A DNA stretch of 39,548 nt, taken from contig JAJRXM010000014.1 of the NCBI GenBank assembly GCA_024276275.1, forward strand, positions 1 to 39,548, read 5' to 3'. This stretch comes from Candidatus Zixiibacteriota bacterium. Lineage in GTDB: Bacteria > Zixibacteria > MSB-5A5 > GN15 > FEB-12. A program made the position numbers and the translations under genes. Positions 1-39,548 of this stretch are shown here, one piece after another; within the stretch, counting starts at the first letter, position 1, and every line of letters begins with the position of its first letter. The notes under the pieces were generated by a model. It was not told the DNA's origin. It saw only the letters and a list, made by a program, of their open reading frames with translations, and ran no database searches.

Positions 1-1
1 C

Positions 2-1501
2 AGTGATATGCAACGGTTCTATTCAATTGCCGATGATAACGCTCTGCTGGCAATCCCACGTCGTAAAATTCATATAGACGGTGATTCGGTTTATATCTTT
101 CATCAATCAGCCGGTGCTTCAAGCCGTTATTTGCTATACTCATCCGATAAAGGAACTAGCTGGGATACAGTCGGCTTCGGGAATCAGGATGGTAATATAG
201 GCGGAGATTATTATGATTCCCACTTTCATTCGTGGTATGCAGACGGAATGCATTTTTGTACCGGTCAGGCAACCAATGTTCCACTTTGGTATCGTTTTAT
301 CAACAAACCGGTTCAATCGGGAGCTGACAAAGAAAATCAAATAATTTTAGATAATCGCAATATGAACTGGGTGCCGACAATCGCGGCATCATCTGCCGAT
401 GAAATTTGGATGGTCGCCCGATATACTGCCGACTCACTTGTCTATTACCATACTACAGACCGTTTTCAAACTGTTGCCCATACCGGATTTATAGGAAATG
501 TAAATCTACCCAGAATTGATATGCGGATAGGCTCTTGCATGGATGAAAACGGTAATGCCATATTTGTCGCACTTTTATCAGGTATGGGTGGTGGGCAGGA
601 CGGGTATTACTATTGGCAATGGGATGATACCGAGCAGACTTTTGTCGGTCGGGCAGATTCGGCAATTGCTATCGGAAATATAGGTATGCCACAACGGGGA
701 TGGTCTATCAATTATGTCAAAGGCAGACTTCATTTGGTTTATGCCGATGCTCCCTGGCAATCAGGCACAACTTATATACATCATTTATATCAGGACGGTC
801 TCGGTGGATGGACTCATGATACCGCTACAGTTATAGGAGCAGATATCGGTATTTTATCATACCCTATTTTAACCTCCCGCTTTGACTCTCTGTATCTTTT
901 TTATAACACAACTCCTGAAATCAGTATGAAAATTTTTGACCTCAACAGTTTAACTTGGCAACCTGATTCTCTTGTTATTGCTCCAGCTTCTGAGTCTGCC
1001 CGTTCGATCCAAGTTCCCCAAACTGTATATGGTGATTTTATTCCGATTACCTGGATTAACAGAACAACTAAAATTTTAACCTATAGATCAGTTCTTATTT
1101 CCGGTAATCAGTTAGATACTGACAACGATGGTATCCCTGACGGAATAGATAACTGTCCCAATACAGCCAACTCCGACCAACTTGACACAGATTCTGATTT
1201 AATCGGCGATTTGTGTGATAACTGTCCTGTGCATGCGAATAATTTACAAGAAGATTTTGACAATGACGGTATCGGTGATGCCTGTTGCTGTATAGGTGAA
1301 AGAGGAGACCTTAACGGAAACAACGGTATTGATATTTCAGATATTGTCTTTATGGTATCTTACCAGTTAGGTGGAGGTACTGCTCCTAATTGTGTGTTAC
1401 TGGCAGATCTTGACAATAGCGGAATAGTTGATATTTCAGATATAGTTTATCTAATTAATTTTGCATTTAACAATGGCCCCATGCCGATTGCTTGTGAATA
1501 G
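2..1501 (+). CDS. Secreted protein with Asp-box, thrombospondin type 3 loops and dockerin-like end (5' partial)
   Basis: The reading frame is open to the left edge, and the first in-window ATG (position 8) has no signal peptide after it, so the true start lies upstream. An Asp-box (SSDKGTSW, about residues 45-52 from that ATG) suggests a sialidase-like beta-propeller, though only one box is clear. From about residue 371 come calcium-binding thrombospondin type 3 loops (DTDNDGIPDGIDNCPN, then DTDSDLIGDLCDNCP and DFDNDGIGDAC). The last 65 residues hold two dockerin-like loops (GDLNGNNGIDISD and ADLDNSGIVDISD). Such ends are common on surface proteins of FCB candidate phyla. It is probably exported and calcium-stabilised. 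Its ligand or substrate is unknown. It ends 5 bases before a convergent gene, with no terminator visible between them. Confidence 0.8.
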   Translation, partial: SDMQRFYSIADDNALLAIPRRKIHIDGDSVYIFHQSAGASSRYLLYSSDKGTSWDTVGFGNQDGNIGGDYYDSHFHSWYADGMHFCTGQATNVPLWYRFINKPVQSGADKENQIILDNRNMNWVPTIAASSADEIWMVARYTADSLVYYHTTDRFQTVAHTGFIGNVNLPRIDMRIGSCMDENGNAIFVALLSGMGGGQDGYYYWQWDDTEQTFVGRADSAIAIGNIGMPQRGWSINYVKGRLHLVYADAPWQSGTTYIHHLYQDGLGGWTHDTATVIGADIGILSYPILTSRFDSLYLFYNTTPEISMKIFDLNSLTWQPDSLVIAPASESARSIQVPQTVYGDFIPITWINRTTKILTYRSVLISGNQLDTDNDGIPDGIDNCPNTANSDQLDTDSDLIGDLCDNCPVHANNLQEDFDNDGIGDACCCIGERGDLNGNNGIDISDIVFMVSYQLGGGTAPNCVLLADLDNSGIVDISDIVYLINFAFNNGPMPIACE

Positions 1502-1506
1502 GATTG

Positions 1507-2988
1507 TTATCTACGTAAAAGTTTGAATCGTAATTTTTGTAACATACTGTGTATTTCTACTTTTTCTTCATTATAGAAAAATCCAAATAAATATAAAATT
1601 ACCGGAAAAGTTAGGGCAAGTATGGTTCTTACAATAGCCGAGAGTATCACAGACGGTATGTAAATTAAATCAATAGCATAATAAAAACCGATTCCACCAC
1701 CGATTAAAATAAGTACTCTTCCCCATTCAACATGAATCTTATGTAGTTTATTCGAGAAATAATAACATAGGGATGTTCTTAAAGTATAACTGATAAGAGT
1801 TGCAAATCCTGCTCCCCAAACGCCGTACTTTTTTATTAAGATAAAATTTAACGCCAAGTTTACTATCGCATTAATAACATTGATATATGCAAAGTATTTT
1901 GTTTTTTTCTCTACCATAATTCCAATATTAAAATGATAGAAAAAACTGAATACAATATGTGCCAAGGTAATCAGAGGAATTATCTTATACGAATCCCAAT
2001 ATGCTTCCGCTGCCATCACATGCACTATATCACGAGAAAGAACCGAAATTACCAATCCGCCTAAAATAAGTACAAATGTATAATAGGTGAAAATTCGGCA
2101 GAAAATTTCTTCCGACCGACCTTTTTTAAACATCTCAAGACGGCGAGGTCCCCATATTTGATTAAACGGTGTTGTAACAAAATTATTTACAAGAACACCG
2201 AATTTATACCCTAAAGAATACAAACCTGTCTCGGCAATTGAGACATATTGTTTTATAAAAAGTCTATCCGATGCTACTACTAAATAAGATGCCAAGTTTG
2301 ACGGTATCAACGGCAGTCCAAATTTGAGCAGTTTTTTCATAATATCATAGGAAATATTAAAGCCGATTTTTCTAAAAATAATCGGTGAAACTATTAACAG
2401 GTTTGCACTTGATACTATAATAGTGCTTAAAAAGATTCCCCAAACTCCCATTTCTAAATAGACCAAGAAAAATATATTCAAACTGACGTTTACAATAAGA
2501 GTTGAAAGAGAAATTATTACAACTGTTTTTGAATTTTTATTGATACGAAAATAATTAGTGTTGATATCATTTAATACTCCAAATCCCATTGCTGCAAAAG
2601 ATACATAAAAATATTTTGCCAAATCAGCAGAATCTAAAACAAGCTCCGCAAGTGTTGATGAGAAAAACATCAGTACTGCAATAGTGGCTAAAGCCAACCC
2701 TCCTAATCCTAAAAAGGCTGTACTTACATCTGTGTTCCTCTCTTTTTGGTCATTGGTTTCAAAGTAAAAAACTGCAATACCGGAAACTATTCCCATCCCT
2801 ATAACTGTATGTAAAAGCGAAACGACAACATGTACAAGTTCCATTATACCGTATTCGGTAGGAGTAATATAGGAAGTGTATAACGGTATCATAAAGAAAC
2901 TGACTACCCGTCCGATTATCGGTGCCATTCCGTATATAGAACTATGTTTCAGTAAGAGTGATGTTTCTTTTTTTATTGATTCAGTCAT
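1507..2988 (-). CDS. Polysaccharide flippase (Wzx/MATE-like, MOP superfamily)
   Basis: A 493-residue integral membrane protein with about 12 to 14 hydrophobic segments and the N-terminal pattern of polysaccharide-biosynthesis flippases (HSSIYGMAPIIGRVVSFFMI, then PLYTSYITPTEYGIMELV). The family moves undecaprenyl-linked oligosaccharides across the inner membrane. A basic C-terminal tail (KLRFKLLRR) fits a cytoplasmic end. Its start overlaps the end of the upstream glycosyltransferase gene by 8 bases, so the two are probably translated together. It is the only flippase in the window and may serve the large polysaccharide locus on the other strand as well. The family call is firm; the substrate is unknown. 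Confidence 0.88.
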   Translation of the reverse strand: MTESIKKETSLLLKHSSIYGMAPIIGRVVSFFMIPLYTSYITPTEYGIMELVHVVVSLLHTVIGMGIVSGIAVFYFETNDQKERNTDVSTAFLGLGGLALATIAVLMFFSSTLAELVLDSADLAKYFYVSFAAMGFGVLNDINTNYFRINKNSKTVVIISLSTLIVNVSLNIFFLVYLEMGVWGIFLSTIIVSSANLLIVSPIIFRKIGFNISYDIMKKLLKFGLPLIPSNLASYLVVASDRLFIKQYVSIAETGLYSLGYKFGVLVNNFVTTPFNQIWGPRRLEMFKKGRSEEIFCRIFTYYTFVLILGGLVISVLSRDIVHVMAAEAYWDSYKIIPLITLAHIVFSFFYHFNIGIMVEKKTKYFAYINVINAIVNLALNFILIKKYGVWGAGFATLISYTLRTSLCYYFSNKLHKIHVEWGRVLILIGGGIGFYYAIDLIYIPSVILSAIVRTILALTFPVILYLFGFFYNEEKVEIHSMLQKLRFKLLRR

Positions 2989-4324
2989 TTTTATTTATTG
3001 ATAAAACATTGTTTAAGATATCTGCCAACTTTTTATTTTGTTCTTTTCTGTCATATTCAGGAGGTAAATCAAACTGCGAAACTCTTTCCCCACTTTGATT
3101 TTTCCAAATTTGAAACTGTTCATTCAAAAACAGAATTGTTTTATCTTTATCTTCAGATGTAACCGCAAGCCCTCTGTTATATTTTTTAATTGCATCTGCG
3201 GCCATACCCTCGGGAAGAAATCCTAAAATCGGTCTTTTGGTACAGATATATTCATACAATTTTGCGGGCATAACATTTTTACCCCCCGGATCAAATCCTA
3301 GAATAAGCAGAAGTAAATCAGATGCCCATAGTTTTGGAAGAATCTGTTTTTGAGGTATATGTTTTTCAAATTGCACTATCGGTTCAAGAACTGTTCCAAT
3401 TAAAGATTTTTCATAACCGGGAGTATTGCCTATAAAAAGAACCTTAATATTATCTTTGACTTCTTTGTTCTGAGTTACCCATTCATGCAGCACTTCAAAA
3501 AAGAAATTCGGATTTCTGTTACCGTACAAAGAACCGAGATGTAAAATTGTAAATTTTTCATTTTTTGTCGTCGGAAACTGTATATCAGAAAAATCATCAG
3601 CATCAACACCGTTTGTTATTGCCCGAAACTGTTCTTGTTTTTTATATCTGTTATTATCAAACAAAGCATTTGAGAAACCGGTTGTAGCACTCACTATCGC
3701 GGAAGCTCTTTTTATTGCCCGTTTCTCATAAAATCTGTCAACTTTTTTATATTCCCATGGAAGATTGCGATTATGGTATGATTCGTTTTGTGTCCACAAA
3801 TCACGATAATCCATTACAAAAGGTTTACCGGTCAGATAAGAAAGAATAGTACCGATGATATGTACCGATGCCGGCGGAGAGGTTGAAAGGATAATATCTA
3901 CCTTTTCATTTTTAATAGCTTGTAAACCTTTTAGAACAGCAAACGGAATCCAAAAGTTATGGATATCAGGAATTGATATAATTGTTTTAATATACTTTTT
4001 AATTTTTGCAGAAAGAGAATTATCCGTTTGTATTTGCGTACTACTTTGTTTTGCAGATGTTGCCCCCGAACTGTTTTCTGTAGGCTGTGTTTTACTGTCC
4101 CACCATTGAATCGGAGAAAAATATTTTGAACGATATATCGGAAGCGACGAATCCAATTGCTTGAGACTTTCTTCGTCATAGGCATAGTTAAACCCACCCT
4201 GTACTGTCAACACAACCGGCTGCCAGTCATAGAGAGGTAGAAACTTGCATGCTTTGACTACACGAAATCCCCCAACAGCTGCCATCGGTGGAAAAACATA
4301 TGAAACTATCAATACTTTTTTCAT
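2981..4324 (-). CDS. Glycosyltransferase, GT4-like
   Basis: A 447-residue GT-B fold enzyme. The N-terminus reads MKKVLIVSYVFPPMAAVGG, the usual first strand and glycine-rich loop. HLGSLYGNRNP opens the C-terminal Rossmann domain, and the segment MPAKLYEYICTKRPILGF carries the conserved glutamate region that contacts the sugar nucleotide. An earlier in-frame ATG at 4372 would add 16 residues, but it lies inside a terminator-like hairpin and gives a non-family leader, so the ATG at 4322-4324 was chosen. No good ribosome binding site is seen. It sits between the methyltransferase-kinase gene and the flippase and probably adds a sugar to the lipid-linked repeat unit. Donor and acceptor cannot be read from the sequence. 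Confidence 0.85.
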   Translation of the reverse strand: MKKVLIVSYVFPPMAAVGGFRVVKACKFLPLYDWQPVVLTVQGGFNYAYDEESLKQLDSSLPIYRSKYFSPIQWWDSKTQPTENSSGATSAKQSSTQIQTDNSLSAKIKKYIKTIISIPDIHNFWIPFAVLKGLQAIKNEKVDIILSTSPPASVHIIGTILSYLTGKPFVMDYRDLWTQNESYHNRNLPWEYKKVDRFYEKRAIKRASAIVSATTGFSNALFDNNRYKKQEQFRAITNGVDADDFSDIQFPTTKNEKFTILHLGSLYGNRNPNFFFEVLHEWVTQNKEVKDNIKVLFIGNTPGYEKSLIGTVLEPIVQFEKHIPQKQILPKLWASDLLLLILGFDPGGKNVMPAKLYEYICTKRPILGFLPEGMAADAIKKYNRGLAVTSEDKDKTILFLNEQFQIWKNQSGERVSQFDLPPEYDRKEQNKKLADILNNVLSINKND

Positions 4325-4338
4325 CTTATAACAATCAT

Positions 4339-4367
4339 AAAAAAACCTGTGTAAAAAAACAGGTTTT
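4339..4367 (-). terminator. Rho-independent terminator after the methyltransferase-kinase gene
   Basis: Read on the minus strand, AAAACCTG (4367-4360) and CAGGTTTT (4349-4342) form an 8-bp stem around a 10-base loop, and the 3' arm runs into a stretch of seven Ts. It lies just after the stop of the 702-residue gene and just before the glycosyltransferase start. It could therefore reduce, but perhaps not abolish, read-through to the next two genes. The stem is AT-rich, so strength is uncertain. Confidence 0.55.
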
Positions 4368-4399
4368 AACATTAATTATTTATTTCGTAATTCTTCTGT

Positions 4400-6508
4400 T
4401 TAATTAAATGTATCGGATATATTTTCAAGAACTTTGTGAAAAAGAGGTTCTAGTTTCTGTTTTGAATATCGTCCTGATTCAAATTTTGACATATAATAGA
4501 CATGATTCAACCATGCTAATCTTACTGATTTTGTTAACTCTTCTATACCTGAATCTAAAAACTCAAGACATTTTTCCATTTTTAGTATCTTCGGGAATGC
4601 ACTCATCTCTTTATTTTGCAATGCATTTATTACATCAGCCCATAATATATTTTGTCTATAGCGACAATAAGAAAGTATAAATTCTGCTAGATTTTTTGAT
4701 TTATACGGGGATAAACTCGTTTCATCAAAATCAATAATACCGCTTATTTGCAGTCCATTAACTAATATATTACTCATTGAAAAATCTGACTTTCTTAAAT
4801 AAAGCTTACTGTCAGCATGTTCAATAGAGTCAATAATACGATTTTTGACTCTTGTAAAAATCTCTTTCTGTTCATTTGTTTTGAGCAATGTTTCGAGAAA
4901 TTTGAACTTTCCACTGTATTCTAGAATTAACTCTTCCTTCTTATTTTGATCAAAGTCAATTAGGTTAAACTCTTTGAAAATATGAGGTAATTCTCTCATT
5001 ACTTCCATATCCAGAGCCGGTTTATCTTTTAAAGGTGACCCCGGACTACCTGTCTCAACAAAATACTTCTGCCCGTTATATTCACCTGTACAGATAGGTT
5101 TTGGTAGTATATTAGGAAGATACTCAAATGAATTATTTTGTTTTATTTTGTCTTGTAAAGTTTGTAAGTATCTGAAATTATTTCCGAAGAGACCGACAGT
5201 TCGCTTGGTCATCGGAACTTTTATAATATAAAAATTTTCTGAATTATTTTTTTCTTCTATAAAAATTGATAATTTTTCTTTTTTATTTGAGCTTATTGTT
5301 TTAATTCTGAAACTATCTGTTTTGATATTCTGCTTTTCCAAAAAGTCATGCATTACAGATTCAACCCACGGTTTTGGCTCCTTAGAGGTTGAAGCAATAA
5401 AGCCATACGATGTAACTGTTTTTTTATAAAGCCAATTCGGTATATAGGTAGCAATTCTTTCGTTTTTAGTACGCTGAATTTCTATTTCATCTTTATTCTC
5501 TAGATTAAAGATATTGTTTGGAGTGCGATACATAGGTTCTAAACCAAAAGTCTTGTTCTGAGAAAAACCTGCATCTCTCGCAAGTTTTTTCATTCCACCT
5601 AAGCTATAAGTAAACGTAATATACGGCCGACGTGACTGTGCTAATGATACAAGATGGGCGATAAACCTTGGATAAAGCGAGCCAAACCAAATAAACGAAT
5701 GATGATCAGGACGTTTACCAAAATACAACCGTGAGTATCTATTTTCAATTCCAACATACATCTCACCGTCATCTTTTAGTACACGATGCATTTCTTTTAA
5801 AAATCTTTTTTGTATCTCTCTCGGTTGGTGAGAGCCGTATACTTCTTCTAAATATGATTTAAACTTACTTAGTTTGTTTCGGTTTTGATACTTTTTTTCA
5901 AATTGTGACCAATCCGATGCTACCCATTCGAGAACTCCGTTTATAAATATCGTATCAAAACTGTTATCTTTAAACGGCAAATAAGGTCGGTCTCCCCCGC
6001 AAAAAAGATCAATATTATCAAACTGATAATATTTCTTCTTGAGTGCCAGAGTTTGTATTCTCTGTTTAGTAAGATCATAGGCTGTGACTTTTTTGGCGGT
6101 ACGAGCTAAATTAATAGTCGTATTATCCCAACCCGAACCAAAATTAAGGACATGGCTGTCAGGTTTGAGAGCTGTTAAATACTTATAAACAGTACGGCTT
6201 TCATCTACTAAATTTTCAACCCATTCGTTTTTTTGCTGATTATCGGGAATTTTATCAAGAATTTCTCTTAACAGTAATTCCCAATTGTTTGGGTCTCTGT
6301 TAATTTTTTCGTAATACTCTTCTAACTTTTCAGAAAGCCAATCTTTATTAGTCGGACAATAATAGAAATCCTTATTTTGAGAAAAAATAGGAATATCCCA
6401 TTTTTTGTCATATTGGAGAGAACAATTTTGACACTTGATTTGATTATTATCTTCCTGTAATTCCCCTTTACATTCTGGACAAATGAGATAGTCGGCTAAT
6501 AAAGTCAT
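4400..6508 (-). CDS. Zinc-ribbon methyltransferase fused to APH-type kinase
   Basis: A 702-residue fusion. Residues 1-45 form a Trm112-like zinc ribbon (C10, C13, C26, C29). Residues about 115-275 are a class I SAM-dependent methyltransferase: motif I is LNFGSGWDNTT, with GSG at 124-126, followed by FDTIFINGVLEW. The C-terminal third resembles aminoglycoside phosphotransferase-like kinases: SDFSMSNIL supplies the catalytic-loop Asp575 and Asn580, and IIDFDE supplies the metal-binding Asp593. The usual histidine of the HxD motif is replaced (RKSD). A kinase joined to a methyltransferase in a polysaccharide locus recalls WbdD, which caps O-antigen chains with phosphate and methyl groups. That parallel is inference. 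A good sigma-70 promoter lies upstream at 6636-6664, and a terminator-like hairpin follows the stop. Confidence 0.8.
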   Translation of the reverse strand: MTLLADYLICPECKGELQEDNNQIKCQNCSLQYDKKWDIPIFSQNKDFYYCPTNKDWLSEKLEEYYEKINRDPNNWELLLREILDKIPDNQQKNEWVENLVDESRTVYKYLTALKPDSHVLNFGSGWDNTTINLARTAKKVTAYDLTKQRIQTLALKKKYYQFDNIDLFCGGDRPYLPFKDNSFDTIFINGVLEWVASDWSQFEKKYQNRNKLSKFKSYLEEVYGSHQPREIQKRFLKEMHRVLKDDGEMYVGIENRYSRLYFGKRPDHHSFIWFGSLYPRFIAHLVSLAQSRRPYITFTYSLGGMKKLARDAGFSQNKTFGLEPMYRTPNNIFNLENKDEIEIQRTKNERIATYIPNWLYKKTVTSYGFIASTSKEPKPWVESVMHDFLEKQNIKTDSFRIKTISSNKKEKLSIFIEEKNNSENFYIIKVPMTKRTVGLFGNNFRYLQTLQDKIKQNNSFEYLPNILPKPICTGEYNGQKYFVETGSPGSPLKDKPALDMEVMRELPHIFKEFNLIDFDQNKKEELILEYSGKFKFLETLLKTNEQKEIFTRVKNRIIDSIEHADSKLYLRKSDFSMSNILVNGLQISGIIDFDETSLSPYKSKNLAEFILSYCRYRQNILWADVINALQNKEMSAFPKILKMEKCLEFLDSGIEELTKSVRLAWLNHVYYMSKFESGRYSKQKLEPLFHKVLENISDTFN

Positions 6509-6635
6509 TTAATTCTCAATTTTTTAATCATAGTTAATAAAAAGGTTTACAGAAATCTATTTTCATCCAACAGTATTATGTTACACTTCCTGAAATATCT
6601 TTCTAAAGTGTGCATAAATACTAATCATGTTTACT

Positions 6636-6664
6636 ATAGTAATCTTAACCATTGAAAATATCAA
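6636..6664 (-). promoter_or_regulatory. Sigma-70-type promoter for the methyltransferase-kinase gene
   Basis: On the minus strand TTGATA (6664-6659) is followed by 17 bases and TACTAT (6641-6636). This would start transcription near 6629, giving a leader of about 120 bases before the ATG at 6508. It is five of six at the -35 and five of six at the -10, and lies in a non-coding stretch of about 255 bases between two minus-strand genes. Confidence 0.55.
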
Positions 6665-6763
6665 GATTTATAACACAGAAAGTATTAAATTGTTTACAAA
6701 AGCTTTCAAAATAGGGGTATTTTTTAGATTATGATTTATGACAGAGAAAAAAAGCTATATTTA

Positions 6764-7336
6764 TCAATTATCTGTTGTTTCAGATGTATCTTTTTTTTCT
6801 CTTTTCCCTATATAACGAGCCGGATTTCCTGCTAATATAGAATTAGGCGGAAATTTTTTAGCTCCGACCACAGCTCCGGCTGAAACAATACAGCCATCGC
6901 CAAGCTCAGCTCCGGGCATTATAAAAGCATTAGCACCAACCCAAACACGTTTACCTATAACGACCTTTTTAAAGTCATATCCTTGTTTAAAAACCCCAAC
7001 ATCCGGGTCATCAAATCTATGGTTTTGAGTCCAAATACTAACTCCCGGTCCAAAACAGGATTCATCACCTATTTCAAGACCTCCGCCTGCTTGAAAAAAA
7101 TTATCCACTCCTAAATAGACATCACTACCGAGTTGAATTTTGTCGATATTTCTGATTTGCAGACCGGTTGCTATGACAACATTTTTCCCCACAGCTCCGA
7201 ACCGTTTTGACAATACTTGTTTTCTGATAGCATATCCTGATTCTCCGGGAAGATTCCGAATCAGAAAAAACCGCATCCGAAAACGACCTTCTTTGGTCAG
7301 CATTTCACGAAGTAATAATCTAAAATAACGATACAT
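6764..7336 (-). CDS. Hexapeptide-repeat acyltransferase (left-handed beta-helix)
   Basis: A 190-residue protein with isoleucine-rich hexapeptide turns from about residue 50 (KNVVIATGLQIRN, DKIQLGSDVYLGVDN). The acetyltransferase signature follows (WTQNHRFDDP with the likely catalytic histidine, VVIGKRVWVGANAFIMPGAE, GAVVGAK). It ends in the family tail PPNSILAGNPARYIG. The closest well-known relatives are WcaF and maltose O-acetyltransferase types, which transfer acetyl groups from acetyl-CoA to sugars. Here it probably O-acetylates a polysaccharide precursor. It is divergent from the epimerase gene across a 276-base spacer and is not obviously part of the 702-residue gene's transcript, which has its own promoter downstream. 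Its sequence differs from the three membrane-anchored acyltransferases elsewhere in the window. Confidence 0.85.
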   Translation of the reverse strand: MYRYFRLLLREMLTKEGRFRMRFFLIRNLPGESGYAIRKQVLSKRFGAVGKNVVIATGLQIRNIDKIQLGSDVYLGVDNFFQAGGGLEIGDESCFGPGVSIWTQNHRFDDPDVGVFKQGYDFKKVVIGKRVWVGANAFIMPGAELGDGCIVSAGAVVGAKKFPPNSILAGNPARYIGKREKKDTSETTDN

Positions 7337-7553
7337 ATATAACCTTTTTCTGTGTCTATTCTTTTTTTAAATAGTATTTATTTAATATATCGTCACAGTA
7401 TGTTAAAAATCAATAATTTTCTCGTTTCAAGTATATCTCTATTATTAACCGAATAGATTTGCGATAAAAAGCGGAAAATAATTCCACATCTTCTTTCTTT
7501 ACAAGTGGTTCCGCTATTTATATTTAGATTTCCAGGTCCCTCGCCGATAATAC

Positions 7554-7581
7554 TTGACATAGACATAAGATAGGCTAAAAT
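7554..7581 (+). promoter_or_regulatory. Sigma-70-type promoter of the exopolysaccharide locus
   Basis: TTGACA (7554-7559), a 16-base spacer, then TAAAAT (7576-7581). Predicted start is near 7588, about 25 bases before the ATG of the epimerase gene. It is the only strong promoter seen ahead of the long plus-strand gene run, and it closely resembles the tRNA promoter at 36212. A 9-codon frame (7605-7634) in the leader overlaps the epimerase start. It may be chance. Confidence 0.65.
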
Positions 7582-7612
7582 TAGAGTAACTTCAAACCGA
7601 GAAAATGGACAA

Positions 7613-8569
7613 ATGCCCAATTCAATTTGTATAACCGGAGGAGCCGGTTTTATAGGCTCACATGTTACCGAAAGACTTCTTGCTGAAGGTCACAAAATAT
7701 CTGTAATTGACAATTTTAATGACTTTTATGACCCGTCTATTAAGCACAATAATATTAAACATTTTTTAGATAATGAAAATTTCAAACTTTATGAATCCGA
7801 TATTAGAAATTCAACTGAGATTGAGAAGATTTTCAAAGAAAATAAGTTTGATGAACTAATTCATTTAGCCGCAATGGCAGGTGTAAGACCGTCAATTGAA
7901 GACCCTGTTTTATATAACGATATAAACCTCATCGGTACAATGCATTTATTGGAAGCTTGTCGTAAAAACAATATCAGAAAACTGATATTTGCATCATCTT
8001 CATCGGTTTACGGTAATAACAAAAAAGTCCCCTTTTCTGAAACGGATCCGGTTGACAACCCTATTTCTCCTTATGCCTCTACAAAAAAATCAGGTGAACT
8101 TATGGTCTATACCTATCATCATTTGTATAACATCAAATCCGCATGTCTACGTTTCTTTACAGTCTATGGACCGAAACAGAGACCTGAGATGGCGATTCAT
8201 CTTTTTACTGATAAAATTTATAACGGTGAAGAAATTCAAATGTTCGGTGATGGTAGTTCTATGAGAGATTATACCTTTGTCGATGACATCGTTGACGGTA
8301 TATTAAGCTGTCGTATTGCGGACTACAAATATGAAGTATTTAACCTCGGAAGGTCTGACACAATTAAGCTTTCTGAGTTAATTAAAAAAATTGAAAATAA
8401 ATTAGGAATAAAGGCAAAGATAAAACGGTTAGAACTCCAACCGGGTGATGTAGACCAAACTTATGCCGATACTTCCAAAGCAAAGAAGATTTTACAATAT
8501 AACCCGAAAGTCTCTATTGATATCGGGTTAGATAAATTTATAGATTGGTATTTAAAAAACAAAGGGTAA
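7613..8569 (+). CDS. NAD-dependent epimerase, UDP-glucuronate 4-epimerase-like
   Basis: A 318-residue short-chain dehydrogenase/reductase of the extended type. The NAD-binding motif GGAGFIGS is at residues 9-16. The catalytic serine region FASSSSVYG is near 130, and Tyr154 with Lys158 sit in SPYASTKKS. The segment LRFFTVYGPKQRPEMA and the order of motifs match UDP-glucuronate 4-epimerases (LspL/CapI type). With the UDP-glucose dehydrogenase four bases downstream, the pair would make UDP-GlcA and convert it to UDP-GalA in the cytoplasm. A GalE-like or dehydratase activity cannot be excluded. The start has only a weak ribosome binding site (GGA) but follows a strong promoter. It is the first gene of the plus-strand locus. 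Confidence 0.85.
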   Translation: MPNSICITGGAGFIGSHVTERLLAEGHKISVIDNFNDFYDPSIKHNNIKHFLDNENFKLYESDIRNSTEIEKIFKENKFDELIHLAAMAGVRPSIEDPVLYNDINLIGTMHLLEACRKNNIRKLIFASSSSVYGNNKKVPFSETDPVDNPISPYASTKKSGELMVYTYHHLYNIKSACLRFFTVYGPKQRPEMAIHLFTDKIYNGEEIQMFGDGSSMRDYTFVDDIVDGILSCRIADYKYEVFNLGRSDTIKLSELIKKIENKLGIKAKIKRLELQPGDVDQTYADTSKAKKILQYNPKVSIDIGLDKFIDWYLKNKG

Positions 8570-8573
8570 TTAA

Positions 8574-9881
8574 ATGAATATTTGTGTTGTAGGCACCGGC
8601 TATGTAGGGTTGGTTGCAGGAACTTGTCTTTCAGATTTTGGTATGCACGTTATATGTGTTGATAAAGATAAATCTAAAATTGATATGCTGAATAACGGCG
8701 AAGTACCTATTTATGAAATGGGTTTAAAAGAACTGATTGCTCGCAATGTCAAACTTGAACGGCTCAGTTTCACTACTGATTTAAAAACAACTATAGACCG
8801 CTCACTTTGTATTTTTATAGGTGTCGGTACTCCCGAAAATGAAGACGGCACCGCAAATCTACAATATATATTCGATGTGTGCGATGAAATCGCTGATTCT
8901 ATGAACGACTACAAAGTTATAGTCATCAAAAGTACTGTTCCGGTCGGAACTGCCAAAACATTACGTGAACGAATTAAAGCTCGACTGAAAAAAGATATAC
9001 ATTTTGATATTGTCTCTAATCCTGAATTCCTTCGGGAAGGTTCAGCTGTAAATGATTTCTTACGACCTGACAGAGTTGTCATAGGTTCAAATTCTGACAA
9101 AGCTCTTGCTATAGTTCGAGACATCTACCGTCCTTTATATCTGCTGGAAACTCCGATAGTAAGTACCTCAAATGAAACTGCCGAACTTATAAAATATGCC
9201 TCCAATACAATGCTTGCTTTAAAAATCTCATTTATAAATGAAATGGCAAATCTCTGTGATAAAGTAGGCGGAGATGTATATCAGGTTGCTACCGCTATGG
9301 GAATGGATAAACGTATCGGCTCTAAATTTTTACATCCCGGACCGGGATACGGCGGTTCCTGTTTCCCAAAAGATGTATCTGCGTTGGCAAAAGTATCTGA
9401 GTCTTATGGTTATGATTTTAAGATATCAAAAGCTATTTTAGAAGTGAACGCCCTTCAAAAAGAAAATGTTGTAAAAAAATCAGAAGCAATGCTTGGAACG
9501 CTTAAAGGAAAAACAATTTGTCTGCTTGGGTTAGCTTTTAAGCCAAACACCGATGATGTCCGCGAAGCACCTGCCCTTTACGCTGCTAAGAGGATGATGG
9601 AAGAAGGGGCGACTATAAACGCCTATGACCCAATCGCAATGGAAGAAGCTAAAAAAGATATAGAAGGTATCAATTATTTCAATGATGCTTACTCGGCATG
9701 TACAAATGCCGATTTGGTTATCATCATGACAGAGTGGAATGAATTCAGAGATTTACATTTTGACCGTTTAAAAGAAGAGATGAGAGAACTCAATGTATAT
9801 GACACAAGAAATATTTACAACGCAAAGTCTATACGTGAGAGTGGTTTCAACTATATCTGTACCGGAAGACCGGTAGAATAA
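8574..9881 (+). CDS. ugd: UDP-glucose 6-dehydrogenase
   Basis: A 435-residue enzyme of the usual length for the family. It oxidises UDP-glucose twice with NAD to UDP-glucuronate. The N-terminal Rossmann motif VVGTGYVGLV is at residues 5-14. The catalytic cysteine is Cys263 in GPGYGGSCFPKD, and the conserved lysine and asparagine are in ETAELIKYASN. The third domain carries GLAFKPNTDDVREAPA. The ATG follows AAGGG at a 7-base distance, 4 bases after the epimerase stop, so the two genes form a transcriptional unit. The product supplies acidic sugar for the exopolysaccharide. The identification is secure. Confidence 0.96.
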   Translation: MNICVVGTGYVGLVAGTCLSDFGMHVICVDKDKSKIDMLNNGEVPIYEMGLKELIARNVKLERLSFTTDLKTTIDRSLCIFIGVGTPENEDGTANLQYIFDVCDEIADSMNDYKVIVIKSTVPVGTAKTLRERIKARLKKDIHFDIVSNPEFLREGSAVNDFLRPDRVVIGSNSDKALAIVRDIYRPLYLLETPIVSTSNETAELIKYASNTMLALKISFINEMANLCDKVGGDVYQVATAMGMDKRIGSKFLHPGPGYGGSCFPKDVSALAKVSESYGYDFKISKAILEVNALQKENVVKKSEAMLGTLKGKTICLLGLAFKPNTDDVREAPALYAAKRMMEEGATINAYDPIAMEEAKKDIEGINYFNDAYSACTNADLVIIMTEWNEFRDLHFDRLKEEMRELNVYDTRNIYNAKSIRESGFNYICTGRPVE

Positions 9882-9898
9882 AAAAATATTGAACTCTA

Positions 9899-11275
9899 AT
9901 GGATATACTTAAACCTGTTGCAAAATTTGTTTTAGATCCGCTTTTAGCGTTTCATGAAAACAGTTCTCATCCTGAATATTTGGAACTGTTTGAGAAAACT
10001 CAATATATGACAAAAGAAAAAATTGCTGACAGGCAATTTTTTCTTTTAAAAAACCTTCTCTTTCATGCTTATAAAAACTGTCCGTTTTATACAAATCGGT
10101 TTGAACAGGCAGGTTTCTATCCAAAAAATTTCCATTCACTGACAGATATAAAACAAATACCTCCCCTCACCAAACAGGAAATACAACAGCACTTGGAAAA
10201 TCTAAAAGCTCAGAATTATTCCAATAATACCCTTTCATTAAATCAAACAGGAGGCTCTACAGGCTCCCCCCTCAAATTCTATGTTGATTTACCTCGTCTG
10301 CATTCACGAAAAGCATCCACTTTTAGACATGACCGTTGGACGGGATGGGATATCGGAATGAAAACAGCTGTCCTTTGGGGACATCAAAGAGATTTCCTTC
10401 CTCAACAAAATTGGAAAAACAAAATCAGAGATGACTATTACGAAAGAAAACTCTTTTTGGATACCTCAAGTATCTCCAATGAAAAAATGCAAGATTTTGT
10501 TAAAAAATTACTGATTTTCAAACCTGAAATTTATTTGGCTTACGCAAATTCTATGTATTTGTATGCTCGATATATCAAAGAAAATAATATAGAACAGTTC
10601 AACCGACCTCAAGCAATTATTACTTCGGCTGAAGTTCTGACCCCCGAACAGCGAAAAACAATTGAAGAAGTATTCGAATGCAAAGTATTTAACAGATACG
10701 GCTGCCGCGAAACATCTGTTATCGCATCAGAATGTTCTGAACACAATGGAATGCATATTTCAGCGGAAACTTTGTACCTGGAATTCCAACAAAACGGAAA
10801 TGATGTCGCCGTAAATGAAACCGGTAAAATTATTATTACCGATTTGCTTAATTATGGAATGCCTTTGATTCGATATCAAATTGAAGATGCCGGTTCACCG
10901 GTCGACGGTGACTGTGCCTGCGGTAGAACATTACCCCGTATGGATATTTCCGGAGGTAGAGTAACTGACTTTTTGGTGACCTCAGACCGCAAAGTAATAT
11001 CGGGAGCATCAATGACTATTTATTTTATAGCTGTCATTGATGGAATAGCACAAGCACAAATTATTCAAAATTCGGTAGACGACCTGACACTCAGAATTGT
11101 CAAAAGCTCTTATTTTTCTGAACAAACCGAAAAAGAGATACAACAAAAAGTATCAGAATACTTTGGCAGCAGAATGAAATACAGCATCGAATATGCAGAC
11201 GAAATACTGCCGACAGCATCGGGAAAATATCGGTTTTCAATTTCTCATATAGACCCGATGGAGTATTTAAGCTAA
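9899..11275 (+). CDS. CapK/PaaK-like adenylate-forming protein (copy 1)
   Basis: A 458-residue member of the phenylacetate-CoA-ligase-like branch of ANL adenylating enzymes. The phosphate-binding loop is QTGGSTGSP (about residues 116-124). FNRYGCRETSVIASEC matches the A5 region that holds the adenylate. A CxCGR motif (DGDCACGRTLPRMD) marks the CapK branch often found in capsule loci. These proteins are thought to activate a carboxylic acid with ATP, but in polysaccharide clusters their substrate is unknown. The copy at 12793 has the same architecture, and the two flank the Wzy-like gene. No clear ribosome binding site precedes the ATG, which lies 17 bases after ugd. Confidence 0.82.
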   Translation: MDILKPVAKFVLDPLLAFHENSSHPEYLELFEKTQYMTKEKIADRQFFLLKNLLFHAYKNCPFYTNRFEQAGFYPKNFHSLTDIKQIPPLTKQEIQQHLENLKAQNYSNNTLSLNQTGGSTGSPLKFYVDLPRLHSRKASTFRHDRWTGWDIGMKTAVLWGHQRDFLPQQNWKNKIRDDYYERKLFLDTSSISNEKMQDFVKKLLIFKPEIYLAYANSMYLYARYIKENNIEQFNRPQAIITSAEVLTPEQRKTIEEVFECKVFNRYGCRETSVIASECSEHNGMHISAETLYLEFQQNGNDVAVNETGKIIITDLLNYGMPLIRYQIEDAGSPVDGDCACGRTLPRMDISGGRVTDFLVTSDRKVISGASMTIYFIAVIDGIAQAQIIQNSVDDLTLRIVKSSYFSEQTEKEIQQKVSEYFGSRMKYSIEYADEILPTASGKYRFSISHIDPMEYLS

Positions 11276-11340
11276 TTTTTAAATAGTAACCGCAAAACCG
11301 ATTTGTTATATTAAAAAGAGATAATAGAAAAACTAAAGAT

Positions 11341-12780
11341 ATGCGTAATTCATCTAAAAATATTATAACGAACAGACATCTTTTTTATATTGCAGTTGTT
11401 ATAATTTCAATCGCTTTCGGTTTTGCTGTCACCCTTCCATTGCCATACAACATGATTCCATTTGGCCTCATTTTGGGGGCTGTCTTTTTGTTAACTACAT
11501 TTAAATACCCGATGGTCGGTGTTTATATGTATATGTTTATCTTTTTCTTCAGACCGCAAGAATGGTCTACATTGCAACTTCCCTATGAAAAAGTAATCGC
11601 CTTAGTCATTATAATAACGTTGCTCATGTATATTACATTTAAAGACAAAAAATTTGACCTTTTTTTAATAGACAAAGCATTTATAGCGTTTATGGCTGTT
11701 TGTCTTGTATCTATTGTTTTTTCAGGAGATATTCAGTATTCATTTGATGGTTTTGTAGAATTTTTCAAAATCTTCTTAGTGTATATTTTTGCTTCAATAA
11801 TTGCAAATACTTCCAGACGGTTTAACTCGATCATTTGGTTATTTGTTCTCTCCCAAATCTTTTTAGCTGTTTCAACTACGATTAACTACTATACAGGTGG
11901 AGCACAGTTCAGCATGGGAATTGATAGAGCTGTCGGATTAGCGGGGGCAGAAGGTGCCTATTCAGATGCGAACTCTGTTGCCAATTCATTGGTGTTAGGT
12001 ATTCCTTTTTTATTCTTCTTAATTAAATACTACCAATCCGCAATGATGAAACTTCTCCTAATTGCTACCCTAGGAATAACTTTTTGGACAATCATTATAA
12101 CCGGTTCACGTGGCGGTATGGTAAGTGTGATTATAGTTTCTATGCTTTTAGCTTACAGTACAAAGTACCGAACTATATCAACCATCGGTGCAATTGCTCT
12201 CTTGGTTGTTTTCATCACTTTTATGCCAAGTCAAGATAGAGAACGTTTTGCCACTATTTTCTCAATATATGAAGAAGACAGCACCGGAGCCGGTGAATCA
12301 GCACAAGGGAGAATAGAAGGTCTTGTTAAAGGTTTCGTTTTTATGACACAGAAGCCTATTTTCGGATGCGGTATTGCAAGTTTCAAATGGGAAAACCGTC
12401 AGCAATACGGCAAATGGCTTGATGCTCATAACATGCTCGGAAAATTAATGGGAGAACTTGGATTGATGGGGCTGTTAACATTCGGGTTTTTCTTATATGT
12501 TATTTTTAAAACTATTCAAATGATAAAATATATATATCATAAATATAAGTGGGAATATGATTTTGAACGGTCAATGATTGATTCTATCTCATACTCATTT
12601 ATTATGCTGGCATTCCAGGGACTTCTCGGGCATAACCTGTTTCGGTTTAACTGGTATATCTATGCCTGTTTTATTGTTATTATAACGATGATTGTAAATA
12701 ATAGAATTGACCAAATTAAACAAGATGCACTCTCTGAGAATAACAACTCAACCGATTTACTTGAAACTGAAAAAATATAA
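11341..12780 (+). CDS. O-antigen ligase/polymerase family membrane protein (Wzy_C type)
   Basis: A 479-residue polytopic membrane protein with about ten hydrophobic segments. Features of the O-antigen ligase/polymerase superfamily are the early FRPQEW motif, TGSRGGMVSV in a membrane segment, a soluble periplasmic loop (about residues 295-370, DRERFATIFSIYEEDSTG onward), and the terminal signature DAHNMLGKLMGELGLMG. The FRPQEW feature also occurs in the putative O-glycosylation ligases found with exosortase loci, but no exosortase is seen in this window. It probably polymerises repeat units or ligates the finished chain at the outer face of the inner membrane. It lies between two CapK-like genes, 12 bases before the second. 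Confidence 0.84.
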   Translation: MRNSSKNIITNRHLFYIAVVIISIAFGFAVTLPLPYNMIPFGLILGAVFLLTTFKYPMVGVYMYMFIFFFRPQEWSTLQLPYEKVIALVIIITLLMYITFKDKKFDLFLIDKAFIAFMAVCLVSIVFSGDIQYSFDGFVEFFKIFLVYIFASIIANTSRRFNSIIWLFVLSQIFLAVSTTINYYTGGAQFSMGIDRAVGLAGAEGAYSDANSVANSLVLGIPFLFFLIKYYQSAMMKLLLIATLGITFWTIIITGSRGGMVSVIIVSMLLAYSTKYRTISTIGAIALLVVFITFMPSQDRERFATIFSIYEEDSTGAGESAQGRIEGLVKGFVFMTQKPIFGCGIASFKWENRQQYGKWLDAHNMLGKLMGELGLMGLLTFGFFLYVIFKTIQMIKYIYHKYKWEYDFERSMIDSISYSFIMLAFQGLLGHNLFRFNWYIYACFIVIITMIVNNRIDQIKQDALSENNNSTDLLETEKI

Positions 12781-12792
12781 CGGAGATATTAA

Positions 12793-14154
12793 TTGACTAT
12801 CTATTCAAAATTATTAGAGAAGATGATTCTACCCTCTTTACTTGCCAGAGAAAATCAGTCATCAGCATTGTCTCACTTTACGTTTTTGCAAAAAAGCCAA
12901 TTCTGGTCAACAGATCGTCTTCTTACTTTTCAATTTGAATCGATAAAAAAGCTTTTGAAAGAAAGTTATAACAATACTGTCTATTACCGTATAATTTTGG
13001 ATGAACGAGGCTTGACTCCGGAATCATTTAAAGATTTTGATGACTTAAAAAAATTACCGGTTCTTACAAGAGATATTACATTTGACCGACAGGAACAGTT
13101 TTTTTCAAACAAGTTTAATAAATCTTCGCTGCAAGAATTTACTTCGGGCGGAACCACCGGACAACACGCTATATTATTTCGGGATATGGAAAGTTTTAAC
13201 ATAAAGCTTGCCATGGCATGGCGACATGAAACTTGGATGGGGAAATTTCCTTGTGATAAAATGGCTCTCATTTGGCCGGCTGCTATGGATATCAACGAAA
13301 ATGAACCGTTGAAGACAAGAATTAAGAATAGATATCTTTTGAGAACTATGATTTATAACGCAGGCGGTCTTGATGCTGCATCTTTGAATTTCATCAACAA
13401 AGACTTACTGGCGTTTAATCCAAAATATCTCAAAGTTTTCCCTTCTGCTTTATTTGGTTACACCGAATTTTGTATTGAAAACAATTTAAAGCATCCAAAA
13501 TACAAAGCTATACTTTCTACCGGTGAACCTCTTTCAGAAAATCAGAAAAAACTGTTTGAGCAAACGTATAACTGTCCGGTTTTTGATATGTACGGTTCCC
13601 GTGAAGTAGGAAATACATCCTCTGAATGTTCTGTTCATCATGGTATGCATATAGCGATGGAAACATCCTATGTTGAATTTATAAAAGACGGTCAAGAAGT
13701 AAAAAAAGGTGAAAGAGGTGAAATGCTTATCACCGACCTTACCAATTATGCTTTTCCTCTTATTCGGTATGCTATCAATGACTATGGTGCTCCGATGGAT
13801 GGAGCCTGCACATGTGGACGAGGTCTTGTACGAATGGACAAAGCATTAGGACGACTTTCTGATAATATTTTCAAACCGGACGGTTCAAAAATACTCGGGC
13901 ATGTACTCGGTATTGCCTTAACTTTTGAAGGTCCCCCTATCGGACAAACTCAGGTAATCCAAAAAACATACAATGATTTTGTAGTTAAAATCACGAACAA
14001 ACCTAAACCGACTCAGGAGATATTAAATTTTATTGATAGTGAAATGAAAAAATTAATCGGTGATTCTATCAATATCTCTATAGAAATTGTCGATGAAATA
14101 CCTAAAGAGAAATCCGGTAAAACAAGATTTATTAAATGTGAAATTGATGGATAG
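12793..14154 (+). CDS. CapK/PaaK-like adenylate-forming protein (copy 2)
   Basis: A 453-residue paralogue of the protein at 9899. It shows the same P-loop (SGGTTGQ, residues 118-124), adenylate-site segment (FDMYGSREVGNTSSEC) and CxCGR motif (DGACTCGRGLVRMD). The start is a TTG: GGAG at 12782-12785 sits seven bases upstream, and the next in-frame ATG would remove the first ten residues and leave no ribosome binding site. It follows the Wzy-like gene by 12 bases. The two copies are well diverged, so they are probably not redundant. The activated acid and the acceptor are unknown. Confidence 0.82.
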   Translation: MTIYSKLLEKMILPSLLARENQSSALSHFTFLQKSQFWSTDRLLTFQFESIKKLLKESYNNTVYYRIILDERGLTPESFKDFDDLKKLPVLTRDITFDRQEQFFSNKFNKSSLQEFTSGGTTGQHAILFRDMESFNIKLAMAWRHETWMGKFPCDKMALIWPAAMDINENEPLKTRIKNRYLLRTMIYNAGGLDAASLNFINKDLLAFNPKYLKVFPSALFGYTEFCIENNLKHPKYKAILSTGEPLSENQKKLFEQTYNCPVFDMYGSREVGNTSSECSVHHGMHIAMETSYVEFIKDGQEVKKGERGEMLITDLTNYAFPLIRYAINDYGAPMDGACTCGRGLVRMDKALGRLSDNIFKPDGSKILGHVLGIALTFEGPPIGQTQVIQKTYNDFVVKITNKPKPTQEILNFIDSEMKKLIGDSINISIEIVDEIPKEKSGKTRFIKCEIDG

Positions 14155-14172
14155 CACGACAAAGGAATAGAC

Positions 14173-15363
14173 GTGAAAATACTTATTATAGATGAAGAAT
14201 TTCCCTACCCTCTTAACTCGGGCAAACGCCTGAGAACAAGCAATCTTACCTATGAGCTGGCCAAACTACATGACGTATCTTATTTGGCATTTGGTGAAGA
14301 CAAAAGTAAAGCGGTACATCATTTTAGATCAAAAAATATTCATTCTTTCCCTGTTACTCCATTGCAAAACAAAAAATCCGGTTTATCTTTTTATTTCAAA
14401 CTGTTGGCGAATTTCTTCTCACCGGACCCATATATTGTAACATCACATTATTCGAAAGAATTTGAAACAAAACTACAGGAACTGATATCGAGTAAAAATT
14501 TTGATGTTATTATTTGCGAATGGACGCCATATGCTCAGTATGTTAAAAACATCAACAATGTAAAATCTATTATAGTTGCCCATAATATTGAGTCAGATAT
14601 CTGGAAACGGTATCATGAAAATGAAACTAATCCGATAAAAAGATTTTATATCGGTATTCAATATAAGAAAGTTCTGAACTTTGAAAAACTATGTTTCAAA
14701 TGGGTCAACGGTGCCACCGCGGTATCATCTATCGATGCATCATTTATAGAAAAACTAAACCTTCCCTATAAACCTGCTGTAATTGAAAATGGTGTTGATA
14801 CCGATTTTTTTGTACCGTCAAATAACTCAACCAAGCCGCACCGCTTAGCCTTTACCGGTTCAATGGATTGGCGTCCGAACCAGGATGCTGCCGAATTTTT
14901 TGCCCATGAAATATTACCTCTGCTCAAAAAATCTATCCCGGATATTTAAGCATATTTTGTAGGAAGAAACCCTCCTGCTCATATTCAGGAGCTTGACAAT
15001 ATCGAGGGTATCACTATTACCGGCATGGTCGATGATGTCCGTACTTATATTGCAGATGCTGCCTTGTATATTGTCCCTCTCAGAATAGGAGGAGGTTCCC
15101 GATTAAAAATTCTAGAGGCAATGAGTATGCAAAAACCGATAGTATCGACAACGGTCGGTGCTGAAGGGTTGGAAGTAAGAGACAAACATGATATTTTAAT
15201 AGCTGATTCTCCTCAAGAGTTTTGTAATACAATTTTAAAAGCTCTGAAGGACAAAGCTCTTTGTGACAAAATCGCACAAAACTGATTTTCTTTGGTTCAT
15301 ATTAAATATAAATGGAGCAGTATCGGTAAAAAATTAAGCCGATATTTGTTAGAGTTGTCATAA
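14173..15363 (+). pseudogene. GT4 glycosyltransferase broken by two in-frame stops
   Basis: The frame starts at a GTG after AAAGGA and reads a GT4 N-terminus (LIIDEEFPYPLNSGKRLRTS) similar to the sugar transferases of PEP-CTERM/EpsH-type loci. It stops at TAA 14947-14949 after KKSIPDI. The same frame then continues without shift as AYFVGRNPPAHIQELDN, ITITGMVDDVRTYIADA, VPLRIGGGSRLKILEAMS and VSTTVGAEGLEV, the complete C-terminal donor-binding domain. A second stop, TGA at 15283-15285, follows KIAQN, and the frame runs on through YKWSSIGKKLSRYLLELS to TAA 15361-15363. That stop directly abuts the ATG of the next gene, the usual operon geometry. The intact ancestor would have about 396 residues. 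One fragment spans 14173-14949 and an ATG at 15025 opens another to 15285. Loss of function or base-calling error are the likely explanations. Confidence 0.85.
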
Positions 15364-16500
15364 ATGCAAAGTCCTGAAAATAAATTACGTATTCTACATC
15401 TCCGAGCGTCTAATTTTTACGGCGGTCCGGAAAGACAGCTTCATTATCACGCCAAATACGCAAAGAATACCGACACAGAAGTTATCATTTCTTCTTTTTC
15501 AGAATACAATGAAACACCTGAATTTATTACAACAATTGCAAACGATGATATAGAAACGGTTCTTTTTACAGTTACTTCTGCCTATGATCGTTCCGTTGTA
15601 AAAAAAATCACAGAATATCTGAATGAAAATAATATTGATATACTTTGTACACATGACTACCGAACGCATTTTTACGGTATGTATGCCACAAAAAAGACTA
15701 ATACAAAATGGATTGCATTCTCTCGTGGTATGACTAAAGAAAATCTAAAAATAAAACTGTTTACTTTTTTTGAAAAATATATCATCAGAAAAGCTAACCA
15801 TTTAGTTGCTGTTTCAGAATCGCAGAAGAAAAAACTGATAGCTCAATCTATAACGGAGCAAAAAATAACAACAGTACATAATGCGATAGATATAACCCTC
15901 GTCGACAATATTAAACCGTTATCATTAAAAGAGAGATTTAATTTTCCAAACAACTCGATTGTTCTAATTAGCGGAGGAAGGTTTTCATTTGAAAAAGGAC
16001 AAATTTATTTTGTCAAAGCTGCCGAAATTGCTCTAACAAAAAATAAAAACCTTCGCTTTGTTTTATTTGGTGACGGGCCGGATTTGGAAAAAACGAGGCA
16101 ATATATCAAGAATAGAAATCTTGAGTCATTTATCCTCTGCCCCGGTTTTGAAAAAAATATGCTTAACTACATTAAAGATGCTGATATCCTTGTAAACCCG
16201 TCTTTGTCGGAAGGTTTGCCGAATATTGTTTTGGAATCTATGGCATCATATCTTCCTGTAATTGCTACCGACGTCGGCGGTCTGCCTGAAATCATACAAT
16301 CGGACTATAACGGCATTCTTATTCCTTCCCAAGACAGCAACTCATTGGCAAAGGCAATTCAGGCACTTGTTACAGATATAAAAATTATTGAAAAATTCAA
16401 AAACAACGCTCGACAAACTATTGTTGATACATTTAATTTTAAAAGTCAAAACAATAAACTAATAAAACTTTATACAAAGATTGCAAATCAAAATGTCTGA
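15364..16500 (+). CDS. Glycosyltransferase family 4 (copy A)
   Basis: A 378-residue GT-B enzyme. The N-terminal loop FYGGPERQLHYHA (about residues 18-30) binds the acceptor side. ISGGRFSFEKGQ opens the C-terminal domain, with LVLFGDGPD-like strand RFVLFGDGPDLEKT following. The donor-binding EX7E-type segment is SEGLPNIVLESMASYLPVIA, near residue 282. It probably adds one sugar to the lipid-linked repeat unit at the inner face of the membrane. The ATG follows directly on the final stop of the broken glycosyltransferase. Its end overlaps the next gene by 8 bases, so the two are coupled. The sugar specificity is unknown. Confidence 0.9.
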   Translation: MQSPENKLRILHLRASNFYGGPERQLHYHAKYAKNTDTEVIISSFSEYNETPEFITTIANDDIETVLFTVTSAYDRSVVKKITEYLNENNIDILCTHDYRTHFYGMYATKKTNTKWIAFSRGMTKENLKIKLFTFFEKYIIRKANHLVAVSESQKKKLIAQSITEQKITTVHNAIDITLVDNIKPLSLKERFNFPNNSIVLISGGRFSFEKGQIYFVKAAEIALTKNKNLRFVLFGDGPDLEKTRQYIKNRNLESFILCPGFEKNMLNYIKDADILVNPSLSEGLPNIVLESMASYLPVIATDVGGLPEIIQSDYNGILIPSQDSNSLAKAIQALVTDIKIIEKFKNNARQTIVDTFNFKSQNNKLIKLYTKIANQNV

Positions 16501-17617
16501 ACCAATTAAAATAGCTTATGTAATCGACACAATTGTAACCCCGTCGGCCGGTACAGAAAAACAACTGCTTTATCTGCTGAACGGTTTAAATCGTGATAAA
16601 GTAACACCCTATTTAGTTTGTTTTTATCAATCTGAATGGATGAAAACTCAGACATTTAATTTTCCTATATATTATCTAAACTTAAGAAGTTTTTTTTCGC
16701 CGGACATATTCAAAGCTTACCGATTATTTAAAAAACTGCATCAACAACAAAGATTTGATATTGTACAAACATTTTTTAAAGACGGTAATATGTTCGGTAC
16801 AGTCGCTGCTCACTTTGCTAAAGTACCTGCCGTTGTTTCAAGTCGCAGAAATATCGGATATTGGCATAACAAAATTCAAATATCTATCTTAAGATTTTTA
16901 GAAAGCAGGACAACCCACTTCCTTGCAAATTCTCAGGCAGCCGTTGATATGACAATAGAAATTGAAAAGGCAAATAAAGACAAATTTAAAATTATATACA
17001 ACGGATTGGATCTAAAAAAATTTCAATCAACAGATCAAACACAAAGAGAAAATAAAAGAAACGAATGGAAATGCAGCAATACAGATATTATTATCGGTAC
17101 TGTTGCCAATTTACGTCCGGTAAAAAGACTGCATACTGTTGTTGAAGCTGCCAAAGCACTAATTCCGCAATATCAAAATCTAAAATTTATTTTTATAGGT
17201 GAAGGTCCTGACAGGGAATCGCTTGAAAGTCTTATAAGTCAATATAATCTCTCAGAATACTTTCTTCTTCCGGGGTCTTCTCAAGAAATTCCCTCTGTAC
17301 TGGCTGCTTTTGATATTGCATTGCTTACGTCGTCAAATGAATCTTTTTCGAATTCGCTCATTGAATATATGGCATCAAACCTTCCTATCGCGGCAACTCG
17401 TGTCGGCGGTAACTCCGAGGCAATCACCCATAATGAAACCGGCCTTTTATATGAGCTAGAAGATAAAAACGGATTGACAAATTCGCTGAAATTTATTTTA
17501 GATAATAAAGAGAAATCACAATCAATTGCCGATAAAGCTAAAGAGAAGGCATTTACTGAGTATTCAATTGAAAAAATGATTTTAAATCACGAAGAGTATT
17601 ACCGAGAAATAGTATAG
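16493..17617 (+). CDS. Glycosyltransferase family 4 (copy B)
   Basis: A 374-residue GT-B enzyme. The start shows IAYVIDTIVTPSAGTEKQLL. The C-terminal domain opens at GTVANLRPVKRLHTVVEAAK, and the donor-site segment is NESFSNSLIEYMASNLPIAA near residue 280, followed by TRVGGNSEAITHNETG. The ATG at 16493 was chosen over a TTG at 16481: it lies within the stop region of the upstream gene (8-base overlap) and gives the usual family N-terminus. It is similar in layout to the preceding glycosyltransferase but clearly a different enzyme. It ends 10 bases before a membrane-anchored acyltransferase. Confidence 0.88.
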   Translation: MSEPIKIAYVIDTIVTPSAGTEKQLLYLLNGLNRDKVTPYLVCFYQSEWMKTQTFNFPIYYLNLRSFFSPDIFKAYRLFKKLHQQQRFDIVQTFFKDGNMFGTVAAHFAKVPAVVSSRRNIGYWHNKIQISILRFLESRTTHFLANSQAAVDMTIEIEKANKDKFKIIYNGLDLKKFQSTDQTQRENKRNEWKCSNTDIIIGTVANLRPVKRLHTVVEAAKALIPQYQNLKFIFIGEGPDRESLESLISQYNLSEYFLLPGSSQEIPSVLAAFDIALLTSSNESFSNSLIEYMASNLPIAATRVGGNSEAITHNETGLLYELEDKNGLTNSLKFILDNKEKSQSIADKAKEKAFTEYSIEKMILNHEEYYREIV

Positions 17618-17627
17618 CGAGGTCTTT

Positions 17628-18212
17628 ATGAAACGATTAATAAAAATGACCGTCATAGCATTTTTCTATATTTTAATGCTGCCTTTTGGGATATCCGCAA
17701 AACTGACCTATAAATTATTCGGTTCACATGTCTTATTTTCTATGTTTGGCGAGTTTCTTTCACTCATACCTAGTTTCCCCGGATATTTTAGCCGAGGTTG
17801 TTACTATCAAATGACACTCGCAAAAGCAGATGTTGAACTATTTTTAGCTTTTGGTTCCTACATCTCCAAGATTGAAACTAAAATTGGCAAAGGTGTCGGT
17901 ATCGGCGGACATTCCATTATAGGTCTTGCCGAGATTGGTGATAACACTGTAATAGCAAATTTTGTTTCTATACTTTCAGGAAGCAGACAGCATAATTTTG
18001 ATGATCCTAACGCTTCTATTGCCGATTCCAATAATCATTTTAACAAGATGATTGTCGGCAGCGATGTTTTTATAGGCGATCAATCTGTTGTTATGGCTAA
18101 TATTGGAGATAAATCAATAATCGGTGCAGGTTCTATTGTAGTCAAAGAAATACCTCCATATTCAATTGCTGTCGGTAACCCCGCAAAAGTTGTAAAAGAA
18201 AGAACTAAATAA
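17628..18212 (+). CDS. Membrane-anchored hexapeptide acyltransferase (copy 1)
   Basis: A 194-residue protein with an N-terminal hydrophobic helix (about residues 8-25) followed by PFGISAKLTYKLFG and an amphipathic stretch. A left-handed beta-helix follows from about residue 80: KIETKIGKGVGIGGH, IGLAEIGDNTVIANFVSILS. The likely catalytic histidine is in SRQHNFDDP, and the end is PPYSIAVGNPAKVVKER. The family transfers acetyl or other acyl groups to sugars. The hydrophobic N-terminus suggests it works at the inner membrane on lipid-linked sugars. Its ribosome binding site is GAGG five bases before ATG. The next gene is a close paralogue, and a third copy is at 24367. Confidence 0.82.
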   Translation: MKRLIKMTVIAFFYILMLPFGISAKLTYKLFGSHVLFSMFGEFLSLIPSFPGYFSRGCYYQMTLAKADVELFLAFGSYISKIETKIGKGVGIGGHSIIGLAEIGDNTVIANFVSILSGSRQHNFDDPNASIADSNNHFNKMIVGSDVFIGDQSVVMANIGDKSIIGAGSIVVKEIPPYSIAVGNPAKVVKERTK

Positions 18213-18220
18213 TTTTTCTT

Positions 18221-18259
18221 ATATTCCTATATATATACTAAAGACTCTATATAGGATAT
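18221..18259 (+). promoter_or_regulatory. Hairpin covering the ribosome binding site of the second acyltransferase gene
   Basis: CCTATATA (18226-18233) pairs with TATATAGG (18248-18255). The stem extends by ATAT and T (18221-18225) against ATAT (18256-18259) with one bulged base. The 3' arm contains the AGGA (18253-18256) that should serve the ATG at 18263. If it forms in the transcript, it would lower translation of the second paralogue. It could also be a chance AT-rich fold. Confidence 0.4.
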
Positions 18260-18262
18260 TAC

Positions 18263-18874
18263 ATGAAAAGCATTTTTAAAAAAATTATACTTTTTACAAT
18301 TTTTCTGCTCATCTCACCGTTTGGATATAGCTCAAAATTATTATATCTTTGTTTTAAATCTACTATTCTCTATAACTTTTTTGCCCAATTTTTTGCTCTT
18401 ATACCCGGTATACTTGGAACACTTGTCCGTTCATCATTTTATAAACAAACCCTAAAAAGTTCATATCTCGATTTAGATATCGGTTTTTGTTCTTTCTTTT
18501 CTAAAATTGATACTGAAGTAGGTAAATCTGTTCTTATTACAGGACATACCCAAATCGGGCTGGCAAAAATTGGAGATTATACTGTTATAGCAAATTACGT
18601 TTCTATTCTCTCAGGCAGATATCAACATAACTTTACAGACCCTGATAAAAAGATTACCGATGAAGTAAATGATATCCATAATTGTATTCAAATCGGCTCT
18701 CATTCGTTTATCGGTGACAATGCAACCGTTATGGCTGATATAGGTCATCACACGATTGTAGGAGCAGCGAGCAACGTAATTAAACCTCTTCCGCCTTATG
18801 TTGTCGCTGTCGGAAACCCTGCAAAAATTGTAAAAAAACGTAGTAAAGAACCTAGTAAGAATGTCACTGTATAA
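18263..18874 (+). CDS. Membrane-anchored hexapeptide acyltransferase (copy 2)
   Basis: A 203-residue paralogue of the preceding protein. It has the same plan: an N-terminal hydrophobic helix, a PFGYSSKLLYLCFKS linker, and a left-handed beta-helix with shared signatures (IGLAKIGDYTVIANYVSILS, YQHNFTDP, FIGDNATVMADIG, PPYVVAVGNPAKIVKKR). The two genes look like a tandem duplication that has since diverged. It probably acylates a second position, or a different sugar, of the same polysaccharide. Its ribosome binding site is folded into a predicted hairpin, unlike that of copy 1. About 230 bases without a recognised gene follow before the next reading frame. Confidence 0.82.
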   Translation: MKSIFKKIILFTIFLLISPFGYSSKLLYLCFKSTILYNFFAQFFALIPGILGTLVRSSFYKQTLKSSYLDLDIGFCSFFSKIDTEVGKSVLITGHTQIGLAKIGDYTVIANYVSILSGRYQHNFTDPDKKITDEVNDIHNCIQIGSHSFIGDNATVMADIGHHTIVGAASNVIKPLPPYVVAVGNPAKIVKKRSKEPSKNVTV

Positions 18875-19101
18875 AACCTTCTATTTTGTTCGAAAATTGC
18901 ACATTATGGAAAGTTTTCAGGAACTTCCTATTTAAAAACGACTACTCTATAGTATTGATATACTAAGACTTACAACTCCCGATGAAAATATGTCGGTCGG
19001 CATGAAATTTGAAGTTGAAACTGTGAAAATAATTCTGCTTCTTGTAACTACAATGAGTATAAGTGTAATAAACTAATTTGAGAAAGTATTTACAACTGAC
19101 A

Positions 19102-20277
19102 ATGAAAAAAATTATCTGCTTAACAACTTTTACGGTTCTTATTATAATTGCAGGTGTTCTCTATAAATTAAATCAAATGAACGCTTTTATATGGCTTCCT
19201 GATTATATTACTAATTCACCTACATTTGAAGAAACCGACGGTATCACCGATATTATTTTTGTTGTAATTGATCACTGGGAACCCGGAGGAAATGAATATC
19301 CTCTTTTAGCCTGGATGGAAAACTACCGTAAACTAGCAGATAAACATATTGACTCCGACGGTATAAAACTTCAACATACCTGGTACTACCCTATTGATCA
19401 ATTTCGAGGAAATGAAGTCGATTCTATTGTACAACTCAGTCGTGAAGGTTACGGTGATGTCGAACTGCATTTCCATCACCATGGCGATGATTCCGAATCA
19501 TTCAGAAAAAAGATGAAAGCTGGTCTTGATTCTCTAAGAGCTCACGGTGCCTTAAGAACCGATGATTCTCTAGGCTATTTTTCATTTGTACACGGCAACT
19601 GGGCTTTGGATAACTCAAGAGCAGGTCAAGGAAGCGGCATGTATGGCGTAGATGACGAGATCAGCATTCTAAAAGAACTTGGATGTTATGCCGACTTTAC
19701 ATTCCCTGCTATGACCCAGACAGCTCAACCGTCTTTGGTTAATAAAATATACTACTGCGTAGATGACCCTGATAAACCTAAATCTCATGATGAAGGAACG
19801 GTATCATCGGTAGGATATTCTCCGAATGAAGAAGAATTTATGATTTTTGAAGGCCCCTATATGATTGACTGGTCTGATTGGCGGTTTAAAACTCATCCGA
19901 CTTTTGAAGACGGAAATCTATACTGGGAAATACCGACAACTTTTGATCGATTTGAAACCTGGCTTTCTGCCAATATCCACGTAAAAGACCGTCCGAATTG
20001 GCAATTTGTTCGTCCGTTTACCCATGGTTGTGATTTAAGACATGAAGATGCTTTTGATAATATATTAGGTAAAAACATAGACAAAATGCTTACAGAAGTA
20101 GAAAAAAAGTATAAAAACAGCGAAAATTACCGATTACATTATATGACGGCTCGAGAGGCATATAATGTCGTAAAAGCTGCCGAAGCAGGACATAACGGGA
20201 ATCCTAATGATTACCGTGATTTTATCCTGCCAAAATATAACTATACTCCGGATTCACTGTTGAATCTCGGTAAATAA
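19102..20277 (+). CDS. Membrane-anchored deacetylase-fold-like protein of an uncharacterised family
   Basis: A protein of about 391 residues from the ATG at 19102. That start gives a clean signal-anchor (MKKIICLTTFTVLIIIAGVL). A TTG at 19078 would add eight residues, and neither start has a good ribosome binding site. The body has blocks DHWEPGG, VELHFHHHGDD (near residue 122), FVHGNWALDNS (near 163), GCYADFTFPA and DDPDKPKSHDEG. I recognise these from an unnamed family often found next to glycosyltransferases. The histidine- and aspartate-rich blocks resemble metal sites of polysaccharide deacetylases (NodB fold), but the TFDDG motif is absent. It probably acts on exported polysaccharide. 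The enzymatic role is inference. Confidence 0.72.
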   Translation: MKKIICLTTFTVLIIIAGVLYKLNQMNAFIWLPDYITNSPTFEETDGITDIIFVVIDHWEPGGNEYPLLAWMENYRKLADKHIDSDGIKLQHTWYYPIDQFRGNEVDSIVQLSREGYGDVELHFHHHGDDSESFRKKMKAGLDSLRAHGALRTDDSLGYFSFVHGNWALDNSRAGQGSGMYGVDDEISILKELGCYADFTFPAMTQTAQPSLVNKIYYCVDDPDKPKSHDEGTVSSVGYSPNEEEFMIFEGPYMIDWSDWRFKTHPTFEDGNLYWEIPTTFDRFETWLSANIHVKDRPNWQFVRPFTHGCDLRHEDAFDNILGKNIDKMLTEVEKKYKNSENYRLHYMTAREAYNVVKAAEAGHNGNPNDYRDFILPKYNYTPDSLLNLGK

Positions 20278-20309
20278 AATTGTAATCTCTCTTTAGGAGG
20301 ATATAGTAT

Positions 20310-23045
20310 ATGCGTAAAATAATTTTCACTCTCATGCTCTCTGTACTTTGTGCCGGGCATTTGGCTGCTGCTCAAAAAACAATTTCATCTCTACCTTTTA
20401 CAATTTCCAGCTCGAACGCATCCCCCAATGATACGTTTGTAGTTACAACTAATCTCTCAGCAACCGGGCGGGCTATTACTGTCTCTGCCAATAATGTCGT
20501 TCTTGACTTACAAAATAACACAATTACTTTTGGTACATCCGCATCAAACAGTACAACCGGTATTTTAGTTACCGGTAATAATGTTACTGTTGAAAACGGA
20601 ACCCTGATTCACGGTGTTAACTATTCAACATCACTTTCAAGAATCCGCGGTATTGATATGAATAATTGTCAAAATTCAGTTGTTAGAAATATGAATATAA
20701 CTGTCGGCGGGTATATACCGTCATCTGTTACAGATGGTGTCAACGGGATATTTAATATCTTTGTAGACGGAAACAATACTTTCAAAAATAAAATTGTTTC
20801 CTCTGTCTTGACAAATGAAGTTGTCGGTTACTACTATCGTCAATACTGGGTAGCCGCAGCTGTTCGTCTTGACAAAGGATATAACGATGCTTTGATTGTC
20901 GACCTAGATCAAGATTACCATCTCTGGGTCTGCTCAACCCAGGTTACAAAAACACCGCACTCAGGTTTCTTCTTGTATGGAAACGAAGGAGGAAACTCCG
21001 GTGCTTTCTGGGCATCTGACAACCAAATTACAGTTGATGCAAGAAACGACGGACCATACACCGGTTATCGGTATGGTGAAGCATATGGTATTGCCTCACG
21101 AGGTTCAGAACATTTAAGAATTTGGAATAATCGAATCGACTATGGCACTAATTATTTTGGTGGCATGGGAATTTTCTTAGAAAGAACCGTCCCTGTTGAT
21201 TTAGGAGGGTTTTCACTTATTCACAACAACACGATTATTTCTTCTATCGGACCGCTTGATGCTACCGGAACAGGTAATGCAGGACATTCGACAGGTATTC
21301 GAATTAGAATTTGGACTTCAAATTTTAAAATTTATGAAAACGATATAACAGTCTATTCCGATAGAAACTCGTCTACTTTGTATCGCTGTGGATTAGCAAA
21401 CGGTATTTTTATGGGATATGATAACGGTGATATTCCAACTGACTCCATTTATATCTATAACAACAGAATTACTACTATAGCTGCTGATGGTGCAGGTGCT
21501 GATTGTATTTCCATTATGAGTAACCAAGTTGGAAATCCTGCGGTTTTCTCAAACAACGTATTATCAAGTAACGGCTCTATGTATCATTTTGCTACTGATG
21601 GCGGCGGTGCCTACGGCATAGTTTCTAAATCTGACACAATGATTCAAATTGATAACCTTTCAAGCTTTAGTACTTTTTATCTGGGCGTAAATGGTGTTAA
21701 TTGGAGTTCAGGCAATAATAAAATTCAAGATGGTATTTATCTTTCCGGTGCTTCTGATACAGATATTCGTATGTCAAACAACGGGAATCAGGATATTACT
21801 ATTCAAAGAACTCTAGATATAAAAGTTATGGGTAATAACAGTCTCGCTGTTACCGGTGCAACTGTCACAGTTGTTAATGGCTATGGTGAAACCGTCTTAT
21901 CGGGACTTACCAATTCATCGGGTCGTATATTCGGGCCGGTATCATATTGGTTTGCCTCTCGTACAACAACTGACTCAACAAATTATAACAACTTTTCTTT
22001 GACAGTTCAAAAAGGTACTGATACCTATGTCTCTGATATTGTTGTTGATAAAAATCTTGTTATTCCTACAATCAATCTTCTTAACACCGCAGGTGAAATT
22101 GATTCAATTCCACCTGATCCTATTAATGACCTTGGATGTTCTCCGGGTTCCGGTGACGGTAATATAAATCTATCCTGGACTTCTACCGGAGACGACGGTT
22201 CTACAGGTACTGGGGTTTTATATGAAATAAAATACTCTAGCTCTCCAATTACTGCGTTGAATTTTGATGCACTGGCAACCTCTGTAGCAAATCCTCCTCT
22301 TCCCCAAATAGCAGGTTCATCACAATCAATGACAGTTTCCGGTCTTACTCCCGGAAATATTTATTATATCGCTATGAAAATATATGATGACGGCGGGAAT
22401 CCATCGTTGATTTCAAATACAGTCAGTTGCGAAGCATCTACAGATATAACTACCGGAGGTGGAGGTACTACCGACACCTATGTCTCTACATTGTTATCTC
22501 CAACAACCGGGGCAACCATTTTTGTAAATCAACCTACTTTATCAGTACAAAATATTACTGCCCCCGGAACAAACAGTTATTATTTTGAAGTAGCAACTGA
22601 TGCATCTTTTACTACAATGGAAACATCGTCACCTGCTGTGCCTGAAAGCAATAGCAGTACCACAGAATGGCAGGTCAACACCGATTTACTGCCCGATCAA
22701 ACATACTATTGGCGAGTACGTGTTAATAGTAATCCATACTCTACAGTTTCTAATTTCTCGGTTGCTTCCCCATCACTATCTGCCTCATCTGAAGTCATCG
22801 CCTATCCTAACCCGGTAAGTTTTAGAAACGGTGAACAGATAAGGTTTTTAAATCTTCCAAACAGTTCTGTTGAACTAACAATCCAAACTATTTCCGGTGA
22901 AACTCTGTTACATAAAATCGGTGTTTTAGATACGTGGCAATGGAATGGAGTCAATGCCACAGGCTATACCGTAGCAACCGGAACTTACTTATGGTATCTT
23001 CAAGTAGACGGAAACATATATACAGGTAAAATAGTTAATAAATAG
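20310..23045 (+). CDS. Secreted parallel beta-helix protein with FnIII and C-terminal sorting domain
   Basis: A 911-residue exported protein. The signal peptide is residues 1-21 (MRKIIFTLMLSVLCAGHLAAA). Residues about 40-500 show short Asn- and Val-rich repeats of a right-handed beta-helix (VVLDLQNNTI, VTVENGTLIHG, IYENDITVYS), as in NosD and polysaccharide lyases or epimerases. A fibronectin III domain follows at about 610-700 (LSWTSTGDDGSTG), then a second Ig/FnIII-like domain with DQTYYWRVRV. The end is a FlgD-like sorting domain (VIAYPNPVSFRNGEQIRF to GTYLWYLQVDG). AGGAGG at 20295-20300 is the strongest ribosome binding site in the locus. It could bind or process the exopolysaccharide at the cell surface. 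No catalytic residues can be assigned. Confidence 0.85.
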   Translation: MRKIIFTLMLSVLCAGHLAAAQKTISSLPFTISSSNASPNDTFVVTTNLSATGRAITVSANNVVLDLQNNTITFGTSASNSTTGILVTGNNVTVENGTLIHGVNYSTSLSRIRGIDMNNCQNSVVRNMNITVGGYIPSSVTDGVNGIFNIFVDGNNTFKNKIVSSVLTNEVVGYYYRQYWVAAAVRLDKGYNDALIVDLDQDYHLWVCSTQVTKTPHSGFFLYGNEGGNSGAFWASDNQITVDARNDGPYTGYRYGEAYGIASRGSEHLRIWNNRIDYGTNYFGGMGIFLERTVPVDLGGFSLIHNNTIISSIGPLDATGTGNAGHSTGIRIRIWTSNFKIYENDITVYSDRNSSTLYRCGLANGIFMGYDNGDIPTDSIYIYNNRITTIAADGAGADCISIMSNQVGNPAVFSNNVLSSNGSMYHFATDGGGAYGIVSKSDTMIQIDNLSSFSTFYLGVNGVNWSSGNNKIQDGIYLSGASDTDIRMSNNGNQDITIQRTLDIKVMGNNSLAVTGATVTVVNGYGETVLSGLTNSSGRIFGPVSYWFASRTTTDSTNYNNFSLTVQKGTDTYVSDIVVDKNLVIPTINLLNTAGEIDSIPPDPINDLGCSPGSGDGNINLSWTSTGDDGSTGTGVLYEIKYSSSPITALNFDALATSVANPPLPQIAGSSQSMTVSGLTPGNIYYIAMKIYDDGGNPSLISNTVSCEASTDITTGGGGTTDTYVSTLLSPTTGATIFVNQPTLSVQNITAPGTNSYYFEVATDASFTTMETSSPAVPESNSSTTEWQVNTDLLPDQTYYWRVRVNSNPYSTVSNFSVASPSLSASSEVIAYPNPVSFRNGEQIRFLNLPNSSVELTIQTISGETLLHKIGVLDTWQWNGVNATGYTVATGTYLWYLQVDGNIYTGKIVNK

Positions 23046-23129
23046 TAGCTCTAAAATAATCTCTTTATAGTAAAAAATTTCAATTCTCTTAATCTAATCA
23101 GTATCTATAAGTCTGTGCAATAATCTCCC

Positions 23130-23150
23130 TTTGTATAAATTTTATACAAA
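23130..23150. promoter_or_regulatory. Perfect 21-bp palindrome, possible operator
   Basis: TTTGTATAAA (23130-23139), a central T, then TTTATACAAA (23141-23150): both arms of ten bases match exactly. It lies in the 252-base spacer between the beta-helix gene and the FnIII gene, 148 bases before the GTG start at 23298. With a one-base centre it is unlikely to be an RNA terminator and fits a dimeric DNA-binding protein. AT-rich palindromes of this size can occur by chance, but not often. Confidence 0.4.
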
Positions 23151-23297
23151 TCCTAATGAATATATAGCTATTTCCCTACCCTGCCATCATTCATATCTCG
23201 CTTAGTCACAACCAGTTACTCTATTTGTTTCAGTTTGGAACAGCTCTTGCAACCAATTAAAGTCGAGTTAAAAATGGTAATTGAATTGGAGAGATAA

Positions 23298-24341
23298 GTG
23301 AATATATTGCATACATACATATTACGTTATAGATTATTATTTTATATTACGGCAGTATCAACTTTAATAATACCCGGTGAAACATTTAGCCAAACTGCGT
23401 TATCCTCTATCCCTTTAACTTGGACAGCAACAGGAGATGACGGTTCCTCCGGTAGTGCAACTGCCTACGATATTAGATACTCAACATCAATAATTACTGA
23501 TGCGAACTGGGATGCTGCTACCCGGGCATCAAACGAACCAATTCCGCAATCGGCAGGGTCGACGGAAATTTTCATTATAGATTCTCTTGAACCGAATACA
23601 ACATATTACTTTGCTATAAAAACATCCGATGAAGCTTTTAACTGGTCTGCTCTGTCCAATGTCATTTCAAAAACTACTCTTGATACAACTCCTCCGGGCA
23701 GAATTACCGATTTGCTGGCATCTACAGATACGGCCAATGGAGCTATTGTATTAGGATGGACAGCTCCCGGTGATGATAATATGGTTGGCACTGCAGCATT
23801 GTATGAAATACGATATTCTCTAAATACAATTACAGATTTGAATTGGCTTGGAACCTCCTTGTTTACTGCTCCTCCTCTACCGTTGGCAGCGGGGGAGCAG
23901 CAATCTATAAAGATAACCGGACTAACCGCCGGTCTTCGTTATTACATTGCGATTAAAACATTCGACAGTAACGGCAATCAATCAGCTCTTTCAAATGTTT
24001 CATCTGCCGAGGCAGGAATAAATATCTCGACAGATTTAGATGATTCAAACAATAACTTACCTAAAGAATTTTCGTTAGCTCAAAATTATCCCAACCCTTT
24101 TAACCCGACTACTACAATCGGTTTTTCATTACCAAAAACATCGTATGTGAAATTGAATATTTATAATATTGAAGGGAAAAAAGTAAAGTCATTAGTTGAT
24201 AACTCATTACCGGCAGGTCAGCACTTAATTACTTGGGATGGTACAAATTCTGACGGGTCTAAAACCGCAACAGGTATATATATCTATAGAATTGTTACAG
24301 ACACTTATACAGCGGCTAACAAAATGGTACTCTTAAAATAA
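23298..24341 (+). CDS. Secreted double-FnIII protein with type A sorting domain
   Basis: A 347-residue protein starting at GTG 23298, with GGAGAG just upstream. A signal peptide is likely within residues 1-33 (hydrophobic LLFYITAVSTLIIPG). Two fibronectin III domains lie at about 37-130 (LTWTATGDDGSSGSATAYDI) and 134-235 (GWTAPGDDNMVGTAALYEIR). They resemble each other and the FnIII of the beta-helix protein. The last 80 residues are a textbook type A sorting domain (LAQNYPNPFNPTTTIGFSLP, TWDGTNSDG, TGIYIYRIV). It is probably delivered to the cell surface, perhaps as a binding or structural protein of the polysaccharide layer. It is the last gene of the plus-strand run and is convergent with the acyltransferase 25 bases on, with no terminator between. 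Confidence 0.85.
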   Translation: MNILHTYILRYRLLFYITAVSTLIIPGETFSQTALSSIPLTWTATGDDGSSGSATAYDIRYSTSIITDANWDAATRASNEPIPQSAGSTEIFIIDSLEPNTTYYFAIKTSDEAFNWSALSNVISKTTLDTTPPGRITDLLASTDTANGAIVLGWTAPGDDNMVGTAALYEIRYSLNTITDLNWLGTSLFTAPPLPLAAGEQQSIKITGLTAGLRYYIAIKTFDSNGNQSALSNVSSAEAGINISTDLDDSNNNLPKEFSLAQNYPNPFNPTTTIGFSLPKTSYVKLNIYNIEGKKVKSLVDNSLPAGQHLITWDGTNSDGSKTATGIYIYRIVTDTYTAANKMVLLK

Positions 24342-24366
24342 ATTGATTAGAATTAGAAGATATTGC

Positions 24367-24969
24367 TTAGATTGTTTTATTTGCAGTAGGTAATAATCTG
24401 GCTGGATTTCCCATAGCCATATTGTTATCGGGAATATCGTTTGTTACAACTGCTCCGACACCTACAATACAGTTATTTCCGACAGAGGCTGATACTATTG
24501 CCCCTTCCCCTATCCAGGTTTTTTCACCGATAGTAATCTGTCTATTTTCACCGTTTCCCTCAACACCATTTGTAATATTAGAAGAATTCCCATGTTGATT
24601 TAAACCTGATGTAATAGAAACTCTGCTGGCTATCCGTACATTTTTTTTGATATCTACTAATCCGATTACACAATATGCACCGATTCCTGCATCAGCTTTT
24701 ATCCGGGCTCCCCGTTTTGAAAAAAATGAGCCGTAACTTATCACCGCAGAAGGATGATAATAATCCAAAGTAAGCATATAATAAACCCGACGTACATGAT
24801 CCCCTATAAATCCTGGGAACAAAGCGACTAAATGAGCCCCAAATGAAAAAAAGAATTCGTATGATGTAATTTTTTTTTCACAGTATGACATCATACCAAA
24901 AGGTACAATAAGAACTACCAATGGCAGAGAGAATATAAATAATAGAATTTTACACATTACTTTTAACAT
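24367..24969 (-). CDS. Membrane-anchored hexapeptide acyltransferase (copy 3)
   Basis: A 200-residue protein on the same plan as those at 17628 and 18263. It has an N-terminal hydrophobic helix (ILLFIFSLPLVVLIVPFGMM), then an alpha-rich linker ending in YYMLTLDYY, then a left-handed beta-helix (ISYGSFFSKRGARIKADAGI, GLVDIKKNVRIASRVSITSG). The likely catalytic histidine is in LNQHGNSSN, and IGEKTWIGEGAIVSASVG and the tail MAMGNPARLLP follow. It is the last gene of the carrier-protein operon, 15 bases after the second GNAT gene. This links that operon to the polysaccharide locus, because its closest relatives in the window lie there. The acyl donor is unknown. Acetyl-CoA is usual for the family. 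Confidence 0.8.
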   Translation of the reverse strand: MLKVMCKILLFIFSLPLVVLIVPFGMMSYCEKKITSYEFFFSFGAHLVALFPGFIGDHVRRVYYMLTLDYYHPSAVISYGSFFSKRGARIKADAGIGAYCVIGLVDIKKNVRIASRVSITSGLNQHGNSSNITNGVEGNGENRQITIGEKTWIGEGAIVSASVGNNCIVGVGAVVTNDIPDNNMAMGNPARLLPTANKTI

Positions 24970-24984
24970 AATATTCCAATCTTA

Positions 24985-25998
24985 CTAATAGACATCTAAG
25001 AAGAATGAATCAACTGATTCAATATCAACATCTTCTACCGTTTTCTTAAAAGCTCCAAGATACAGATTAAGCTCTCTTTGACTTTTTCGAAAAGAAAGTT
25101 CATTAAATACTTCACGAGGATAATAATCAATATCAGGAACAAAAGCTGCCGTAAAATTTGATTTCTTTATCATCTCTCTTAATACATTCTCTATAAAATC
25201 ATTTTGTTCTTTTTTGGTCAGTCTGTCAATAAGCATATTTTCAAAATAAACATTTGTTACTTTCTTCTTTTCGTCAAGAACTTGTAATTCTATTAGATTT
25301 ACTACTCCTAAAATCTCATTATTTCTCTCATACACAAACGAACTTGAAAATGCCCTGTTTAAAAATACGTATTCAATATTGTCATCATTTATTCTTTTGT
25401 AAAGAGTTACATCAGGTTTATAATTAGATATCAGATTTTTAATTTGAGGTAAATCAATACTTTCCAACAATCGAACTGAATTTGTTCTTTTATGTGAAAG
25501 TTTTGATTCAAGAATTTGCCTAACTCCGACCAGATATCTAAACGTATCAACTTTCTTGATAACCATACCTCGCCTTTTATACAATCTTTCAATTAATACA
25601 TCAAATGGATCGTCATCGGGACGGGACTGTCTAACATCATAATACAACTCATAACCTTTTGCTTCAGCACGACTTAGTAGTTCTAAAAGTTGAGGGATTA
25701 ATAGTTGCGCTGCTTGGTGATTTTTCTTAATTGTAAAAAAAGTTCCAAATACTGTTTTGAAATCCCGCCCTTTATAATTTATACAATACGGTATTAAAGC
25801 TTGAAAAGATGCATAGCTACCGTCTTGTGATTCTTGAGCAAGAGTAAGATTCGGGTCAGCTTTTGGTAAATCAAGATACATTTCTAAAACTTGGGGAGTA
25901 TATTCTACGCAGGGCAAGTCCCACGTTTGTATCATTAAGTCTGATACTTTTTGTAAGTCCGGGTTCGATACAAACTTGTAATTTACTGCCGGTTCCAT
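24985..25998 (-). CDS. Tandem-GNAT-fold protein lacking the acetyl-CoA loop (copy A)
   Basis: A 337-residue paralogue of the adjacent protein at 26005. The two align without gaps from the first residue (MEPAVNYKFVSNPDLQKVSD against MKPAEGFTFEYGPDLKKISD). The N-terminal half has the GNAT strand and helix pattern, but the QGRGLG acetyl-CoA loop of the sister protein is replaced by QAAQLL (residues 95-100). The C-terminal half looks like a second GNAT-type domain (SSFVYERNNEILGVVNLIEL, FTAAFVPDIDYYPREVF). It ends FFLDVY, like the sister. Two GNAT domains in one chain recall Fem aminoacyltransferases. The missing loop suggests it does not use CoA, or that it is a non-catalytic partner. It starts seven bases after the sister's stop, with no ribosome binding site, so it is probably coupled. 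Confidence 0.7.
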   Translation of the reverse strand: MEPAVNYKFVSNPDLQKVSDLMIQTWDLPCVEYTPQVLEMYLDLPKADPNLTLAQESQDGSYASFQALIPYCINYKGRDFKTVFGTFFTIKKNHQAAQLLIPQLLELLSRAEAKGYELYYDVRQSRPDDDPFDVLIERLYKRRGMVIKKVDTFRYLVGVRQILESKLSHKRTNSVRLLESIDLPQIKNLISNYKPDVTLYKRINDDNIEYVFLNRAFSSSFVYERNNEILGVVNLIELQVLDEKKKVTNVYFENMLIDRLTKKEQNDFIENVLREMIKKSNFTAAFVPDIDYYPREVFNELSFRKSQRELNLYLGAFKKTVEDVDIESVDSFFLDVY

Positions 25999-26004
25999 GC
26001 GAGA

Positions 26005-27009
26005 TTAATATACATCAAGGTAAAAGGTTGATACTTCTTCTATCCCGTCAGGTAAAACACCCTCTTTTAAAGGAGCTATATATAAATTCAATTCTCTTGG
26101 TACCATTCTAAATCTATATTTTTTAAAAACAGAGGTATCAATATATCCGATATTCGGCATAAATGCAGTATGAAATTTATCTCTTTGTAAATCAAGCATA
26201 ACATCGCCGATAAATTCTTCTATTTCATCATCTGACATTTTTTCAAAAGAGACATTATCAAAATAGACATTTAATTTTTTTTCTGTATCAGATTCTAAGA
26301 CCTCAAGCAGAAGAAGATTGATAAATCCTTTAACCTGATTATTTTTTTCATAGAGATAGGTTCTACTGTGGGGACGGTCTACGAACAAAAATTGCATATC
26401 TTCATCTGGGATAATTTTATATAGTTCAGTATTTGTACCGATATTTTTTACCAACGGCTTTATATTTTCAACATCTTGAGCAATCGCAATACAAGTATTT
26501 CCGGAAGTTTTTTGGGGAAGAATCGGTTGTACTAACTCGTTTAATGCGGCAATATAGCGACAAACATTAACAACTTTCACAGGCAGGTTCATTTTTTTAA
26601 ATACTTTTTCTACCGCATAGTTTGAAACTGCCCCGACTTCACACATTGTAACATATAGGTCGTATCCTTTTTCGATAGCTTTTTCAATTAGTACTCCCTG
26701 TTGCGGTCCACCTAATCCTCTTCCTTGAAAATCAGCGGAAACAGTAAGAAAACTGGCAAATACCGCCTTATAAGCTTTATTATAGTAACTGATATCAAAA
26801 GGCATATATGCCTGAAAAGATGCGACTGTACCGTCTTCAGATATTTGGGCAACATTTAGTTCTCTGTCCCCACTAGGTCGTTTAATGTGTAGTGCTAAAA
26901 GACCTTCATCGTAATTCCAACAAGGTTTTCCCCATGTAGTGCAAATAAGATCAGATATTTTTTTTAAATCCGGTCCATATTCAAATGTAAATCCTTCGGC
27001 AGGTTTCAT
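26005..27009 (-). CDS. Tandem-GNAT-fold acyl or aminoacyl transferase (copy B)
   Basis: A 334-residue protein. The N-terminal GNAT domain has the pyrophosphate-binding loop DFQGRGLGGPQQ (QGRGLG at residues 95-100) after the strand KAVFASFLTVSA. The C-terminal half has a second GNAT-like pattern (RTYLYEKNNQVKGFINLLLL, FHTAFMPNIGYIDTSVF). The ATG at 27009 was chosen: AAAGG lies 8 bases upstream and it aligns exactly with the paralogue's start. A GTG at 27018 overlapping the ligase stop would add three residues. Its position directly after an amino acid:carrier-protein ligase suggests it takes an aminoacyl group from the carrier phosphopantetheine, or an acyl group from CoA. The acceptor is unknown. 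Family fold moderately sure; reaction inferred. Confidence 0.72.
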   Translation of the reverse strand: MKPAEGFTFEYGPDLKKISDLICTTWGKPCWNYDEGLLALHIKRPSGDRELNVAQISEDGTVASFQAYMPFDISYYNKAYKAVFASFLTVSADFQGRGLGGPQQGVLIEKAIEKGYDLYVTMCEVGAVSNYAVEKVFKKMNLPVKVVNVCRYIAALNELVQPILPQKTSGNTCIAIAQDVENIKPLVKNIGTNTELYKIIPDEDMQFLFVDRPHSRTYLYEKNNQVKGFINLLLLEVLESDTEKKLNVYFDNVSFEKMSDDEIEEFIGDVMLDLQRDKFHTAFMPNIGYIDTSVFKKYRFRMVPRELNLYIAPLKEGVLPDGIEEVSTFYLDVY

Positions 27010-27014
27010 AACTA

Positions 27015-28013
27015 TCACCTTTCACCTAATAGTTCTTGAGACGCTGTTTTTAATCTCTCAATTCCGTTTTCATACCCTATTTGTGCATATACAGCATAGA
27101 CCAATCTTTCCAGTCCAAAAGCAGCACAACCGGTATGAACATCACTGCCGTCAGCAGAAGTAATTGAAAAATTTGAGCCAAAGAAATTTTCATGATAGTT
27201 AAACGAGGCAGCGGCAATTGATTTTTCTTCTGATATATCAAGGTTGAGTTCAAATTTAAGTTCATTTGCCAGTTGAAAAAATCTCAGAGATTTAAATTCA
27301 GTTGAGAAAAAAGGATCCGAGGCTGTTTCTATTGAGGCAGTCAGGTCTAAGATTTCAATAAGTCTCCAAATTATTTCCATGCTTTCTTTTCTGGCAGCAA
27401 TAACTTTTTCTTTTTCTCCGATAAAAATAATCTCCCGCATCGAAAATTCCCACAACCTGTCTAAGTCGGTAATATTTTTGGATTCATACCTAAAACAACT
27501 TCCCTTTGCGGTAAATACTTTTAGGCCGTCTTGGACATCATCAAACTGCATCCCCTCTAATGCCCCATAGGCATGATAGCAGACAGCAGGAGATAAACAG
27601 TATTCCGGTGTAGCAATTTCATCGATTGATTCTAAATGCAGCGCTTTGTTACTGCTGTGACGATCAGCAAAGGCATTTAAACGATCTAAATCTTCGACAA
27701 GATGAAAGGCAAATGTCAATGAATGTGCACACGATGTAAAATAGCCGGCTCTTCTTAACCAATCGGTCGGTATGAGTGTATTATAGGTTCGAGGTGGAGC
27801 TTCATATTTTAAGATACCTAGTTTTTCAAAAAATAAATCAAATGCCTGTAGTAAGGCTAAAAATTCGCCACCCTTGGCAATAACTCCGGTACCTTCTTTG
27901 TATACATCGCCCTTTTTACAGAGCATTTCATATACGTCGGGGAAAAAGGAATTATTTTCTCGAACTCTTTGTTTTATTACTTTAGGTTGTACAACCAACC
28001 GCTCACTTTGCAT
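27015..28013 (-). CDS. Class II aaRS-like amino acid:[carrier protein] ligase
   Basis: The intact part is 332 residues and holds a whole class II synthetase-like catalytic core without tRNA-binding domains. Motif 2 is CFRYE (173-177), followed by LWEFSMREIIFIG. Motif 3 is CAAFGLERLVYA (296-307). Likely zinc ligands are Cys145 (SPAVCYHAYG), Glu177 and Cys296, as in atypical SerRS and in the Bradyrhizobium-type ligases that load amino acids onto carrier-protein phosphopantetheine instead of tRNA. Those enzymes prefer small amino acids; specificity here is unknown. The carrier-protein gene lies immediately upstream. Positions count from ATG 28013, which has no ribosome binding site. The better start is at 28211 but is followed by an in-frame TAA (see the next entry). 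The stop overlaps the start region of the GNAT gene. Confidence 0.82.
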   Translation of the reverse strand: MQSERLVVQPKVIKQRVRENNSFFPDVYEMLCKKGDVYKEGTGVIAKGGEFLALLQAFDLFFEKLGILKYEAPPRTYNTLIPTDWLRRAGYFTSCAHSLTFAFHLVEDLDRLNAFADRHSSNKALHLESIDEIATPEYCLSPAVCYHAYGALEGMQFDDVQDGLKVFTAKGSCFRYESKNITDLDRLWEFSMREIIFIGEKEKVIAARKESMEIIWRLIEILDLTASIETASDPFFSTEFKSLRFFQLANELKFELNLDISEEKSIAAASFNYHENFFGSNFSITSADGSDVHTGCAAFGLERLVYAVYAQIGYENGIERLKTASQELLGER

Positions 28014-28211
28014 TTTATCAATTAGTTGTTCAACTTTTTTCTTAATTAGTTCAAGATTTTCAGGTAGTTGAATTTCGATAATTAGTGATTTTGTCGGTAT
28101 ATCAAAAAGAGAAGATTGTATTTGAGAGTCACAATAACAGGCTCTTTTTGCGATTTCTTTACAAATATCTTCGGGTAATTTTTAAGAAAAAGAAATTGAA
28201 AATTGAGTCAT
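28014..28211 (-). other. 5' extension of the ligase gene, interrupted by in-frame TAA
   Basis: ATG 28211-28209 lies in the same frame as the ligase, two bases after the carrier-protein stop, and has AGGA seven bases upstream. It reads MTQFSISFS and then TAA (28184-28182). After that the frame is open for 56 codons into the ligase: KLPEDICKEIAKRACYCDSQ, then SLFDIPTKSLIIEIQLPENL and ELIKKKVEQLIDK. This reads like a folded strand-helix-strand-helix domain, not random sequence. The ancestor codon was probably AAA, CAA or GAA. The gene therefore looks like a 398-residue ligase with one nonsense codon at position 10. Translation of the core would then need read-through or an internal start. Confidence 0.7.
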
Positions 28212-28213
28212 TG

Positions 28214-28447
28214 TTATGTCCTGACAAGATCTACAAGTTTGGTCAATGTTCTCGCTTGGATAAATTCATTATCATCAATGGTAATATCAAATTTTTTTTC
28301 GAGAGCTAACAAGATAGAAATCGAATTAACCGATTCAACACCTAATTCGGCATAAATATCGCTTTCTTTAGGTATCTCACCTTCAATTTTACCGACTTCT
28401 TCTAATATAGATATAATGCTTTTAGTAATCGTCTCGTCTGTATGCAC
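28214..28447 (-). CDS. Acyl carrier protein-like (aminoacyl carrier candidate)
   Basis: A 77-residue acidic helical protein of normal carrier-protein size. The phosphopantetheine site is Ser39 in AELGVESVNSISILLALEKK, where the usual LGxDSL is LGVESV, and the third-helix region KFDITIDDNEF is typical. The start is a GTG with AAGGA upstream. It lies directly before the ligase gene. In known amino acid:carrier-protein ligase systems the dedicated carrier is also the neighbour, so this is probably the acceptor of the activated amino acid. It needs a phosphopantetheinyl transferase, which is not in this window. It is the first gene of a minus-strand operon and begins about 54 bases after a terminator, so a promoter should lie in that short gap. 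None is convincing. Confidence 0.85.
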   Translation of the reverse strand: MHTDETITKSIISILEEVGKIEGEIPKESDIYAELGVESVNSISILLALEKKFDITIDDNEFIQARTLTKLVDLVRT

Positions 28448-28500
28448 AATTTTCCTTTTTAATAATTTCTCACCAGGTTAAACATAACAGTTATAATTAA

Positions 28501-28532
28501 TAAAAACCGGATACTTATTAAAAGTACCCGGT
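28501..28532 (-). terminator. Rho-independent terminator of the receptor-PorV operon
   Basis: On the minus strand ACCGGGTACTT (28532-28522) and AAGTATCCGGT (28516-28506) form an 11-bp stem with one G-U pair and a five-base loop, followed by TTTTATTAATT. It lies 25 bases after the stop of the PorV-like gene and separates this operon from the carrier-protein gene downstream. Confidence 0.85.
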
Positions 28533-28556
28533 CTTATATATATCGTAATTTTACTT

Positions 28557-29546
28557 TTAGAAATTAGCTTTAAAAGTAAAATACTGATTATTATCAAATA
28601 CATCGGTCTGAGTCCATGTATATTCCAAACTCAGGTCCATATCTCCTACTGGGATTTTAACTCCGGCACCAAAAGATGCTCCATAGATATATTGCGATCT
28701 ATCAGAATAATTATATCCACCTCTAAGAGAGTATTTACCATCATACACATATTCTATTCCACCATTCCAAACATCTTGCGAGAAGTTGTTGGATTGGAAA
28801 GTACCTGAAAATGAAGCATAATTTAAGTCTTCATTCATAATGTCGTAAGAAACTCCAAAGTTAAAAGAACTTGGAAGTTCAAACTTGGCAGAATTAGCAC
28901 TTAAAGGACGGTTATTGACTTCTCTATCAAATCCAATCCCTGTATACTGCATTTCAGTACCATAGTTTTTAATGACAATACCTAAGGCTAAGCCGTTCCA
29001 CCTTGGATTATAAACAAATCCAAAATCAAATGCCGCACCGGTAGCTTGAACATTCAGTACGTTTTCATGAATAAACTTTGCGTTTATACCAAACTGTACA
29101 TTAGCATTCAAAACTTTTGCGTATGACACATTAAAAACTGAAAGTGTTGGAGAGAATATTTTTCCGGTACCATCCGGAAACTCTTCTGTCGTTTCTTTCA
29201 TATCACCGATTTGTACAACCTTAGCACCAAAACCGATTGTACCAAATCCTTCAACAACACTAGCGAGACCAACATAGTTTACGTCGATATCAGCAAAGTA
29301 AGGGATATGAGTAAACATTACTTCTGTACCTTCTAAAGAACCCAAACCAGCCGGATTCCAGTACATTGATTCAACACCGGTTACTGTGGAAAGCACAGCA
29401 CCCCCCATAGCGGAACCACGTGAACCGTATGGTATGTTTAATTCAAGGGCACCGGCGGTACCAACTCTAGCTTCGTTTCCTGCGTAAGCCGTAGAAAGGC
29501 CTAACACGAGGAGAACGAGCAACAATATCACAATTTTATATTTCAT
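28557..29546 (-). CDS. PorV/PorQ-family outer membrane beta-barrel protein
   Basis: A 329-residue protein with signal peptide (hydrophobic core IVILLLVLLVLGLSTAYA, residues 5-22) and alternating beta-strand pattern to a terminal phenylalanine (YFTFKANF). The N-terminal block RGSAMGGAVLSTVTGVESMY followed by WNPAGLG is the signature of the PorV/PorQ (UPF0164) group, related to FadL-like barrels. PorV serves type IX secretion as a shuttle for proteins with C-terminal sorting domains. Here the gene directly follows one such cargo and a TonB receptor. It may be a dedicated partner of the 1125-residue protein. A strong ribosome binding site (AGGAG) precedes the ATG, and the gene is closed by a terminator. 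Confidence 0.88.
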   Translation of the reverse strand: MKYKIVILLLVLLVLGLSTAYAGNEARVGTAGALELNIPYGSRGSAMGGAVLSTVTGVESMYWNPAGLGSLEGTEVMFTHIPYFADIDVNYVGLASVVEGFGTIGFGAKVVQIGDMKETTEEFPDGTGKIFSPTLSVFNVSYAKVLNANVQFGINAKFIHENVLNVQATGAAFDFGFVYNPRWNGLALGIVIKNYGTEMQYTGIGFDREVNNRPLSANSAKFELPSSFNFGVSYDIMNEDLNYASFSGTFQSNNFSQDVWNGGIEYVYDGKYSLRGGYNYSDRSQYIYGASFGAGVKIPVGDMDLSLEYTWTQTDVFDNNQYFTFKANF

Positions 29547-29564
29547 TATTTGTATCTCCTAATG

Positions 29565-32500
29565 TTAGTAAATTTTCAGAACTTCTTGTTCAACAAAAAT
29601 TGCCATCTTACCAACTTTTTGACCATACCCCGGAGCATCAACAACATAAACGTAAATTCCGGACGCTACCGGAAGACCGTTTTCTGTCAATACATCCCAA
29701 TCGGCTATTGCTGTAGAGGCATCATTTTTTTCTATAGTTTTAATTAGCTCACCTGCCAAATTATAAATTGAAATAGTACACAAAGTAGGTAAGTGATGGA
29801 ATTTCAAAATAGCAGCACCCGGTTGGCTTGAATAGCTGTTAAACAGATAGAACGGATTAGGTACGGTTGTAATTTTATCCAGCACACTTTCATTCTTATT
29901 AAGAAGCTGACCCGGAGCAGATGTTGTAAATGAGAAGACATCTGATGGAGAGTTTGGTTTGCCGGTTAATAATCTAAAAACTGTACCTTGTTCAGGAAGA
30001 TCCTGATTATAACCAGAAGGTACTGTCGCACCTCCGGTAGAAGTGCTAGTTGTATCACCGTTCCAGTTAATTAAAACAGTACGATCCATAACACGCATTT
30101 CATTATATGCCCAGGTTGCCATAGTAGGGTCAGCAATAGCAGCATTTTCAAATACCATATATGCTGAATCACCACCAGTTACAGCTAAATTACCTGAACC
30201 GTCTGCCGGAATAGCCCAATATATCCAATCGGTATATGGGTCATTGTCAGCACCTGATGCGGAGTGTTCACATCCACCCGGACCACAGTTACCGTTAGCA
30301 TCTGAACCCCATGAAGACATATAGTAAAGCGAGTCTCCACCATCACCAAATATCCACGGTATCAACCGTAAATCATCTGATGGGTCATCAGGAGTTCCGA
30401 TACCGATTCTCCACAATTCAAATGGAGCCCAGTATGCCATACCGGAAGTAAATGCTTCCAATACATACCCACCGTTTACACCCGGGTTACTATTAGAACC
30501 GGTAAATCTCATTTCCCAATCATAAATACCTAAACGATCAATACGAGCTTGGTCGCCACGGAATGTTCGATCTAAGAACGCTTGGTAAGGTCCACGAGTT
30601 CCACCACCACTTGAACCACCGTTATCGCCTGTATGGAATGCCCAGTGACCGTCGCCAACTTGTTGTTCATCCGGAGGATTTGTTCCACCCGGAGTCGGGA
30701 AATCACGGAAGTCAAAGGCACCTGCTACCGGTGGATCAACAACTCCTGCACCGTTTGCAACAACTTGGAATGATTTAAACCCTAACGCCGGACCGGCTAC
30801 TTTTATTTGAAAGCCGTTTACGATAGGGTAATCATCAGAACCTGTTTGGTTTGTCTGCCAAGCAAGTACTGTATCACCTGTAGTTACATTCAGTAAATGC
30901 CAGGCAATATCGATAGATGTAAATGTTGTATCGAGTGGATTATTGATTGGATCAGCAATTACTGTATCAATTACAATACCGATAGTATCATAAAACACCA
31001 CCTGATATGTATTACCGGTTAAAGAATCCGGATTAATTACTATAGCAGTAATAATACCATCCGAAACACCTGAAGGATGAGTTACAGGTATTGTCTCCTC
31101 GGCATCATATTCATGTGTAATATCAGGAACAATCATTTGAGGAGTCAACGAAATATTTGTAGAAGCTCTTTGTACTCTGAGTCCATTAGGTGCGTTATTA
31201 TCAACAGTATATGCTTCAACTTTATAATGGTATTCAGTTAGATTACGAAGCTTACCTCCATTAATTACATCATCAGTAATTGTTATGGAGCGTTTTAAAC
31301 CGTTATTATCACCATCAACGACTTTGACAAATTCAAATGAAGCTGTCAATGGGTTGAAAATTTCATCAAATACATCTTCAGTTGTATTATCAAAATCATA
31401 AGTGATAATTTTTTTCCAAGGACCGGTTTTGTCTTCACCTTGATACACAGTATATCCCTCGAACGGATATGAACCATGATTAACTTCTGACGTATCACCC
31501 CATGCGATAGTAACTGAATTCTCATCAATAAATTTATTTAACACAGGAGCAACAGGACCATCAATAGTTACCCAATCATTATCATATGTAAGCTGTGCAA
31601 AGCGATCATGGAATCGCATCAATGATATAGATACTTTATTATCTACAGCTTGACCCAAAACCATTGCTACATAGATTTCTGTTGAATCACCCGGTCGGAA
31701 AGTCAATGGACCGGTAGTCTGCATCCAACGACGATCAGATGAAGCTATATCAATATCACCTTGACCGGTTACAGGGTCACCTGAAAGCACATAATTTAAA
31801 ACCTGTCCGTTATAGGTATATGCTTGACCGGTTTTGTTTAAACCGTTCATAAAGTTATATGCTTCAATTGCATTATCAGGGTCAGTACCATTAATATATT
31901 TATTAAATGATTCCATCCCAAGATTTACAGAATCAGCATAAGTATTTCCCCACATTTTTCCATCCGGTAAATCAGCAGTTGCTGTAGTACGGGGAACTAA
32001 TGGTCCTTGTAAGAAATCAAACCCCATACTTGGAACCGGCTGACCGGAATAGTTTTGATCGGTAACATTATCATTCCAAACAAAACCTAATCCTTCTAAG
32101 GTATCACAGCCAACAAAATCATCACCTGCATCACCTAAATCAGGATCACACCAAATTGAGAAGTTACAGTTTTCAATTACTTTTGAACCTTTGTTATAAA
32201 TACGATATCTCATATAGACAATATCACCTAAAGGATCATCAGATTTCCATCCAAAAACTGACTGTTTCACTTCTATACCTATCGGAGCAGAACCCATATT
32301 AGAATGTTGTGCTGCATCGGCATCATTGTAGACAGACCATAAAAATTGGTCACCAATTATGTCCGCTACAGTATCAACAGATAATACTGTTACACCATCA
32401 GTATCAAACGTAGTATCTATCCGAGTCGGCGCTCCTTGATTCGGAACTGCATACATCATGTAATCATTATAATCCTGATTAGCATTTACCCCGGTAGAAT

Positions 32501-32942
32501 CTTTATAGAGTTTATAAACTCTAAAGTTTACATCGTCCGGCATAAATGTTCCACCGGACATAGGTCCGGGTACAAACTCTGAACTATATTCAGAAATTGT
32601 TACCAATGTATCTCCGTTAACTGAATCGGTACCACCAACCCATAAACCGGATGCATAGTTTGGAGAGAAACTAGCAAAAATAGTGTTATTATAATAATCA
32701 TCTAGATTGCCGGTATATGGATACCATGTACCGTAATCATAACCAAATGTACCGCCTAAATCACGTCCAAAATTACCATGGTTTGTTACAAACATCAAAA
32801 TTCTATTAACATCGATAAGAGTCGTGTTATCAATGGTTAACGAATTCCCGCCACTTCTGATTTTCCCATTTTGCGGCGGTGCTGCAATAAGCGGCAGAGC
32901 AAATAGGAAAACCAGCATACTAACTAATAATTTATTTTTCAT
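29565..32942 (-). CDS. Large secreted protein with FlgD-like C-terminal sorting domain
   Basis: A 1125-residue exported protein with signal peptide (MKNKLLVSMLVFLFALPLIA). No enzyme domain is recognised. A fibronectin III-like segment lies around residues 465-610 (APVLNKFIDENSVTIAWGDT, EYHYKVEAYTV). Gly-, Asp- and Asn-rich stretches near 770-930 suggest calcium-stabilised loops. The last 90 residues form a FlgD/type A-like sorting domain (ITTVPNPFYLFN, SIYNLAGELIKTIEKND, GIYVYVVDAPG). Proteins of this plan follow TonB receptors in several FCB candidate phyla and have no known function. The ribosome binding site is GAGGG, nine bases before ATG. Spacing to both neighbours is about 20 bases, so the three genes form one operon. 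A surface ligand-binding role is an inference. Confidence 0.82.
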   Translation of the reverse strand: MKNKLLVSMLVFLFALPLIAAPPQNGKIRSGGNSLTIDNTTLIDVNRILMFVTNHGNFGRDLGGTFGYDYGTWYPYTGNLDDYYNNTIFASFSPNYASGLWVGGTDSVNGDTLVTISEYSSEFVPGPMSGGTFMPDDVNFRVYKLYKDSTGVNANQDYNDYMMYAVPNQGAPTRIDTTFDTDGVTVLSVDTVADIIGDQFLWSVYNDADAAQHSNMGSAPIGIEVKQSVFGWKSDDPLGDIVYMRYRIYNKGSKVIENCNFSIWCDPDLGDAGDDFVGCDTLEGLGFVWNDNVTDQNYSGQPVPSMGFDFLQGPLVPRTTATADLPDGKMWGNTYADSVNLGMESFNKYINGTDPDNAIEAYNFMNGLNKTGQAYTYNGQVLNYVLSGDPVTGQGDIDIASSDRRWMQTTGPLTFRPGDSTEIYVAMVLGQAVDNKVSISLMRFHDRFAQLTYDNDWVTIDGPVAPVLNKFIDENSVTIAWGDTSEVNHGSYPFEGYTVYQGEDKTGPWKKIITYDFDNTTEDVFDEIFNPLTASFEFVKVVDGDNNGLKRSITITDDVINGGKLRNLTEYHYKVEAYTVDNNAPNGLRVQRASTNISLTPQMIVPDITHEYDAEETIPVTHPSGVSDGIITAIVINPDSLTGNTYQVVFYDTIGIVIDTVIADPINNPLDTTFTSIDIAWHLLNVTTGDTVLAWQTNQTGSDDYPIVNGFQIKVAGPALGFKSFQVVANGAGVVDPPVAGAFDFRDFPTPGGTNPPDEQQVGDGHWAFHTGDNGGSSGGGTRGPYQAFLDRTFRGDQARIDRLGIYDWEMRFTGSNSNPGVNGGYVLEAFTSGMAYWAPFELWRIGIGTPDDPSDDLRLIPWIFGDGGDSLYYMSSWGSDANGNCGPGGCEHSASGADNDPYTDWIYWAIPADGSGNLAVTGGDSAYMVFENAAIADPTMATWAYNEMRVMDRTVLINWNGDTTSTSTGGATVPSGYNQDLPEQGTVFRLLTGKPNSPSDVFSFTTSAPGQLLNKNESVLDKITTVPNPFYLFNSYSSQPGAAILKFHHLPTLCTISIYNLAGELIKTIEKNDASTAIADWDVLTENGLPVASGIYVYVVDAPGYGQKVGKMAIFVEQEVLKIY

Positions 32943-32962
32943 TGTCTATCCCTCATATCTTT

Positions 32963-35806
32963 CTAAAATGATACTCTCAAGCCAAAGAATATCATACGTG
33001 GTGTACCATAATTCTTTGGGTTGTTTTCAAGGAAACTATATTTGTCTAAATAATCTTGACCATCAGCTAAAACATTTTGTTGGCCTGCATCAGTATTGAT
33101 GAACCCGGTAGAATTTGCTTGTCCGGTACCTTCATATACTGCAACAATATTTTTTCTATCTAAGAGATTTCGTACCCAGAAATAAGGAACGATTTTATAC
33201 TTATCAGATATAGTAATAGTTTTGTCAATTTTAATATCTACAGAAGCTTGCCAAGGAAGGTTAGCGGTGTTAATACCACCTCTTGGAAATTGATTTACAG
33301 AAATAGCAGTAACGGCATCATACGGAATCATTGGGGTATACGGTGTACCGGAACCTAATTGAATTAATGCGTTGAATCCTACATTTTCAAAAGGTTTAAT
33401 ACCTCCAATTGTTGGTCCTTCGCCGTCACGTGAACGAATATCAACATTGGCAATGATAGTATGCCGTTGGTCATAGTCAAGTGGATTAGTTGTTTTAGGA
33501 ATACCACTTGTGTTTTTCCATAAGATATTTCTATTAGTTCCGGAATAGGAACCGGTACCTGAGGCAAAGCTTAATCCATATTTTATACTTGCACTAATAT
33601 TCTTGTTGCGTCTCATAGTAAAACCGATATCAACACCTTTTATAGTACCATAATCAACATTAGAGAAGATATTATATGTTGTCGGTCTAGCCGGTTGAAT
33701 AATAGCTCCTTGAGTTAGATCCTGTACATCTTTGTAATAAGCCGTAATTTCAAAAGCAGTAAATTCTCCTAGTTGATGATTAATACCTACTTCATATTGT
33801 GTCGATTTTTCAGGTTCTAAGTTTGGAGATGAGAACACCGAGAAAAAACCGGCACTCGTACGTGCTTCAAAGAAATCATATCCAACATACAGATTTTGTA
33901 AATCAGGTCTTTGGATAAATTTACCATAGTTGATATGCATCTGGGTTTTATCTGAAATCGGGAATGAAATACCAAAGCGAGGAGAAACTCTGTAATACTT
34001 CTTGCTAGGTTCCAGATCTTCCGGATCAAGTTCTCTATCAACAATATTTACTGAATCAGGATCAAATGGATTATTAAAGTTTTTAAACCTTAAGGCTTTA
34101 TAATCAAAATAGTCAAAACGAAGACCGGCATTAATAATCAAACCACGCCAATCAAATCTATCTTGAATATATATACCAAGGAGAACAGGTTCTTTTGTAT
34201 TGTTTTTGTAACTTTCGTTATCGGATTCGACTCCCAAAGAATCATAACCATAACGGTTTCGATATAATGACCTATTAGCAAGATTATTAATATCAATTGA
34301 TGCGCCTGTATGGCTAAACAATCTTAATTTATGTTTTGAAAATTCAAAACCAAATTTAACGGTATTGGCAATATTTACTTGAGAAGTAAAATCACCTTTC
34401 AAAGCAATATGAGAAGATTTTTTTCTCATAAAACCACCATAATATGCTTCTTCGCCATCAACATTTCTTTCACGGAATAATTCATATTGATCCCATTCAG
34501 GAGCAACAAAATCTCTTGCATACGCACTTAAATTTTCCCCTAATACACCGTCACCCGTAAACCGTTCAGTGACAAAATACGAAACAGCTAAATTATAAAA
34601 ATTATTGGCATCTAGTGTATGAGTTACCTGACCTTTGAAAGCTAAGTTTTTATCTTCCGTACGAGGAGTATGCGTAATTTGAGTTGGATCAGTTGGATTA
34701 TTATAATTATGACGATAGCTCTGCCAATTATCAACAGAACCGTTACCGTTTAAAGTAAATTTTATATTTGGAGAAAAATCATAAGTCAATTTACCTTGGT
34801 ACTGCCAACGAGAAAGAGCATTATTCGGTAAAACATTACCGTTTTCATTTGGTACTCCAAACTTTCCGAAAATTTCTTCGGTAATCGGAGACGGTGTACG
34901 ATCTTGTAGATATGTACGACCTCCGGAAACATAGAAATATCCGTTTTCTAATCCGGGAAGAGGTCCTGAAACATCCGCAGTATAGTAATTATGATCATAT
35001 ACTTTTTTGGCTCCAGAGGCAAAGTTGTCAGTCACAACTTCAACAGTACCTTCATAATTTTCACCTCCGGACTTAGTAACAACATTAACAATTCCGGACA
35101 TAACATTACCGTATTCAGCAGAAAATGCTCCCGACTGAATAGATACTTCTGCAATAGCATTATTTGAAAGATTGGCTGTTGAAAGACCCGTTAAAGGATC
35201 CTGCTGTGAAATACCATCAATGTAATAAGCTACTTCAGATGGACGACCACCACGGATATTGATTGAAGGTCCGTCTGCTTTTTGAGCAGCTCCACCACGT
35301 TGGGCAATATCAGCATTGGAATTCATTCTAACTACAGAGTTTTGTAAACCGATAATTTGTTCAAAACCTCTTGTAGGAAGAGCAAGAATTTCTTCCGCTT
35401 TTACAATATTGATTGTTGTAGTTTTATCTTTGATAATCATCGGATTGTCCGCTACAACAGAAATTGTTTTATCAATATCTGTTACAGTAGAACTTAAACT
35501 CCGATTTTGAAATGTTGCTAAATCGGCATGTACATCAATTTGTGTAATTTCCACAGCCTGATATCCAATAGCACTAAATTTAACAGTATATGTTCCAACA
35601 GGAACATTAAGAATAATATACCGACCATCGACGTCGGTAATAGCACCCATAGAGGTACCCTGTATTGCTACTGAGACACCTATCAACGGTTGCTGATTAT
35701 CAGCATCCGTTATAACACCAGTTATTTTCCCGGTAGTTGCGGAAAAAACTGATGCTGTGAATAACAACAGTAGAATGCAGATGACACTGAACAGTTTTAG
35801 CTTCAT
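32963..35806 (-). CDS. TonB-dependent receptor with carboxypeptidase-regulatory-like domain
   Basis: A 947-residue outer membrane receptor. Signal peptide is residues 1-22. Residues about 25-105 are a carboxypeptidase D regulatory-like domain (GKITGVITDADNQQPLIGVS, GYQAVEITQI). The plug follows at about 130-250, with SINIRGGRPSEVAYYIDGIS and AFSAEYGNVMSGIVNVVTKS. The 22-strand barrel fills the rest and ends in MIFFGLRVSF with a terminal phenylalanine. It imports or binds a ligand with energy from TonB-ExbBD, which are not in the window. No SusD gene is present, and the partner place is taken by the 1125-residue protein and the PorV-like barrel. AAGGAG lies ten bases before the ATG. The ligand is unknown. 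Confidence 0.93.
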   Translation of the reverse strand: MKLKLFSVICILLLLFTASVFSATTGKITGVITDADNQQPLIGVSVAIQGTSMGAITDVDGRYIILNVPVGTYTVKFSAIGYQAVEITQIDVHADLATFQNRSLSSTVTDIDKTISVVADNPMIIKDKTTTINIVKAEEILALPTRGFEQIIGLQNSVVRMNSNADIAQRGGAAQKADGPSINIRGGRPSEVAYYIDGISQQDPLTGLSTANLSNNAIAEVSIQSGAFSAEYGNVMSGIVNVVTKSGGENYEGTVEVVTDNFASGAKKVYDHNYYTADVSGPLPGLENGYFYVSGGRTYLQDRTPSPITEEIFGKFGVPNENGNVLPNNALSRWQYQGKLTYDFSPNIKFTLNGNGSVDNWQSYRHNYNNPTDPTQITHTPRTEDKNLAFKGQVTHTLDANNFYNLAVSYFVTERFTGDGVLGENLSAYARDFVAPEWDQYELFRERNVDGEEAYYGGFMRKKSSHIALKGDFTSQVNIANTVKFGFEFSKHKLRLFSHTGASIDINNLANRSLYRNRYGYDSLGVESDNESYKNNTKEPVLLGIYIQDRFDWRGLIINAGLRFDYFDYKALRFKNFNNPFDPDSVNIVDRELDPEDLEPSKKYYRVSPRFGISFPISDKTQMHINYGKFIQRPDLQNLYVGYDFFEARTSAGFFSVFSSPNLEPEKSTQYEVGINHQLGEFTAFEITAYYKDVQDLTQGAIIQPARPTTYNIFSNVDYGTIKGVDIGFTMRRNKNISASIKYGLSFASGTGSYSGTNRNILWKNTSGIPKTTNPLDYDQRHTIIANVDIRSRDGEGPTIGGIKPFENVGFNALIQLGSGTPYTPMIPYDAVTAISVNQFPRGGINTANLPWQASVDIKIDKTITISDKYKIVPYFWVRNLLDRKNIVAVYEGTGQANSTGFINTDAGQQNVLADGQDYLDKYSFLENNPKNYGTPRMIFFGLRVSF

Positions 35807-36211
35807 GCTTCAATAACTCCTTATATTTATTATTGAGTGTCAGTTGGTGAGGTTAAAAAAATAAATCCATTAAAAGTTTTTTCAAATAAGGTCTCCTATT
35901 TCCTTAAGTTTTATTATAAATTTCTGGCTTAATTTCCTGTTTAAAAAATTGGTTTTTTTTTTCAATCTGTCAACTAAAAAACTATGTTAAATTCCTTTAA
36001 TGACAATAATATACATAAATTTGTCTTTTTTTATTCTGTTGAAAATTTTAGTTCTCTGCGATGTATAAAATAAATAGTTTATTTTTCTCAATTTCGAGAA
36101 TAATTTTAAGGAAAAAATCAATATTTGATTGGGAAAATTTGATAAAAGCAAGAAAATCTGAGTTTTTAAGCCGATTATCGTATTAAAATTTCTGTGAAAG
36201 TATGAATTATC
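35807..36211. other. AT-rich spacer between divergent receptor operon and tRNA
   Basis: This stretch of about 400 bases holds no gene that I can support. It must carry the promoter of the minus-strand receptor operon. A TATAAT on the minus strand at 35918-35913 is a possible -10 element, about 105 bases before the receptor ATG, but no good -35 is seen. The tracts of A and T are long, and GC content is well below that of the genes. Confidence 0.4.
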
Positions 36212-36239
36212 TTGACAGGGTCTGAAAAAAGAGTATAAT
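36212..36239 (+). promoter_or_regulatory. Consensus sigma-70 promoter of tRNA-Glu
   Basis: A perfect TTGACA (36212-36217), a 16-base spacer and a perfect TATAAT (36234-36239). Predicted transcription start is near 36246, about 20 bases before the mature 5' end of the tRNA. Confidence 0.85.
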
Positions 36240-36265
36240 AAAGCCCCAAAGCAATTGCTATATAT

Positions 36266-36338
<73 letters not shown>

Positions 36339-36421
36339 TTTTTTATTTGTAAATTCAAAAAAGCTCCATTCCTATAGAGTTTTTTTCACATCCATGTTAT
36401 CATTTTCTTATTTCTTATTCG

Positions 36422-36466
36422 GCTCACATTCTAAAATATTTAGCTCGCATTCAATAAAACATTGAA
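36422..36466 (+). promoter_or_regulatory. Direct repeat pair and small dyad upstream of pruA
   Basis: GCTCACATTC (36422-36431) and GCTCGCATTC (36443-36452) match at nine of ten bases and start 21 bp apart, about two helical turns. TTCAAT/ATTGAA (36450-36455 and 36461-36466) overlaps the second copy. They lie in the spacer between tRNA-Glu and pruA, about 170 bases before the ATG, and could be binding sites for a regulator. A further small dyad, GGCGTT-C-AACGCC (36588-36600), sits just before the pruA ribosome binding site. Confidence 0.3.
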
Positions 36467-36617
36467 TTTACAGTATTTTTTTAATTGTTTGCGAACTCTG
36501 AACGAAAAACTCTTGCCACTTTTCTATTTTCTATTACATTTACTGCCGTAACTTTTTTAGATAGTGTGTGAAAATATAAACATATATGGCGTTCAACGCC
36601 CATTTTAGGAGGTCATG

Positions 36618-38237
36618 ATGGGAATTTTTAAAGTCCCGATGCCAAAAAACGAACCGATTCTCGACTATGCTCCCGGTTCAACAGATCGAGCAGCACTTGA
36701 GATTGAACTTAAAAAATTAAAAGATAACCCGGTTGAAATTCCGATGTTTATCGACGGAGAAGAAGTAAAAACCGATACAAGAGTTGATATTTTTGCTCCC
36801 CACAACCTCAAACTGAAACTCGGTTTTTATTACCAAGGCGGTGAAGCAGAGGTACAAAAAGCTGTCGATGCTGCTTTGCAAGCACAAGATGGATGGGAAT
36901 CGACTCCATGGGAACACCGTGCCGCTATATTTTTAAAAGCTGCCGACCTTCTTGCCGGTCCGTACCGCCATCATATGAATGCCGCAACTATGCTTGCCCA
37001 TTCTAAAAACATTTATCAAGCTGAAATTGATGCTGTCTGTGAATTAGTCGATTTTTTCCGCTTTAACGCCTACTATATGCAGGAAATCTATCATAACCAA
37101 CCGGGTAATGCTCCCGGGATTTGGGACAGAACAGATCATCGTCCGCTTGAAGGATTTATTTTTGCTGTATCACCGTTCAATTTTATCTCTATCAACGGCA
37201 ACCTTCCTTCTGCTCCGGCAATGCTTGGCAATGTCGCTGTTTGGAAACCTGCCTCTACTGCTGCCTATACCTCGCATATTCTCATGAATATCTTTCGTGA
37301 TGCCGGACTTCCTGCCGGTGTTATCAATATGATATTCGCTCGCGGTGCTGCTATCGGTGACACAGTTCTGAAAAATGAAAATCTGGCAGGTATTCATTTT
37401 ACCGGTTCAACAGCAGTATTTCAAAACATGTGGAAAACTGTCGGAACGAACATTGCCAATTACAAAGCATATCCCCGTATTGTCGGTGAAACAGGCGGTA
37501 AAGATTTTATCATGGCTCACAAATCATGTGACCAAAAAGCTCTTACTGTTGCAATCGTTCGAGGTTCATTTGAATTTCAAGGTCAAAAATGCTCAGCATC
37601 ATCAAGGTGTTATATTCCACAATCAGTCTGGTCAATTATCAAAGAAGATTTAGTCACTATGACCAATGAACTCAAAATGGGCGACCCTGAAGATTTCTCT
37701 AATTTTGTCAATGCCGTAATTGATGAATCCGCATTTGATACTATCACCGAGTTTATCGACTATGCTAAAAATGCCGATGATGCCGAAATTATCTCAGGCG
37801 GTAAATACGATAAATCCAAAGGATACTTTATTGAACCGACAATCGTTGTAACAACTAATCCTAACTTTCGTTTGATGGAAGAAGAAATTTTTGGACCGGT
37901 TGTTTGTATATATGTCTATGATGACAACGAATATGCCAAAACATTACATATCTTAGACAAAACATCACCGTATGCATTAACAGGTGCTATTTTTGCTGTT
38001 GATAGAAAGGCTGTCGAACTTGCCGAACGGACACTTCGTCATGCGGCCGGTAATTTCTATATCAATGATAAACCGACCGGTGCAGTTGTCGGACAACAAC
38101 CGTTTGGCGGCGGTCGTGCATCGGGTACCAATGATAAAGCAGGCGGTATACAAAATATGCTTCGTTGGGCATCGCCACGTTCGATTAAGGAAAACTTTAT
38201 CCCGCCACACGATTACAAATACCCATTCTTAGGGTAG
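36618..38237 (+). CDS. pruA: L-glutamate gamma-semialdehyde (1-pyrroline-5-carboxylate) dehydrogenase
   Basis: A 539-residue aldehyde dehydrogenase of the P5CDH type, close to the usual length. It oxidises glutamate semialdehyde to glutamate with NAD in proline breakdown. Visible family marks are PVEIPMFIDGEEV at the start, VSPFNFISINGNLPSAPAML, the cofactor region HFTGSTAVF, and the catalytic glutamate in VGETGGKDF. The catalytic cysteine is near residue 325 in FQGQKCSASSRCYIP, and the end is QPFGGGRASGTNDKAGG. Two ATG codons are adjacent (36615 and 36618). AGGAGG at 36607-36612 is only two bases from the first and five from the second, so the second was chosen. No proline dehydrogenase gene is adjacent. 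It is unrelated to the polysaccharide functions. Confidence 0.95.
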   Translation: MGIFKVPMPKNEPILDYAPGSTDRAALEIELKKLKDNPVEIPMFIDGEEVKTDTRVDIFAPHNLKLKLGFYYQGGEAEVQKAVDAALQAQDGWESTPWEHRAAIFLKAADLLAGPYRHHMNAATMLAHSKNIYQAEIDAVCELVDFFRFNAYYMQEIYHNQPGNAPGIWDRTDHRPLEGFIFAVSPFNFISINGNLPSAPAMLGNVAVWKPASTAAYTSHILMNIFRDAGLPAGVINMIFARGAAIGDTVLKNENLAGIHFTGSTAVFQNMWKTVGTNIANYKAYPRIVGETGGKDFIMAHKSCDQKALTVAIVRGSFEFQGQKCSASSRCYIPQSVWSIIKEDLVTMTNELKMGDPEDFSNFVNAVIDESAFDTITEFIDYAKNADDAEIISGGKYDKSKGYFIEPTIVVTTNPNFRLMEEEIFGPVVCIYVYDDNEYAKTLHILDKTSPYALTGAIFAVDRKAVELAERTLRHAAGNFYINDKPTGAVVGQQPFGGGRASGTNDKAGGIQNMLRWASPRSIKENFIPPHDYKYPFLG

Positions 38238-38269
38238 CGGCTTAGCCTATTTTATAAATTATTAAACTC

Positions 38270-38297
38270 GTAGGGGCGTTACTTGTAACGCCTCTAC
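38270..38297. repeat. REP-like palindrome
   Basis: GTAGGGGCGTTAC (38270-38282), TT, then GTAACGCCTCTAC (38285-38297): 13-bp arms with one mismatch that becomes G-U in RNA on the plus strand. GC content is far above the surroundings. There is no following T-run on either strand, so it is not a classical terminator. Its form (GTAGGGGCG palindromes) is that of dispersed extragenic repeats seen in many genomes. Only one copy is in this window. Confidence 0.55.
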
Positions 38298-38352
38298 AAA
38301 ACAAATTTAGACATTTTATTGCTAATTCAAATGGGTTCAGTCACATATAAAA

Positions 38353-38366
38353 CAGCCTGAAGGCTG
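38353..38366. repeat. Short palindrome CAGCCTGAAGGCTG
   Basis: Six-base arms CAGCCT and AGGCTG around GA, in the gene-poor stretch after pruA and between the two AAATGGGTTC copies. It may be part of a larger degenerate extragenic repeat. Confidence 0.35.
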
Positions 38367-38492
38367 AATTATTAATTCTCAAAATGGGTTCGTTCCCAAT
38401 ATAAAAAAGTTTTTCAAGGCACTTTTTTCGTTGTTTTTTCACCATAACATACCCACACACATACAAATACAGCGAAATGGCTTTGTTTCAAT

Positions 38493-38511
38493 AAATGGCT
38501 TTAAGCCATTT
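38493..38511. repeat. Palindrome AAATGGCTT/AAGCCATTT
   Basis: Nine-base arms (38493-38501 and 38503-38511) with one central base. In RNA it would fold as AAATGGC-TTTAA-GCCATTT, followed by two more Ts, so a weak plus-strand terminator is possible. A partial copy, AAATGGCTTTG, lies 18 bases upstream at 38475. Confidence 0.35.
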
Positions 38512-38781
38512 TTGCTCATATTTTTTGTAGTGATTTTGTGCATGCTGTTTCTCGCTTTATAACTAGTTCCTCAGATATACAGCTAAATGATAATTTGAAG
38601 CGGCGAACGTGTATGGAATTTGAAAGAATTAAGAATTATATATATACCTGTTCATTACTAATTATTATTAGAAAATAAATTTGTAAGATTTCGACAACTC
38701 GACAAATAAAGAATATAGATGCGAGGGATTCCCCACAGTAGTGTTAGTGGATGTAAACAGGACCACTAATAAAGATTTATT

Positions 38782-38814
38782 ACTAAAAACCCCAGTTTGT
38801 CCGGGGTTTTTAGT
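38782..38814. terminator. Strong bidirectional terminator
   Basis: ACTAAAAACCCC (38782-38793) and GGGGTTTTTAGT (38803-38814) match perfectly over 12 bp around a nine-base loop. The A-tract and T-tract make it work in either direction. No recognised gene ends directly at it; pruA ends 545 bases upstream, and the next plus-strand gene starts 160 bases downstream. Confidence 0.8.
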
Positions 38815-38973
38815 ATAATATACTCTTCGAGAAGTATTAAAATAACTAATAAGTGCCATTTGATTGTTTCATCCAATCTTTACAGTTTAATCGATATTTG
38901 CTGCATCGAAAAATAAAAAATAATGTATTAAATTTATAAAAGTATTTTTCGTTATTAAAAAAATCGGAGTACT

Positions 38974-39426
38974 ATGGAGTTTCTTTTCTACTTAACTTGG
39001 GGAACATTACTTTTATCCCCAATCATCGCTTTCATACTTTGTTGGAATCTGTCAAAAAAAGAGAACTATAATAACAAAAGATTCTTTCTCATAAATCTCT
39101 GGTTTTTATCATTTACTTTAATTCTGACTTGGTCACCTTTGTCATTTACTGGAAATATCGCTGATTGGGTGATTATATGTTTCACATATTTTTCTTATTG
39201 CTACATTGTTTTTTCATCACTTTTCTTAAAACAACCCTTACTTAAAATTATTACAATAACTCTGGGGAGTTTTATTATTTCAATCGGTTATCTCTTAGGT
39301 ACAATTGGTATTATAGGACTAGCTTTTATAACAGGTGACTATGAAATTGATCATACGAAAGAACTCAAAAAAAATTATTATCATGTGCAATATTTACAAG
39401 GTAATAATAACCCTCCCCCGAATTGA
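38974..39426 (+). CDS. Small membrane protein, probably cut by an insertion element
   Basis: Up to 150 residues with four predicted membrane helices (LFYLTWGTLLLSPIIAFILC, FFLINLWFLSFTLILTW, DWVIICFTYFSYCYIVFSSL, IITITLGSFIISIGYLLG). A short charged tail DHTKELKKNYYHVQYLQGN follows. I do not recognise a function. The last residues (NNPPPN) come from a C-rich run that leads straight into the upstream end of a transposase gene, so the natural C-terminus was probably removed by the insertion. GGAG lies four bases before the ATG. The gene stands alone after a gene-poor region. Confidence 0.55.
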   Translation: MEFLFYLTWGTLLLSPIIAFILCWNLSKKENYNNKRFFLINLWFLSFTLILTWSPLSFTGNIADWVIICFTYFSYCYIVFSSLFLKQPLLKIITITLGSFIISIGYLLGTIGIIGLAFITGDYEIDHTKELKKNYYHVQYLQGNNNPPPN

Positions 39427-39548
39427 CGGACATCAAGTTAAGAAGTATATTCCGTAATAGGAGGTGTCCAAATGACACGCAGACGTAAATATGACCGTCA
39501 ATTTAAGATAGAAGCTGTTCGTTTAGTAACAGAGAACGGTCGCAAAGC
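39411..39548 (+). mobile_element. Left end of an IS3-type insertion sequence (runs off the window)
   Basis: A transposase gene start is preceded by about 60 bases with a C-run followed by AATTGACGGACATC, which resembles the terminal repeats of IS3-family elements. The exact left boundary cannot be fixed without the right end. I place it at the start of CCCTCCCCCG, with an uncertainty of about 10 to 15 bases. Confidence 0.55.
39472..39548 (+). CDS. IS3-family transposase OrfA, N-terminus (3' partial)
   Basis: Only 25 residues are in the window: MTRRRKYDRQFKIEAV, then RLVTENGRK. This is the start of the helix-turn-helix OrfA (transposase_8 type) of IS3-family elements, which binds the terminal repeats. 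AGGAGG lies nine to ten bases before the ATG, a strong ribosome binding site. The rest, including any OrfB with the DDE catalytic domain, lies beyond the right edge. Confidence 0.8.
   Translation, partial: MTRRRKYDRQFKIEAVRLVTENGRK

Follow-up and report, generated by a model that had tools for sequence, protein, structure and literature searches.

In butirosin synthesis (BtrI/BtrJ/BtrK/BtrH), an amino acid is built on a carrier and then moved to a sugar, with an ATP-grasp ligase and a papain-like transferase and no N-myristoyltransferase (NMT)-like enzyme. The cassette described here matters because, to our knowledge, little has been established about the fate of amino acids that synthetase-like ligases attach to carriers, and because bacteria are said to lack NMT. 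For another operon, it has been predicted (PMC2922099, note added in proof) that an amino acid:[carrier protein] (aa:CP) ligase system decorates a cell-surface sugar with an amino acid. NMT, whose known substrates are proteins with an N-terminal glycine (PMC4964394), has been described as missing from prokaryotes (PMC5868815).

Gene block, carrier protein and ligase

The window, a 39,548-nucleotide stretch of DNA from a Candidatus Zixiibacteriota bacterium, contains five minus-strand genes (24367-28447) that form a single operon, with intergenic gaps of 2-15 bp where the genes do not overlap. A sequence-only reading had named, in this order, a carrier protein, a synthetase-like ligase, two tandem-GNAT proteins and a membrane-anchored acyltransferase, and all five were present where it had placed them. 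A terminator-like hairpin with a 14-pair stem and a T-rich tail (28503-28535, minus strand) lies in the interval separating the carrier gene from its upstream neighbour. The carrier protein (77 aa; 28214-28447) matched Pfam PP-binding (E=4.8e-10), and its phosphopantetheine site, Ser39 in LGVES, was invariant in the alignment of 8 relatives, which bears out the earlier assignment.

The adjacent gene (full frame 27015-28211) encodes the ligase. Its closest PDB match was the amino acid:[carrier-protein] ligase 4h2w (1.1e-27), and it was also retrieved with NCBIfam PRK07080 (3e-39). Type-2 SerRS came second, aligned over the catalytic domain alone, the SerRS profile being matched solely from about position 160-182 of 518. 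The aa:CP ligase scored higher both in the PDB profile search (124 bits vs 83 to type-2 SerRS) and with the full-length ligase of L008 (139 bits to PRK07080 vs 112 to PRK00960). Relatives are 395-407 aa long and lack a tRNA-binding domain. A true SerRS was ruled out by the better aa:CP ligase match and the missing tRNA domain, so the type proposed earlier holds. The start proposed with it, at 28013 (ORF 27015-28013), does not: this is an internal Met, and the true frame begins at 28211, matching the length of the relatives.

Three invariant residues, Cys145, Glu194 and Cys296 (332-aa numbering), form a Cys-Glu-Cys pattern aligned with what we take to be the zinc-ligand positions of Bll0957. 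The ligase scored 134.9-139 bits against a curated PRK07080 cut-off of 357, and we therefore do not file it as an equivalog; by sequence comparison, it is a divergent homologue of aa:CP ligases outside the PRK07080 equivalog. It is nearest to the aa:CP ligases for glycine and small amino acids, with the Cys-Glu-Cys residues conserved, and by analogy the amino acid that it loads is predicted to be small, with glycine as the likely one. Relatives of the ligase load Gly and Ala (listed in PMC9437257).

Folds and motifs of the GNAT and LbH proteins

The first tandem GNAT, GNAT1 (334 aa; 26005-27009, minus strand), gave an AF2 model with a pLDDT of 91.5. When this model was compared with the PDB using Foldseek, all of the top 50 matches were NMTs, and eukaryotic NMTs were matched over their full length (TM 0.74-0.82, E about 1e-22), in agreement with the proposal of a tandem rather than a single-domain GNAT. 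Among viral models, NMTs reached a TM of up to 0.78 (E down to 1e-19), compared with 0.49 (E 3e-7) for a FemAB protein. The Fem-type analogy of the sequence-only reading was thus not sustained, since structure prediction puts GNAT1 far nearer NMT, and a Fem-type transferase was rejected as its closest kin. Profile comparison between the tandem GNAT and a Fem-like protein of the same phylum gave no match.

The sequence link of the tandem GNAT to NMT is weak. Identity in the structural alignments of GNAT1 was about 13-17%, and the hhalign probability was 12%. A profile search of the whole PDB nevertheless placed NMTs in all of the top 5 positions (E 0.0018-0.0036), whereas single-sequence phmmer searches of the PDB retrieved no significant match for GNAT1 (best E 0.36) and none for GNAT2; in the PDB, the relationship is visible to profiles only. 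GNAT1 did not match Pfam NMT or NMT_C, and GNAT2 scored 22.5-23.5 bits (1e-4) against NMT_C, under the curated cut-off of 27.9. As this cut-off is not reached, we describe the GNAT as NMT-like and not as an NMT. The sole NMT_C match elsewhere in the phylum was a Fem-like protein (G063, E=0.009); the NMT_C score alone is therefore not specific.

Motifs were compared by alignment. Phe87-Leu88 of GNAT1 (26746-26751, minus strand), invariant in 8 orthologues, aligned with ..NFLCV.. of NMT, and Phe170/Leu171 is the oxyanion-hole pair of yeast NMT (PMC4964394). The P-loop QGRGLG (26710-26727, minus strand) is intact in the N-terminal GNAT domain and, from the alignment and the published consensus (PMC4964394), is a putative acyl-CoA pyrophosphate site. 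The C-terminal Asp-Val-Tyr (26008-26016, minus strand) is identical in the 8 GNAT1 orthologues and in GNAT2, and reads DVF in a distant relative; use of the C-terminal carboxylate as a base is described as unique to NMT among GNATs (PMC4964394). Judging from the model and the alignments, GNAT1 appears to be a bacterial NMT-like tandem GNAT. Being NMT-like rather than Fem-like, it reopens the question of whether the carrier-bound amino acid is donor or acceptor.

GNAT2 (24985-25998, minus strand) is 35% identical to GNAT1, has lost the P-loop glycines (HQAAQLL) and carries FF where GNAT1 has Phe-Leu. It is confined to the window genome: both of the tandem-GNAT proteins proposed earlier exist in the window, but every other copy of the block encodes a single GNAT.

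The last gene (24367-24969, minus strand) encodes a membrane-anchored left-handed beta-helix acyltransferase (LbH), modelled by AF2 with a long N-terminal hydrophobic helix. Foldseek retrieved maltose, perosamine and serine acetyltransferases; the nearest solved structures were CoA-type acetyltransferases, and the carrier-dependent LpxA/LpxD were absent from the top 50. His126 was invariant in 10-12 sequences and, by analogy, we infer that it may be catalytic. Two paralogues lie on the plus strand within the exopolysaccharide (EPS) operon (17628-18212, 30% identity; 18263-18874, 33% identity), where the sequence-only reading had placed relatives of this protein.

Conservation and genomic context

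Five further Zixibacteria and one Myxococcota have the same order of carrier, ligase, tandem GNAT and LbH; in a Krumholzibacteriota locus, the first three of these are retained and LbH is absent. The block was thus found in eight genomes from three phyla, with LbH in the same place in seven of the eight. Within the phylum of the window, ligase and tandem GNAT co-occur in the same 6 out of 132 genomes; the first profile retrieved 2/379 and 1/80 in two other phyla. The shared gene order and this co-occurrence indicate that the block is a unit. Pairwise identities of its parts correlate (r 0.76-0.91), and dN/dS against congeners is low (about 0.05-0.12 where dS could be estimated). The three outcomes that the sequence-only reading had named as speaking against it, namely grouping of the ligase with SerRS, a single-domain GNAT and a block not conserved in relatives, were not observed. 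Because the contigs were scanned with two stringent peptide patterns, the block is probably more widespread than the scan shows. A plasmid search with the Myxococcota GNAT returned no match.

A distant GNAT relative in L040 (24% identity) also adjoins a carrier protein, the loader there being an unrelated AMP-forming ligase. More distant Myxococcota NMT-like proteins have no adjacent carrier protein.

The block's tie to polysaccharide genes, put forward in the sequence-only reading, is weakly supported. EPS genes adjoin five of the eight copies, while those of G043 and the Myxococcota (2/8) sit among unrelated genes without EPS neighbours. These stand-alone copies weaken the idea that the block is part of an EPS operon.

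Candidate pathway and comparison with known systems

We tentatively propose, at somewhat short of even probability, that the block is a mobile carrier-protein cassette in which the ligase loads the carrier, the NMT-like enzyme N-acylates the carrier-bound amino acid and LbH transfers the product. From family homology, the ligase would adenylate glycine, the most likely substrate, or another small amino acid and load it onto the phosphopantetheine arm. GNAT1 would bind an acyl-CoA through its N-terminal GNAT domain and acylate the amino group left free on the carrier-bound amino acid, possibly with its C-terminal carboxylate as base; the predicted product, an N-acyl-aminoacyl-S-carrier, parallels the acylation of N-terminal glycine by NMT. 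In the step that we hold least firmly, LbH might move the N-acyl-aminoacyl group to a membrane acceptor, either a lipid or a saccharide intermediate. Block conservation, the closeness of the ligase to aa:CP ligases for glycine and small amino acids, the NMT fold, Phe-Leu pair, P-loop and C-terminus of GNAT1, and the L040 relative beside a carrier speak for this mechanism. Against it are the CoA-type rather than LpxA/LpxD structures nearest to LbH, the Krumholzibacteriota copy without LbH, the weak sequence link to NMT, the Myxococcota NMT-like proteins without a carrier and the broken ligase frame of the window.

The homologous fold of GNAT1 does not determine which thioester is the donor. Amino-acid carriers are usually donors, and it is conceivable, though somewhat unlikely, that the aminoacyl-phosphopantetheine occupies the thioester site of the GNAT and is passed to an amine or hydroxyl of a saccharide or lipid, which LbH then acetylates. 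Such a transfer would fit the EPS genes beside five of the eight blocks, a gene for a papain-like transferase (BtrH N-terminal domain) adjoining an aa:CP-ligase homologue and the prediction, for an Agrobacterium-type ligase operon, that an amino acid is transferred to a sugar of the cell surface (PMC2922099). However, the GNAT is NMT-like and not Fem-like and keeps the CoA pyrophosphate loop, no sugar aminotransferase was recognized in or beside the block, and EPS genes are missing beside the copies of G043 and the Myxococcota. The patchy, stand-alone distribution of the block, together with the occurrence of other aa:CP-ligase homologues in secondary-metabolite clusters, would instead suit a diffusible N-acyl amino acid or short aminoacyl derivative, released or capped by LbH without decorating a polymer; this is quite unlikely, as the block contains no exporter, thioesterase or polyketide/peptide synthetase and LbH is membrane-anchored and of the sugar-acyltransferase type. 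That the NMT-like enzyme has the N-terminus of a protein as its acceptor, as known NMTs do (PMC4964394), with carrier and ligase taking part in another reaction, is highly improbable: the conserved block holds no candidate protein substrate, the GNAT co-occurs perfectly with ligase and carrier and directly adjoins them, and its distant relative likewise lies beside a carrier protein.

Compatible with all of these readings is decay of the window locus, with a non-functional pathway there, which we consider unlikely. Codon 10 of the window ligase is a premature TAA (28182-28184, minus strand), the one internal TAA in a frame where congeners read GAA, and no ATG, GTG or TTG start lies between it and the internal Met. 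Because of this early stop, the pathway may be failing in the window or the sequence may be wrong. The P-loop of GNAT2 is lost as well, and a glycosyltransferase gene (14173-15363) has two in-frame stops, compared with congener frames of 401 and 409 codons. Nevertheless, nonsense codons in two genes within 40 kb could be assembly consensus errors, and dN/dS of the ligase and GNAT1 is about 0.05-0.08; any decay must therefore be very recent.

Returning to the proposed N-acylation on the carrier, the compact conserved cassette names a candidate next enzyme after synthetase-like carrier ligases. It is possible, though doubtful, that this is a bacterial NMT-like enzyme whose acceptor is a carrier-bound amino acid, probably glycine, and not a protein N-terminus. 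If so, the N-acyl-aminoacyl-carrier would be a building block for lipid or polysaccharide modification, and eukaryotic NMT might be one member of a more ancient, bacterial family of carrier-linked acyltransferases. Such a relative would matter for how eukaryotic N-myristoylation arose, and it would also suggest a class of acyl-amino-acid lipids or glycans that has yet to be described.

Among known systems, the Bradyrhizobium Bll0957-type ligases (PDB 4h2w/3mey) share with the window ligase a class II core, the lack of a tRNA-binding domain, the zinc pattern and an adjacent carrier, but the window ligase is divergent and under the PRK07080 cut-off. The Azospirillum operon used for comparison (carrier, acyl-CoA dehydrogenase, ligase, DUF1839 and glycosidase) has no NMT-like enzyme. 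The exosortase-A-associated EPS genes TIGR03098/TIGR03099, with a carrier, form the context of the distant L040 protein; their loader is an AMP-forming ligase with a PLP decarboxylase and not a synthetase-like ligase. FemABX and MprF resemble the block in their GNAT fold, with two domains in FemABX, and in moving activated amino acids, but they use aminoacyl-tRNA, and the FemAB model is structurally far from GNAT1. Eukaryotic and giant-virus NMTs share with GNAT1 the full-length tandem GNAT fold, the Phe-Leu motif, the conserved C-terminus and the P-loop of the N-terminal domain, whereas GNAT1 is bacterial, shows the low identity given above and is encoded beside an aminoacyl-carrier system.

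Block organization, conservation and ligase

Five closely packed minus-strand genes occupy 24367-28447 of the window, and the sequence-only reading had listed and placed them correctly: a carrier protein whose Ser39 is invariant, a class II synthetase-like ligase recognized by profile and family matches, two tandem-GNAT proteins (GNAT1, 26005-27009; GNAT2, 24985-25998) that are 35% identical to each other, and a left-handed beta-helix (LbH) transferase (24367-24969) with a long hydrophobic helix at its N-terminus. Between the block and the gene upstream of it lies a terminator-like hairpin (28503-28535). The carrier-ligase-GNAT-LbH order is shared by two congeners (L008 and L009), two genomes of the family (L010 and L013), one of the order (L011) and a Myxococcota genome (L018). 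In Krumholzibacteriota, one contig (L017) carries carrier-ligase-GNAT, and the genome to which it belongs contains only a distant LbH. GNAT and ligase co-occur in the identical six out of 132 genomes of the window's phylum, and the pairwise identities of the components are correlated (r 0.76-0.91). The carrier-ligase-GNAT unit is conserved, which supports the carrier-amino-acid cassette proposed earlier.

Polysaccharide genes adjoin five copies (the window, L008, L009, L010 and L013). The L011 copy is flanked by ssb-like and LpxD/BamA-like genes, and the L018 copy by a spermidine-synthase/TPR gene and a QueG-like gene, neighbours lacking a profile search being named by reading their sequence. 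Since these two copies lie among other genes, the neighbouring exopolysaccharide is not necessarily the acceptor. In L010 (12046-13098) and L013 (4379-5431), a further 350-aa GNAT protein and a polysaccharide deacetylase adjoin the cassette; the NMT-like profile matched this protein over its N-terminal GNAT domain only. The exopolysaccharide (EPS) region of the window also encodes a 399-aa protein (19078-20277, plus strand), approximately 86% identical in two congeners and with no Pfam match at E<=1, and the EPS operon two CapK/PaaK-like proteins (9899-11275 and 12793-14154, plus strand) that by eye are of AMP-ligase type; against Pfam AMP-binding, the former matched weakly and the latter not at all.

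The best profile match of the ligase is the Bll0957-type amino acid:[carrier protein] (aa:CP) ligase (124 bits), followed by type-2 SerRS (83 bits), and sequence comparison indicates that three presumed zinc ligands are retained. Because its score of 139 lies well under the NCBIfam equivalog cut-off of 357 bits, we call it a divergent homologue of aa:CP ligases. This family loads glycine or alanine (PMC9437257), and by analogy one of these would be the expected substrate.

Ligases of relatives are 395-407 aa long, and their frame begins in the window at 28211; the start previously placed at 28013 is an internal Met. Codon 10 is TAA (28182-28184; GAA in two congeners), after which no ATG, GTG or TTG start precedes that Met. 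Purifying selection on the remainder of the frame is strong (dN/dS 0.055-0.075). A plus-strand glycosyltransferase gene 13 kb away (14173-15363), open in two congeners (401 and 409 codons), is split by two in-frame stops, TAA at 14947-14949 and TGA at 15283-15285. Together with the ligase, two genes on this 40-kb contig have nonsense codons, through either consensus errors in the assembly or very recent loss of these genes.

Resemblance of the tandem GNAT to N-myristoyltransferase

An AlphaFold2 model of the tandem GNAT, built from seven sequences, reached a pLDDT of 91.5 and a pTM of 0.89. Its best 50 PDB matches by E-value were all N-myristoyltransferases (NMTs), aligned over the full length (TM 0.74-0.82, 13-17% identity), a list that alone could mislead given the very many NMT chains in the PDB. 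The viral library allows a fairer ranking: eight of the ten best matches were annotated as NMT and two were unnamed (TM 0.57-0.78, E 1e-13 to 1e-19), whereas a FemAB-family protein reached TM 0.49 (E 3e-7) and phage GNATs remained below 0.45. NMT replaces the Fem-type aminoacyltransferases to which these proteins had first been likened. When 177,635 PDB sequences were searched with a sequence profile, NMTs took positions 1-5 (E 0.0018-0.0036). Comparison with yeast NMT (sequence verified against PDB 2p6e) aligned 190 columns with an E-value of 0.0025 and a probability of only 12%, and a Fem-like protein of the window's phylum gave no match in the profile comparison. Given these values, support for an NMT-like protein is modest from sequence and strong from the predicted structure. 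Prokaryotes are said to be without NMT (PMC5868815).

The invariant F87-L88 aligns with the Phe-Leu pair that serves the oxyanion function in NMT (PMC4964394). The P-loop [QH]GxGL[GA] matches the GNAT consensus Gln/Arg-x-x-Gly-x-Gly/Ala, although roughly half of the orthologues have His instead of Gln. DVY is the C-terminus of each of the eight orthologues and of GNAT2, and a distant relative ends in DVF; NMT is the sole GNAT described with a C-terminal carboxylate as base (PMC4964394). GNAT2, present in the window genome only among the copies of the block compared, has lost both P-loop glycines (HQAAQLL versus QGRGLG) and is thus probably not an acyl-CoA enzyme.

That distant relative, 24% identical, came from a sweep of 379 Myxococcota genomes. 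It belongs to an EPS/exosortase locus (L040, 8614-12860) in the order carrier protein, AMP-forming ligase above the TIGR03098 cut-off, TIGR03099-like PLP decarboxylase and NMT-like protein, among exosortase-type EPS genes. By its gene content this is a second, different carrier pathway with the same transferase family, whose tie to carrier proteins is thus kept with an unrelated loader. Two very distant stand-alone Myxococcota tandem GNATs (L051, 161-1237; L052, 2396-3616; profile E-values 6e-16 and 1e-8) have P-loop-like motifs, and one ends in ..YYLDFR. No carrier protein was seen adjoining either; the link to carriers is therefore not universal in the wider family.

Proposed reaction and related gene sets

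We tentatively favour a route in which the tandem GNAT would transfer an acyl group from acyl-CoA to the amine of the carrier-bound amino acid, and the LbH enzyme would then transfer or release the N-acylated product. This preference stems from the kinship with NMT, whose acceptor is a glycine amine, the intact CoA loop, the loading of glycine by the ligase family, and the presence of a second acyltransferase for release. A glycyl-thioester phosphopantetheine arm may resemble an extended peptide whose N-terminal glycine is free. That the aminoacyl-carrier serves instead as donor, the role it would have had under the Fem analogy, is a less likely but serious alternative. Within the N-acylation route, use of the carrier by the LbH enzyme would be the weakest step, because its nearest solved relatives are CoA users.

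In the literature covered, which was partial, we came across no account of such a set of genes. Ligase homologues elsewhere have other partners. The Azospirillum operon comprises carrier, acyl-CoA dehydrogenase, ligase, DUF1839 and glycosidase genes, while the Streptomyces plasmid homologues accompany ketosynthase and condensation-domain genes, and the Bacillus-type plasmid homologue a BtrH-domain protein and polyketide genes. On an Alkalihalophilus plasmid (L022, 5794-8046), a BtrH-domain protein, a homologue of aa:CP ligases annotated as hypothetical and a carrier protein lie side by side, a hint that the acceptor step in that system may be papain-like. For the Agrobacterium-type operon, Iyer and colleagues predicted in 2010 that it ligates an amino acid onto a sugar of the cell surface (PMC2922099).
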